Of a DNA stretch of 32,500 nucleotides, positions 1 through 32,500 are shown one piece after another. The stretch is from a bacterium. GTDB lineage: Bacteria > Cyanobacteriota > Sericytochromatia > S15B-MN24 > VGJW01. The stretch's first letter is position 1. Each line of letters opens with the position of its first letter. The translations under genes and the position numbers were made by a program. The stretch is from NCBI GenBank assembly GCA_021781555.1, contig JAJXWQ010000032.1, forward strand, positions 1 to 32,500, given 5' to 3'. The notes under the pieces were generated by a model. That model ran no database searches and was not told where the DNA came from. It saw nothing but the letters and a program-made list of their open reading frames with translations.

Positions 1-1747
1 TCCGCTGCACCACGGGCAGGCGGTCGGGGGCGAAGAACATGTGCTCGCTGCGGCACAGGCCGATGCCCTCGGCACCGAACTCCCGCGCCCGCCTGGCGTC
101 CTCCGGGGTGTCGGCGTTGGCCCGCACGCGGAGGCGGCGGAACTCGTCGGCCCACTCCATGATGCGAGCGAACTCCCGGGTGGGCTCGGGGGCGATGGTC
201 GGCACCAGGCCCTTGAGCACCTCGCCGGTGGAGCCGTTGATGCTCAGGAAGTCGCCCTTCTTGAACACCACGCCACCGGGCGCCGTCAGCGTCTGGGTCT
301 GCAGGTCGACCGAGATCTCCTCGCAGCCGACGACGCACGGCTTGCCCATTCCGCGGGCCACGACGGCCGCGTGGCTGGTGTTGCCGCCGCGGCTGGTCAG
401 GACGCCCTTGGAGGCGATCATCCCGTTGATGTCGTCGGGCGAGGTCTCGGGGCGGACCAGCAGGATGGCCTGACCGGCCTGCGCCATTTCCTCGGCCTCT
501 TCGGCGGTGAAGGCGATCGCCCCGCCGACGGTTCCGGGCGAGGCCGCCAGGCCCTTGGCCAGGACCTCGACCTTGGCCTTGGGATCCAGATGGGGCAAGA
601 GCATCTGCACGACGTGGCCGGGTGCCAGGCGCATCACGGCCTCCTCGCGGGTGATGAGGCCCTCGTCGACCATCTCGCTGGCGATCCTGGCCGCTGCGAC
701 GCCCGTCCGCTTGCCGGTGCGGGTTTGCAGCATGTAGAGCTTGCCCCGCTCGATGGTGAACTCGATGTCCTGGGTGTCGCGGTAGTGCTTCTCGAGGAAG
801 GTTGCGACCCGCTGGAACTCGGCGAAGGTCTCGGGCATGACCGATCCGAGATCGGCGATGGGGCGCGGAGTGCGGATGCCGGCCACGACATCCTCGCCCT
901 GGGCATTGGTGAGGAACTCGCCGTAGAGCTTCTTCTCGCCCGTGCTGGGATTGCGGGTGAACGCCACGCCCGTGGCGGAGTCCTCGCCCATGTTGCCGAA
1001 GACCATCGCCTGCACGTTGACGGCCGTGCCGAGAGAGTCGGGGATGCCCTCGTGGCGCCGGTAGGTGATGGCGCGTTCGCTGTTCCAGCTATTGAACACG
1101 GCCTCGATCGCCATGTTGAGCTGCCCCCAGGGATCGTCGGGGAAGGGCTTGCCGAGCTCTTTTTGTACCAGAGCCTTGAACGCGTGCATCACGTCCTTGA
1201 GCGTGGCGGCGTCGAGCTCGGTGTCGACCTTCGCGCCGACCTTGTGCTTGAACTCCCCGAGCACGTGCTCGAAGTTGTGCATCTTGATGCCGAGCACGAC
1301 GTTGGAGAACATCGCCACGAAACGGCGGTAGGCGTCGTACGCGAAGCGCTCGTTGCCGGTCTGCCGGATGACGCCCTCGACCGTCCGGTCGTTGAGGCCC
1401 AGGTTGAGGATGGTATCCATCATGCCGGGCATCGAGAACTTGGCGCCGCTGCGGACCGAGACCAGCAGCGGGTTGGCCGGATCGCCGAAGACATGGCCGG
1501 TCTTTTTCTCGACGTCGGTCAGAGCCGTGCGGACGTGCGCCTCGAGGCCATCCGGCAGGCGGCCGCCCTCGGCCAGGAAGGCCAGGCAGGCCTCGGTCGT
1601 GATGGTGAAGCCCGGCGGCACGGGGAGGCCGTTGGAGGCCATCTCCGCCAGGCCCGCCCCCTTGCCTCCGAGCAGGTCGCGCATCGACGCGTTCCCTTCG
1701 GAGAACAGGTATACGCGCTTGGTGGCGGTCATCTGCGCTGTTGACAT
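1..1747 (-). CDS. ppdK: Pyruvate, phosphate dikinase (3' part beyond window)
   Basis: Interconverts pyruvate + ATP + Pi and PEP + AMP + PPi in the cytoplasm. The minus-strand frame is open from the start to the window edge, giving 582 of roughly 870-900 residues. Visible in order: the N-terminal nucleotide-binding domain (EEGNASMRDLLGGKGAGLAEM-type start, then SVRSGAKFSMPGMMDTILNL and GLND), the phosphohistidine domain with GGNTSHAAVVARGMGKPCVVG (catalytic His near residue 459, with the regulatory-type Thr two residues before it), and the start of the PEP/pyruvate barrel with GIGLCRSEHMFF. Start: ATG at 1747 has GGGGAG ten bases upstream; an in-frame ATG at 1732 has no such site but matches the family length better and would put the histidine at 454 and the barrel arginine at 561, close to the Clostridium symbiosum numbering (His455, Arg561). 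The C-terminal barrel with the catalytic cysteine lies outside the window. Confidence 0.97.
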   Translation of the reverse strand, partial: MSTAQMTATKRVYLFSEGNASMRDLLGGKGAGLAEMASNGLPVPPGFTITTEACLAFLAEGGRLPDGLEAHVRTALTDVEKKTGHVFGDPANPLLVSVRSGAKFSMPGMMDTILNLGLNDRTVEGVIRQTGNERFAYDAYRRFVAMFSNVVLGIKMHNFEHVLGEFKHKVGAKVDTELDAATLKDVMHAFKALVQKELGKPFPDDPWGQLNMAIEAVFNSWNSERAITYRRHEGIPDSLGTAVNVQAMVFGNMGEDSATGVAFTRNPSTGEKKLYGEFLTNAQGEDVVAGIRTPRPIADLGSVMPETFAEFQRVATFLEKHYRDTQDIEFTIERGKLYMLQTRTGKRTGVAAARIASEMVDEGLITREEAVMRLAPGHVVQMLLPHLDPKAKVEVLAKGLAASPGTVGGAIAFTAEEAEEMAQAGQAILLVRPETSPDDINGMIASKGVLTSRGGNTSHAAVVARGMGKPCVVGCEEISVDLQTQTLTAPGGVVFKKGDFLSINGSTGEVLKGLVPTIAPEPTREFARIMEWADEFRRLRVRANADTPEDARRAREFGAEGIGLCRSEHMFFAPDRLPVVQR

Positions 1748-2089
1748 CGTCTCTCGTCTCCCCAATGCAGACCGGTGGCGTCTGGTCGCCGCGCACCGTG
1801 CGAGTCCCATGGACGGGTCCTGGGGCGCCCGCCGTCACGAGGAGAGGCATCTCCGCGGACCGGAGTTCTCGCCACTCGAGGCCGTCGGCGCGGGGCCCGG
1901 ATGGTGAAGCCTAACAGGCTATCGGCCCCAAGCGCAATGTCCGGGAAGTACCTGCGTGTAGATCCTGCGTACACGAGCCTGAACACCATGGCGCAAAGTC
2001 GCTCGATGACTGAAAGTGGCGATCTTCGTGGCGGAGGCCGGGTTTCCTGAGCCCGTAGCTGGGTATAGCGAGGGTAAAAGAGGAACCAC
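1748..2089. other. Divergent intergenic region, ppdK / roadblock gene
   Basis: These 342 bases separate two divergent genes and must hold promoters for both. I see no convincing -35/-10 pair on either strand. A perfect 6-bp inverted repeat, CGTGTA-N9-TACACG, at 1955-1975 could be an operator but is short enough to arise by chance. No coding signal was found. Confidence 0.4.
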
Positions 2090-2596
2090 ATGGCGACTGG
2101 AGGCCACTTGGAAGGGGACAAGGCACACAACATCCTGACCCGGCTGGTCGTGACCGTCGAACTCCAGGCCGGCCTGGACGCCGCCCTGGAGGCCCTGGTC
2201 CGTGACGACGGCGCCCGCTCCGCGGCGGTGGTCGAGCGCAGCGGCCTGCTGCTGGCCAGTGCGGGCCAGGGACCCGTGACGGAGTCCGCCCTGGCCGCTC
2301 TGGTCGCCGGGGTCTTCAAGAGCTTGACCGCCCTCTCCGAGCTCATGGGGGAGGGTGAGGTCTCGACCTTCCAGCAGGCCGGGCCCAGCAGTTACACTGT
2401 CTTCAATCTGCTGGATTCGGGCGATGCGCTCGTGGCTTCGTTCCTGCCCAGTAGGCCCGAGCGGCAAGTAGGCGGTGCGCTCAATCTGGCGATCGCCAAG
2501 ATTTCTCCGCTTCTCAAGAAGGCACGCAGCGGCGGGGCCTCGCCCGGCCTCAAGCTCGATGCGGGCAGCATCGACAGCATGCTGGGGAACCTCTAG
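2090..2596 (+). CDS. Roadblock/LC7 (MglB-like) domain protein
   Basis: A 168-aa cytoplasmic protein with one roadblock/LC7 fold at about residues 25-140: a helix (LDAALEALVRDDGARSAAVV), a strand with GLLLAS, a central helix (ALAALVAGVFKSLTALSELM) and paired strands (SSYTVFNLLDSGDALVASFL). Family members dimerise and often regulate small Ras-like GTPases (MglA/MglB) or act as scaffolds. No MglA-type GTPase is present here. The ATG has a good site, GAGGA, just upstream. The next gene, a diguanylate cyclase, starts about 100 bases downstream on the same strand, so the two are probably cotranscribed. Partner and function are not visible from sequence. Confidence 0.85.
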   Translation: MATGGHLEGDKAHNILTRLVVTVELQAGLDAALEALVRDDGARSAAVVERSGLLLASAGQGPVTESALAALVAGVFKSLTALSELMGEGEVSTFQQAGPSSYTVFNLLDSGDALVASFLPSRPERQVGGALNLAIAKISPLLKKARSGGASPGLKLDAGSIDSMLGNL

Positions 2597-2693
2597 GGGA
2601 GGCATCCGGTCTTGCTGTAAAGAGGCACCGCGAGGGAGGTACTTGCTGAGCTCGTCGTCCGGCCGAGCGGGAGGGCCGGTTCGGGAACGAGCG

Positions 2694-4676
2694 ATGTTTG
2701 ATTCGCAAATGATACATCTATCCGAGGTTCTCACGGGTCAGGTCGTCGGCCCGCTGGCCCGACTCTGGAGCGAGGCCGACGATGAGGCCGACTTTTGCCG
2801 CCAGGCCGCCCGCGTCTGGTGTGATGCGCTGGGCGTCACGGGGGCTTTCGTGGCCTACCGGTCGGAGCTTTCGCAGCCGTGGTGCGCCTTTTCGGCCGAC
2901 GACTCGCGCGAGCCCCGGCTTTCCGAGCTGGTCGCAGGCTTTGTCGATGGTTCGACGGCGGTGCTGGCCGACGGGGCCGAGACCTGGTACCCGGCGCCGC
3001 TCACCGTTCCCCGTCCGCTGGGCGCCGTCCTGTTCGTCCCGGTGCCGCTGGGTGCCGAGGCGCAGGCGGCGCTCAACATCATGGCGGCCGGTCTGTCCGC
3101 CCATGCGCTGGGGCGGCGCGCGATGCGAGCCGATGCGATGGTGGGGCAGGTCGCCCGCAAGCTACAGGCCCTCCAGCTCCTGACCTTGAACGTCAACACG
3201 ACCTACGACCTCGGGGGCCTTTCGCAGGGGCTTTGCAACATCGTGGCGCAGGCCATGGGGATCGAGGTCGCCTTCCTGTACCACCGCGAGGCGGGTGGCC
3301 TGCGTATCGTCGAGGATCTCGAGGTCTTCTCCGCGGCGGGAGGATCCTGGCGCGACGTGGTGGCGCAGGGAGCGGCCAAGGCCGGCGATTCCCTGCTGCC
3401 CCTGGCCCAGGCCGGGTTCCTGGCCGAGGTCCTGTCGTCGGGCCGGGCCAAGGCGTTCGACGACGTGAGCGCCGCCGTGGCTTCCATTCCGCAGCTCGCG
3501 GGTCGCAAGCTGGCAGCACTGGCGGCCGCTCCCCTGGTGACCCAGCGCGAGGAGCTCGGGGTCCTGGTCGTGGGCAGTCTGCGCCCCCGCTACTTCTCTT
3601 CGCTCGACCTCGACACCCTGGAAGAATTCGCGCAGGCGGCTACCGGCGCCCTCTTGATCTCGCGGCTCTATTCCACGGCTCGCGAGGAAGGCGAGCGGGC
3701 GGGGACCCTGGTGGCGCAGCTCCGCGAGCTGACGCGCGCCACCCACGAGGTCGGCAAGACGCTCGACATTCACCGCGCCTGCCAGGAGCTGGTCGAGCAG
3801 CTGCCGCGCTTCATGAGTCCCATCCACTGGGTCGACGTGTTCCTCTGCAAGGGCGACGACTGGTCCTTTGCCACCGGGTCCAGCTCCAACTTCCCGAGTC
3901 CGCCCGACCAGTGGCTCTACTACCTGGACAAGACCGGCTATCCGCCTTCGGTCGAGCTGCCGCGGGAGGCCCTGGCGGGGACTCCCTTCGAGCAGGCTGG
4001 CAACGTGCTGCTCTTCCCGATGCGGAAGCAGCACGAGTGGCTGGGGCTGGTCGTGGTCGCGACGGAATCCGCGACCCAGACCCTGGGGCGCGACATGGTC
4101 GAGACCCTGGTCACGCACACGGCTTCGGCCCTGTCCAACGCCATCTCCTGGGAGCGTGAGCACGAGCGCTCGATCACCGATGGCCTGACCGGGGTCTACA
4201 ACCGGCGCTTCTTCAACCAGCGGCTGGTCGAAGAGCACGAGAAGGGCGAGCGTTACCGGCGGCCCTTCGGCCTCATCCTGCTCGACATCGATCACTTCAA
4301 GCGTTGCAACGACCTCCTCGGCCACCCGGCCGGCGATATCGTGCTCAAGGAGATGGCCACCCTCTTGCGCGACCACACCCGCAAGGTCGATATCGTGGCT
4401 CGCTACGGCGGAGAGGAGTTCGCCGTCATCCTCCCCGAGGCCACGGTCGAGGGGACGCAGAAGACCGCCGAGAAGCTCCGGCGGGTGATCGAGCGTCACG
4501 TCTTCAAGGACCAGGACCAGCTTCCGGGTGGCAACGTCACGGCCAGCCTGGGCTTCGCCTGCCATCCGCTGCATGGTCGCACGCCGGAACAGCTGATCGC
4601 GGTGGCTGACCAGGCCCTGTATTCGGCCAAGCAGGCCGGGCGCGACCGGGTGGGCATCCCGTCCCTGCCGGATTGA
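2694..4676 (+). CDS. GAF-domain diguanylate cyclase (GGDEF)
   Basis: Makes cyclic di-GMP from two GTP. From ATG 2694 it has 660 residues: divergent GAF-like sensor segments over roughly residues 20-480 (at least two, perhaps three), then a C-terminal GGDEF domain from the linker SITDGLTGVYNRRFF (about 493) onward. The active-site motif is GGEEF (572-576), an active variant, and the RxxD inhibitory site is present as RKVD (563-566), so product feedback is expected. No transmembrane segment is evident, so the protein is probably cytosolic. The start is uncertain: a strong GGAGG at 2635-2639 lies only 3 bases before an in-frame TTG (2643) and 6 before CTG (2646); ATG 2694 has only a weak site. 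It follows the roadblock gene, and a PilZ protein, a possible c-di-GMP receptor, lies 1.4 kb away on the other strand. Confidence 0.93.
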   Translation: MFDSQMIHLSEVLTGQVVGPLARLWSEADDEADFCRQAARVWCDALGVTGAFVAYRSELSQPWCAFSADDSREPRLSELVAGFVDGSTAVLADGAETWYPAPLTVPRPLGAVLFVPVPLGAEAQAALNIMAAGLSAHALGRRAMRADAMVGQVARKLQALQLLTLNVNTTYDLGGLSQGLCNIVAQAMGIEVAFLYHREAGGLRIVEDLEVFSAAGGSWRDVVAQGAAKAGDSLLPLAQAGFLAEVLSSGRAKAFDDVSAAVASIPQLAGRKLAALAAAPLVTQREELGVLVVGSLRPRYFSSLDLDTLEEFAQAATGALLISRLYSTAREEGERAGTLVAQLRELTRATHEVGKTLDIHRACQELVEQLPRFMSPIHWVDVFLCKGDDWSFATGSSSNFPSPPDQWLYYLDKTGYPPSVELPREALAGTPFEQAGNVLLFPMRKQHEWLGLVVVATESATQTLGRDMVETLVTHTASALSNAISWEREHERSITDGLTGVYNRRFFNQRLVEEHEKGERYRRPFGLILLDIDHFKRCNDLLGHPAGDIVLKEMATLLRDHTRKVDIVARYGGEEFAVILPEATVEGTQKTAEKLRRVIERHVFKDQDQLPGGNVTASLGFACHPLHGRTPEQLIAVADQALYSAKQAGRDRVGIPSLPD

Positions 4677-4792
4677 GCTGCAGGTGGGGGTCTCCCTCGC
4701 TGCGCTCGGGCAGCAGCTTGAGAGGGGCCGCTGCCCCTCTCAAACTCGCCCTGCTGCGGGCAAGCTGCTGCGCGGCTCGGCTGGCGAGGTGG
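4674..4792 (+). repeat. Family-2 structured intergenic repeat, copy A
   Basis: Begins with the TGA stop of the GGDEF gene inside the shared word TGAGCTG, then GGGGGT, CTCCCTCGC, GCTCGGGCAG, a perfect hairpin (11-bp arms at 4718-4728 and 4733-4743, loop CGCT), then GGGCAAGCTGCTGCG and GCTCGGC-N3-CGAGGTGG. The same ordered words occur in copy B (22456-22582). A competing 10-bp pairing, GCAGCAGCTT (4710-4719) with AAGCTGCTGC (4762-4771), exists only in this copy. Confidence 0.75.
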
Positions 4793-4906
4793 CGTGGTTT
4801 CAAGCTGATGGGTGCCATCTGCGCGCCGGCTGGCGGCGCCGGGGCGGCAGCTTGGGGGCCAGGTCCCGGGAAGGACCAGGCAAAGACCCACAGAATCGCG
4901 CGCTCG

Positions 4907-4935
4907 TTGTTCCCCAGGAACCCGGCCCCTATGCT
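4907..4935 (+). promoter_or_regulatory. Candidate promoter for the 68-aa gene
   Basis: TTGTTC, 17 bases, TATGCT; the -10 lies 64 bases before the ATG at 5000. Spacing is ideal and each hexamer matches the sigma-70 consensus at four of six positions. The stretch between the repeat (to 4792) and this site is non-coding; the only other structure I see is an imperfect GGTCC/GGACC hairpin near 4862-4877. Confidence 0.4.
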
Positions 4936-4999
4936 CGATCCGTGGCTCGCGCTCCGGGAAGAGGCTCCCGACGGCACGGCCGAGCTCAGGAGGACGGGC

Positions 5000-5206
5000 A
5001 TGAACCAGCAACGAGCGATCCAGGCCATCATCGCGGCGATTCCTGTCGAGGTGCGCGACAGTGGCAAGGTCTCGGTCATCACCGATGGCGTGATGGACGT
5101 CATGCGCAAGCTGGCCCCCGAGGTGATCTACGCCATCGTCATGGCCCACGGGCCGGCCGAGCCGGAGCGGCGCCGGCAGCTCCTCCAGGGTCGGGCCCCC
5201 AGGTAG
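5000..5206 (+). CDS. Small protein of unknown function (68 aa)
   Basis: I do not recognise this protein. It starts at an ATG with a strong AGGAGG at 4988-4993, six bases upstream, and a plausible own promoter further up. The sequence is soluble and helix-rich (MNQQRAIQAIIAAIPVEV, then VITDGVMDVMRKLAPEVIYAIV) with a basic tail, QLLQGRAPR. No signal peptide, membrane segment or metal motif is seen. It converges on tatC with a 25-base gap. The good ribosome site and a frame free of repeat sequence support a real gene. Confidence 0.6.
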   Translation: MNQQRAIQAIIAAIPVEVRDSGKVSVITDGVMDVMRKLAPEVIYAIVMAHGPAEPERRRQLLQGRAPR

Positions 5207-5231
5207 CGGGCCCAAGGCTCGTCCGATCGGC

Positions 5232-6059
5232 TCAGCGGCCAGCCAGACGGATGAGCACGACGCTCACCTCGTACAGCACGATGAGGGCCACAGCCAGGAG
5301 CGTGGTCGAGAAGAGGTCCGGGGAGGGGGTCAGGATGGCCCCCGCCGCGAAGGCGATGAGGATCGAGAACTTGCGGAACCGCGTCAACATCCGGGAATTG
5401 ACCACGCCGAGCAGCGAGAGCCCCAGGAGGATGAGTGGCAGCTGGAAGACGACCCCCGTGGCGAACAGGAAGAGGGTCGTGAAGGTCAGCACGGAGCCGA
5501 CCGTGAGCATCGGATGCACGATCGTCGTCGGCGCGAATCCGACCAGGAAACGCAGGCAGATGGGCAACAGGCCCCAGTAGCTGAAGGCCCCGCCCAGGGT
5601 GAACAGCAGGGCGGCGGCGATCGTCATCGGCACGGCCCACTTGCGCTCGGTCGGCGTGAGGCCGGGGGAGACGAAGGCGATCAGTTGATGGAGGATGATG
5701 GGAAGCGCCAGGTAGATGCCCCCGAAGAACGCGACCTTGAGCGCGGCCATGAAGTACTCGGCCGGGGTCGTGAAGATGAGGCTGCCAGAGGAGACCCCGG
5801 CAACCTTGAGGGCCGGGTTCAAGAGCCAGCTGATGATGGGCTGGTTGAACCAGAAGCAGAGCGCGAAGCCGAGCGCCACGGCCCCCGCGCTCTTGATGAT
5901 GCGCCAGCGCAGCTCCTCGAGGTGCTCGACGAGGGTCATCTCGCCCCCAGGACCCGCTTCGCGTGACGATGCCGCGGCCGGGCCGCCGATCGTGGACTCG
6001 AGCGGCGCCCCGGGCGCCACGACGTCCGCGGCGCGGGGAGGATCGGCTTGGGTCTCCAT
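5232..6059 (-). CDS. tatC: Sec-independent protein translocase TatC
   Basis: Core membrane subunit of the twin-arginine translocase, which binds the RR signal of folded exported proteins. The protein has 275 aa: a 40-residue polar N-terminal extension, then the conserved entry motif MTLVEHLEELRWRI, six hydrophobic segments, the periplasmic FTTPAEYF and GLTPTERKW regions, and the late ILTPSPDLFSTTLLAVALIVLYE motif. All are hallmarks of TatC. The ATG overlaps the stop of the upstream PilZ gene by one base (TGATG), so translation is probably coupled. No tatA/tatB lies in the window. The N-terminal extension is longer than in most TatC; a start at the internal Met before TLVEHLEEL is possible, but the TGATG overlap favours the longer form. 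Confidence 0.95.
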   Translation of the reverse strand: METQADPPRAADVVAPGAPLESTIGGPAAASSREAGPGGEMTLVEHLEELRWRIIKSAGAVALGFALCFWFNQPIISWLLNPALKVAGVSSGSLIFTTPAEYFMAALKVAFFGGIYLALPIILHQLIAFVSPGLTPTERKWAVPMTIAAALLFTLGGAFSYWGLLPICLRFLVGFAPTTIVHPMLTVGSVLTFTTLFLFATGVVFQLPLILLGLSLLGVVNSRMLTRFRKFSILIAFAAGAILTPSPDLFSTTLLAVALIVLYEVSVVLIRLAGR

Positions 6060-6697
6060 CAGGCCTTGCGAAAGTTGAGATGCGGGCGCTTGCCAGGCGG
6101 GGGGCCCGTGCGCATCGTCGCCATGAGCTGTCGCATGAGCTTGTGGCCTACCTCGGGGGCGACCAGGAACCGCAGCGCATAGCTCCGGTGGCCGGTACGT
6201 CGGATGGGCTTGGCGCGCAGGAGCATCGGCTCCTCGGGCAGCTCGATCTGCAGGACGTACTCCTTGCCCACGATGAGCGAGCCTTCGGTCAGCACCAGCG
6301 CGCCCCCTGCCGACAGGTTGATGGTCTTCCCGACGACCAGGGAGCCGGTTACCTGGGGATCGGCGAGCCGGAGGTCAACGCTCGTATCCAGCCTGAGCAT
6401 GCGCCGGTGGTCGGCGACGTCCATGCTTCGGCCCGAGGCTTCTACGGGGCGCCCGGCCTCCGGGACCGGGTTCTCGGGCAGGGCCACCCGCATGACGAGC
6501 TCGACCCGGGCCCGGGCGAGATCGACCGAACTCGCGACTCCGTCAGGCCACAGCAGCGTCCCCGTCGGCTCCAGGGCGGCCGGGAAGTCGCAGGCCACCA
6601 GCGCGGTCGAGAGGGTCAGCTCGCGCACGACCCCTGAAATCCGGGACTCTCCGAATTCGAGGAAGACCCGCTGGCCGGTCTCGTAGGGGTGGGCCAT
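6059..6697 (-). CDS. PilZ-domain (YcgR-like) putative c-di-GMP receptor
   Basis: A 212-aa soluble protein. The N-terminal half (about 1-90) resembles the YcgR/flagellar-brake-type barrel (GQRVFLEF, then a strand-rich stretch). The C-terminal half is a PilZ domain: an arginine-rich DHRRMLRLD at about 95-103 and the NLSAGGALV motif, equivalent to D/NxSxxG, which together form the c-di-GMP site. Typical PilZ RxxxR spacing is met by RRMLR. It lies 7 bases downstream of hpf and overlaps tatC by one base, so it is likely part of an hpf-pilZ-tatC transcript. The effector target is unknown. A diguanylate cyclase sits nearby at 2694-4676. Confidence 0.82.
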   Translation of the reverse strand: MAHPYETGQRVFLEFGESRISGVVRELTLSTALVACDFPAALEPTGTLLWPDGVASSVDLARARVELVMRVALPENPVPEAGRPVEASGRSMDVADHRRMLRLDTSVDLRLADPQVTGSLVVGKTINLSAGGALVLTEGSLIVGKEYVLQIELPEEPMLLRAKPIRRTGHRSYALRFLVAPEVGHKLMRQLMATMRTGPPPGKRPHLNFRKA

Positions 6698-6704
6698 TCG
6701 GGGA

Positions 6705-7262
6705 TCAGGCCTGGCCGGGTTCGATCAGGCCGTAGTTGCCATCTCGACGGTGGTAGATGACGGCCACCTTCTCGGTCGCGCGGTCGAGGAAGACGAGGAA
6801 ATCCTTGCCCGAGAGGTCGAGCTGGTAGGCGGCGTCCTCGGGGGCCAGTGGCTTGACCTCGTACTGCTGCCGGACGATCTGCGGGGCCTCCTCGGCGCTC
6901 GTGATCTCCTTGGCGGCCTCCTCGGGGACGATCGCCATCGCCGTCTTGGTGCGCTCGCGGCGGCGCTCTTCCAGCCGCTGCTTGTGGCGCCGGATCTGGC
7001 GCTCGATCTTGTCCGAGACCAGGTCGATCGACTTGTACATGCCGTCCGAGGCTTCCTCCCCCCGGATGACCGTGCCGTTGGCGACGAGCTTGACCTCGAC
7101 CACCTGGTTGTCCGAGACCGACGGGTTCTTGATGACCGAAAGCTCTACCTGCGTGGACAGGATTCCGTCGATGTTGCGGGTGATGCGGACGAGCTTGTCT
7201 GCCGCGTACTTGCGCAGCGCATCCGTGACATCGATGTTCTTGCCGGTGATGACGAGCTCCAT
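6705..7262 (-). CDS. hpf: Ribosome hibernation promoting factor, long form
   Basis: Binds the 30S decoding region in stationary phase and, in its long form, dimerises 70S ribosomes into 100S particles. The product has 185 aa. The N-terminal S30AE domain is MELVITGKNIDVTDALRKY followed by basic helices (KIERQIRRHKQRLEERRRER); a linker leads to the C-terminal dimerisation domain, YEVKPLAPEDAAYQLDLSG then FLVFLDRATEKVAVIYHRRDGNYGLIEP. I chose ATG 7262, which has GAGG seven bases upstream; a TTG at 7268 would add two residues but sits too close to that site. It is the first gene of a likely hpf-pilZ-tatC unit. Confidence 0.96.
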   Translation of the reverse strand: MELVITGKNIDVTDALRKYAADKLVRITRNIDGILSTQVELSVIKNPSVSDNQVVEVKLVANGTVIRGEEASDGMYKSIDLVSDKIERQIRRHKQRLEERRRERTKTAMAIVPEEAAKEITSAEEAPQIVRQQYEVKPLAPEDAAYQLDLSGKDFLVFLDRATEKVAVIYHRRDGNYGLIEPGQA

Positions 7263-7335
7263 TCCCAATCCTCGCTTCTCAGTTGACGGTACGTTTGGAG
7301 GGCTCCCGCCTCAAGGCTGAGGCCTAGGAGAAAAC

Positions 7336-7364
7336 ATGTTACGGGATGATCGCCCGTCGTGCCA
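7336..7364 (-). promoter_or_regulatory. Candidate hpf promoter
   Basis: On the minus strand: TGGCAC, 17 bases, TAACAT; the -10 lies 73 bases before the hpf ATG. Spacing is ideal and the -35 is moderate. The 191-base gap between spoVS and hpf suggests that hpf has its own promoter rather than reading through from recA. Confidence 0.4.
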
Positions 7365-7453
7365 GACTCCCGACCCTCCAACCCATGCGGCCCGGACCCG
7401 GGGACGGCGCCGGGCTGAAGGGAACTCGATCCGGCAGTTCGGGGGCGTTTGCC

Positions 7454-7720
7454 CTAGCGGGGCTCGACGATGAGCTTGATTGCCGTTCTTTCCTCGCCGT
7501 CGATCTCGATGTCGATGAAGGCGGGGACGCATACGAGATCCATTCCGCCGGGCGCGACATAGCCGCGTGCGATGGCGATCGCCTTGACGGCCTGGTTGAT
7601 CGCCCCGGCCCCGATCGCCTGCAATTCGGCTCGCCCGCGCTCTCTGAGGACCCCGGCGAGGGCTCCGGCCACCGACGAAGGGTTCGACTTTGCTGAGACC
7701 TTGAAGACGCTGGCGTCCAC
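7454..7720 (-). CDS. spoVS: Stage V sporulation protein S (SpoVS)
   Basis: The 88-aa sequence matches the SpoVS family almost end to end: FKVSAKSNPSSVAGALAGVL, RERGRAELQAIGAGAINQAV, IARGYVAPGGMDLVCVPAF and the C-terminal IDGEERTAIKLIVEPR. It is an Alba-like nucleic-acid-binding fold, required for late spore coat/cortex steps in Bacillus but also present in many non-spore-formers, where its role is unclear. The start is GTG at 7720, with AGAGGT a short way upstream; the frame fits the family length of about 86 aa. It is the last gene of the recA-rny-ymdB-spoVS cluster, 49 bases after ymdB. No other sporulation gene is in the window, so sporulation cannot be inferred. Confidence 0.97.
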   Translation of the reverse strand: MDASVFKVSAKSNPSSVAGALAGVLRERGRAELQAIGAGAINQAVKAIAIARGYVAPGGMDLVCVPAFIDIEIDGEERTAIKLIVEPR

Positions 7721-7769
7721 TGCCCTGACCTCTGGTTACGATGCGGCCTCGCCGGGTGACGGGGCTATT

Positions 7770-8546
7770 TCAACGATGCTGGATACGTTCGATTTGCTGC
7801 GTCAGCCCCGTCTCCGTGTCGACGGCCAGCCATACGGCGCAGAAGACCGTGGGCCCTTCCGCGACTTCGAACCGGACCGGGATCTGTTCTCGGAGGCGTT
7901 TGAGGGAAAGTTCGGGCCGCATGCCCAGAACCGACCGGCTGGGGCCCGTCATGCCGATATCGCTAATATACCCTGTCCCGGACGAAAGGATCTGTTCATC
8001 GGCCGTTTGCACGTGCGTGTGGGTCCCCAGAACGGCGCTGACCCGGCCATCCAGGTACATGCCCAGTGCCTGCTTGTCGGCCGTCGCCTCGGCGTGCATT
8101 TCCACCAGGATCAGGCGGGTTCGCTGGGAGAGCGCCTTGAGTTCGCGATCGGCCGCCTGAAAGGGACAATCGCCGATGTTGAGGTAGGTCCGGCCCATCA
8201 CCTGCACGATCGCGACTTCGTGGCCCTGGACCTGCTTGGTCGTCCAGCCCCGGCCGGGCGTGCCAGGCGGGTAGTTGGCCGGCCGGACGATATCCTCGGC
8301 CGTGTCGATGAACCGGAAGATCTCCTTCTTGTCCCAGGCGTGGTTGCCGAGGGTGACGATGTCGACGCCGGAGGCCTTGAGGGTGTTGTAGCTCCTCTCG
8401 GTGAGGCCGAAACCGTTGTCGGAGTTCTCGCCGTTGGCGATCACCAGATCGACCGGGCGTTCCTTCTTGATCCGCGCAACGCCCCGGGCAGTTGCTTCGA
8501 GCCCCGGGTGGCCGACCACGTCGCCGATGAAGAGAAAGTGGAGCAA
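7770..8546 (-). CDS. ymdB: YmdB-family metallophosphoesterase (TIGR00282)
   Basis: The 258-aa protein matches the YmdB family of calcineurin-like phosphodiesterases, which hydrolyse 2',3'-cyclic nucleotides and are tied to RNase Y and developmental decisions in Bacillus. The metal ligands are visible in order: LFIGDVVG (Asp), NGENSDNGFG (Glu/Asn), TLGNHAWD (Asn-His), VEMHAEATADK (His) and LGTHTHVQTAD (His-x-His). The start is TTG at 8546: homologues begin at the equivalent of LHFLFIGDVVG, no ATG is available, and no clear ribosome site is seen, so translation may be weak or coupled. It lies 75 bases after rny, its usual neighbour in Gram-positive genomes. Confidence 0.95.
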   Translation of the reverse strand: MLHFLFIGDVVGHPGLEATARGVARIKKERPVDLVIANGENSDNGFGLTERSYNTLKASGVDIVTLGNHAWDKKEIFRFIDTAEDIVRPANYPPGTPGRGWTTKQVQGHEVAIVQVMGRTYLNIGDCPFQAADRELKALSQRTRLILVEMHAEATADKQALGMYLDGRVSAVLGTHTHVQTADEQILSSGTGYISDIGMTGPSRSVLGMRPELSLKRLREQIPVRFEVAEGPTVFCAVWLAVDTETGLTQQIERIQHR

Positions 8547-8621
8547 GAGGACCGACTATCTAGGGCCTTGCGGCCGAGAGCTGTGATACGAACCCAGGAG
8601 AGCCGCGGCGGGGGGCGGCGA

Positions 8622-10172
8622 TCACTTGGCGAACTCGGTGCTGCGGGTCTCCCGGATGACGGTCACCTTGATCATGCCCGGATATTCCATCTCGGTCTCG
8701 ATCCTGCGGGCCACGTCACGAGCGATCTTGGCCGCCATCACGTCGTCGACCTGGTCCGGCGCCACCATGACCCGCACCTCGCGGCCGGCCTGGACCGCGA
8801 AGACGCGCTCGATGCCGGTGAACGAGCGGGCGATCTCCTCGATCTTCTCGAGGCGCTTGATGTAGACATCGATGTTCTCCCGCCGGGCGCCCGGGCGTGC
8901 CGCCGAGATGCCGTCGGAAAGAATGACGAGGCAGGCCTCGATCGAGGCGGGTTCGACGTCGTAATGGTGAGCGCGGATGGCGTGGACGACGTCGGGCCGT
9001 TCGCCGTACTTCTGGGCCAGGTCGGCACCGAGGACGGCGTGGGCGCCCTCGTGCTCGTGACTGATGGCCTTTCCGAGATCGTGGAACAGGGCGGCCCGCT
9101 TGGCCACCGCCACGTTGGCGCCGATCTCGGCGGCGACGGACGCGCAGACGTGTGCGACCTCCTTGGTGTGGGCAAGGACGTTCTGGCCGTAGCTGGTCCG
9201 GTACCTCAAGCGACCGAGCGTGCGGACGATCTCGGCGTGGGCGCCGGCGATCCCGAGCTCCAGGAGCGCTTTCTCGCCCTCGGCCTTGATCGTCTCCTCG
9301 ACCTCGTTGCGGGCGCGGTCGACTTGCTCCTCGATGCGGGCAGGATGGATCCGGCCGTCGGCGACCAGGCGCTCGATGGCGATGCGAGCGACCTCGCGGC
9401 GCACCGGATCGAAGCTCGACAGGATGATCGCCTCGGGCGTGTCGTCGATGATGAGGTCGATCCCGGTGGCGGTCTCGAGGGCGCGGATGTTGCGCCCCTC
9501 GCGCCCGATGATCCGCCCTTTCATGTCGTCGCTCGGAAGCTGGACGACCGAGACCGTCCGCTCGACGCAGTGATCGACCGCGGTGCGCTGGATGGCCGTC
9601 GTGAGGATCTCGCGGGCGCGGCGATCCGCCTGTTCCTTGGTTTCTTGCTCGACGCGCTTGATCTTGGCGGCCGCCTCGCGGGAAAGCTCCTCGTCGAGGC
9701 GATCGAAGAGCTGGGCCCTGGCGACCTCCCGGGTGAGGCCCGCGACACGCTCGAGCTCGGCGGCGTGCTTGTCCCGCAGGGACGCCGTCTCGTCGTGGAG
9801 CGTGGCGACGCGAGCTTCGCTGACCTGGATGTCGGCGGCCCTGCGGTCCAGGCTCTCGGCTTTCTGATCGAGGAAGGTCTCGCGCTGGTCGAGGCGACGT
9901 TCCCGGGCGCGGAGATCCTCGAGCTGCTCCTTGAGCAGGCCCTCGTGCTCTACCTTCTGGCGATCGGCTTCTTCCTTGGCCGCCAGGAGCGCCGACTTGC
10001 GCGCGTTTTCGATCTCGACCTCGGCCTTGGCCCTGGCCTCGGCGGCCTCCCGGATGGCGGCGGCGACCTGGGCCTCGGTCTTGGAGCGCCGGACCTGGGT
10101 GTAGACGAACAGGCTGATCGCCAGGACCAGCAGGGCTGCGCCGAATGTGAAGATCAGGGTGGATCCGCTCAT
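8622..10172 (-). CDS. rny: Ribonuclease Y
   Basis: Membrane-anchored endoribonuclease that initiates mRNA decay. It has 516 aa from ATG 10172, the usual family length. Order: an N-terminal transmembrane anchor (STLIFTFGAALLVLAISLFVYT), a long charged coiled coil (about 30-200), a KH domain with GRIIGREGRNIR (about 219-230), and an HD domain with FHDLGK (His-Asp at 364-365) and the downstream LVILSDGISAARPGARR and YPGMIKVTVIRE motifs. The ribosome site is weak. It starts 14 bases after the recA stop, so the two are cotranscribed. The anchor and coiled coil place it at the inner face of the membrane. Confidence 0.98.
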   Translation of the reverse strand: MSGSTLIFTFGAALLVLAISLFVYTQVRRSKTEAQVAAAIREAAEARAKAEVEIENARKSALLAAKEEADRQKVEHEGLLKEQLEDLRARERRLDQRETFLDQKAESLDRRAADIQVSEARVATLHDETASLRDKHAAELERVAGLTREVARAQLFDRLDEELSREAAAKIKRVEQETKEQADRRAREILTTAIQRTAVDHCVERTVSVVQLPSDDMKGRIIGREGRNIRALETATGIDLIIDDTPEAIILSSFDPVRREVARIAIERLVADGRIHPARIEEQVDRARNEVEETIKAEGEKALLELGIAGAHAEIVRTLGRLRYRTSYGQNVLAHTKEVAHVCASVAAEIGANVAVAKRAALFHDLGKAISHEHEGAHAVLGADLAQKYGERPDVVHAIRAHHYDVEPASIEACLVILSDGISAARPGARRENIDVYIKRLEKIEEIARSFTGIERVFAVQAGREVRVMVAPDQVDDVMAAKIARDVARRIETEMEYPGMIKVTVIRETRSTEFAK

Positions 10173-10186
10173 CTCGTTCGGGGCAC

Positions 10187-11233
10187 CTACTTGAGCGCGG
10201 GAAGGTTCTGCGCGGGCACCTCGCCCGGCGCGGTCTCCTCGGGCAGCGGCGAGAGCACGAGGGCTCTGACCTTGGCCTCGAGGGTGGCCGTGAGTTCGGG
10301 ATGCGCTCGGAGATGCTCGCGGGTGGCGTCGCGGCCCTGGCCGAGGCGATCGCCGTCGAAGGAGAACCACGATCCACTCTTGGTCACGACACCGAGATCG
10401 GCCCCCAGGTCGAGCACGCAACCCTCGCGAGAGACCCCCTGGCCAAACAGCAGGTCGAACTCGGCGACCTTGAAGGGCGGGGCCAGCTTGTTCTTGACGA
10501 CCTTGGCCTTGACCCGGTTGCCGATCTCGCCGCCATCGCGCTTGAGCGTCTCGATTCGCCGCACCTCGATGCGAACTGAGGCGTAGAACCGGAGCGCCCG
10601 TCCCCCCGTGGTGACCTCGGGGTTGCCGAACATCACGCCCACCTTCTCGCGGAGCTGATTGATGAACAGCACGATGGCGCTGGACTTGGAAATGGTGCCG
10701 GTGAGCTTGCGCAGGGCCTGGCTCATCAGGCGGGCCTGCAAGCCGACGTGGGCGTCGCCCATCTCACCCTCGAGCTCGGCCTTGGGGACCAGGGCTGCGA
10801 CCGAGTCCACCACCACGAGGTCCACGGCGCCGCTGCGGACCAGCTGCTCGGCGATCTCGAGGGCCTGCTCGCCCGAATCGGGCTGCGAGACCAGGAGTTC
10901 CCCGACGTCGACGCCGATCGCCGCCGCGTAGACCGGATCCAGCGCGTGCTCCGCGTCGATGAAGGCTGCGATGCCTCCGCCGCGCTGCACCTGGGCGGCG
11001 ACGGTGAGGGCGACGGTCGTCTTGCCGCCGGCTTCGGGTCCGTAGACCTCGACGACCCGGCCTCTGGGCAGGCCCCCGACGCCGAGCGCGACGTCCAGCG
11101 AGAGAATGCCGGTCGGGACGGTCGCCACACGCATGCGGGCGCTCTCTCCGAGCTTCATCACGGCGCCCTTGCCGAATTGCTTCTCGATCTGGGCGATCGC
11201 CAGTTCGAGCGCTCGTTCCTTTTCGGAGGCCAT
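10187..11233 (-). CDS. recA: Recombinase RecA
   Basis: ATP-dependent strand-exchange filament protein and LexA coprotease. The product has 348 aa. Hallmarks: the N-terminal helix ([22 protein letters not shown]), Walker [10 protein letters not shown] at about 65-73 (most RecA proteins have GPESSGKTT), [10 protein letters not shown], Walker [41 protein letters not shown] (loop 2) and [12 protein letters not shown]. The C-terminus is short, proline-rich and only partly acidic. The ATG at 11233 has AAGGAA five bases upstream. It heads the recA-rny-ymdB-spoVS cluster. I searched the leader for a LexA-type GAAC-N4-GTTC palindrome and saw none. Confidence 0.98.
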
Positions 11234-11447
11234 AATTTCCTTCCAGGTGCGTCCGATGGCGCCCCGCCGCCTTCGGCGCGGCCGGCCGAGGCCGTGGTTG
11301 CAACGCCGCAACCTTGTCATGCCCGGCTTCCAGGATCGAAGCACCGGCACCGCCTGGCCGAAACCGGAAGAAGCCCGACTGGAGCCGATCTTGGAGCATC
11401 CAGGGGACGATCCCACGCACCGGCTCGCCACCTGAAGGCAAAGACCG

Positions 11448-11456
11448 ATTATAGCA
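11448..11456 (-). promoter_or_regulatory. Extended -10 promoter for recA
   Basis: On the minus strand this reads TGCTATAAT, a perfect -10 with the TGn extension, 214 bases upstream of the recA ATG. No good -35 lies at 16-18 bases, which is typical of extended -10 promoters. The rest of the 418-base gap between recA and the 66-aa gene (11234-11651) shows no coding or RNA signal I can support; it leaves recA with a leader of about 205 bases. Confidence 0.6.
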
Positions 11457-11651
11457 CGCAACATTGGGCAATCTGGCCATGCCCGCCTGCCCGCGGACGG
11501 CATAGCATTGCCCCGGGAGCCGCGAAGAGCCGGTCGGGAGTCATCGCCCGACGCCTGGCGCGGGACTCTCGAGGCGATGGGCGAGGGCACCCACGGCAAG
11601 ATCGAGAGGCATCTCGAGAAGACCCGTGGGCAAGCTCGAAAGGAGCACACG

Positions 11652-11852
11652 GTGATTGAAGCCGAAGTTCACCGGAACGACGAAGTCCTGATGCTTCGGA
11701 CCTACACCGAGCCCTCTCTGTCTCTGGAGACGGTTCTGAAGCAGCTCGAGATGTACGTCGTCGCCGAGCAGCTCAACCATTCGGGCGAGTGCCTCCTGCG
11801 CGTCCGTTTCGCTCAGACCCCCAAGGGGCGCACCCCCGGCCAGGCGTCCTGA
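11652..11852 (+). CDS. Small protein of unknown function (66 aa)
   Basis: I do not recognise this protein. I chose GTG 11652 because AAAGGAG ends six bases before it; upstream in-frame ATG 11577 and TTG 11508 lack a well-placed site. The product begins [15 protein letters not shown] and continues with a helix, [19 protein letters not shown], and a final strand, [11 protein letters not shown], then a basic proline/glycine tail. No membrane segment or cysteine pair is seen. It is a single-gene unit between divergent recA and the convergent zinc-ribbon gene. Confidence 0.6.
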
Positions 11853-12042
11853 GCGAGGGGTCTTTCCCCCGCGGGAAGCGCACAGCGGCTGACGGCGGTC
11901 CCGAAACCTCGTGGTTCCGCGGACCGCCCTCTGCTGGCAGGGGCGCAGCGCTGGCCGGCGTCGCGCCTCTGTGCGCTGAAGACGGGCAAAGAGGCCCCGC
12001 CATCGAGAGCCTCTTTGCCGCCATGCGCCTGCGGTGTCCGCT
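11853..12042. other. Structured convergent intergenic region
   Basis: This region between two convergent stop codons is full of pairing: AGCGCACAG (11877-11885) with CTGTGCGCT (11969-11977); GGCGGTCC (11894-11901) with GGACCGCC (11921-11928), enclosing GAAACC-TCGT-GGTTCC; and a perfect 11-bp hairpin GGCAAAGAGGC (11985-11995) / GCCTCTTTGCC (12009-12019). No U-tract follows on either strand, so a classic intrinsic terminator is not shown, but bidirectional termination is plausible. The order TGAGC, GGGGTCT, CCC, hairpin, CTC loosely resembles the family-2 repeats. Confidence 0.55.
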
Positions 12043-12330
12043 TCAGCCCACCGGAGCCGGCTCGGCCTCGGTCGGCAGCGGTACGTACGCCCCCGAGCGC
12101 ACCATGGCGAAGCATTCGTCGCAGTAGACGGGCTTGAGTCCGGTCGGGCGGAAGGGTACCTCGGTCTGCTTCTTGCAGCGGGCGCAGGTCGCCGGGAAGG
12201 GGCCCGCGGCGGGGGCCATCAAGATGAAGGGATTTGGTGACGGGGCAGTCTTTTTCTTCTTCTTCTTCTTGAACTTCTTGGCGTACTCGAGATTGCGCTG
12301 GCGCTTCTCTTCCTTCTGGCGGTCCGACAT
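12043..12330 (-). CDS. CxxC-x17-CxxC zinc-ribbon protein
   Basis: A 95-aa protein with a highly basic N-terminus (RQKEEKRQRNLEY followed by a run of lysines), a proline-rich linker and a C-terminal zinc ribbon: CARC, exactly 17 residues, CDEC. The inner sequence EVPFRPTGLKPVYC matches the CxxC-x17-CxxC domain (TIGR04272-type), common in Cyanobacteria-related and candidate phyla. The lysine tract suggests nucleic-acid or ribosome binding, which is inference. The ATG at 12330 has GAGGAGGT four bases upstream. It is transcribed alone, divergently from glgP. Confidence 0.8.
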   Translation of the reverse strand: MSDRQKEEKRQRNLEYAKKFKKKKKKKTAPSPNPFILMAPAAGPFPATCARCKKQTEVPFRPTGLKPVYCDECFAMVRSGAYVPLPTEAEPAPVG

Positions 12331-12376
12331 CGATACCTCCTCGGTCTGTCGGCGGTCTCGTGGCCTGGCCGACACT

Positions 12377-12405
12377 TAGTTAATCTTGATGTCGAGGGAT
12401 GTCGA
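12377..12405 (-). promoter_or_regulatory. Candidate promoter of the zinc-ribbon gene
   Basis: On the minus strand: TCGACA, 17 bases, TAACTA; the -10 lies 46 bases before the ATG. This is a locally AT-rich patch in a GC-rich region. Confidence 0.4.
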
Positions 12406-12518
12406 ATCACAAGGCCGACTGGCCCAGGCCTTTGGGGCTATTTGGCCAACCAGGCGAGCGCCCGAGGCCGGGCCGATCGGCCAGGAACGGCCCGGCCACC
12501 GGTGGGGTGCGAAGGGGC

Positions 12519-12527
12519 TGGTATCAT
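12519..12527 (+). promoter_or_regulatory. Extended -10 promoter for glgP
   Basis: TGGTATCAT: a -10 hexamer matching TATAAT at five of six positions with the TGn extension, 33 bases before the TTG start. No good -35 is visible. Confidence 0.5.
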
Positions 12528-12560
12528 GAGGCTTCCTCGATCATCAGGAGAGCCAAAGCG

Positions 12561-15119
12561 TTGAATCTTCTCGGCCGCATCTCGGTGTTCCCTGCCCTGC
12601 CTGCCCGTCTGTCCCGTCTCGACGAGCTCGCCCACAACCTGTGGTGGTCCTGGAACCACGCGGCGCAGGAGCTGTTCAAGTCCCTCGACGCCGACCTCTG
12701 GGAGCGGGTCTACCACAATCCCGTCAAGTTGCTGAGCCTGATCGACCAGCGCCGCCTCGAGGCGGCCGCCGGGGACGAGGCCTTCCTGGCTCGTTTCGGC
12801 TCCGTGATGGCGCATCTGGATGCCTACTTGAACCCCGCGTCGACCTGGTTCGCTGACGTGCACGCCGAGCTCCGGGGGGAGGTCATCGCCTACTTCTCGG
12901 CCGAGTTCGGTCTTCACGAGTCCTTGCCCATTTACTCGGGCGGACTCGGGATCCTGTCGGGCGATCACTGCAAGAGTGCAAGCGATCTCGGCATCCCCCT
13001 GGTGGGCGTGGGCCTTCTCTACAACCAGGGTTACTTCCGGCAAAAGATCAACGCCGAGGGCGGTCAGGAAGCCGTGTACGAGCGTTTGCAGTTCGCCGAG
13101 CTCCCCATCCAGCCGGCGTCGACGCCGCAAGGCGACCCGGCGATCATCGGCGTCGAGCTCCCGGGCCGCACGGTCTGGGCCAAGATCTGGGAGGTCCGCG
13201 TCGGCCGGGTCAAGATCTTCCTCCTCGACACCGACATCGAACAAAATACGCCCGTGGACCGCGGATTCTCGGCCAAGCTGTACGGCGGCGACCAGGAGAT
13301 GCGCATCGCCCAGGAGGTGATCCTCGGCATTGGCGGGGTCCGGGCCCTGCGCGCCCTCGGCCTCAGGCCGGCCGCCTATCACCTGAACGAGGGCCATTCG
13401 GCGTTTTCGGGCCTCGAACGCCTGCGCGAGCTCGTTCAGGACAGCGGTCTCTCCTTCGACGCGGCCCGCGAGGTCGTGGCGGCCACCACGATCTTCACCA
13501 CCCACACCCCCGTTCCCGCCGGCAACGACGCCTTCGGCTTCGATCTCATCGACCGGGTCTTCTCCCGGCTCTGGCCCAAGCTCGGGATCGGGCGCGAGGA
13601 GTTCCTGGCGCTGGCCCGGATCGAGCAGCCGGACGGCTCGTCGCTCTTCAGCATGACGATCCTCGCCCTGCGTCTGGCCAGGCGATGCAATGGCGTCAGT
13701 CGCCTGCACGGCCAGGTGTCACGGCAGATCTGGAAGGACGTCTGGCCCGGCGTTCCCGTTGGCGAGATTCCCATCGGGTCGATCACCAACGGCATCCACA
13801 CCGAGACCTGGGTCGCTCCCGAGGTCCTCGATCTCTACGAGAAGTTCGTCGGCTCGGACTGGCGCTTCGAGCTCGCCAACCCCGCGGCCTGGGAGGGCAT
13901 CCGGCAGATCCCCGACGCCGAGCTCTGGGCCGTCCGGCGCCAGCTCAAGGAGCGCCTGATCGGACTGGTCCGGGAGCGTGTCAAGCGGCAGCGCCTGCGC
14001 AACGGCGATTCGGCCCAGCACGTCGCCGCGGCCGAGCACCTGCTGGATCCCGAGGCCCTGACCATCGGATTCGCCAGGCGTTTTGCGACCTACAAGCGGG
14101 CTACCTTGCTGTTCCGCGATATGGCACGCCTGGTCCGCCTCCTGGGCAAGGAGGGCCGGCCCGTCCAGATTCTCTTCGCGGGGAAGGCGCACCCGGCCGA
14201 CGCTCCGGGGAAGGAGCTCATCCGGCAGGTCTCCGCGATTGCCGCTCGCGAGGAGTTCGAGGGCCGCATCGTCTTCCTCGAAGACTACGACATCCACCTG
14301 GCCCGCCACCTGGTCCAGGGCGTCGATATCTGGCTGAACACTCCGCGCCGTCCGCTCGAGGCCAGCGGCACCAGCGGCCAGAAGGCGGCGGCCAACGGCG
14401 TGCTCAACGCGTCCATCCTGGATGGCTGGTGGCCGGAGGGCTTCGACGGCAAGAACGGGTGGGCGATCGGCGAGGAACGCGAGTATCGCGATCCCGTGGA
14501 GCAGGACGACGCGGATGCCGTGGCGATCTACGAGCTCCTCGAGAACGAGATCGTGCCGCTCTACTACGGCGCAGGGCCCGGGGGAGTGTCGCCCCGGTGG
14601 TGCGATCGGGTCCGCGACGCGATCGCCACCCTGACCCCCCAGTTCTCGACGCACCGGATGCTGCAGGACTACACCAACGATTTCTACACCCCCACCATTC
14701 GCATGGAGCGGCGCTACGCCGACGGTGGATTCGAGCTGGCACGCAAGGTATCGGCCTGGAAAGGCATGATGAGCCAGCTCTGGGAAAGCATCCGGATCGA
14801 GGCACCGGCGCCGGCCATGGCCAGGGCCACCATCGGCCAGGAGCTCGAGCTTTCGGCCCGGCTGCACCTCGGCACCCTCGACCCTGCCAACGTCAGCGTC
14901 GAGATCTGCCATGGTCCCCTGCCGAACGGCATCGGAACTCTCTCGGAGTTCGAGGTCGTGCCGATGCGGCCCCAGGGCGATGCCGCCGATGGCGACCTCT
15001 CCTTCTCGGGCAAGGTGGTGCTCAACCAGGGCGGCAGCTATGGCGTCGGCGTCCGCGTCATACCCGAGCATCCGGCCCTGGTCAACAAGCACGAGCTCGG
15101 CCTCATCCGCTGGGCCTGA
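12561..15119 (+). CDS. glgP: Alpha-glucan (glycogen) phosphorylase, GT35
   Basis: PLP-dependent enzyme releasing glucose-1-phosphate from glycogen/maltodextrin. The product has 852 aa, of the TIGR02094 type. Signatures: the N-terminal LDELAHNLWWSWN, YFSAEFGLHESLPIYSGGLGILSGDH, HLNEGHSAFSGLER, FTTHTPVPAGND, GSITNGIHTETWVAPE, RFATYKRATLLFRD, and the cofactor region EASGTSGQKAAANG, whose lysine (about 608) is the expected PLP Schiff-base residue. The start is TTG at 12561 with AGGAG ten bases upstream; it gives the family's usual beginning (NLLGRISVFPALP). It is monocistronic. Its 3' end overlaps the convergent lipoprotein gene by 17 bases. Together with ppdK it points to glycogen/PEP-node carbon storage. 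Confidence 0.97.
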   Translation: MNLLGRISVFPALPARLSRLDELAHNLWWSWNHAAQELFKSLDADLWERVYHNPVKLLSLIDQRRLEAAAGDEAFLARFGSVMAHLDAYLNPASTWFADVHAELRGEVIAYFSAEFGLHESLPIYSGGLGILSGDHCKSASDLGIPLVGVGLLYNQGYFRQKINAEGGQEAVYERLQFAELPIQPASTPQGDPAIIGVELPGRTVWAKIWEVRVGRVKIFLLDTDIEQNTPVDRGFSAKLYGGDQEMRIAQEVILGIGGVRALRALGLRPAAYHLNEGHSAFSGLERLRELVQDSGLSFDAAREVVAATTIFTTHTPVPAGNDAFGFDLIDRVFSRLWPKLGIGREEFLALARIEQPDGSSLFSMTILALRLARRCNGVSRLHGQVSRQIWKDVWPGVPVGEIPIGSITNGIHTETWVAPEVLDLYEKFVGSDWRFELANPAAWEGIRQIPDAELWAVRRQLKERLIGLVRERVKRQRLRNGDSAQHVAAAEHLLDPEALTIGFARRFATYKRATLLFRDMARLVRLLGKEGRPVQILFAGKAHPADAPGKELIRQVSAIAAREEFEGRIVFLEDYDIHLARHLVQGVDIWLNTPRRPLEASGTSGQKAAANGVLNASILDGWWPEGFDGKNGWAIGEEREYRDPVEQDDADAVAIYELLENEIVPLYYGAGPGGVSPRWCDRVRDAIATLTPQFSTHRMLQDYTNDFYTPTIRMERRYADGGFELARKVSAWKGMMSQLWESIRIEAPAPAMARATIGQELELSARLHLGTLDPANVSVEICHGPLPNGIGTLSEFEVVPMRPQGDAADGDLSFSGKVVLNQGGSYGVGVRVIPEHPALVNKHELGLIRWA

Positions 15120-15794
15120 TCCGCTTCGGGGACAGCGAGCCCGCAGTCGATCCGTTCGTCTGCGCCAGGCCGGTGACCAGGACGTTCGAGAGGAACGGTG
15201 GCGTGATCATGTCATCGGTGTCCGGCTGGCTGTAGAAGTCGAAAGCCAGCCGCAAGCCGGAGTCTGCGGGGAGCGGCACCGAGACGTGCTGCCAGTAGAC
15301 GCTGGAGCCCGACCAGATGCTCTGGGTCGCGCCACTGCTCAGGTAGGCCACGACCTGGAAGGATGCGCTCGCGGACGGCTGGGCGAAGTATCCCTGGACA
15401 TTCGAGAAGTCGAGGGACAGCGTGGGATCGAACATGGAACCCGTCGACGCGTTTGAGAACGTCATCATCGCGGCGTCGATGGGGTGGGCCATGACCATCC
15501 AGTAAGTGCCGGCGGGAATCGAGGTCTTGGTCGTCGCCTGGGCAATGTCCGACACCAGCGCCTGGGTCGTGAACCCGGCGGTCGGAACCCGCAGCTGTAG
15601 GTACCCGGTCGGGACTCCCGATGACGCCGGGCTCTGGTTCGAAGACCCGACGGCGGGCTGGGTCGAAGGGTGGGAGCCCAGGTTCAGGTCCAGCGGGACA
15701 CCGGGCCATAGCATCCCGCCAGCAATCCCAGCGCTCCCCCGCACAGCAGTGTTCCTGCGACGACTGCCAAGGTGTGTTGCGCCGACACTGCCAT
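15103..15794 (-). CDS. Putative lipoprotein, frameshifted after the lipobox
   Basis: No single frame encodes a sensible protein. From ATG 15794, after CAGGAG, one frame gives a textbook lipoprotein signal (MAVSAQHTLAVVAGTLL, then GALGLLAGC) and continues YGPVSRWT to a stop at 15684. The body is in the frame one base back: PLDLNLGSHPSTQP, a Ser/Thr/Pro-rich linker, then about 170 strand-rich residues (LQLRVPTAGFTTQALV, GTYWMVMAHPIDAAMMTF, LRLAFDFYSQPDTDDMI) to the stop at 15103. Removing two bases, or adding one, near 15695-15702 (minus-strand CCCGGTGTCCCG) would join CYGPV to PLDLN. The downstream frame alone would lack a signal sequence. Either this is a pseudogene or a sequencing/assembly indel. 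The body resembles no family I recognise. The gene converges on and overlaps glgP. Confidence 0.65.
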
Positions 15795-15851
15795 TTTCTC
15801 CTGCCTCTTCGGCCATGCTGCATGGCTACTGCGTACGTTCGTTGCGTTTCT

Positions 15852-15957
15852 CTAGCGTGCTCCCGGTTTGAATGGATCGAGCCCGATGAGTCAAACGGGG
15901 CCCGGTTGCGCAGCGAAGCGACCGCGCAGAGGGCCCCGTTCAAACTGCAAAAGGCCT
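15852..15957. repeat. Family-1 structured repeat, full copy 1
   Basis: After CTAG-N comes a 101-bp element (15857-15957) identical base for base to 23423-23523. Internal pairing: AACGGGGCCC with GGGCCCCGTT (10 bp), enclosing CGGTTGC/GCGACCG (7 bp with one G-U). An outer GTTTGAA near the left end can pair with TTCAAAC near the right end, or its first six bases with the nearer TCAAAC. It lies between two minus-strand genes. Confidence 0.9.
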
Positions 15958-16081
15958 AGAGGGACTATCCGGAAGGACTGGTGCCGGAAAGGATATTTTT
16001 AAACGTTCACGAAATCTTCTCCAAGAACTCGGTCGCGTGCCAGCTCGCTTTCTCGCGGCGCTCGATCGCGGGGAGACTACC

Positions 16082-16612
16082 TCAGGGTAGATCCCGCGGA
16101 TCGCTCTTGTGGGCGATCTCGGTCTGCTCGGGAGCCAGGGTGACGCGGAAGAGCGGGGACTCTTTCTCGCCGGGTTCGGCCACCCCGACGCGGTACCGGT
16201 ACACCATCTGCCGGCCGAGCCATGCCGCGTAGCCGAGAAGAACGTTGCCCGCCACCGTCAGGCCGAAGGTGAGGTTGAACATCCCCCCCGCCCCGGAGCG
16301 GTACACGATCATCAAGACGATGTCCGCCACCAGGGTTGCGAGCGCCAGGCCGTTGAGCGCCATGTGGGCGATACCCAGGCGCGGTACCAGGAGGCGTCCG
16401 GTCGTCGCGTAGTCCCAGAGCCCGGGACCGATCGCCACGAACATGCCGACCACCCCGAAGATGAGGCTCCAGAACGTCATCCCCCACCAGAACGGCACGC
16501 GGGTGGCGAGATAGATGCAGTCCGCGATCAGGGCGACGAGGGCCGAGCCGATCGGGTAGTGGACCAGGGCGGGGTGCAAGGGATGCCTCGCCACGACCAT
16601 TCCGCTCTTCAT
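16082..16612 (-). CDS. DUF2231-family membrane protein
   Basis: A 176-aa integral membrane protein. The N-terminal HPLHPALVHYPIG is the signature of the DUF2231 (YwiC/cytochrome-b561-like) family, with histidines positioned as in possible haem-binding relatives. Four hydrophobic segments follow: ALVALIADCIYLATRV, FWSLIFGVVGMFVAIGPGLWDY, MALNGLALATLVADIVLMIVY and LTFGLTVAGNVLLGYAAWLG, then a polar C-terminal tail of about 40 residues. The ATG at 16612 is preceded by GAGGAG eight bases upstream. No function is established for the family. Neighbours (thioesterase upstream, lipoprotein downstream) give no pathway. The 124 bases between its stop and repeat copy 1 hold nothing I can identify. Confidence 0.85.
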   Translation of the reverse strand: MKSGMVVARHPLHPALVHYPIGSALVALIADCIYLATRVPFWWGMTFWSLIFGVVGMFVAIGPGLWDYATTGRLLVPRLGIAHMALNGLALATLVADIVLMIVYRSGAGGMFNLTFGLTVAGNVLLGYAAWLGRQMVYRYRVGVAEPGEKESPLFRVTLAPEQTEIAHKSDPRDLP

Positions 16613-16657
16613 CGCGGTCGCTCCTCGGCCGATGGCCGTTCTCCAACCTTACGGGCG

Positions 16658-16679
16658 CCTCTCGACTCGGGTCGAGAGG
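16658..16679. other. Perfect 9-bp hairpin upstream of DUF2231 gene
   Basis: CCTCTCGAC-TCGG-GTCGAGAGG. It lies 45 bases before the DUF2231 start and about 120 after the thioesterase stop. There is no U-tract, so this could be a 5'-leader hairpin or a weak terminator of the upstream gene. Confidence 0.55.
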
Positions 16680-16753
16680 GGTTCCCTCGAATGTGATCCG
16701 GGAAGCGCATGATGTCTTCGTGCGATCGCTCCCAACTTGCTTGCGTGCCAGCG

Positions 16754-16806
16754 GGAGTGGGCCCGAGGATCCAATCGGGGACCCGTTCAAACTGCAAAAG
16801 GCCTAG
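16754..16806. repeat. Family-1 repeat, shortened copy 3
   Basis: The right-end 23 bases, CCCGTTCAAACTG followed by CAAAAGGCCT, are identical to the full copies. The left part (GGGCCCGAGGATCCAATCGGGG) is a diverged form lacking the central hairpin. The right border, CCTAG, contains the minus-strand TAG stop (16803-16805) of the thioesterase gene. Confidence 0.75.
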
Positions 16807-17258
16807 GCGCCCGGGGAGCGCAGTTTTTCCCAGCTCTCGCCGAACTTTTCCTGCCACCGCTCGCCGAGATCCACGAAGACCCCCTTCGCCTCGGCGCTCA
16901 CGCGGCCGTCCGGCAGGAGGATCTCGGCGGCCGTCCGGATGGAACGGTTGCCCTTGCCCGTGATCCGCGCCCGGACGACCAGGGGAACCCCCAGGGGGGT
17001 GGGGATGAGGAAGTTCGACTCGAATCTGGCGGCCAGGGCCCGGTGGCCGGCGCGCCAGACGGACCAGCCCATGGCCTCGTCCAGTACCGCCATCAGGCTG
17101 CCCCCGTGCGCATGGCCGGGCGCCCCCGCGCAGCGCTGGGTGAGGGTGATCTCGGCGCGGATCGTGCCGTCATCCTCGGTGAAGTAACGGGCACCTTCTG
17201 GATGGTTTTCGACGGGACCGCAGGTGAAGCACGGGCCGTGCCAGGGGAGCCTTTCCAT
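16803..17258 (-). CDS. Hotdog-fold thioesterase (PaaI/4HBT-like)
   Basis: A 151-aa cytosolic acyl-CoA thioesterase-like protein. The active-site helix region is GHAHGGSLMAVLDEAMGW (about 47-64), with HGG and the downstream acidic residue in the usual PaaI positions. Strands FESNFLIPTPLGVPLVVRARI and SIRTAAEILLPDGRVSAEAKGVFVDL complete the fold. An N-terminal CFTCG pair precedes the domain. The substrate cannot be read from sequence. The ATG at 17258 has no ribosome site and sits six bases after an extended -10 (TGCTATACC), suggesting a leaderless mRNA. It is divergent from the methyltransferase gene, 45 bases apart. Confidence 0.85.
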   Translation of the reverse strand: MERLPWHGPCFTCGPVENHPEGARYFTEDDGTIRAEITLTQRCAGAPGHAHGGSLMAVLDEAMGWSVWRAGHRALAARFESNFLIPTPLGVPLVVRARITGKGNRSIRTAAEILLPDGRVSAEAKGVFVDLGERWQEKFGESWEKLRSPGA

Positions 17259-17264
17259 GCCATC

Positions 17265-17273
17265 GGTATAGCA
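17265..17273 (-). promoter_or_regulatory. Extended -10, probably driving a leaderless thioesterase mRNA
   Basis: On the minus strand TGCTATACC ends six bases before the thioesterase ATG, so transcription should begin at or next to the A of the start codon. The plus strand of the same spot reads TATAGC, a possible -10 for the divergent methyltransferase. A palindrome GGCCCGGTCGGGCC (17283-17296) lies between this site and the methyltransferase start. Confidence 0.45.
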
Positions 17274-17303
17274 CAGTTACCCGGCCCGGTCGGGCCCGGT
17301 AAG

Positions 17304-18059
17304 ATGGGTACCGCAATGCAAGAGCAGGCCATCGCCGGCCGGGTCCTGATCCAGGCCGACGCCCTCGAGGCTGCCCGCAGCCTCGAGCCGGGAGCGGTCG
17401 ATCTCATCTACCTGGATCCGCCCTTTGCTTCCGGTCGGATCCACCAGGCGCGCGCGGCGGCTTTTTGCGACGTCTGGGCCTCTCTCGAGGACTACCTGGC
17501 CTGGTTGGTTCCGATTCTCGAAGCTTCCCGGGACTGCCTGGCGGACTCCGGCAGCCTCTACGTTCACCTGGACTGGCGAGCTTCTCACTACGTCAAGGTC
17601 GAGCTCGATCGGATCTTCGGTCGCGACTGCTTTCTCAACCACATCGTCTGGCTCTATGGCCTGGGCGGCTCATCGCCGCGCTACTGGCCGCGCAAGCACG
17701 ACGACATCCTGTGGTATGCGCGGCGGCCCGACGGCCAGTACTTCGTGCCCGCCCAGGTTCCGGCGCGTTCCCGGCGCATGCGGGGCCAGAGCAAGAAGAT
17801 GCCCGACTTCTGGGACGTTGCGGCCCTCAACAACATGGCAGCCGAGCGCCTGGGCTACCCGACCCAGAAGCCCGAGGCCCTCCTCGAACTCATCATCGAG
17901 AGCTCTTGCCCCCCCGGCGGGCTGGTCGCGGATTTCTTCGCCGGAAGCGGAACGACCTGCGCGGTCGCACGCAAGCTGGGCCGGCGCTACTTCGGTTCCG
18001 ATCTCTCGGCCGCTGCCGTGGCGCTGGCTCGCGCCCGTCTCGGCGAGCCGACCAGCTGA
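17304..18059 (+). CDS. DNA (N4-cytosine/N6-adenine) methyltransferase, beta class
   Basis: SAM-dependent DNA methylase of 251 aa. The catalytic motif IV, LIYLDPPF (DPPF at 38-41), comes before the SAM-binding motif I, DFFAGSGTTCAVA (F212-T218), the order of beta-class enzymes. Also seen: HLDWRASHYVKVELDRIFG, LWLYGLGG, YWPRKHDDILWYA and YPTQKPEALLELII, typical of the family. DPPF does not distinguish adenine from cytosine targets. No restriction enzyme is adjacent, so it is an orphan in this window. The start is uncertain: ATG 17304 or ATG 17316, neither with a good ribosome site. GC and codon use look like the surroundings. Confidence 0.93.
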   Translation: MGTAMQEQAIAGRVLIQADALEAARSLEPGAVDLIYLDPPFASGRIHQARAAAFCDVWASLEDYLAWLVPILEASRDCLADSGSLYVHLDWRASHYVKVELDRIFGRDCFLNHIVWLYGLGGSSPRYWPRKHDDILWYARRPDGQYFVPAQVPARSRRMRGQSKKMPDFWDVAALNNMAAERLGYPTQKPEALLELIIESSCPPGGLVADFFAGSGTTCAVARKLGRRYFGSDLSAAAVALARARLGEPTS

Positions 18060-18129
18060 CGGCCCCGAGGCGCGCTCGCGTGCCCACCAAAAGAGCGACC
18101 GCGCCGTCTGGGCTGACGGCGCGGATCAG

Positions 18130-18211
18130 TGCCGAGGACGAGACTTGAACTCGTACGCCTTTCGGCACACGCCCCTCAAACGTGCGCGTCTGCCAGTTCC
18201 GCCACCTCGGC
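18130..18211 (-). tRNA. tRNA-Leu (GAG)
   Basis: A complete 82-nt class II tRNA. The acceptor stem is GCCGAGG/CCTCGGC with discriminator A; the D arm contains GGAACTGGCAGAC; the anticodon stem CACGT/GCGTG closes the loop TTGAGGG, giving anticodon GAG; the long variable arm is TGCCGAAAGGCG; the T arm is ACGAG-TTCAAGT-CTCGT. The 3' CCA is not encoded and must be added. It closely resembles bacterial tRNA-Leu(GAG). Confidence 0.96.
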
Positions 18212-18222
18212 GCGGAAGTCTC

Positions 18223-18251
18223 ATTATCCGGATCCTCGCTCGGGCTGTCAA
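18223..18251 (-). promoter_or_regulatory. Near-consensus promoter of tRNA-Leu
   Basis: On the minus strand: TTGACA, 17 bases, GATAAT, with the -10 eleven bases before the tRNA 5' end. It has a perfect -35 and ideal spacing. No discriminable regulatory site overlaps it. Confidence 0.85.
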
Positions 18252-18369
18252 TGCGCACGTCCGCATCCGGCGGTGTGGCGCATGGCTCTGGCCAAAATGA
18301 CCGATCGCCGCCGGAGATCCGGCGGGTATGATCTTCGCCAGTCTCATGTTTCAGACGGAGCCAATCCTC

Positions 18370-18945
18370 ATGCGACTTCGCTGCCGGCGGGCGGCCGTCC
18401 GCGTGGCTCTCTCGGTGCTGCTCGCGGGAATTGCGGCTCCCGCGTGGGCCTCGACTCTGCCCGCTGCCGACTTTCGACCGGGGGCCCGCACCCTGGGAAT
18501 CGGGCTGGGATTCGGGGGCGGCGTGTCCTTCGACGACGCCTTCGCGCCGAGCTGGCTGGGCGGCGGGTCGGTCTCGTGGCTTGCCTCGCCACCCATCGGC
18601 GAGCGCTTCGACGTGCACCTGCTCTACCAGTTCATCAACGGCGGCCGATCCGGGCTCTCGATCGCCGGCATCGTGGGGCTGTGGGCCGACACCGGGATCA
18701 AGGGCGGGCCGTTCCCCTCCATGCCTCCCCTGGAGACCGGATTCGGGCTGGCCTATCCCTTGACCCCGAACCTGGTCGGGCGCTTGAACCTCGTGGTGCC
18801 GCTCTTCAACCCGACCCGTCCCTTCGACGTCTTCGGCGGGCCGGCCGCGGGCCTCGAGGTCAGCTACCGATTCCACCCGGGCCTCGAGGCCACGCTGGGG
18901 CTGAACGGCGAAGGCAACCTCCTCGGCCTGCGCATGTCCTTCTGA
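18370..18945 (+). CDS. Putative secreted/outer-membrane beta-barrel protein
   Basis: A 191-aa exported protein. The signal peptide is MRLRCRRAAVRVALSVLLAG with cleavage near APAWAS. The mature part is strand- and glycine-rich (LGIGLGFGGGVSF, GGGSVSWLASPP, FDVHLLYQFINGG, LSIAGIVGLWADTGIKGG, GLEVSYRFHPGLEATLGLNG) and ends in LLGLRMSF, a terminal phenylalanine as in many outer-membrane barrels. ATG 18370 has GGAG nine bases upstream. The family is not recognised; the barrel assignment rests on pattern and diderm context. The gene stands alone, divergent from tRNA-Leu. Confidence 0.7.
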   Translation: MRLRCRRAAVRVALSVLLAGIAAPAWASTLPAADFRPGARTLGIGLGFGGGVSFDDAFAPSWLGGGSVSWLASPPIGERFDVHLLYQFINGGRSGLSIAGIVGLWADTGIKGGPFPSMPPLETGFGLAYPLTPNLVGRLNLVVPLFNPTRPFDVFGGPAAGLEVSYRFHPGLEATLGLNGEGNLLGLRMSF

Positions 18946-18955
18946 TCGACGGGAT

Positions 18956-18985
18956 CGGGCCCGAGGAGTCGAACGGAATCCGTTG
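18956..18985. repeat. Family-1 repeat, short degenerate copy
   Basis: GATCGGGCCCGAGGAGTCGA matches GATCGAGCCCGATGAGTCAA of the full copies at 16 of 20 positions and is followed by AACGGAATCCGTT, a minimal version of the closing hairpin. It sits ten bases after the stop of the barrel-like gene. Confidence 0.5.
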
Positions 18986-18999
18986 CAGGCGAGGACGCT

Positions 19000-20268
19000 C
19001 TACTCCTCGAGCGCTTCGGTGGCCACTTCGTTCCCGGTCGCCGCGGCCGGGGCCTGCGCGGAATCTTCCCGTGGCTCCTGCGTGGCCCCGGGCTGGCCGG
19101 CCTGGACCGGCACCTTGTGGGCAGTCAGCTGTTCGCGGGTGATTTCCTTGCCGCGAACGGTGGTCTTGCCCTCTTCGAGGAACGACTTGACCCGGGCCAT
19201 GTCCTCGTTGAGCGCGTGATGGGGATCGGTGCCGGTCAGCCAGGCCACGGCGTGGCCCAGCAGGCCAAAGGGCGGATGGTAGGACAGCTTGATGTCGATG
19301 CGGGTCCCGCCCGCAGGGGTGGGATCCAGGCGTACCGACTCGATGATGCCGATCTCCGCGCCCGGGAGGCTCTCCCACTCGAGGAGGTGTTCGGCTTCCT
19401 CCCGCACGAGGAGGGCATCGTATTCGAGATCGAGTCCGAGGGGTCCCGGAACGACCCAGTGGTAGTGCTGATTGCCGAGGTTCCTGACCTCGAGCACGTG
19501 GGCCATCACGCGGGGGTGGTCCTCGGCATCCTTGAAGAACTGCCAGACCTCGGAGATCGGGGCGTCGATCTCGAAGGTCTTCTGGAAGTCGACCAGGCGA
19601 CGCCCGGCACCGATGCCCAAGGCCCGCAGGACCGGCTGGTTCGAGACCGCCCTGGAGATGAGGGTCGCACCGGCGGCCGCCGGGAGCGCGGCTCCGACCC
19701 CTCGGCGCAGCAGCGCCCTCGTCACCAGGGCTGCCCCGGCCAGGCCGACCAGCACCCGGGTCGTGGGCGACCAGCGATCCTGCAAGATGTCCGGCCGCAG
19801 GCCGCGCCGAGGCGCCCCGCCCTGCAAGGCGGGCACGTCTTCGGCCCAGCGGTGGGCTTCCATCCGGCTCTCGACGTCCATCACCCCGGGGGTGGCGCGG
19901 ACGGCGCGCAGGATGCCGACGATCTCGTCCTCCAGGATGGGCCCCGAAAGGGCCACCCGCCCGTTCGAGACCGCGATGGCGATCGCGTGCGGGTGGGAGA
20001 CGTAGCGACCGATGCGCGATCGGATCCGCAGCGCGAGAATGTCGTCCGCAACCTGGCCTCCCGGCGAGCGCAGGCGTGCGACGACGCCTTCCAGTCGGTG
20101 GCTCATGTCTCGGGCCGTGATGCCTACGGCGCGATCGGCCCTTGCCGCCGTGTGAATGACCTTGTTGCGTGCCACGGCGCGGCGGGTCCGGCCGCGGTCA
20201 GGATCCAGGACGTACATCAGCACCAGGCCGATGCCGATGCCGCCAGCCAGGCTCTGTCCCTTGTTCAC
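19000..20268 (-). CDS. BON-domain / SRPBCC fusion membrane protein
   Basis: A 422-aa multidomain protein. A short hydrophobic N-terminus (GQSLAGGIGIGLVLMYVLDPDRGRTRR) is a likely anchor. A BON domain follows at about 75-150 (LRIRSRIGRYVSHPHAIAIAV, VALSGPIL, VRATPGVMDVESRM), then a hydrophobic segment at about 165-215 (TTRVLVGLAGAALVTRALLRR, GAALPAAAGATLISRAV) like the YgaP/DUF2892 type, then an SRPBCC/COQ10-START-like domain at about 230-370 (FQKTFEIDAPISEVWQFFKD, VRLDPTPAGGTRIDIKLSYH), and a disordered tail. GTG 20268 has GGAGG six bases upstream. The ligand of the START-like cavity is unknown. The same BON-TM-SRPBCC layout occurs in proteins of several phyla, usually annotated only as SRPBCC family. 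Confidence 0.82.
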   Translation of the reverse strand: MNKGQSLAGGIGIGLVLMYVLDPDRGRTRRAVARNKVIHTAARADRAVGITARDMSHRLEGVVARLRSPGGQVADDILALRIRSRIGRYVSHPHAIAIAVSNGRVALSGPILEDEIVGILRAVRATPGVMDVESRMEAHRWAEDVPALQGGAPRRGLRPDILQDRWSPTTRVLVGLAGAALVTRALLRRGVGAALPAAAGATLISRAVSNQPVLRALGIGAGRRLVDFQKTFEIDAPISEVWQFFKDAEDHPRVMAHVLEVRNLGNQHYHWVVPGPLGLDLEYDALLVREEAEHLLEWESLPGAEIGIIESVRLDPTPAGGTRIDIKLSYHPPFGLLGHAVAWLTGTDPHHALNEDMARVKSFLEEGKTTVRGKEITREQLTAHKVPVQAGQPGATQEPREDSAQAPAAATGNEVATEALEE

Positions 20269-20465
20269 CGGCCACCTCCGAGTTGACACGCCAATGGCGT
20301 CGCCCGCAGGGAGTTTACCGATCTGCTCTGCACGGGCAACGTGCACCCGGCTGATCAGCTCTGTCTTGCGGCGAGGTAGCCTGGTCGGGCCAGCTTGCCG
20401 CGGATCTCGGGAACGAGTGACCGGTGGCCTTGCTCCTGGGAGCCACAATGGCCTAGGATGCCCCC

Positions 20466-20897
20466 ATGGACGCGCCACCCGCCGCTTTGGCACCGCAACC
20501 GCCCGTTGCGGCCATCGTGGCGGCGAGCCCGACACGGATCCCGGTGCGAGCGATGGCCCGTCCGGCGTCGGGTTCCGGGGTTCTGGTCCTGGCCATCCGG
20601 CCTGGCGGCAACCCGCTGGCCCTGATCCCCCGCCACAACCCGCTGATCGCCATGGGGCTCTCGCTCGCGGTCAACGGCCTCGGTCAGTTCTACAACGGCG
20701 ATGCGTCCAAGGGCTGGTGGATGCTGGGCTCGTGGCTAGTCTATCCGGCGGCCTGGGGGCTCGACAGCCTCCTCCAGACGGGCTACTTCCGGGCCGGCGC
20801 TCTTGTCCTCGAGCTCGGCGTGAAGGGGTATTCGGCCTACGATGCCTACCAGTCAGCGGCGGCCTACCGGCGCGCACACCCAGGAGGTTCCAGATGA
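20466..20897 (+). CDS. Small membrane protein, TM2/DUF5683-like
   Basis: A 143-aa protein. After a 60-residue variable N-terminus comes NPLIAMGLSLAVNGLGQFYN (GQFYNGDASKGWWML is the typical turn), then hydrophobic WLVYPAAWGLDSLL and a further segment, GALVLELGVKGYSAYDAY. This resembles TM2/DUF5683 membrane proteins of unknown function. Its stop overlaps the next gene's ATG by four bases (ATGA), so it is the first of a three-gene coupled unit. The 197-base gap upstream holds no clear promoter motif. Confidence 0.75.
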   Translation: MDAPPAALAPQPPVAAIVAASPTRIPVRAMARPASGSGVLVLAIRPGGNPLALIPRHNPLIAMGLSLAVNGLGQFYNGDASKGWWMLGSWLVYPAAWGLDSLLQTGYFRAGALVLELGVKGYSAYDAYQSAAAYRRAHPGGSR

Positions 20898-22090
20898 AGC
20901 GACTCGCAGCCATCCCGCTGACCGCCGGGGCGGCGGCCACCGTGGCCGTTCTGATGCTGGCCGGTCCGGCCCACGCTGCCGCCTCGTTGTGGGGCTACTC
21001 CGGCCTGGCTTTGATGCCCACCGGAGCGGTGCTGCAGCCGGGACACTACCGGATCTCGGGTGAACCCACGATCCTGGATTCGGACTTCCTGTGCCCGCTT
21101 TCCCTGTCGGCTGGGATCGTGCGGGGGCTCGAGGTGACGCTCGACTACCCGGGCCGCTGGGGGGCCGGTCCGGCCCTGACGGGCAGCGCCATCTACCAGC
21201 TCGTCGGCTCGACGCCCGAAAACCCGACCCGGGTTGCCATCGGACTCACCAATCTTGCGCTCGGGACGCTGACCGTGCCCGGTTCGACCAATCCCAGCTT
21301 CGTGTCGCCCAACAACCTCTTCATGGTGGTCTCCCGCGACGTCGATGTTCCCATCTCCGGCCAGCTGCGCAACATCGCGAGCCTTCACCTGGGATTCACG
21401 GGCGCTGCGCTGTCCTGGCCGTTCGTGAACCTGGATTCTCGCGTCATGGCCGGTCTCGAGCTGCCGGTCTCCGATGCCCTGGATCTCTATGGCGAGTACT
21501 TCGGACCTTCGTCGCAGTCCGGTCAGTTCTTCGACGTCGGCCTGCGCCTATCTGCCATGCCGGGGCTTGACCTGGACGTTGCCAGCATCGGGGAGCCGGG
21601 GCTATCGCCGACCGAGCGGGCGTATGCGCTGGGGGTGGCCTACAGCGGCCAGTGGCCGCTCTTCGGGAGGCCAGCCAGGAGCGTCGCCGGCGTTCCCGGT
21701 GCGCTCGCGGACTCCCTGGCGGCCCGGCGCCGTCTTGCGAGGCCCGAGACCGTCGCCGGGCTGGCTCCGCCGCCAGCTCCGCTGGCGACCTTGTACGGAC
21801 GGATCACCGACTCCACCGGGGCTCCGCTGGCCGGCGCCGACGTGGGCGTGGTCGAACTGGATCGCTGGAGCCAGGCGACCGGGATCGGCGACTACTTCGT
21901 CGACTCGATCCCGAAGGGGGCCTACACCCTGGCCGTCCGGAATGGCGCGCAGGGCATCGTCGCCACGCGTTCGATCCAGATCGGGGCCACCGGGCCGATC
22001 GAGGAGGATGTCCGCGTTCCGACCCCCGGCACGCTGGCGGAAGGCTCCCACCCGGCACAGGGGCCGGACCTTCAGGTCAAGGGTTCGTGA
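20894..22090 (+). CDS. Exported barrel-like protein with carboxypeptidase-regulatory domain
   Basis: A 398-aa protein. The signal peptide MKRLAAIPLTAGAAATVAVL ends near GPAHAA. Residues about 30-270 are strand-rich with alternating hydrophobics (ASLWGYSGLALMPTGAVL, GHYRISGEPTI, IVRGLEVTLDYPGRWG, FVNLDSRVMAGLELPVSDALDLYGEYF, QFFDVGLRLSAM), resembling YjbH-like or other outer-membrane barrels. Residues about 310-375 form a CarboxypepD_reg-like Ig fold (LYGRITDSTGAPLAGADVGV, GIGDYFVDSIPKGAYTLAVRN). ATG 20894 has GGAGG six bases upstream. It overlaps both neighbours by four bases or fewer, so all three are likely made together. Function unknown; a surface or export role is inferred. Confidence 0.75.
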   Translation: MKRLAAIPLTAGAAATVAVLMLAGPAHAAASLWGYSGLALMPTGAVLQPGHYRISGEPTILDSDFLCPLSLSAGIVRGLEVTLDYPGRWGAGPALTGSAIYQLVGSTPENPTRVAIGLTNLALGTLTVPGSTNPSFVSPNNLFMVVSRDVDVPISGQLRNIASLHLGFTGAALSWPFVNLDSRVMAGLELPVSDALDLYGEYFGPSSQSGQFFDVGLRLSAMPGLDLDVASIGEPGLSPTERAYALGVAYSGQWPLFGRPARSVAGVPGALADSLAARRRLARPETVAGLAPPPAPLATLYGRITDSTGAPLAGADVGVVELDRWSQATGIGDYFVDSIPKGAYTLAVRNGAQGIVATRSIQIGATGPIEEDVRVPTPGTLAEGSHPAQGPDLQVKGS

Positions 22091-22458
22091 CGCGCCGGCC
22101 CGTCTCGACACCGGTACGAGCTCTGGCGGCGTCCAGCTACATCTTTCCCGTCGCCATTTTCCTGCTGGCCGTGCCCACCTACCGGCAGGTCCGGCTCATC
22201 CGGGTCCACGCCCTGGTCTCGGTCATCCTGGGCCTGGTCGTGTTTGCGGCCGTGGCCGTGCTCGGGCACATCACGGTCTTCGCCCTTTCGTTGTTCGTGG
22301 GGCTGCTCTTGACCCTGGCCATCGCCGGCTACTTCGGTGTGGCCGGCTGGGGTGCTTTCAGGGCCTATCAGGGCCGCGAGCCTCCGATTCCTGCCCTGGT
22401 CGATCTGGCCCGCCGGATCGACAAGCTGTCGAACCGTCCACGTTCTCGCCGGTCGTGA
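22087..22458 (+). CDS. Small integral membrane protein (123 aa)
   Basis: Not recognised beyond being a membrane protein. GTG 22087 overlaps the previous stop (GTGA), implying coupled translation. Three hydrophobic segments: ALAASSYIFPVAIFLLAVP, VHALVSVILGLVVFAAVAVL and VFALSLFVGLLLTLAIAGYFG, then a basic cytoplasmic tail (RRIDKLSNRPRSRRS). The pattern is like DUF4870-type proteins. It is the third gene of the 20466-22458 unit. Its stop codon is the first codon of family-2 repeat copy B. Confidence 0.7.
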   Translation: MTRRPVSTPVRALAASSYIFPVAIFLLAVPTYRQVRLIRVHALVSVILGLVVFAAVAVLGHITVFALSLFVGLLLTLAIAGYFGVAGWGAFRAYQGREPPIPALVDLARRIDKLSNRPRSRRS

Positions 22459-22582
22459 GCTGAGGGGGGGCGGGGGTTTTCTCCCTCGCAGGGCTCGGGC
22501 AGTGACTCGAGGGAACCCGCCGGTTCCCTCGAACTCTCTCCGGCAGCGGGCAAGCTGCTGCGTCGCTCGGCCTTCGAGGTGG
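22456..22582 (+). repeat. Family-2 structured intergenic repeat, copy B
   Basis: Shares with copy A, in the same order, TGAGCTG, GGGGGT, CTCCCTCGC, GCTCGGGCAG, CGGGCAAGCTGCTGCG and GCTCGGC-N3-CGAGGTGG. Its central hairpin, TCGAGGGAACC (22507-22517) - CGCC - GGTTCCCTCGA (22522-22532), is a perfect 11-bp stem of different sequence from copy A. Confidence 0.75.
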
Positions 22583-22640
22583 GGAGCGTTTGAGTCGGGA
22601 GGATGCTGTCGGCGGGATGGCTGGCGGCGGTATGGCTGGC

Positions 22641-22665
22641 GGCGGGGGTTTTCTCCCTGGCAGGG
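22641..22665 (+). repeat. Partial direct repeat of copy B's left end
   Basis: GGCGGGGGTTTTCTCCCT-[G]-GCAGGG matches 22469-22493 at 24 of 25 positions. It is followed by short hairpins (CGGACG-CTT-CGTCCG at 22696-22710 and GCCGCC/GGCGGC just before the lipoprotein start). The spacer between the two copies also holds two units of ATGGCTGGCGGCGG. The 288-base gap 22459-22746 is therefore mostly repeat-derived. Confidence 0.65.
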
Positions 22666-22746
22666 GGACCCGCCGAAACCGAGAAAAACACCGGCCGGAC
22701 GCTTCGTCCGAAACGTCCAGGCCGCCCTGGCGGCTCGGGCGCTAGC

Positions 22747-23421
22747 ATGGCAGCTGTGACCGTACGGTTCGGGAAGCTCGCGCTGGCCCTGGCCCTGGCC
22801 CTGGCCGGCTGTGCGCGCCACCCGGTGCCATTCGTGGCGCTGTCGGGGACCCTCACGCTGCCCGTGCCCGAGTCGCTGGCCCTGGATGGCGCGTCGATCT
22901 CGATCGTCTCGCTGTCCGGAACCCTGGCTCGCCTCGGCGCGACGACTGCCCGCCAGACCCTTGCCGCGACGCCCGCCCAGCCCGCCAAGGGTAGCTATGC
23001 GCTCGAGGTCGACGCCAGCTCGCTGCCCGCCGCCCCCACCTTCTTTCTCGTGCAGCTCGACAACCCCGAGCCGGCTCCCTGGAACGGGCCGATTCTCGAG
23101 GCCGCCGTCGCGCTTTCCCGGCCACCCGGGGCCGGGCCAGACCTTGGTGGCGTCGAGGTCGACCTCGATGCCACCAGCAGCGCGGCCGCGATGGCCTTGC
23201 AGTACCGGCAAGGGCTCTCGGTTGCCCTGGATCCCGCGCGCATCGCTCCGGTCGCCCTCGCCTCCTACCTGGGCGGCAAGACGAGCGTGGCCTTCGATTT
23301 CGCGGCGGCCTTCGTCAGGTACACGACGGGGCAGACCCGCACCGCGCCCTGCGATTCGGCTGCCATCGCCCGCGAGGCCAGCCAGGCCCTGCCCACGGAT
23401 CTGGCCACGGTGTCACGCTAG
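22747..23421 (+). CDS. Putative lipoprotein (224 aa)
   Basis: The N-terminus VRFGKLALALALALAGC carries a perfect lipobox (LAGC, Cys at about 22), so the protein is lipid-anchored. The mature part has a strand-rich segment resembling an Ig or carbohydrate-type fold (PFVALSGTLTLPVPESL, ASISIVSLSGTLARLG, YALEVDASSLPAAPTFFLVQLD), then helical AAMALQYRQGLSVALDP and SYLGGKTSVAFDFAAAFVRY. No family is recognised. ATG 22747 has a weak ribosome site within a GC hairpin. Further upstream in-frame starts run through repeat sequence and are rejected. A full family-1 repeat begins immediately after its TAG stop. Confidence 0.7.
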   Translation: MAAVTVRFGKLALALALALAGCARHPVPFVALSGTLTLPVPESLALDGASISIVSLSGTLARLGATTARQTLAATPAQPAKGSYALEVDASSLPAAPTFFLVQLDNPEPAPWNGPILEAAVALSRPPGAGPDLGGVEVDLDATSSAAAMALQYRQGLSVALDPARIAPVALASYLGGKTSVAFDFAAAFVRYTTGQTRTAPCDSAAIAREASQALPTDLATVSR

Positions 23422-23523
23422 AGTGCTCCCGGTTTGAATGGATCGAGCCCGATGAGTCAAACGGGGCCCGGTTGCGCAGCGAAGCGACCGCGCAGAGGGC
23501 CCCGTTCAAACTGCAAAAGGCCT
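23418..23523. repeat. Family-1 structured repeat, full copy 2
   Basis: Bases 23423-23523 are identical over all 101 positions to 15857-15957. The preceding CTAG-A contains the TAG stop of the upstream lipoprotein. The element fills the gap between two convergent lipoprotein genes, so its hairpins could act as a two-way terminator or an mRNA 3' stabiliser. Confidence 0.9.
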
Positions 23524-23549
23524 GGCGCAGCTATGCTGCGAGGCGCTGT

Positions 23550-24674
23550 TCAGTTCCAGATCTCGGGCGAGCCGCGGTCGCGGTAGGTGATCGTCGTCTG
23601 GTTGCCCGTGGTGGCGATCGTGGCCAGCGATCGCGAGAGGTTGGGATTGGTGCTGTCGACCTCGCCCGAGAGCATGCCATTGTCGAGCGAGAGGTCGAAG
23701 GCCAGCATCGCCTGCTGATCCATCATCGTGAGCTCGCCCGAGTTGCCCTCGAGGGACAGCATCGTGACCTGGAGCTGCTGGCTGTTGCCCTGGTCGTCGG
23801 TGAGCGAGAGCGAGCCATCGGAGAAGGCCAGGGCCCCCTCGCTGACCTTGCCGCTGAGGTTGCAGCTGATGCGCGGCAGGTCGACGTTGATCTGGACCTG
23901 CTGGAGCTGGATCGTCTGGCTGTTGGTCGGGGTCTGCGATCGGCTCAACGACAGGCTGATGGTGCCTGTCTGCCCCTCGTAGTTGAGGTTGACGGTGGCG
24001 TTGATGTCGTCGGGTTGGCTGGTCTTCCAGAGGTCGCCGAAGACGAAGGGCTGATGCGGGTCGGGGGAGCTCATCTTGCTCCAGGTCGTGCGCGTGGTGG
24101 TGGAGACCTGCAGCGAGCCCGTCATCCCGATCCGCGATCGCAGGAGGTTGACGTCGTAGGTCAAGGATTTGCAGCCGGGCGGCATGCAGGCGATGGCGCC
24201 GGAGTCGGGGATCTGACCCTGGCTATTCTGCGGGTTGAAGAGGAACTGCATCAGCTCCAGCTGGTCGGTGCTCTCGAGCTCGTAGACCTCGCCGTTGGCT
24301 TCCTGAGCCGACTGCGGCATGTTGTCGCCGTAGATCGGTGCGGCCAGATTGGGATCTCGCGCGGGCATCGGAGGCCACGGGACGGTTTGCAGATAGGGGC
24401 CGAGATCCGTGCCGTAGAAGGTCGGGATGCCCATCGCCAGGACCTCCTGGATGCCCTTGATCATCCAGCTCAGGGGCTGGTTGTAGGACAGCGAGAGTGC
24501 GTGTTGCATGCCGCGGAGGATCTGCAGCTGGGCCTGTTCCTGCGGAATGGGGCCGAACAGGCCCTCGATCTGCAGGCAGCCCGAGGTCAGCGCAACCGCG
24601 ATGGCAGCAACCAGGCGCGCTGCGATCCGGCGTCCGGGGGGACGCGGAGGCTTTTCTGTGGGGGGTGCTCGCAT
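23550..24674 (-). CDS. Putative lipoprotein (374 aa)
   Basis: Starts at ATG 24674 (AGGA about ten bases upstream). The n-region is long and basic (KPPRPPGRR), then ARLVAAIAVALTSGC, with a lipobox-like TSGC (Cys near 33). The mature part begins with a helical region (QAQLQILRGMQHALSLSYNQ) and continues as a largely strand-rich domain (GMTGSLQVSTTTRTTW, INATVNLNYEGQTGTISLSLS, QTIQLQQVQINVDLPRISCNL, GNSGELTMMDQQAMLAFDLSL) ending GNQTTITYRDRGSPEIWN. A CMPPGCK pair could form a disulphide. No family is recognised. It is divergent from the B12 operon, sharing the 160-base upstream region; whether it belongs to the same physiology is unknown. Confidence 0.75.
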   Translation of the reverse strand: MRAPPTEKPPRPPGRRIAARLVAAIAVALTSGCLQIEGLFGPIPQEQAQLQILRGMQHALSLSYNQPLSWMIKGIQEVLAMGIPTFYGTDLGPYLQTVPWPPMPARDPNLAAPIYGDNMPQSAQEANGEVYELESTDQLELMQFLFNPQNSQGQIPDSGAIACMPPGCKSLTYDVNLLRSRIGMTGSLQVSTTTRTTWSKMSSPDPHQPFVFGDLWKTSQPDDINATVNLNYEGQTGTISLSLSRSQTPTNSQTIQLQQVQINVDLPRISCNLSGKVSEGALAFSDGSLSLTDDQGNSQQLQVTMLSLEGNSGELTMMDQQAMLAFDLSLDNGMLSGEVDSTNPNLSRSLATIATTGNQTTITYRDRGSPEIWN

Positions 24675-24814
24675 GGCCGTAGTCCTGGGCTCATTATCGG
24701 CTCCCTGAGGGCATGCCTTGCCCTGGAAAGCCGTTGTGCATGGACTTGCGGTTTCCCGCCGGCGCCACCTTCTCCGGCAGGTCGTACGCTGGCGGCCGAT
24801 TCCACGGTCCTTGA

Positions 24815-24834
24815 ACAGGCGAAGGCTCGCCTGT
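24815..24834. promoter_or_regulatory. Inverted repeat abutting the btuB -35
   Basis: ACAGGCGA-AGGC-TCGCCTGT, a perfect 8-bp palindrome with a 4-base centre, ending one base before the TTGACA at 24836. It could be a repressor/activator site or a small hairpin in the leader of the divergent lipoprotein. Confidence 0.4.
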
Positions 24835-24835
24835 C

Positions 24836-24865
24836 TTGACAGCAGATCGCTCGGTAGGCTACGCT
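24836..24865 (+). promoter_or_regulatory. Promoter of the B12 operon
   Basis: TTGACA, 18 bases, TACGCT. The -35 is perfect and the -10 poor. Transcription would start near 24872, just where the riboswitch begins. Confidence 0.5.
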
Positions 24866-24869
24866 TGCG

Positions 24870-25020
24870 ACCGTACGAAACGGGAGTACAGGGGAAGTCC
24901 GGTTCAAGTCCGGCGCTGTGCCGCAACGGTAAGGCGATGAGCCAAGCCCGATACCCTGCCCCGGTTCCGTGGATTCGCTCTTCGAGGCAAGGAGCTAACA
25001 CGACCAGGCCTGCGGCCTGC
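24870..25020 (+). promoter_or_regulatory. Cobalamin (B12) riboswitch
   Basis: The conserved core is clear: GGGGAAGTCCGG, CAAGTCCGGCGCTG, TGCCGCAACGGTAA, then GATGAGCCAAGCCCGATACCCTGCC, in the order and spacing of the AdoCbl/MeCbl riboswitch (B12 box CCGCAAC-GTAA). Ends are approximate. A terminator hairpin and the start of a TonB receptor gene follow directly, the usual arrangement for B12-repressed uptake genes. Confidence 0.93.
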
Positions 25021-25032
25021 CGCCAGCTTTTT

Positions 25033-25057
25033 GCCCTCTGGTTAGAGGGCTTTTCTT
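25033..25057 (+). terminator. Riboswitch expression platform: intrinsic terminator
   Basis: GCCCTCT-GGTT-AGAGGGC followed by TTTTCTTTT: a perfect 7-bp stem and U-tract. The downstream arm also contains AGAGGG (25044-25049), correctly placed eight bases before the TTG start at 25058, so the same hairpin could both terminate transcription and hide the ribosome site. Confidence 0.85.
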
Positions 25058-27028
25058 TTGGGACGCAAATCCCGCGTCAGGCGGGTGTCCGTCGCGGGGA
25101 CGATCGCGGCGGCGCTGGGACCCGTGCTTTTGCTTTCGGGCCCCGGTCTGGCGGCGACGACGCCGGCGTCCGCAGCGACTCGGGCAGCTGCGGCGGGGCC
25201 GCCTGCGCGAGCGTCCGTGACGACCGTGGCGACGGGATCGGCGGCCAGGCTTCCGCTCAAGCTCCCCGAGCTCGAGGTCGTCGGCTCCCACCCTCGTTTC
25301 GGTGGCGCCTCCGGGGACACGGTGGTGATCACACATCGCCAGATCGCCGCCTCCGGGGCTTCCAATCTGGGCGACCTGCTCGAGGGCCAGCCGGGTATCT
25401 CGCTGGTCCGGTACGGCGCCGCGGGGAGCCTCGTTACCGCCTCTCTGCGGGGAAGTACTGGCGAGGGCATCTTGATCCTGCGGGACGGCGTGCGCCTGAA
25501 CGATCCCCAGACCGGGACCACGGATCTCTTCGGAGTGAGCCTTCTCGGGGTTGACCACGTCGAGATCCGCGAGGGCGGCGCGTCGGCTCGCTACGGCCAG
25601 GATGCCATCGGCGGCGTCATCAACCTGGTCTCCGGGCCCCCGCATCCGTCGCTTTCACTGGGGCTGGGATCTTACGGAGCCGAACGGCTCCAGGTGGAGA
25701 TCGGCCACGGCGAGGGAGATGATCGCGAGGAGGCGGCCATCGAGGCCGAAGCCGCGACCAACGCCTTCCCGGAGATCTATCGCGGAGCCCAGGAACTGCG
25801 GGCTAACGCGCAGTATCACGAGGCCGGAGCCTGGTTGTCCAGGACCCTTCCGGTGGCATCGGGGAGCCTGACGGCTCAGTTTCTCTACGGCTCGGACCAG
25901 CGGGGCGTCCCGGGCCCCATCAATCAGCCCTCCCCCGAGGCTCAGCAGCGCGACGAGTCGCTTCTGGGTTCGGTCGTGTTCGCGCCTCTGGCCGGTGCGA
26001 TCATCCAGCCCGTCCTGTCCCTCTCGCACCGCCACGCGACCCTCGACTACGACGATCCCCAGGCTGCCTACGGCCCGCCCGAGACCCTGGGAACCGTGGA
26101 GTCAACGCAGTTCCACGCCACCGCCGGCTACGATCGCGGTGCCCACGACGCGTCGGTCGGCCTGGGTCTGACGCGGGAGGCCGATACCGCTTCGGGGTTC
26201 GGGTTCCGTTCCGACTACGACGGGTCGGTCTTTGGCACGGACTCCTACCGGCTCGGTCACACGGTTCTTTCCGGGGGCCTGCGCGCGGATGACGACACGC
26301 GCTGGGGGGCCAGCTTGAATCCGCATGTCGGGGTCAGCCACGTGTTCTTCTCGTGGCTGCGCCTGCGCGGGCAGGCGGGCCACTCCTTCCATCCGCCGTC
26401 GTTCAACGACCTGTACTGGCCCAAGTCCGCCGACGCCGCCGGCAACCCCGACCTCCACCCCGAACAGGCCACGACGGGGGATGTCGGCCTGGATGCCGCA
26501 GATCGCTCGGGCGACAGGGCCGCGCTCACCGCCTTCGTCGCCGCCGGGCAGGGGACCATCGTGTGGGCCCCGGGAGCCGGGGGGCAGTGGTCACCGTCCA
26601 ACGTGGGGCAGACCTGGACCCAGGGGCTCGAGGGGCACGTGTCGGCGTCCTTGCCGGCATCGACCTCGATCTCTCTGCACGGCACGTGGCAAGCCGTGAC
26701 CGACGTGACTCCGGGTGATAGCAGCAAGGGGATGATCCTGCCCTACCAGCCGTCGTTGCTGGCTGGCGCCACCGCCGGGTGGCAGCCCCTACGCCAGGTC
26801 CAGGGAACGATCACGCTCGATTACACGGGCCAGCGCCCGGACACGGCGGCCAACACCGAGTACTTGCCGGCCTTCAGCCTGCTGTCGGCGCGCGTCGCGT
26901 ACGCGCCGACTTCATCCGACACCCTCGCGATCGAGGGTCAGAACCTGCTCAACACGTACTACGTGCTCGAACCGTACTACCCCATGCCGGGCCTGACGAT
27001 CTGGACTACCTGGACCCGGCGCCTGTGA
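25058..27028 (+). CDS. btuB: TonB-dependent receptor, BtuB-like (cobalamin)
   Basis: Outer-membrane receptor of 656 aa. The TTG start gives a proper signal peptide: basic GRKSRVRRV, hydrophobic TIAAALGPVLLLSGPGLAA. A TonB-box-like LPELEVVGS precedes the plug domain (about 75-190): ASNLGDLLEGQPGISLVRYG, SLRGSTGEGILILRDGVRLND, VDHVEIREGGASARYGQDAIGGVINLVSG, all plug hallmarks. The remaining 450 residues are strand-rich, with the late barrel motifs HSFHPPSFNDLYWP, NPDLHPEQATTGDVGLD, FSLLSARVAYAP and GQNLLNTYYVLEPYYPMPG. The cobalamin riboswitch directly upstream is the reason for assigning B12 as substrate; the protein alone does not prove it. The next gene starts 11 bases after its stop. No TonB/ExbBD or BtuCDF genes are in the window. 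Confidence 0.93.
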   Translation: MGRKSRVRRVSVAGTIAAALGPVLLLSGPGLAATTPASAATRAAAAGPPARASVTTVATGSAARLPLKLPELEVVGSHPRFGGASGDTVVITHRQIAASGASNLGDLLEGQPGISLVRYGAAGSLVTASLRGSTGEGILILRDGVRLNDPQTGTTDLFGVSLLGVDHVEIREGGASARYGQDAIGGVINLVSGPPHPSLSLGLGSYGAERLQVEIGHGEGDDREEAAIEAEAATNAFPEIYRGAQELRANAQYHEAGAWLSRTLPVASGSLTAQFLYGSDQRGVPGPINQPSPEAQQRDESLLGSVVFAPLAGAIIQPVLSLSHRHATLDYDDPQAAYGPPETLGTVESTQFHATAGYDRGAHDASVGLGLTREADTASGFGFRSDYDGSVFGTDSYRLGHTVLSGGLRADDDTRWGASLNPHVGVSHVFFSWLRLRGQAGHSFHPPSFNDLYWPKSADAAGNPDLHPEQATTGDVGLDAADRSGDRAALTAFVAAGQGTIVWAPGAGGQWSPSNVGQTWTQGLEGHVSASLPASTSISLHGTWQAVTDVTPGDSSKGMILPYQPSLLAGATAGWQPLRQVQGTITLDYTGQRPDTAANTEYLPAFSLLSARVAYAPTSSDTLAIEGQNLLNTYYVLEPYYPMPGLTIWTTWTRRL

Positions 27029-27039
27029 GGAGAATGCCC

Positions 27040-28155
27040 ATGCATAGAAAGTCCCTGTTCCGCTCCGACCTCTTCCCGGCCGTAGCGCTGATCTCTCTGG
27101 GGCTGGCAGCCTGCAAGCTCGGGGCGCCGACTGCGCCATCCGGGGTCAGCGACAGCGGAACGATCGCCGCGACTCCGGTGCCCACGGCAACGCCTGGTAC
27201 CGGCACCACCACCACCCCGTACATGTTCGTCATGAACGGCCTGGCCAAGACCATCGACCAGGTCGACCTCTCGACCGATGCCCTGACCAAGTCCGTCCTC
27301 ACCACCGGCCTGTATCCCAACCAGCTGGCGTCCATCGGGTCGTATGACTGGCTGGTAAACTCGGGCGACGCCACGATCTACAAGCTCGATCTCGCCGGCC
27401 ACCAGAATCTCGGCACCATCAACCTGCCCACCGGATCCAATCCCATGACCCTGGCCCCGCTCTCGAGTGCGGCCACGGAGGCGATCGTCACCAACAACAT
27501 CGCCCAGTACGTCGACTTCGTGAACCTCTCGACCCTGGCGCTCGAAGCCACGGCTTCCCTGCCCGCAGGACATTCCGCCGGGGGCGGCCTGGCGATCGCC
27601 GATGGCAAGGCCTACGTCGCTGCCGTCACGGCCGATTACACGAACTATCCGGCCGTCTCGTATACCTTCTCTGGCATCGACGTCATCGATCTGTCCACGC
27701 GCAGCCTGCTGAAGACGATCACGATGGATGCGACGGCCGATCCCCTGCCCGTGCAGGTGGATCCCAATGGCAAGATCGATGTCGGGTACTCAGAGGGCGT
27801 GTACATCATCGATCCGTCCACCGACCAGATCACCCAGACGATCGACTTCGGTACGCCGATCAACTCGCTCGCCTTCGCGTCGGCCTCGGTCGGATACGGC
27901 TCTGCGGACGGGGACGCGCTGGTGTCCTTCGATCCGTCCACGGGGGCCATCATCCGGGACCAGGCCCACGAGCTCAAGGTCGGCGACAGCAGCGTGGGCG
28001 ACATCCAGGTCTTCGACGGCAAGCTCTACGTGCCCAACTTCTCCACGAGCACGGTCACGTCGGTCGATCTGGCGTCCGAGGCCACGGCGTCGGTCTGCCA
28101 GCTCACGTCCAAGAGCGGTCCGCAGGAGCTGGCCTTCGTCACGGCGACCCCCTGA
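27040..28155 (+). CDS. YncE/BtuG-like beta-propeller lipoprotein
   Basis: A 371-aa lipoprotein: basic MHRKSLFRSD, hydrophobic PAVALISLGLAAC with lipobox LAAC, then a Thr/Pro-rich tether (about 40-65) suited to surface display. The rest is a repeated blade pattern (strand, turn, DLST-type motif): DQVDLSTDALTKSVLTTG, YKLDLAGHQNLGTINLPTG, VDFVNLSTLALEATASLP, IDVIDLSTRSLLKTITM, VYIIDPSTDQITQTIDFG, LVSFDPSTGAIIRD and VTSVDLASEATASVCQL, seven units, as in YncE-type propellers. In Bacteroides, BtuG is a surface propeller lipoprotein that captures B12 and caps BtuB; position after btuB under a B12 riboswitch makes the same role likely here (inference). I chose ATG 27040: GGAG lies seven bases upstream, while ATG 27034 is too close to it. 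Confidence 0.85.
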   Translation: MHRKSLFRSDLFPAVALISLGLAACKLGAPTAPSGVSDSGTIAATPVPTATPGTGTTTTPYMFVMNGLAKTIDQVDLSTDALTKSVLTTGLYPNQLASIGSYDWLVNSGDATIYKLDLAGHQNLGTINLPTGSNPMTLAPLSSAATEAIVTNNIAQYVDFVNLSTLALEATASLPAGHSAGGGLAIADGKAYVAAVTADYTNYPAVSYTFSGIDVIDLSTRSLLKTITMDATADPLPVQVDPNGKIDVGYSEGVYIIDPSTDQITQTIDFGTPINSLAFASASVGYGSADGDALVSFDPSTGAIIRDQAHELKVGDSSVGDIQVFDGKLYVPNFSTSTVTSVDLASEATASVCQLTSKSGPQELAFVTATP

Positions 28156-28179
28156 TCGCTGACGCCGGCAAGGCTTTGA

Positions 28180-28226
28180 CGAGCGCAGCTCGGCCTTCGA
28201 TATGCGAGGGTGCGGAGCTGCGCTCG
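28180..28226. other. 12-bp perfect inverted repeat 3' of the B12 operon
   Basis: CGAGCGCAGCTC (28180-28191) pairs with GAGCTGCGCTCG (28215-28226) across a 23-base loop. It may end the B12 operon transcript, although no U-tract follows. The loop side contains GCTCGGCCTTCGA (28188-28200), a 13-mer also present in family-2 copy B (22565-22577). Confidence 0.55.
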
Positions 28227-28256
28227 CCGCGATCTCGATCGCTTTCGCCTGGCAAG

Positions 28257-28308
28257 GCTCGGGTCCAGGGAGTCAAACGGGCCCTGGCTGTACAGCGCAG
28301 CGCCCGCG
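28257..28308. repeat. Family-1 repeat, partial copy before trpS
   Basis: GGCTCGGGTCC-AGGGAGTCAAACGGG-CCCTGG-CAGCGCAGCG-CCCGCG follows the left and middle parts of the full copies (GAGCCCGATGAGTCAAACGGGGCCCGG, GCGCAGCGAAGCGACCGCG) with several changes. The right-hand arm is missing. It lies in the 210-base gap between the B12 operon and trpS. Confidence 0.5.
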
Positions 28309-28365
28309 TGCATCCTGGCTGGCGATGGGGTGCTAAACTGGATGGCTTTCGAGGAGGGAGTCCCA

Positions 28366-29385
28366 TTGGCCAGGAAGCGCGTCATGAGCGGCATGCGCGT
28401 AACGGGAACGCTGCACATCGGGCACTGGCTCGGCGTGCTGTCCAACTGGGTGCGCTTGCAGGAGGAGCACGACTGCTTCTTCGCGCTGGCCGACTGGCAC
28501 ATGCTGACCACGGGAGCCGCCGACACCTCCAAGATTCGTGAAAACACCCGTGGCATGTTGCTCGACTGGCTGGCTGTCGGCGTCGATCCGGAGAAGGCCA
28601 CGGTCTACGTGCAGTCGGCGGTCCCCGAGATTGCCGAGCTGGCGCTCTTGCTGGGCATGATCACGCCCGTGCCCTGGCTGCAGCGCAATCCCACGGTCAA
28701 GGAGCAGATCCAGGATCTCCACCTCGACGAGGAGCGGGTCGGCTACGGCCTGCTCGGCTATCCGGTGTTGCAGGCTGCCGACATCCTGGTCATGCTCGGC
28801 CAGTCCGTGCCGGTCGGCCGGGACCAGCTGCCGCACCTGGAGCTCTCGCGGGACATCGCCCGCCGCTTCAACGCCCTCTACGCCCCCCTCTTCCCCGAGC
28901 CCGAGGGGCTGCTGACCGAGACCCCCCTCGTGGTCGGGCTCGACGGCCGCAAGATGAGCAAGAGCTACGGCAACGACATCCGGCTCGGGGCCAGCGCCGA
29001 GGATATCGCCAGCAAGGTCATGGCCGCCATCACGGATCCGGCCCGCCAGCGTCGTCACGACCCCGGTCATCCCGAGGTCTGCACGATCTACGCCCTCTGG
29101 CACCTGTTCAAGTCTCCGGGGGTCGAGCGCGTCGCCTACGACTGCCGGCTCGGGACCCTCGGTTGCGTCGACGACAAGCGCCAGCTGGCCAGCTCCATCG
29201 AGGAGCTCATTGCCCCCATCCGGGAGCGTCGCGAGAAGTTCGCGCGCGACCCCGAGCGGCTGGATGCCATCCTGGCGAACGGGAACGCCAGGGCTCGCAA
29301 GGCTGCCATGGCCACGATGGAGCAGGTGCGCAGCGCGATGCGCCTCAACGACTTCAGCGCCGCCAGTCCGGCGTTGCCGGCCTAG
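28366..29385 (+). CDS. trpS: Tryptophanyl-tRNA synthetase
   Basis: Charges tRNA-Trp. It has 339 aa, the usual length. The class I signatures are present: TGTLHIGHWLG (HIGH at 17-20) and GRKMSKSYGN (KMSKS at 196-200). Other family marks: ADWHMLTT, YPVLQAADILVM, VGRDQLPHLELSRDIARRFN and the C-terminal anticodon-binding helices. The start is TTG at 28366 with a very strong GGAGGGAG five bases upstream; ATG 28342 lies before that site and is rejected. The TAG stop directly borders a family-1 repeat fragment. It heads the trpS-rluB-rodZ-like-DUF1385 run. Confidence 0.97.
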   Translation: MARKRVMSGMRVTGTLHIGHWLGVLSNWVRLQEEHDCFFALADWHMLTTGAADTSKIRENTRGMLLDWLAVGVDPEKATVYVQSAVPEIAELALLLGMITPVPWLQRNPTVKEQIQDLHLDEERVGYGLLGYPVLQAADILVMLGQSVPVGRDQLPHLELSRDIARRFNALYAPLFPEPEGLLTETPLVVGLDGRKMSKSYGNDIRLGASAEDIASKVMAAITDPARQRRHDPGHPEVCTIYALWHLFKSPGVERVAYDCRLGTLGCVDDKRQLASSIEELIAPIRERREKFARDPERLDAILANGNARARKAAMATMEQVRSAMRLNDFSAASPALPA

Positions 29386-29435
29386 GGTGCTTCCGGTTTG
29401 AAGGGAGCGGGCCCGAGGCATCAGGCGGGGGCCCA
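29382..29435. repeat. Family-1 repeat, left-half copy after trpS
   Basis: CTAG-G-GTGCTTCCGGTTTGAA then GGGAGCGGGCCCGAGGCATCAGGCGGGGGCCC follows the left half of the full copies at most positions. The CTAG contains the trpS stop codon. The right half is absent; the coding sequence of the next gene starts 34 bases later. Confidence 0.65.
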
Positions 29436-29468
29436 CAGGAGCGTGTCGGGGCGAGCGGACGGGGCTGC

Positions 29469-30212
29469 ATGAGCGAGCCCGAACGCCTGCAAAGGATCCT
29501 GGCGCGCGCCGGGGTAGCGTCCCGACGGGCGGCCGAGGCCCTCATCACCAGCGGCCGAGTGACGGTCAACGGCGCAATCGTGCAGGCCCTCGGGACGCGG
29601 GCGGATCCCGACCGGGACGACATCCGCGTCGATGGTGCCGCCCTGCCGGAGCCGGGCCACCGCGTGCTCATCGCGCTGCACAAGCCTGCGGGCTACGTCA
29701 CGACCCGGCACGACGAGCGCGGCCGGCGGACCGTCATGGATCTGGTCCCTGCGATTCCGGGCCTGCATCCGATCGGGCGCCTGGACTTCGATACCACGGG
29801 CCTGCTGCTCTTGACCAACGACGGCGAGCTCACCCTGGCCATCACCCATCCGCGCCACGAGCTGGTCAAGACCTATCTCGCCACGGTCGCGGGGGTGCCA
29901 GACGCCAAGGCGTTGGCCCGGCTCCGGGCCGGGGTCGAACTGGAAGACGGGTGGACCGCCCCCGCCGAGGCCTCGGTCGAGGAGAGGGTCCGGGGCGGAT
30001 CCATCGTGCGCTTGCTACTCCATGAGGGCCGCAAGCGTCAGGTGAAGCGGATGCTGGCGGCCGTCGGTCATCCCGTGCGCCAGCTGGTCCGGATTTCGGT
30101 CGGTCCACTGACGCTTGATGGCCTGGACTCGGGCGCCTGGCGTGAGGTCAGCGTAAAGGAGGTAGAATCTCTCCGTCGTACTCTTCGTCTACCTGGGCGC
30201 CCGAGCGAGTGA
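29469..30212 (+). CDS. rluB: Pseudouridine synthase, RsuA/RluB family
   Basis: Modifies uridine in rRNA. It has 247 aa: an N-terminal S4 RNA-binding domain (ERLQRILARAGVASRRAAEALITSGRVTVNG), then the catalytic domain with HKPAGYVTTRHDERGRRTV, GRLDFDTTGLLLLTNDGEL (catalytic Asp about 106), HPRHELVKTYLATV and LHEGRKRQVKRMLAAVGHPVRQLVR. This fits RluB (23S rRNA) better than RsuA by length and motif detail, but the target base cannot be proven. ATG 29469 lacks a strong ribosome site. It is same-strand with trpS and the RodZ-like gene. Confidence 0.93.
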   Translation: MSEPERLQRILARAGVASRRAAEALITSGRVTVNGAIVQALGTRADPDRDDIRVDGAALPEPGHRVLIALHKPAGYVTTRHDERGRRTVMDLVPAIPGLHPIGRLDFDTTGLLLLTNDGELTLAITHPRHELVKTYLATVAGVPDAKALARLRAGVELEDGWTAPAEASVEERVRGGSIVRLLLHEGRKRQVKRMLAAVGHPVRQLVRISVGPLTLDGLDSGAWREVSVKEVESLRRTLRLPGRPSE

Positions 30213-30281
30213 TGGCCATGCACTCGTCCCCTGGTAGCCATCGCCGGGAGCTCGAGTGGCCACTCGCAGGAAAACGATGCC

Positions 30282-31421
30282 GTGAACGCCAAGCTTGCTG
30301 AACTGGGAGCCGAACTGCGGCAGGCCCGCGAGGCCCAGAAGCGATCGCTCGAAGATCTCTCGCGTGCCACTCTCGTGCATATCCGGCACCTGGCGGCCAT
30401 CGAAGAGGGGCGTGACGAGGATCTTCCCGAGGCCTTCTACGTCAAGCACTTCATCCGCAGGTACGCAGGTGCCGTCGGACTGCCGCCCGATGACCTCGCC
30501 GGCCGGTTCTGGGAGACCCAGCCGCTGGACCCCGTGGCGACGCCATCGTCAGGTGGCGGTCCCGCGTTGACGGTGTCCTGGTGGCTGCTGCCGGTCCTCT
30601 TCGGGACTCTCATGCTTGGCATCGTGGGGACCCTGGCGATCAACAGCCTCCATCCCCGGCGTGTTCCGTCTGGCGCGCAGCTCGCCGCGGCGCCACGAGC
30701 TAGCGAGCGCCCGGCGCCCGTGGTCCGGACTGGGCGGCCGGCCTCGGCCTCGGCCCTGGCAGCGCGGACCGGTCCGGCGCTCCATCCCTCGCCAGCAGCC
30801 GCAGCGGCCAAGGTCGCGGCCGCGCCCTCGCCGGCCGCCGCGAGTCCGGGGCCGGCCGCCCAGGCTTCGGGTAGTCTCGAGACGATCCTCCCGGCGACGG
30901 CGATCGCCTTCCAGGCGCACACCACCGAGGCGTCCTGGATGGATATCGTGTCCGATGGCAAGGAGGTCTTCAGCGACGTCGTCCCGGCGGGTCACACGGT
31001 CAAGTGGGGGGCCAAGGATGCTCTGAGCGTGCGCATCGGCAACCCCGGCTCCGTTTACGGCGTGATCAATTCTCGCCCGCTCGGCCTTCTCGGCAACCAG
31101 ACCACTTCGGTTTTCCGGCACACCTTCCTGACGGCGGCCGCGGCCAAGCAGCGGCAGGCCCACGCCAGCGAAGCCAGGCCGGCTCCGCGTGACCATGCCA
31201 AGCCCCACGCGGGCAAGCTCGAGTCAGGCCCGGCCGCGGGCAAGCTCAAGTCAGGCCCGGCCGCGGGCAAGCCTCTTGCGGTCAAGGTCCGCAAGCCGCA
31301 CCCGGCCGGCGCTCGGAAGCCGGCGCACCCCGCGGCGACCCGGGCACCGGGATTGCCCTCGCACCCGTCGGCGACAGGTTCGCTTGCAGAGCCCGCCCCG
31401 AGCCCGTGGCCCAACCAGTAG
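30282..31421 (+). CDS. RodZ-like protein: HTH, TM, DUF4115
   Basis: A 379-aa bitopic membrane protein. The N-terminal helix-turn-helix of the RodZ type (ELRQAREAQKRSLEDLSRATLV, HIRHLAAIEEGRDEDLPEAFYVKHFIRRYA) lies in the cytoplasm; one transmembrane segment at about 100-122 (WWLLPVLFGTLMLGIVGTLAI) follows; then a long Ala/Pro-rich linker; then a DUF4115 domain (ATEASWMDIVSDGKEVFSDVVPAG-type, about 210-290) in the periplasm; and a basic, Pro/Ala/His-rich tail. In rod-shaped bacteria RodZ links MreB to the wall machinery. GTG 30282 has AGGA ten bases upstream. The tail contains tandem repeats (31209-31275). It lies directly before the DUF1385 gene. Confidence 0.85.
   Translation: MNAKLAELGAELRQAREAQKRSLEDLSRATLVHIRHLAAIEEGRDEDLPEAFYVKHFIRRYAGAVGLPPDDLAGRFWETQPLDPVATPSSGGGPALTVSWWLLPVLFGTLMLGIVGTLAINSLHPRRVPSGAQLAAAPRASERPAPVVRTGRPASASALAARTGPALHPSPAAAAAKVAAAPSPAAASPGPAAQASGSLETILPATAIAFQAHTTEASWMDIVSDGKEVFSDVVPAGHTVKWGAKDALSVRIGNPGSVYGVINSRPLGLLGNQTTSVFRHTFLTAAAAKQRQAHASEARPAPRDHAKPHAGKLESGPAAGKLKSGPAAGKPLAVKVRKPHPAGARKPAHPAATRAPGLPSHPSATGSLAEPAPSPWPNQ
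31209..31275 (+). repeat. 27-bp tandem repeat within the RodZ-like gene tail
   Basis: Two full units and part of a third, each GCGGGCAAGCTC followed by [G/A]AGTCAGGCCCGGCC, encode AGKLESGPA, AGKLKSGPA and AGKP. Units differ at one base, so the duplication is recent. The reading frame is kept. Confidence 0.9.
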
Positions 31422-31450
31422 CGGTCCCCCTTGTCAGTGGAGAACTCTTG

Positions 31451-32440
31451 ATGAATCGACCCGTCGTCGTGGACCCGGTGGGCGGCCAGGCGGTCATCGA
31501 GGGCGTCATGATGCGATCGAACGCCGGTGTCAGCGTTGCCGTGCGCTCGCCGCAGGGCGAGATCGTGGTCCGGTATCTTCCGATGACGCCCTGGCGCGAG
31601 CGCCATCCGGTCCTCCGGTGGCCGCTGATCCGGGGTGTCGCGACGCTCTTCGAATCCGTGTCCGTGGGGTTCAAGATGCTCGAGGATTCGGCTGCCATCG
31701 CCGTCGGCGAGGAACCGGGTGGCAAGGGCGGTGGCTCGGCACTCTCGCTGATCTTCGGGCTGGTCCTGGCGCTCGGCCTGTTCGCAGTCCTCCCCGCGTG
31801 GTTCTACACCCACTTACCGCAGCTGATGGCGAGCTCTGCGGTGGTGGGTGGGCTCGAACATCTGGGGCGGGGGCCCGCCGCGGCGATCCGCGCAGCGCTG
31901 CTGACGGCCCTGGGCCGGAGCGTTCTCGAGGGCATCCTCCGGCTCACCCTGTTCGTGGGCTACCTGGCGGCGCTCGGGACCATCCCCGACGTCAAGCGAC
32001 TCTTCGAGTACCACGGCGCCGAGCACCAGGTGATCAAGTGCCACGAGGCGGGTCTGGCCCTCGAACCGGCCAATGCCCGCGGCTTCTCCCCCTTGCACCC
32101 GCGGTGCGGGACCAGCTTCCTCCTCGTCACCGCGCTCATCAGCATTCTCGTGTTCACCTTCATCCCGCAGAATCTGGCTCTGCTGGCGCGTGTAGGCGCC
32201 AAGATCGCGCTCTTGCCGGTGGTCGCCGGCCTGTCGTACGAGCTGATTCGCCTGGCTGGACGGGCCGGGCGCGAGGGCGAGGCTGCGAGCTGGCCAGCGC
32301 GGCTGGCGCTGTGGCTGACGACCCCCGGCCTCTGGCTACAGCGGATCACCACGCGGCCGGCGAGGGACGAGATGCTCGAGGTGGCGATCGCCTCGCTCCG
32401 CAGGGCGCTGGACCCGAGTACCGAGCCGATCGTTCCGTAG
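31451..32440 (+). CDS. DUF1385 (YqhQ-type) membrane protein
   Basis: A 329-aa integral membrane protein. Family signatures: GGQAVIEGVMMR near the N-terminus, RWPLIRGVATLFESVSVGFKML, then hydrophobic LSLIFGLVLALGLFAVLPAW, LEGILRLTLFVGYLAALG, the conserved EYHGAEHQVIKCHE, HPRCGTSFLLVTALISILVF, and PVVAGLSYELIRLA. Conserved His, Glu and Cys suggest metal binding, but no function is established. The start at ATG 31451 has GGAG eight bases upstream; GTG 31406, inside the previous gene, is less likely. YqhQ is usually next to prfA/rpmE; the 60 bases after its stop end at the window edge, so that cannot be seen here. Confidence 0.93.
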   Translation: MNRPVVVDPVGGQAVIEGVMMRSNAGVSVAVRSPQGEIVVRYLPMTPWRERHPVLRWPLIRGVATLFESVSVGFKMLEDSAAIAVGEEPGGKGGGSALSLIFGLVLALGLFAVLPAWFYTHLPQLMASSAVVGGLEHLGRGPAAAIRAALLTALGRSVLEGILRLTLFVGYLAALGTIPDVKRLFEYHGAEHQVIKCHEAGLALEPANARGFSPLHPRCGTSFLLVTALISILVFTFIPQNLALLARVGAKIALLPVVAGLSYELIRLAGRAGREGEAASWPARLALWLTTPGLWLQRITTRPARDEMLEVAIASLRRALDPSTEPIVP

Positions 32441-32500
32441 CAAAGGCGAGCTGGGGGCCAGTATGCGCGCTTGTCGCATTTGCTGGATAGCCAGGGCCCG

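Follow-up and report, generated by a model that had tools for sequence, protein, structure and literature searches.

Hairpin repeats at the gene edges of a bacterial genus and a possible hand-over of translation at start codons

Two hairpin elements, copies A and B, in the window (the whole stretch of 32,500 nucleotides analysed here) belong to a repeat family that is dispersed in two species and inserted at gene edges. The best explanation, which taken jointly as a whole we consider fairly likely, is that they represent a non-autonomous mobile repeat at genus level, ~140–190 bp long, that contains several hairpins with stems exchangeable between copies. Two subfamilies can be told apart: S1, which includes A, B and most copies in the genome holding the window, and S2. 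For S2, we lean slightly towards an adaptation to landing on start codons, in which expression of the displaced gene is restored by a new start, an SD-like tract and a mini-ORF that is in frame and coupled to the gene, all of them kept through several complete hairpin changes; in one species, such replacement of the start codon may have affected more than 100 genes. Compact bacterial genomes offer transposons little room. If our reading is right, elements that insert at start codons and bring the translational hand-over with them would represent a distinct mode of life for mobile DNA in operons, and termination-reinitiation at natural junctions would become directly testable.

Copy A (forward strand, 4674–4862, right end approximate) starts at the stop codon TGA (4674–4676) of a GGDEF-domain gene (2475–4676); its right end was set at the point where the match to the flank in the sister species (TCCCGGGAAGG...) returns. 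Copy B (forward strand, 22456–22630, right end approximate) lies directly after the stop codon TGA (22456–22458) of the ORF at 21652–22458, and is missing from the ortholog in the sister species, where 81 bp stand in place of 240 bp. An earlier, sequence-only reading had drawn both elements too short, since A reaches ~4862 and B ~22630, and had described their central hairpins exactly as we find them on the forward strand: in A, TTGAGAGGGGC-CGCT-GCCCCTCTCAA (4718–4743; arms 4718–4728 and 4733–4743), and in B, TCGAGGGAACC-CGCC-GGTTCCCTCGA (22507–22532; arms 22507–22517 and 22522–22532), each a perfect 11-bp stem. Downstream on the same strand, both copies carry the word GGGCAAGCTGCTGCG (4758–4772 in A, 22548–22562 in B), which is conserved across the family. 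The genome holding the window (G000; 3.8 Mb, 181 contigs) has 27 exact copies of this 3' word and ~20 more with one mismatch; A and B are therefore members of a real repeat family. This family has ~50 copies in G000 and upwards of 100 in a sister species of the same genus (G001; GenBank JAJYIO01, isolate DBS2-1.bin124, a fragmented draft MAG). Among 98 relatives, G001 alone has many copies, with 181 matches to an extended word at ≤1 mismatch, and the 20-base core word, at ≤1 mismatch, occurs in no other member of the taxonomic family. Judging by which relatives these are, the genus probably belongs to the Cyanobacteria/Sericytochromatia part of the tree. In another genus of the same taxonomic family, the genome G002 holds five weak BLAST matches (contigs C91, C171, C22, C277 and C31) that cover the first 28–59 bases of S2, at its 5' end, and may mark a related element whose stems differ; the motif is also modestly over-represented there (30 versus 12 in the control).

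In both genomes the central stem falls into discrete alleles (TTGAGAGGGGC, TCGAGGGAACC, TCGAGAGGACC, TTGCAGGGGGC and TGCGGGG), nearly all of them paired end to end. Across 12 distinct stem sequences, pairing holds in 94.7% of cells and the covariation score is 0.556, versus 0.24 in shuffles and ≤0.21 in slid controls; these 12 rows group into few alleles, so that the cell counts greatly overstate the number of independent events. Stem pairs have changed on both sides in 6 of 11 positions and on one side only in none, and therefore whole-hairpin replacement fits better than stepwise RNA covariation. Furthermore, the flank 3' of the stem co-varies with the allele, reading ACTCGCCCTG or ACTCTCTCCGG. 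At the site orthologous to that of A, after the same gene, G000 has TTGAGAGGGGC and G001 has TCGAGGGAACC (locus L306); either in-place exchange or independent insertion could account for this difference, because the stop codons differ too (TGA and TAG). Mixed-arm stems also occur (L092 and L126/L049), so stem pairing is not obligatory. The natural reading of these alignments would be that whole hairpins have been exchanged among copies.

Thus, of two accounts offered by the sequence-only reading, that of the stem as an exchangeable module is well supported by the discrete alleles with their co-varying 3' flanks, by the different alleles at one orthologous site and by the mixed-arm copies. The other, that compensatory change strongly indicates selection of the folded structure, is more weakly supported: the hairpins are maintained, whether as DNA (a transposition substrate) or as RNA, but one-sided intermediates are absent and the differences involve whole hairpins. 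That reading had also named further copies with disrupted stems as evidence against it, and the mixed-arm copies do have imperfect stems. We therefore urge caution: compensatory change in repeat families may reflect whole-hairpin exchange and not covariation at the RNA level. Some of the apparent stem exchange, together with the mixed-arm and tandem copies, might instead be artefacts of assembling repeats in draft MAGs. Copies of GGGCAAGCTGCTGCG in G000 are indeed often at contig ends, and many contigs end inside copies, as is expected because repeats break assemblies; yet in both genomes the alleles are seen in copies that are complete, lie in contig interiors and have unique flanks, and empty and occupied sites align cleanly, so that we consider this explanation very improbable.

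We also weighed whether the family is a regulatory RNA (an attenuator or a 3'-end stabiliser) with a stem that is selected as RNA, in line with the selected fold suggested by the first reading. Predicted folds are stable: z lies between −3.3 and −3.5 for A, for B and for the 3' part of type b, and is −1.7 in the complete type-a element. Stem pairs change on both sides, and an A.C mismatch that is fixed in the commonest allele becomes G.U when the reverse (mRNA) strand is read, which hints weakly at the reverse strand as the RNA strand of S2. Against this stand the lack of one-sided (G.U) intermediates in the 12 stem rows, the whole-hairpin replacement and the mixed-arm copies; furthermore, the host genes are unrelated, and the presence or absence of copies varies at orthologous sites. 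An Rfam search of the window returned no match, which does not support a known structured RNA, and no T run of an intrinsic terminator follows the stems, that of A being followed by ACTCGCCC and that of B by ACTCTCTCC. On balance, we judge a regulatory RNA to be decidedly unlikely.

The two subfamilies of the mobile repeat occupy different edges of genes. S1 lies in sense orientation immediately 3' of stop codons: its clearly coding upstream flanks are same-strand genes in all cases but one, and the stop codon is usually 9–22 nt ahead of the first hairpin. G000 has almost no S2, with L023/C155 as the one clear copy; in G001 S2 is abundant, its end motif having 137 matches versus 3 in the control, and its lengths between fixed ends cluster at 141, 147, 150 and 153 bp. 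The target of S2 is a start codon that reads RTGAG, for example those of rny, gmd and a motB-like gene. One empty target lies in the window: ATGAG (reverse strand, 10168–10172), at the start codon of rny, the RNase Y gene that lies downstream of recA. At the same recA-rny site, G001 carries a pair of fused S2 units placed exactly at the rny start, and rny begins at a GTG supplied by the element (empty junction in G000, CGAGATGAGCGGATCC; occupied junction in G001, CGAAATGAG|TTACCC...GGGGAGTTTCTTG|TGAGCGGTTCC). Such fusions, with 99-bp tandem units, were seen at L080, L144, L132 and L145, and the intact ones form one longer in-frame ORF.

In three clean comparisons of empty and occupied sites (recA-rny, L142 and L109), TGAG flanks S2 on both sides; at a fourth, L115, the empty version now reads TGAA. 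Empty and occupied sites were matched at ~90% identity. From these clean sites with TGAG on both sides, it follows that the old start codon has become the start of a mini-ORF, and that the gene restarts at the RTG of the element. Products that begin at the new RTG include gmd, a MotB-type protein, an SDR, a decarboxylase and RNase Y, and profile matches start close to it: position 1 of the profile falls at residue 3 for gmd, position 2 at residue 3 for the MotB-type protein, and position 2 at residue 5 for the SDR. Downstream flanks continue in the frame of the new start in 11 of the 15 that are clearly coding (P ~3e-7 even with 14% of TGAG sites as start codons, and with copies treated as independent).

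Another observation to emerge from these junctions is that the old start codon opens a frame of 47–51 codons that runs along the S2 reverse strand through all of the hairpins. The open reverse-strand frame is present in most S2 copies; its TGA stop overlaps or abuts the new, element-supplied RTG, behind an SD-like purine tract that S2 carries. The peptide reads MSxPPSAPTLSNETPPAERGYAAACPQRG-, followed by a middle part (VVCGGQGPLQVTA, ASLRGAKGPSQATA or WGHAGAGTDPAVTA) and by several tails (PKGSF, GAAGEESFL, RAQRGSFL). Rows with negative spans were left out as mis-parses; of the 31 remaining copies with both boundaries, 27 keep the frame and 24 have their stop at the junction, and a purine precedes the new TGAG in 24/24 intact junctions. 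The frequent length variants of S2 keep the frame: 12, 18 or 21 nt in the first hairpin, 34 or 37 nt in the central stem region, and the 99-bp tandem units; the S1 counterparts measure 17/18 nt and 35 nt. Purifying selection on the peptide was not detected (30 synonymous changes versus 29.8 expected, 65 nonsynonymous versus 63), the mini-ORF has no stops but just 2.2 were expected, and single-copy indels in S2 are out of frame as often as chance predicts. The case for selection on the frame thus consists of the junction geometry and of some four in-frame variants that are widespread (P ~0.01).

We propose that ribosomes would start at the old start codon and translate the mini-ORF through the hairpins, which would thereby be opened; they would then terminate at the TGA of the mini-ORF and re-initiate on the displaced gene at the new RTG. 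Insertions at start codons might in this way be tolerated, while most of those elsewhere in coding DNA would be lost, and hairpin variants that broke the frame would not have spread. We hold this coupling model, drawn from sequence comparison, to be moderately likely and no firmer than that, because the peptide is neutral, the rare indels are often out of frame, and the case rests on the widespread variants and on the junction geometry. We infer that the family is a non-autonomous hairpin transposon that is tolerated at start codons by termination-reinitiation.

In a simpler account, these are ordinary MITE- or REP-like repeats that prefer to insert at TGAG or CTAG; selection spares the copies at gene edges, and the reverse frame is a GC-rich by-product with no translational role. 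This fits the unconserved peptide, the small number of stops in GC-rich DNA and the resemblance of S1 to known post-stop repeats, and incidental ORFs are common in MITEs (PMC2229807, PMC2759123). It leaves aside the in-frame lengths of the widespread variants, the exact placement on start codons, and the overlap of stop and start with its purine before every intact new TGAG; we therefore rate it as somewhat unlikely.

Several known systems resemble the family in part. Rickettsia palindromic elements (RPE) and the ORF-carrying repeats ERIC/RU-1, RU-2 and RU-3 of enterobacteria are, like S2, ~100–170 bp long, hairpin-forming and dispersed; they contain an open frame and are tolerated within genes or beside them (PMC10969869, PMC2229807, PMC2759123). 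The open frame through the element is found in S2 as well; however, RPE and RU repeats are described as in-frame fusions with genes, whereas in most copies S2 is its own ORF between genes, running as a separate mini-ORF from the old start to a hand-over at the new one, and is not inserted in frame inside host proteins. One copy, at L101, may extend a gene in frame. Exchangeable stems are a feature of the present family that is not stated for RPE or RU. The REP/BIME repeats with their RAYT, for which we took membership criteria from PMC3733652 and PMC2817692, likewise have many palindromic copies near stop codons in mosaic and tandem arrangements; in contrast, the present repeats are much longer, and no transposase gene is flanked by them. 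The unpaired words beside the central hairpin, read by eye, are GTGAC and AACTC, and no GTAG or CGTC tag was noticed there. In integrons, ORF-11 of attI1 and the short ORFs of attC are cases in which a recombination-site hairpin carries a short ORF that eases the hairpin barrier by termination-reinitiation (PMC8876359). S2 is alike in principle and differs in being dispersed through the genome at host start codons, with no integron context claimed. The nearest known kinds are thus the ORF-carrying palindromic repeats (RPE, RU) and REP/BIME; in the literature covered, which is incomplete, we found no description, for these or any other element, of start-codon insertion with a coupled mini-ORF and hand-over.

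Miniature elements derived from IS200/IS605 (PATE-like) end in hairpins and are flanked by a fixed short word. S2 shares both, its word at the insertion edge being TGAG; it differs in that no autonomous parent, that is, no longer element with the same ends, was found in the part of the G001 contigs searched. A transposase might act in trans on the hairpins as its substrate; more tentatively, this could be a Y1 (IS200/IS605-type) protein, which is a candidate mobiliser only. Each genome has a single Y1 gene, at syntenic positions (L058, 1456–1884 in G000; L063 in G001). This gene is under purifying selection (dN/dS ~0.16, similar to rny), and its alignment to the ISDra2 transposase shows that the tyrosine is kept and that Q replaces the first H of HUH (QLH/QVH); the single-copy transposase has possibly been domesticated. 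No S1 or S2 copy stands beside the Y1 gene in G000 or G001, which rules it out as an obvious mobiliser flanked by these repeats. We also rejected its assignment as a RAYT: the protein scores 29.4 bits against REP_Tyr_transpos, under the cutoff of 80, versus 63.2 against transpos_IS200 (cutoff 55).

We also observed a second repeat family (family 1) of ~107 bp, TTTGAATGG...CAAACGGG...TTCAAACTGCAAAAGGCC. The window contains two copies of it, at 15853–15959 (flanked by CTAG on both sides) and 23419–23522, and relics at 16752–16806, 28241–28308 and 29389–29456. Another copy lies directly upstream of the Y1 gene in G000 (L058, ~1265–1330) and is absent at the syntenic position in G001 (L063). Finally, 3' of the stop codon of one and the same gene (L277, ~16500–16700; end of L079), G000 has a family-1 repeat followed by S1 and G001 has S2: this is a case of repeated insertion at one stop codon.

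Follow-up and report, generated by a model that had tools for sequence, protein, structure and literature searches.

One locus of the window (the whole stretch of 32,500 nucleotides analyzed) is probably a B12-repressed outer-membrane unit for cobamide uptake, with a function like that of BtuBG and with a propeller protein from a separate lineage. The unit consists of a cobalamin riboswitch, a terminator, a BtuB-like TonB-dependent receptor and a propeller lipoprotein, in this order and all on the + strand, with 11 bases between the receptor stop and the open reading frame of the lipoprotein. This confirms the layout given in a preliminary description of the DNA, which had named the riboswitch, the TonB receptor and, 11 bases later, a lipobox protein with seven blades and a flexible tether. 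Its statement that the host did not look like Bacteroidota was likewise borne out, the genome belonging with Candidatus Sericytochromatia, a relative of cyanobacteria. The reading is based on computed evidence: the three parts, which are conserved together and occur in this order, the fold predicted for the propeller, the BtuF-like and BtuC-like genes, and a B12-dependent enzyme domain in genomes without the CbiC marker.

The riboswitch aptamer (positions 24,865 to 25,005, + strand) was of the AdoCbl type. In E-value mode, with 401 bases searched, RF01482 matched at 48.6 bits (E 4.7e-8), slightly short of its gathering score of 50, and the whole-window Rfam scan at the gathering score gave no match. 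Also RF00174 matched the same place, with 29 bits against a cut-off of 31.5, and this was its sole match in the genome. At the equivalent place, four of the five other loci of the class scored above the gathering score of either RF01482 (L008 57.6, L012 59.3) or RF00174 (L009 41.3, L010 41.5), and L011 remained below it (37.4). All six loci had the only cobalamin riboswitch match of their genome just upstream of the gene pair. A pattern scan found a terminator-like hairpin followed by a T-run (25,033 to 25,050, + strand), likely the expression platform of the riboswitch. A similar hairpin was located immediately 5' of the receptor start in five of the six loci, and the same scan found none before the receptor in L011.

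The BtuB-like receptor (25,058 to 27,028, + strand) was identified from its Pfam plug and barrel domains, TIGR01779 and BtuB structures in the PDB. Its start is uncertain: the listed TTG at 25,058 falls inside the T-run of the terminator, and the GTG at 25,085 is an alternative. The plug (PF07715, 68.6 bits) and the barrel (PF00593, 104.5 bits) were both above the Pfam cut-off, and the closest solved relative in the PDB search was BtuB (E 4.5e-21). The best of 29 NCBIfam models was TIGR01779, TonB-B12 (E 6.9e-41), with a score of 140.5 bits, far under the equivalog cut-off of 599.7. The same model ranked first for all eight receptors scanned, which included those of the window, L008 and L012 and five from four loci outside the class. 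In the receptor alignment the L010 row begins upstream of its own riboswitch and is overlong at the N-terminus, and other rows may carry false starts.

The propeller lipoprotein (27,040 to 28,155, + strand) is divided into a lipobox LAAC read from the translation (residues 22–25; 27,103 to 27,114), a flexible tether (residues 26–57; 27,115 to 27,210), with pLDDT below 50 over residues 21–57 and 20–57 in the two models, and a seven-bladed domain delimited from DSSP strands on the models (residues 61–367; 27,220 to 28,140), all on the + strand. The lipobox cysteine was invariant in the five aligned class members, and a lipobox-type cysteine was read in all six. Directly after Cys25 follows KLGAPTAPS, and since these first nine residues include no acidic residue, the protein departs from the Bacteroidota export signal; the class may employ a different one. 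In BtuG2 the cysteine is followed by MKWD, according to the available part of PMC6143338. Pfam family PF16819 (DUF5074) matched the propeller with 20.1 bits, below its gathering score of 27.2, and the propeller of a relative, L087, exceeded that score with 37.3. The conserved N, NSG and NP motifs resemble the generic motifs of YVTN repeats, rather than a B12 pocket.

AlphaFold produced 28 strands forming seven blades in both models, of which the first was built from an alignment including BtuG-like rows and the second, as a control, without such rows. Structural prediction and search had been proposed in the preliminary description, and in Foldseek the solved structure nearest to the predicted fold was BtuG, chains of the Bacteroides protein making up 16 of the 17 best PDB matches with or without the BtuG-like rows. 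The VIA-align Z values for BtuG (28.6–32.5) were tied with those of other propellers and gave no separation. A single-sequence phmmer search of the propeller against the PDB gave no match up to E 1, and a profile of five class propellers placed BtuG chains in 11 of the 13 best rows, the top row being hydrazine synthase beta (5.5e-9), ahead of BtuG1 (5.7e-6). One of the BtuG rows in this search, 8baz, is titled merely 'surface layer protein'. The XusB siderophore-lid propellers were absent among the 50 PDB matches listed, an absence that proves nothing.

The survey of riboswitch operons in related genomes, likewise proposed earlier, showed that the pair recurs in 6 of the 18 Sericytochromatia genomes. 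Receptor and propeller adjoin in the same six, and these are all the genomes with a strong match to either gene; beside the weaker receptor matches of the class the propeller was found at none of 19 loci. The earlier idea of an analogous capture-and-import pair is thus supported by the Foldseek result and by this recurrence, with B12 binding as its presumed part. CbiC was found in none of the 18 genomes and the MetH activation domain in 14, and B12 import therefore makes sense in the class. Each of the six pair-bearing genomes has one BtuF-like gene (PF01497 match), because of which the idea of the propeller as a substitute for a missing BtuF was dropped. Genome G000 includes one FecCD permease (BtuC-like) with an adjoining ABC ATPase.

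Relatives were collected with a contig scan in which the best 80 of 529 were kept, and proportions within these 80 should therefore not be read as rates. The propeller tree, with one propeller row per locus, left out the near copies L181, L183 and L165 and also L160 (same as L060). In this tree the propeller fell outside the BtuG sequence clade and grouped with propellers located beside BtuB-like receptors in Fidelibacterota (Neomarinimicrobiota) and Ignavibacteriota (SH-aLRT 97). A clade of the class propellers and BtuG proper excluding the Fidelibacterota-type group was rejected (p 0.0108). The tree is unrooted, with generic propellers between BtuG and the Sericytochromatia-type lineage, and a sister relation is not readable from it. 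The receptors gave a different grouping, as that of the window did not cluster with the receptors of the Fidelibacterota and Ignavibacteriota loci of the same propeller clade. The first receptor tree left out L036 (same record as the genome of L011) and rows below 450 aa, and the mixture tree included 44 hand-picked rows of 96. In both, class receptors were apart from FCB receptors, weakly so in the mixture tree (support 9), and a single clade of class and all FCB receptors was not rejected (p 0.194). The proposal that the pair arose by convergence or transfer therefore had a mixed outcome: the propeller clusters with Fidelibacterota and Ignavibacteriota and not with BtuG proper, while the receptor stands apart from the receptors of those loci.

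Eight outside loci (L015, L016, L087, L082, L019, L065, L040 and L056) belong to the same propeller clade, each having the propeller, with a lipobox by reading, directly after a BtuB-like receptor. The first seven, the strongest outside relatives, gave no Rfam cobalamin match, L019 and L065 having little DNA upstream of the first receptor. The Rfam search left out L061, L071, L076 and L056; the L056 genome (Neomarinimicrobiota) was searched with RF00174, and its propeller is directly 3' of the receptor under a cobalamin riboswitch. L015, L016, L087, L040 and L082 have a second tandem receptor and adjoining SAH hydrolase, nucleoside or BtuF-like genes, and hence the propeller lineage may not always serve B12.

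The propeller is most likely a BtuG-like capture-and-lid protein of a second lineage, whose pairing with BtuB has been reshuffled; it would bind B12, be exposed at the surface and contact the receptor as a lid. At low cellular cobalamin the riboswitch would permit transcription past the terminator, and receptor and propeller would be produced together. Anchored through its lipid and a flexible linker some 30 residues long, the propeller would be seated on the receptor, capture external cobamides and pass them to it. The receptor would drive them inward with TonB energy, presumably to the BtuF-like binding protein and a BtuCD-like permease encoded away from the locus.

The absence of a Bacteroidota-type export signal after the cysteine would also suit a lipoprotein that faces the periplasm and aids the receptor from inside, as an assembly factor or a B12 carrier, instead of a surface lid. 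This is unlikely, as the fold is nearest to BtuG and the BtuF-like protein in each of the six genomes means that a periplasmic carrier is not missing. Still less likely is a pair for another ligand, a siderophore as in XusAB or a nucleoside-like compound, with the riboswitch kept for other reasons: in all six loci the only cobalamin riboswitch match of the genome lies just upstream, and the B12 model was the best for 8/8 receptors, even though the receptor is far under the equivalog cut-off, close propeller relatives occur in an SAH/nucleoside locus without an Rfam riboswitch match, and XusB is a seven-bladed siderophore lid (available part of PMC13142918).

Acquisition of a true BtuG together with BtuB from Bacteroidota as one block would explain why gene order and riboswitch match the btuB–btuG loci of Bacteroidota and Ignavibacteriota. 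It is very improbable and was set aside on the basis of both kinds of trees: the required propeller clade with BtuG proper, excluding the Fidelibacterota-type clade, was rejected (p 0.011), and the receptors were outside FCB receptors in either tree, though a joint clade was not rejected (p 0.19). Tandem repeat and tRNA scans gave nothing bearing on the receptor–propeller question.

Under the preferred reading, a B12-controlled importer with a propeller lid, so far described from gut Bacteroides, suggests that this mode of vitamin capture is more widespread. If it is true, either the recruitment of lids to TonB receptors took place repeatedly or such lids passed from one phylum to another, and a B12 route can be named for organisms using but seemingly not making the vitamin. 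More tentatively, propeller lids could be an exchangeable module, a second lineage (Sericytochromatia, Fidelibacterota, Ignavibacteriota) being joined to BtuB-like receptors of differing branches for lid-assisted cobamide uptake outside Bacteroidota, possibly in Fidelibacterota with another ligand tied to adenosine/SAH salvage. The surprise is moderate, because a 2026 paper on DUF4465 (PMC13398666, available part) already points to a broader distribution of scavenging sets of this kind, which have PF16819 propellers close by.

Among known systems, BtuB1/BtuB2 of Anabaena (PMC10878165) share the phylum-level group, a cobalamin riboswitch and BtuB, but BtuG, propeller and lipoprotein have no occurrences in the text of that paper. 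XusA–XusB of Bacteroides resembles the unit in that a seven-bladed lipoprotein forms a lid over a TonB receptor (the lid being presumed here) and differs in its DUF4374 propeller and siderophore ligand, with no cobalamin riboswitch mentioned in the available part of PMC13142918. The eight Fidelibacterota/Ignavibacteriales pairs have the same propeller clade, the lipobox and the propeller right 3' of a BtuB-like receptor; unlike the Sericytochromatia pairs, seven of them gave no cobalamin match to Rfam within the DNA that was searched, and their receptors are of another branch. The available parts of the sources describe BtuG as Bacteroidetes-only (PMC6143338), present lid-assisted uptake as a Bacteroides trait and name a few aromatic residues for the BtuG pocket (PMC10404256). 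The Sericytochromatia unit differs from BtuB–BtuG of Bacteroides in host class, separate propeller clade, receptor branch and the lack of the Bacteroidota export signal, and within it neither BtuCD genes nor genes for additional B12 lipoproteins were seen. With that system, as described in the same parts of PMC6143338 and PMC10404256, it shares the cobalamin riboswitch, the BtuB-type receptor and the adjoining seven-bladed propeller lipoprotein with a linker.

The unit lies on the forward strand of the window and opens with a cobalamin riboswitch of the AdoCbl type at 24865-25005 (RF01482, 48.6 bits against a gathering score of 50, E 4.7e-8 in 401 bases). This is followed by a terminator-like hairpin with a T-run at 25033-25050, the gene of a TonB-dependent receptor at 25058-27028 and, 11 bases past it, the gene of a lipoprotein of 371 residues, the propeller, at 27040-28155. 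The plug and barrel domains of the receptor exceed the Pfam cut-offs. Among 29 NCBIfam models, the vitamin B12 receptor fitted it best (E 6.9e-41), though with 140.5 bits it stays under that model's cut-off of 599.7. Of the solved structures, BtuB is its best match (E 4.5e-21). The receptor has two candidate starts, TTG at 25058 inside the terminator T-run and GTG at 25085. The unit is located upstream of a class I tRNA synthetase gene of the W/Y type. The reverse strand carries a divergent open frame at 23550-24680, its start by eye resembling that of another lipoprotein, for which Pfam gave no match at E 1e-6, and a tRNA-Leu (gag) at 18129-18211.

The pair of a BtuB-like receptor and a BtuG-like propeller proposed in the preliminary description recurs in the class Candidatus Sericytochromatia. 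Strong receptor matches (E ≤1e-248) were found in six of the 18 class genomes and strong propeller matches (E ≤1e-47) in the same six, the two genes adjoining each other in every case. Weak matches alone were present in further class genomes, six for the propeller and four for the receptor, and 19 class loci with weaker receptor matches included no propeller in the DNA searched. The propeller was present in six of 59 relatives, the genome of the window counted, and among 292 genomes of the phylum E 1e-10 was reached by those six propellers and one weak match (G010, 3.3e-12). All six genomes had a single RF00174 match, immediately 5' of the receptor; three other class genomes had one match each, away from such a locus. 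With RF01482 and RF00174 combined, four of the six loci passed a gathering score; those of the window and L011 passed neither. Five of the six loci have a terminator hairpin ahead of the receptor gene, and a lipobox-type signal opens all six propellers. In another class member (G011, locus L159 7096-8105), an RF00174 match below the cut-off (27.7 bits) lies immediately 5' of a BtuF-type-looking gene; no BtuB-like receptor match was found in that genome.

The host had also been described as outside Bacteroidota, correctly so, since its same-family relative G003 falls under Candidatus Tanganyikabacteria, which the NCBI taxonomy places within Candidatus Sericytochromatia in the Cyanobacteriota/Melainabacteria group. 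Its genome has 3.8 Mb and is 98.65% complete; many other members of the phylum have 1.8-2.2 Mb. CbiC, a marker of corrin synthesis, was matched in none of the 18 class genomes and in 7 of 14 control genomes. The activation domain of B12-dependent MetH was found in 14 of the 18, including the host; one of the six pair-bearing genomes, G005, had no match to this domain. Each of the six encodes one BtuF-like binding protein, and the host has a single FecCD permease with an adjoining ABC ATPase. These gene contents suggest an organism that uses B12 and takes it up from outside, synthesis being judged by one marker, CbiC.

The propeller was modelled with AlphaFold from 15 alignment rows (pLDDT 82.8, pTM 0.80) and from 10 rows without BtuG-like sequences (pLDDT 79.8, pTM 0.78). 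Both models have 28 strands forming seven blades (residues 61-367), preceded by a disordered tether roughly 30 residues long. The predicted fold, likened earlier to BtuG, was indeed nearest to it in Foldseek searches of the PDB with both models: Bacteroides BtuG chains made up 16 of the 17 best matches (E 8e-16 to 5e-13), the 17th being an archaeal surface-layer propeller. After these, the first further propeller had an E-value of 1.7e-11 and Escherichia coli YncE one of about 3e-10. VIA-align did not separate BtuG (Z 28.6-32.5) from other propellers, which fell in the same range. A profile of five class members matched hydrazine synthase beta first (5.5e-9) and BtuG chains next (5.7e-6 to 0.0027), and did not match YncE at E up to 1.

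A search with the receptor profile gave 529 relatives, of which the best 80 loci were examined for propellers. The class propeller profile had matches in 15 of the 80, one of them the class member itself, and an iterated profile in 18. The out-of-class loci fall into two kinds. Those with weaker matches, in Ignavibacteriota or Bacteroidota (L034, L060, L083, L085, L089 and L067), all carry a cobalamin riboswitch (77-124 bits) and represent the familiar btuB-btuG arrangement. In the phylum of L060, a wider profile matched 43 of the 99 genomes drawn, with a receptor (E <1e-20) beside the match in 24 of 30 loci. The BtuG-like propellers under cobalamin riboswitches at L083 6784- (Ignavibacterium) and L089 3068- (Bacteroidetes) seemingly have no lipobox, so some such propellers may be secreted or otherwise anchored.

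The strongest matches belong to Ignavibacteriales (L015, L016) and Neomarinimicrobiota (L087, L082, L019, L065, L040, L056). L056 apart, no Rfam cobalamin match was found in the DNA searched at these loci (0/7). At L087, L082, L040, L015 and L016, two tandem BtuB-like receptors and the propeller are accompanied by a BtuF-like protein or by genes of SAH hydrolase, adenosine deaminase or nucleoside transport. L087 (96-11496) includes a GntR-type regulator, an ADP-ribosylglycohydrolase, two tandem BtuB-like receptors and the propeller, as well as SAH hydrolase, a nucleoside transporter and adenosine deaminase; L015, L016, L040 and L082 have similar sets, mostly named by reading alone, the BtuF-like protein of L015 being identified by Pfam. 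Tandem receptors of the same kind are present at L025, L029, L035, L044 and L052, where the propeller profile found none. In the L040 genome (L190 4838-8277), a riboswitch-headed receptor with a BtuG-like propeller adjoins a pair of receptors that has no riboswitch and carries the other type of propeller. L056 is the exception tying the strongest-match lineage to B12: in its genome, a cobalamin riboswitch (79.5 bits) lies immediately 5' of receptor and propeller.

All trees were quick searches of a biased sample. In the propeller tree of 60 rows, the six class members formed one group (99), joining eight Neomarinimicrobiota/Ignavibacteriales rows (97); the sequences of BtuG proper, two solved chains among them, were a separate group (93) and generic propellers a third (63). 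Placement of the class propellers with BtuG proper without the eight rows was rejected (p 0.011). In the 96-row receptor tree, the class receptors grouped with an Armatimonadota receptor that has no propeller (94), apart from the receptors paired with same-clade propellers, and uniting them with the latter was rejected (p 0.017). Their union with all FCB receptors was not rejected (p 0.19), and the mixture tree did not fix their place. Given these differing placements, the propeller and receptor of the class probably have different histories, the details of which are not firm.

BtuG is reported as exclusive to Bacteroidetes on the strength of BlastP searches in 313 gut genomes (PMC6143338). 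B12-binding lipoproteins of the DUF4465 family are found in several phyla including Cyanobacteriota, about 40% of one DUF4465 group lying near PF16819 propellers (PMC13398666), and passages on Anabaena describe BtuB, with no propeller mentioned (PMC10878165). PMC11287211 and PMC12751083 contained nothing on distribution. Among the titles listed, including 40 of the 57 papers that name BtuG, none dealt with such a pair in bacteria other than Bacteroidota, the literature searched covering few subscription journals.

By analogy, the unit of the window most likely works like BtuBG. Low B12 would open the riboswitch, receptor and propeller would then be made together, and the propeller would catch cobamides and hand them to the receptor. 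For Bacteroides, structures support the lid and the hand-over (PMC10404256), and in XusAB a propeller lid serves siderophores (PMC13142918). The propeller of the window shares with BtuG the lipobox, the predicted fold and the gene context, but lies outside the BtuG clade, does not reach the Pfam gathering score and lacks the Bacteroidota export signal. It is therefore better described as BtuG-like and as belonging to a second lineage, with putative B12 binding and a putative receptor complex, than as BtuG itself.
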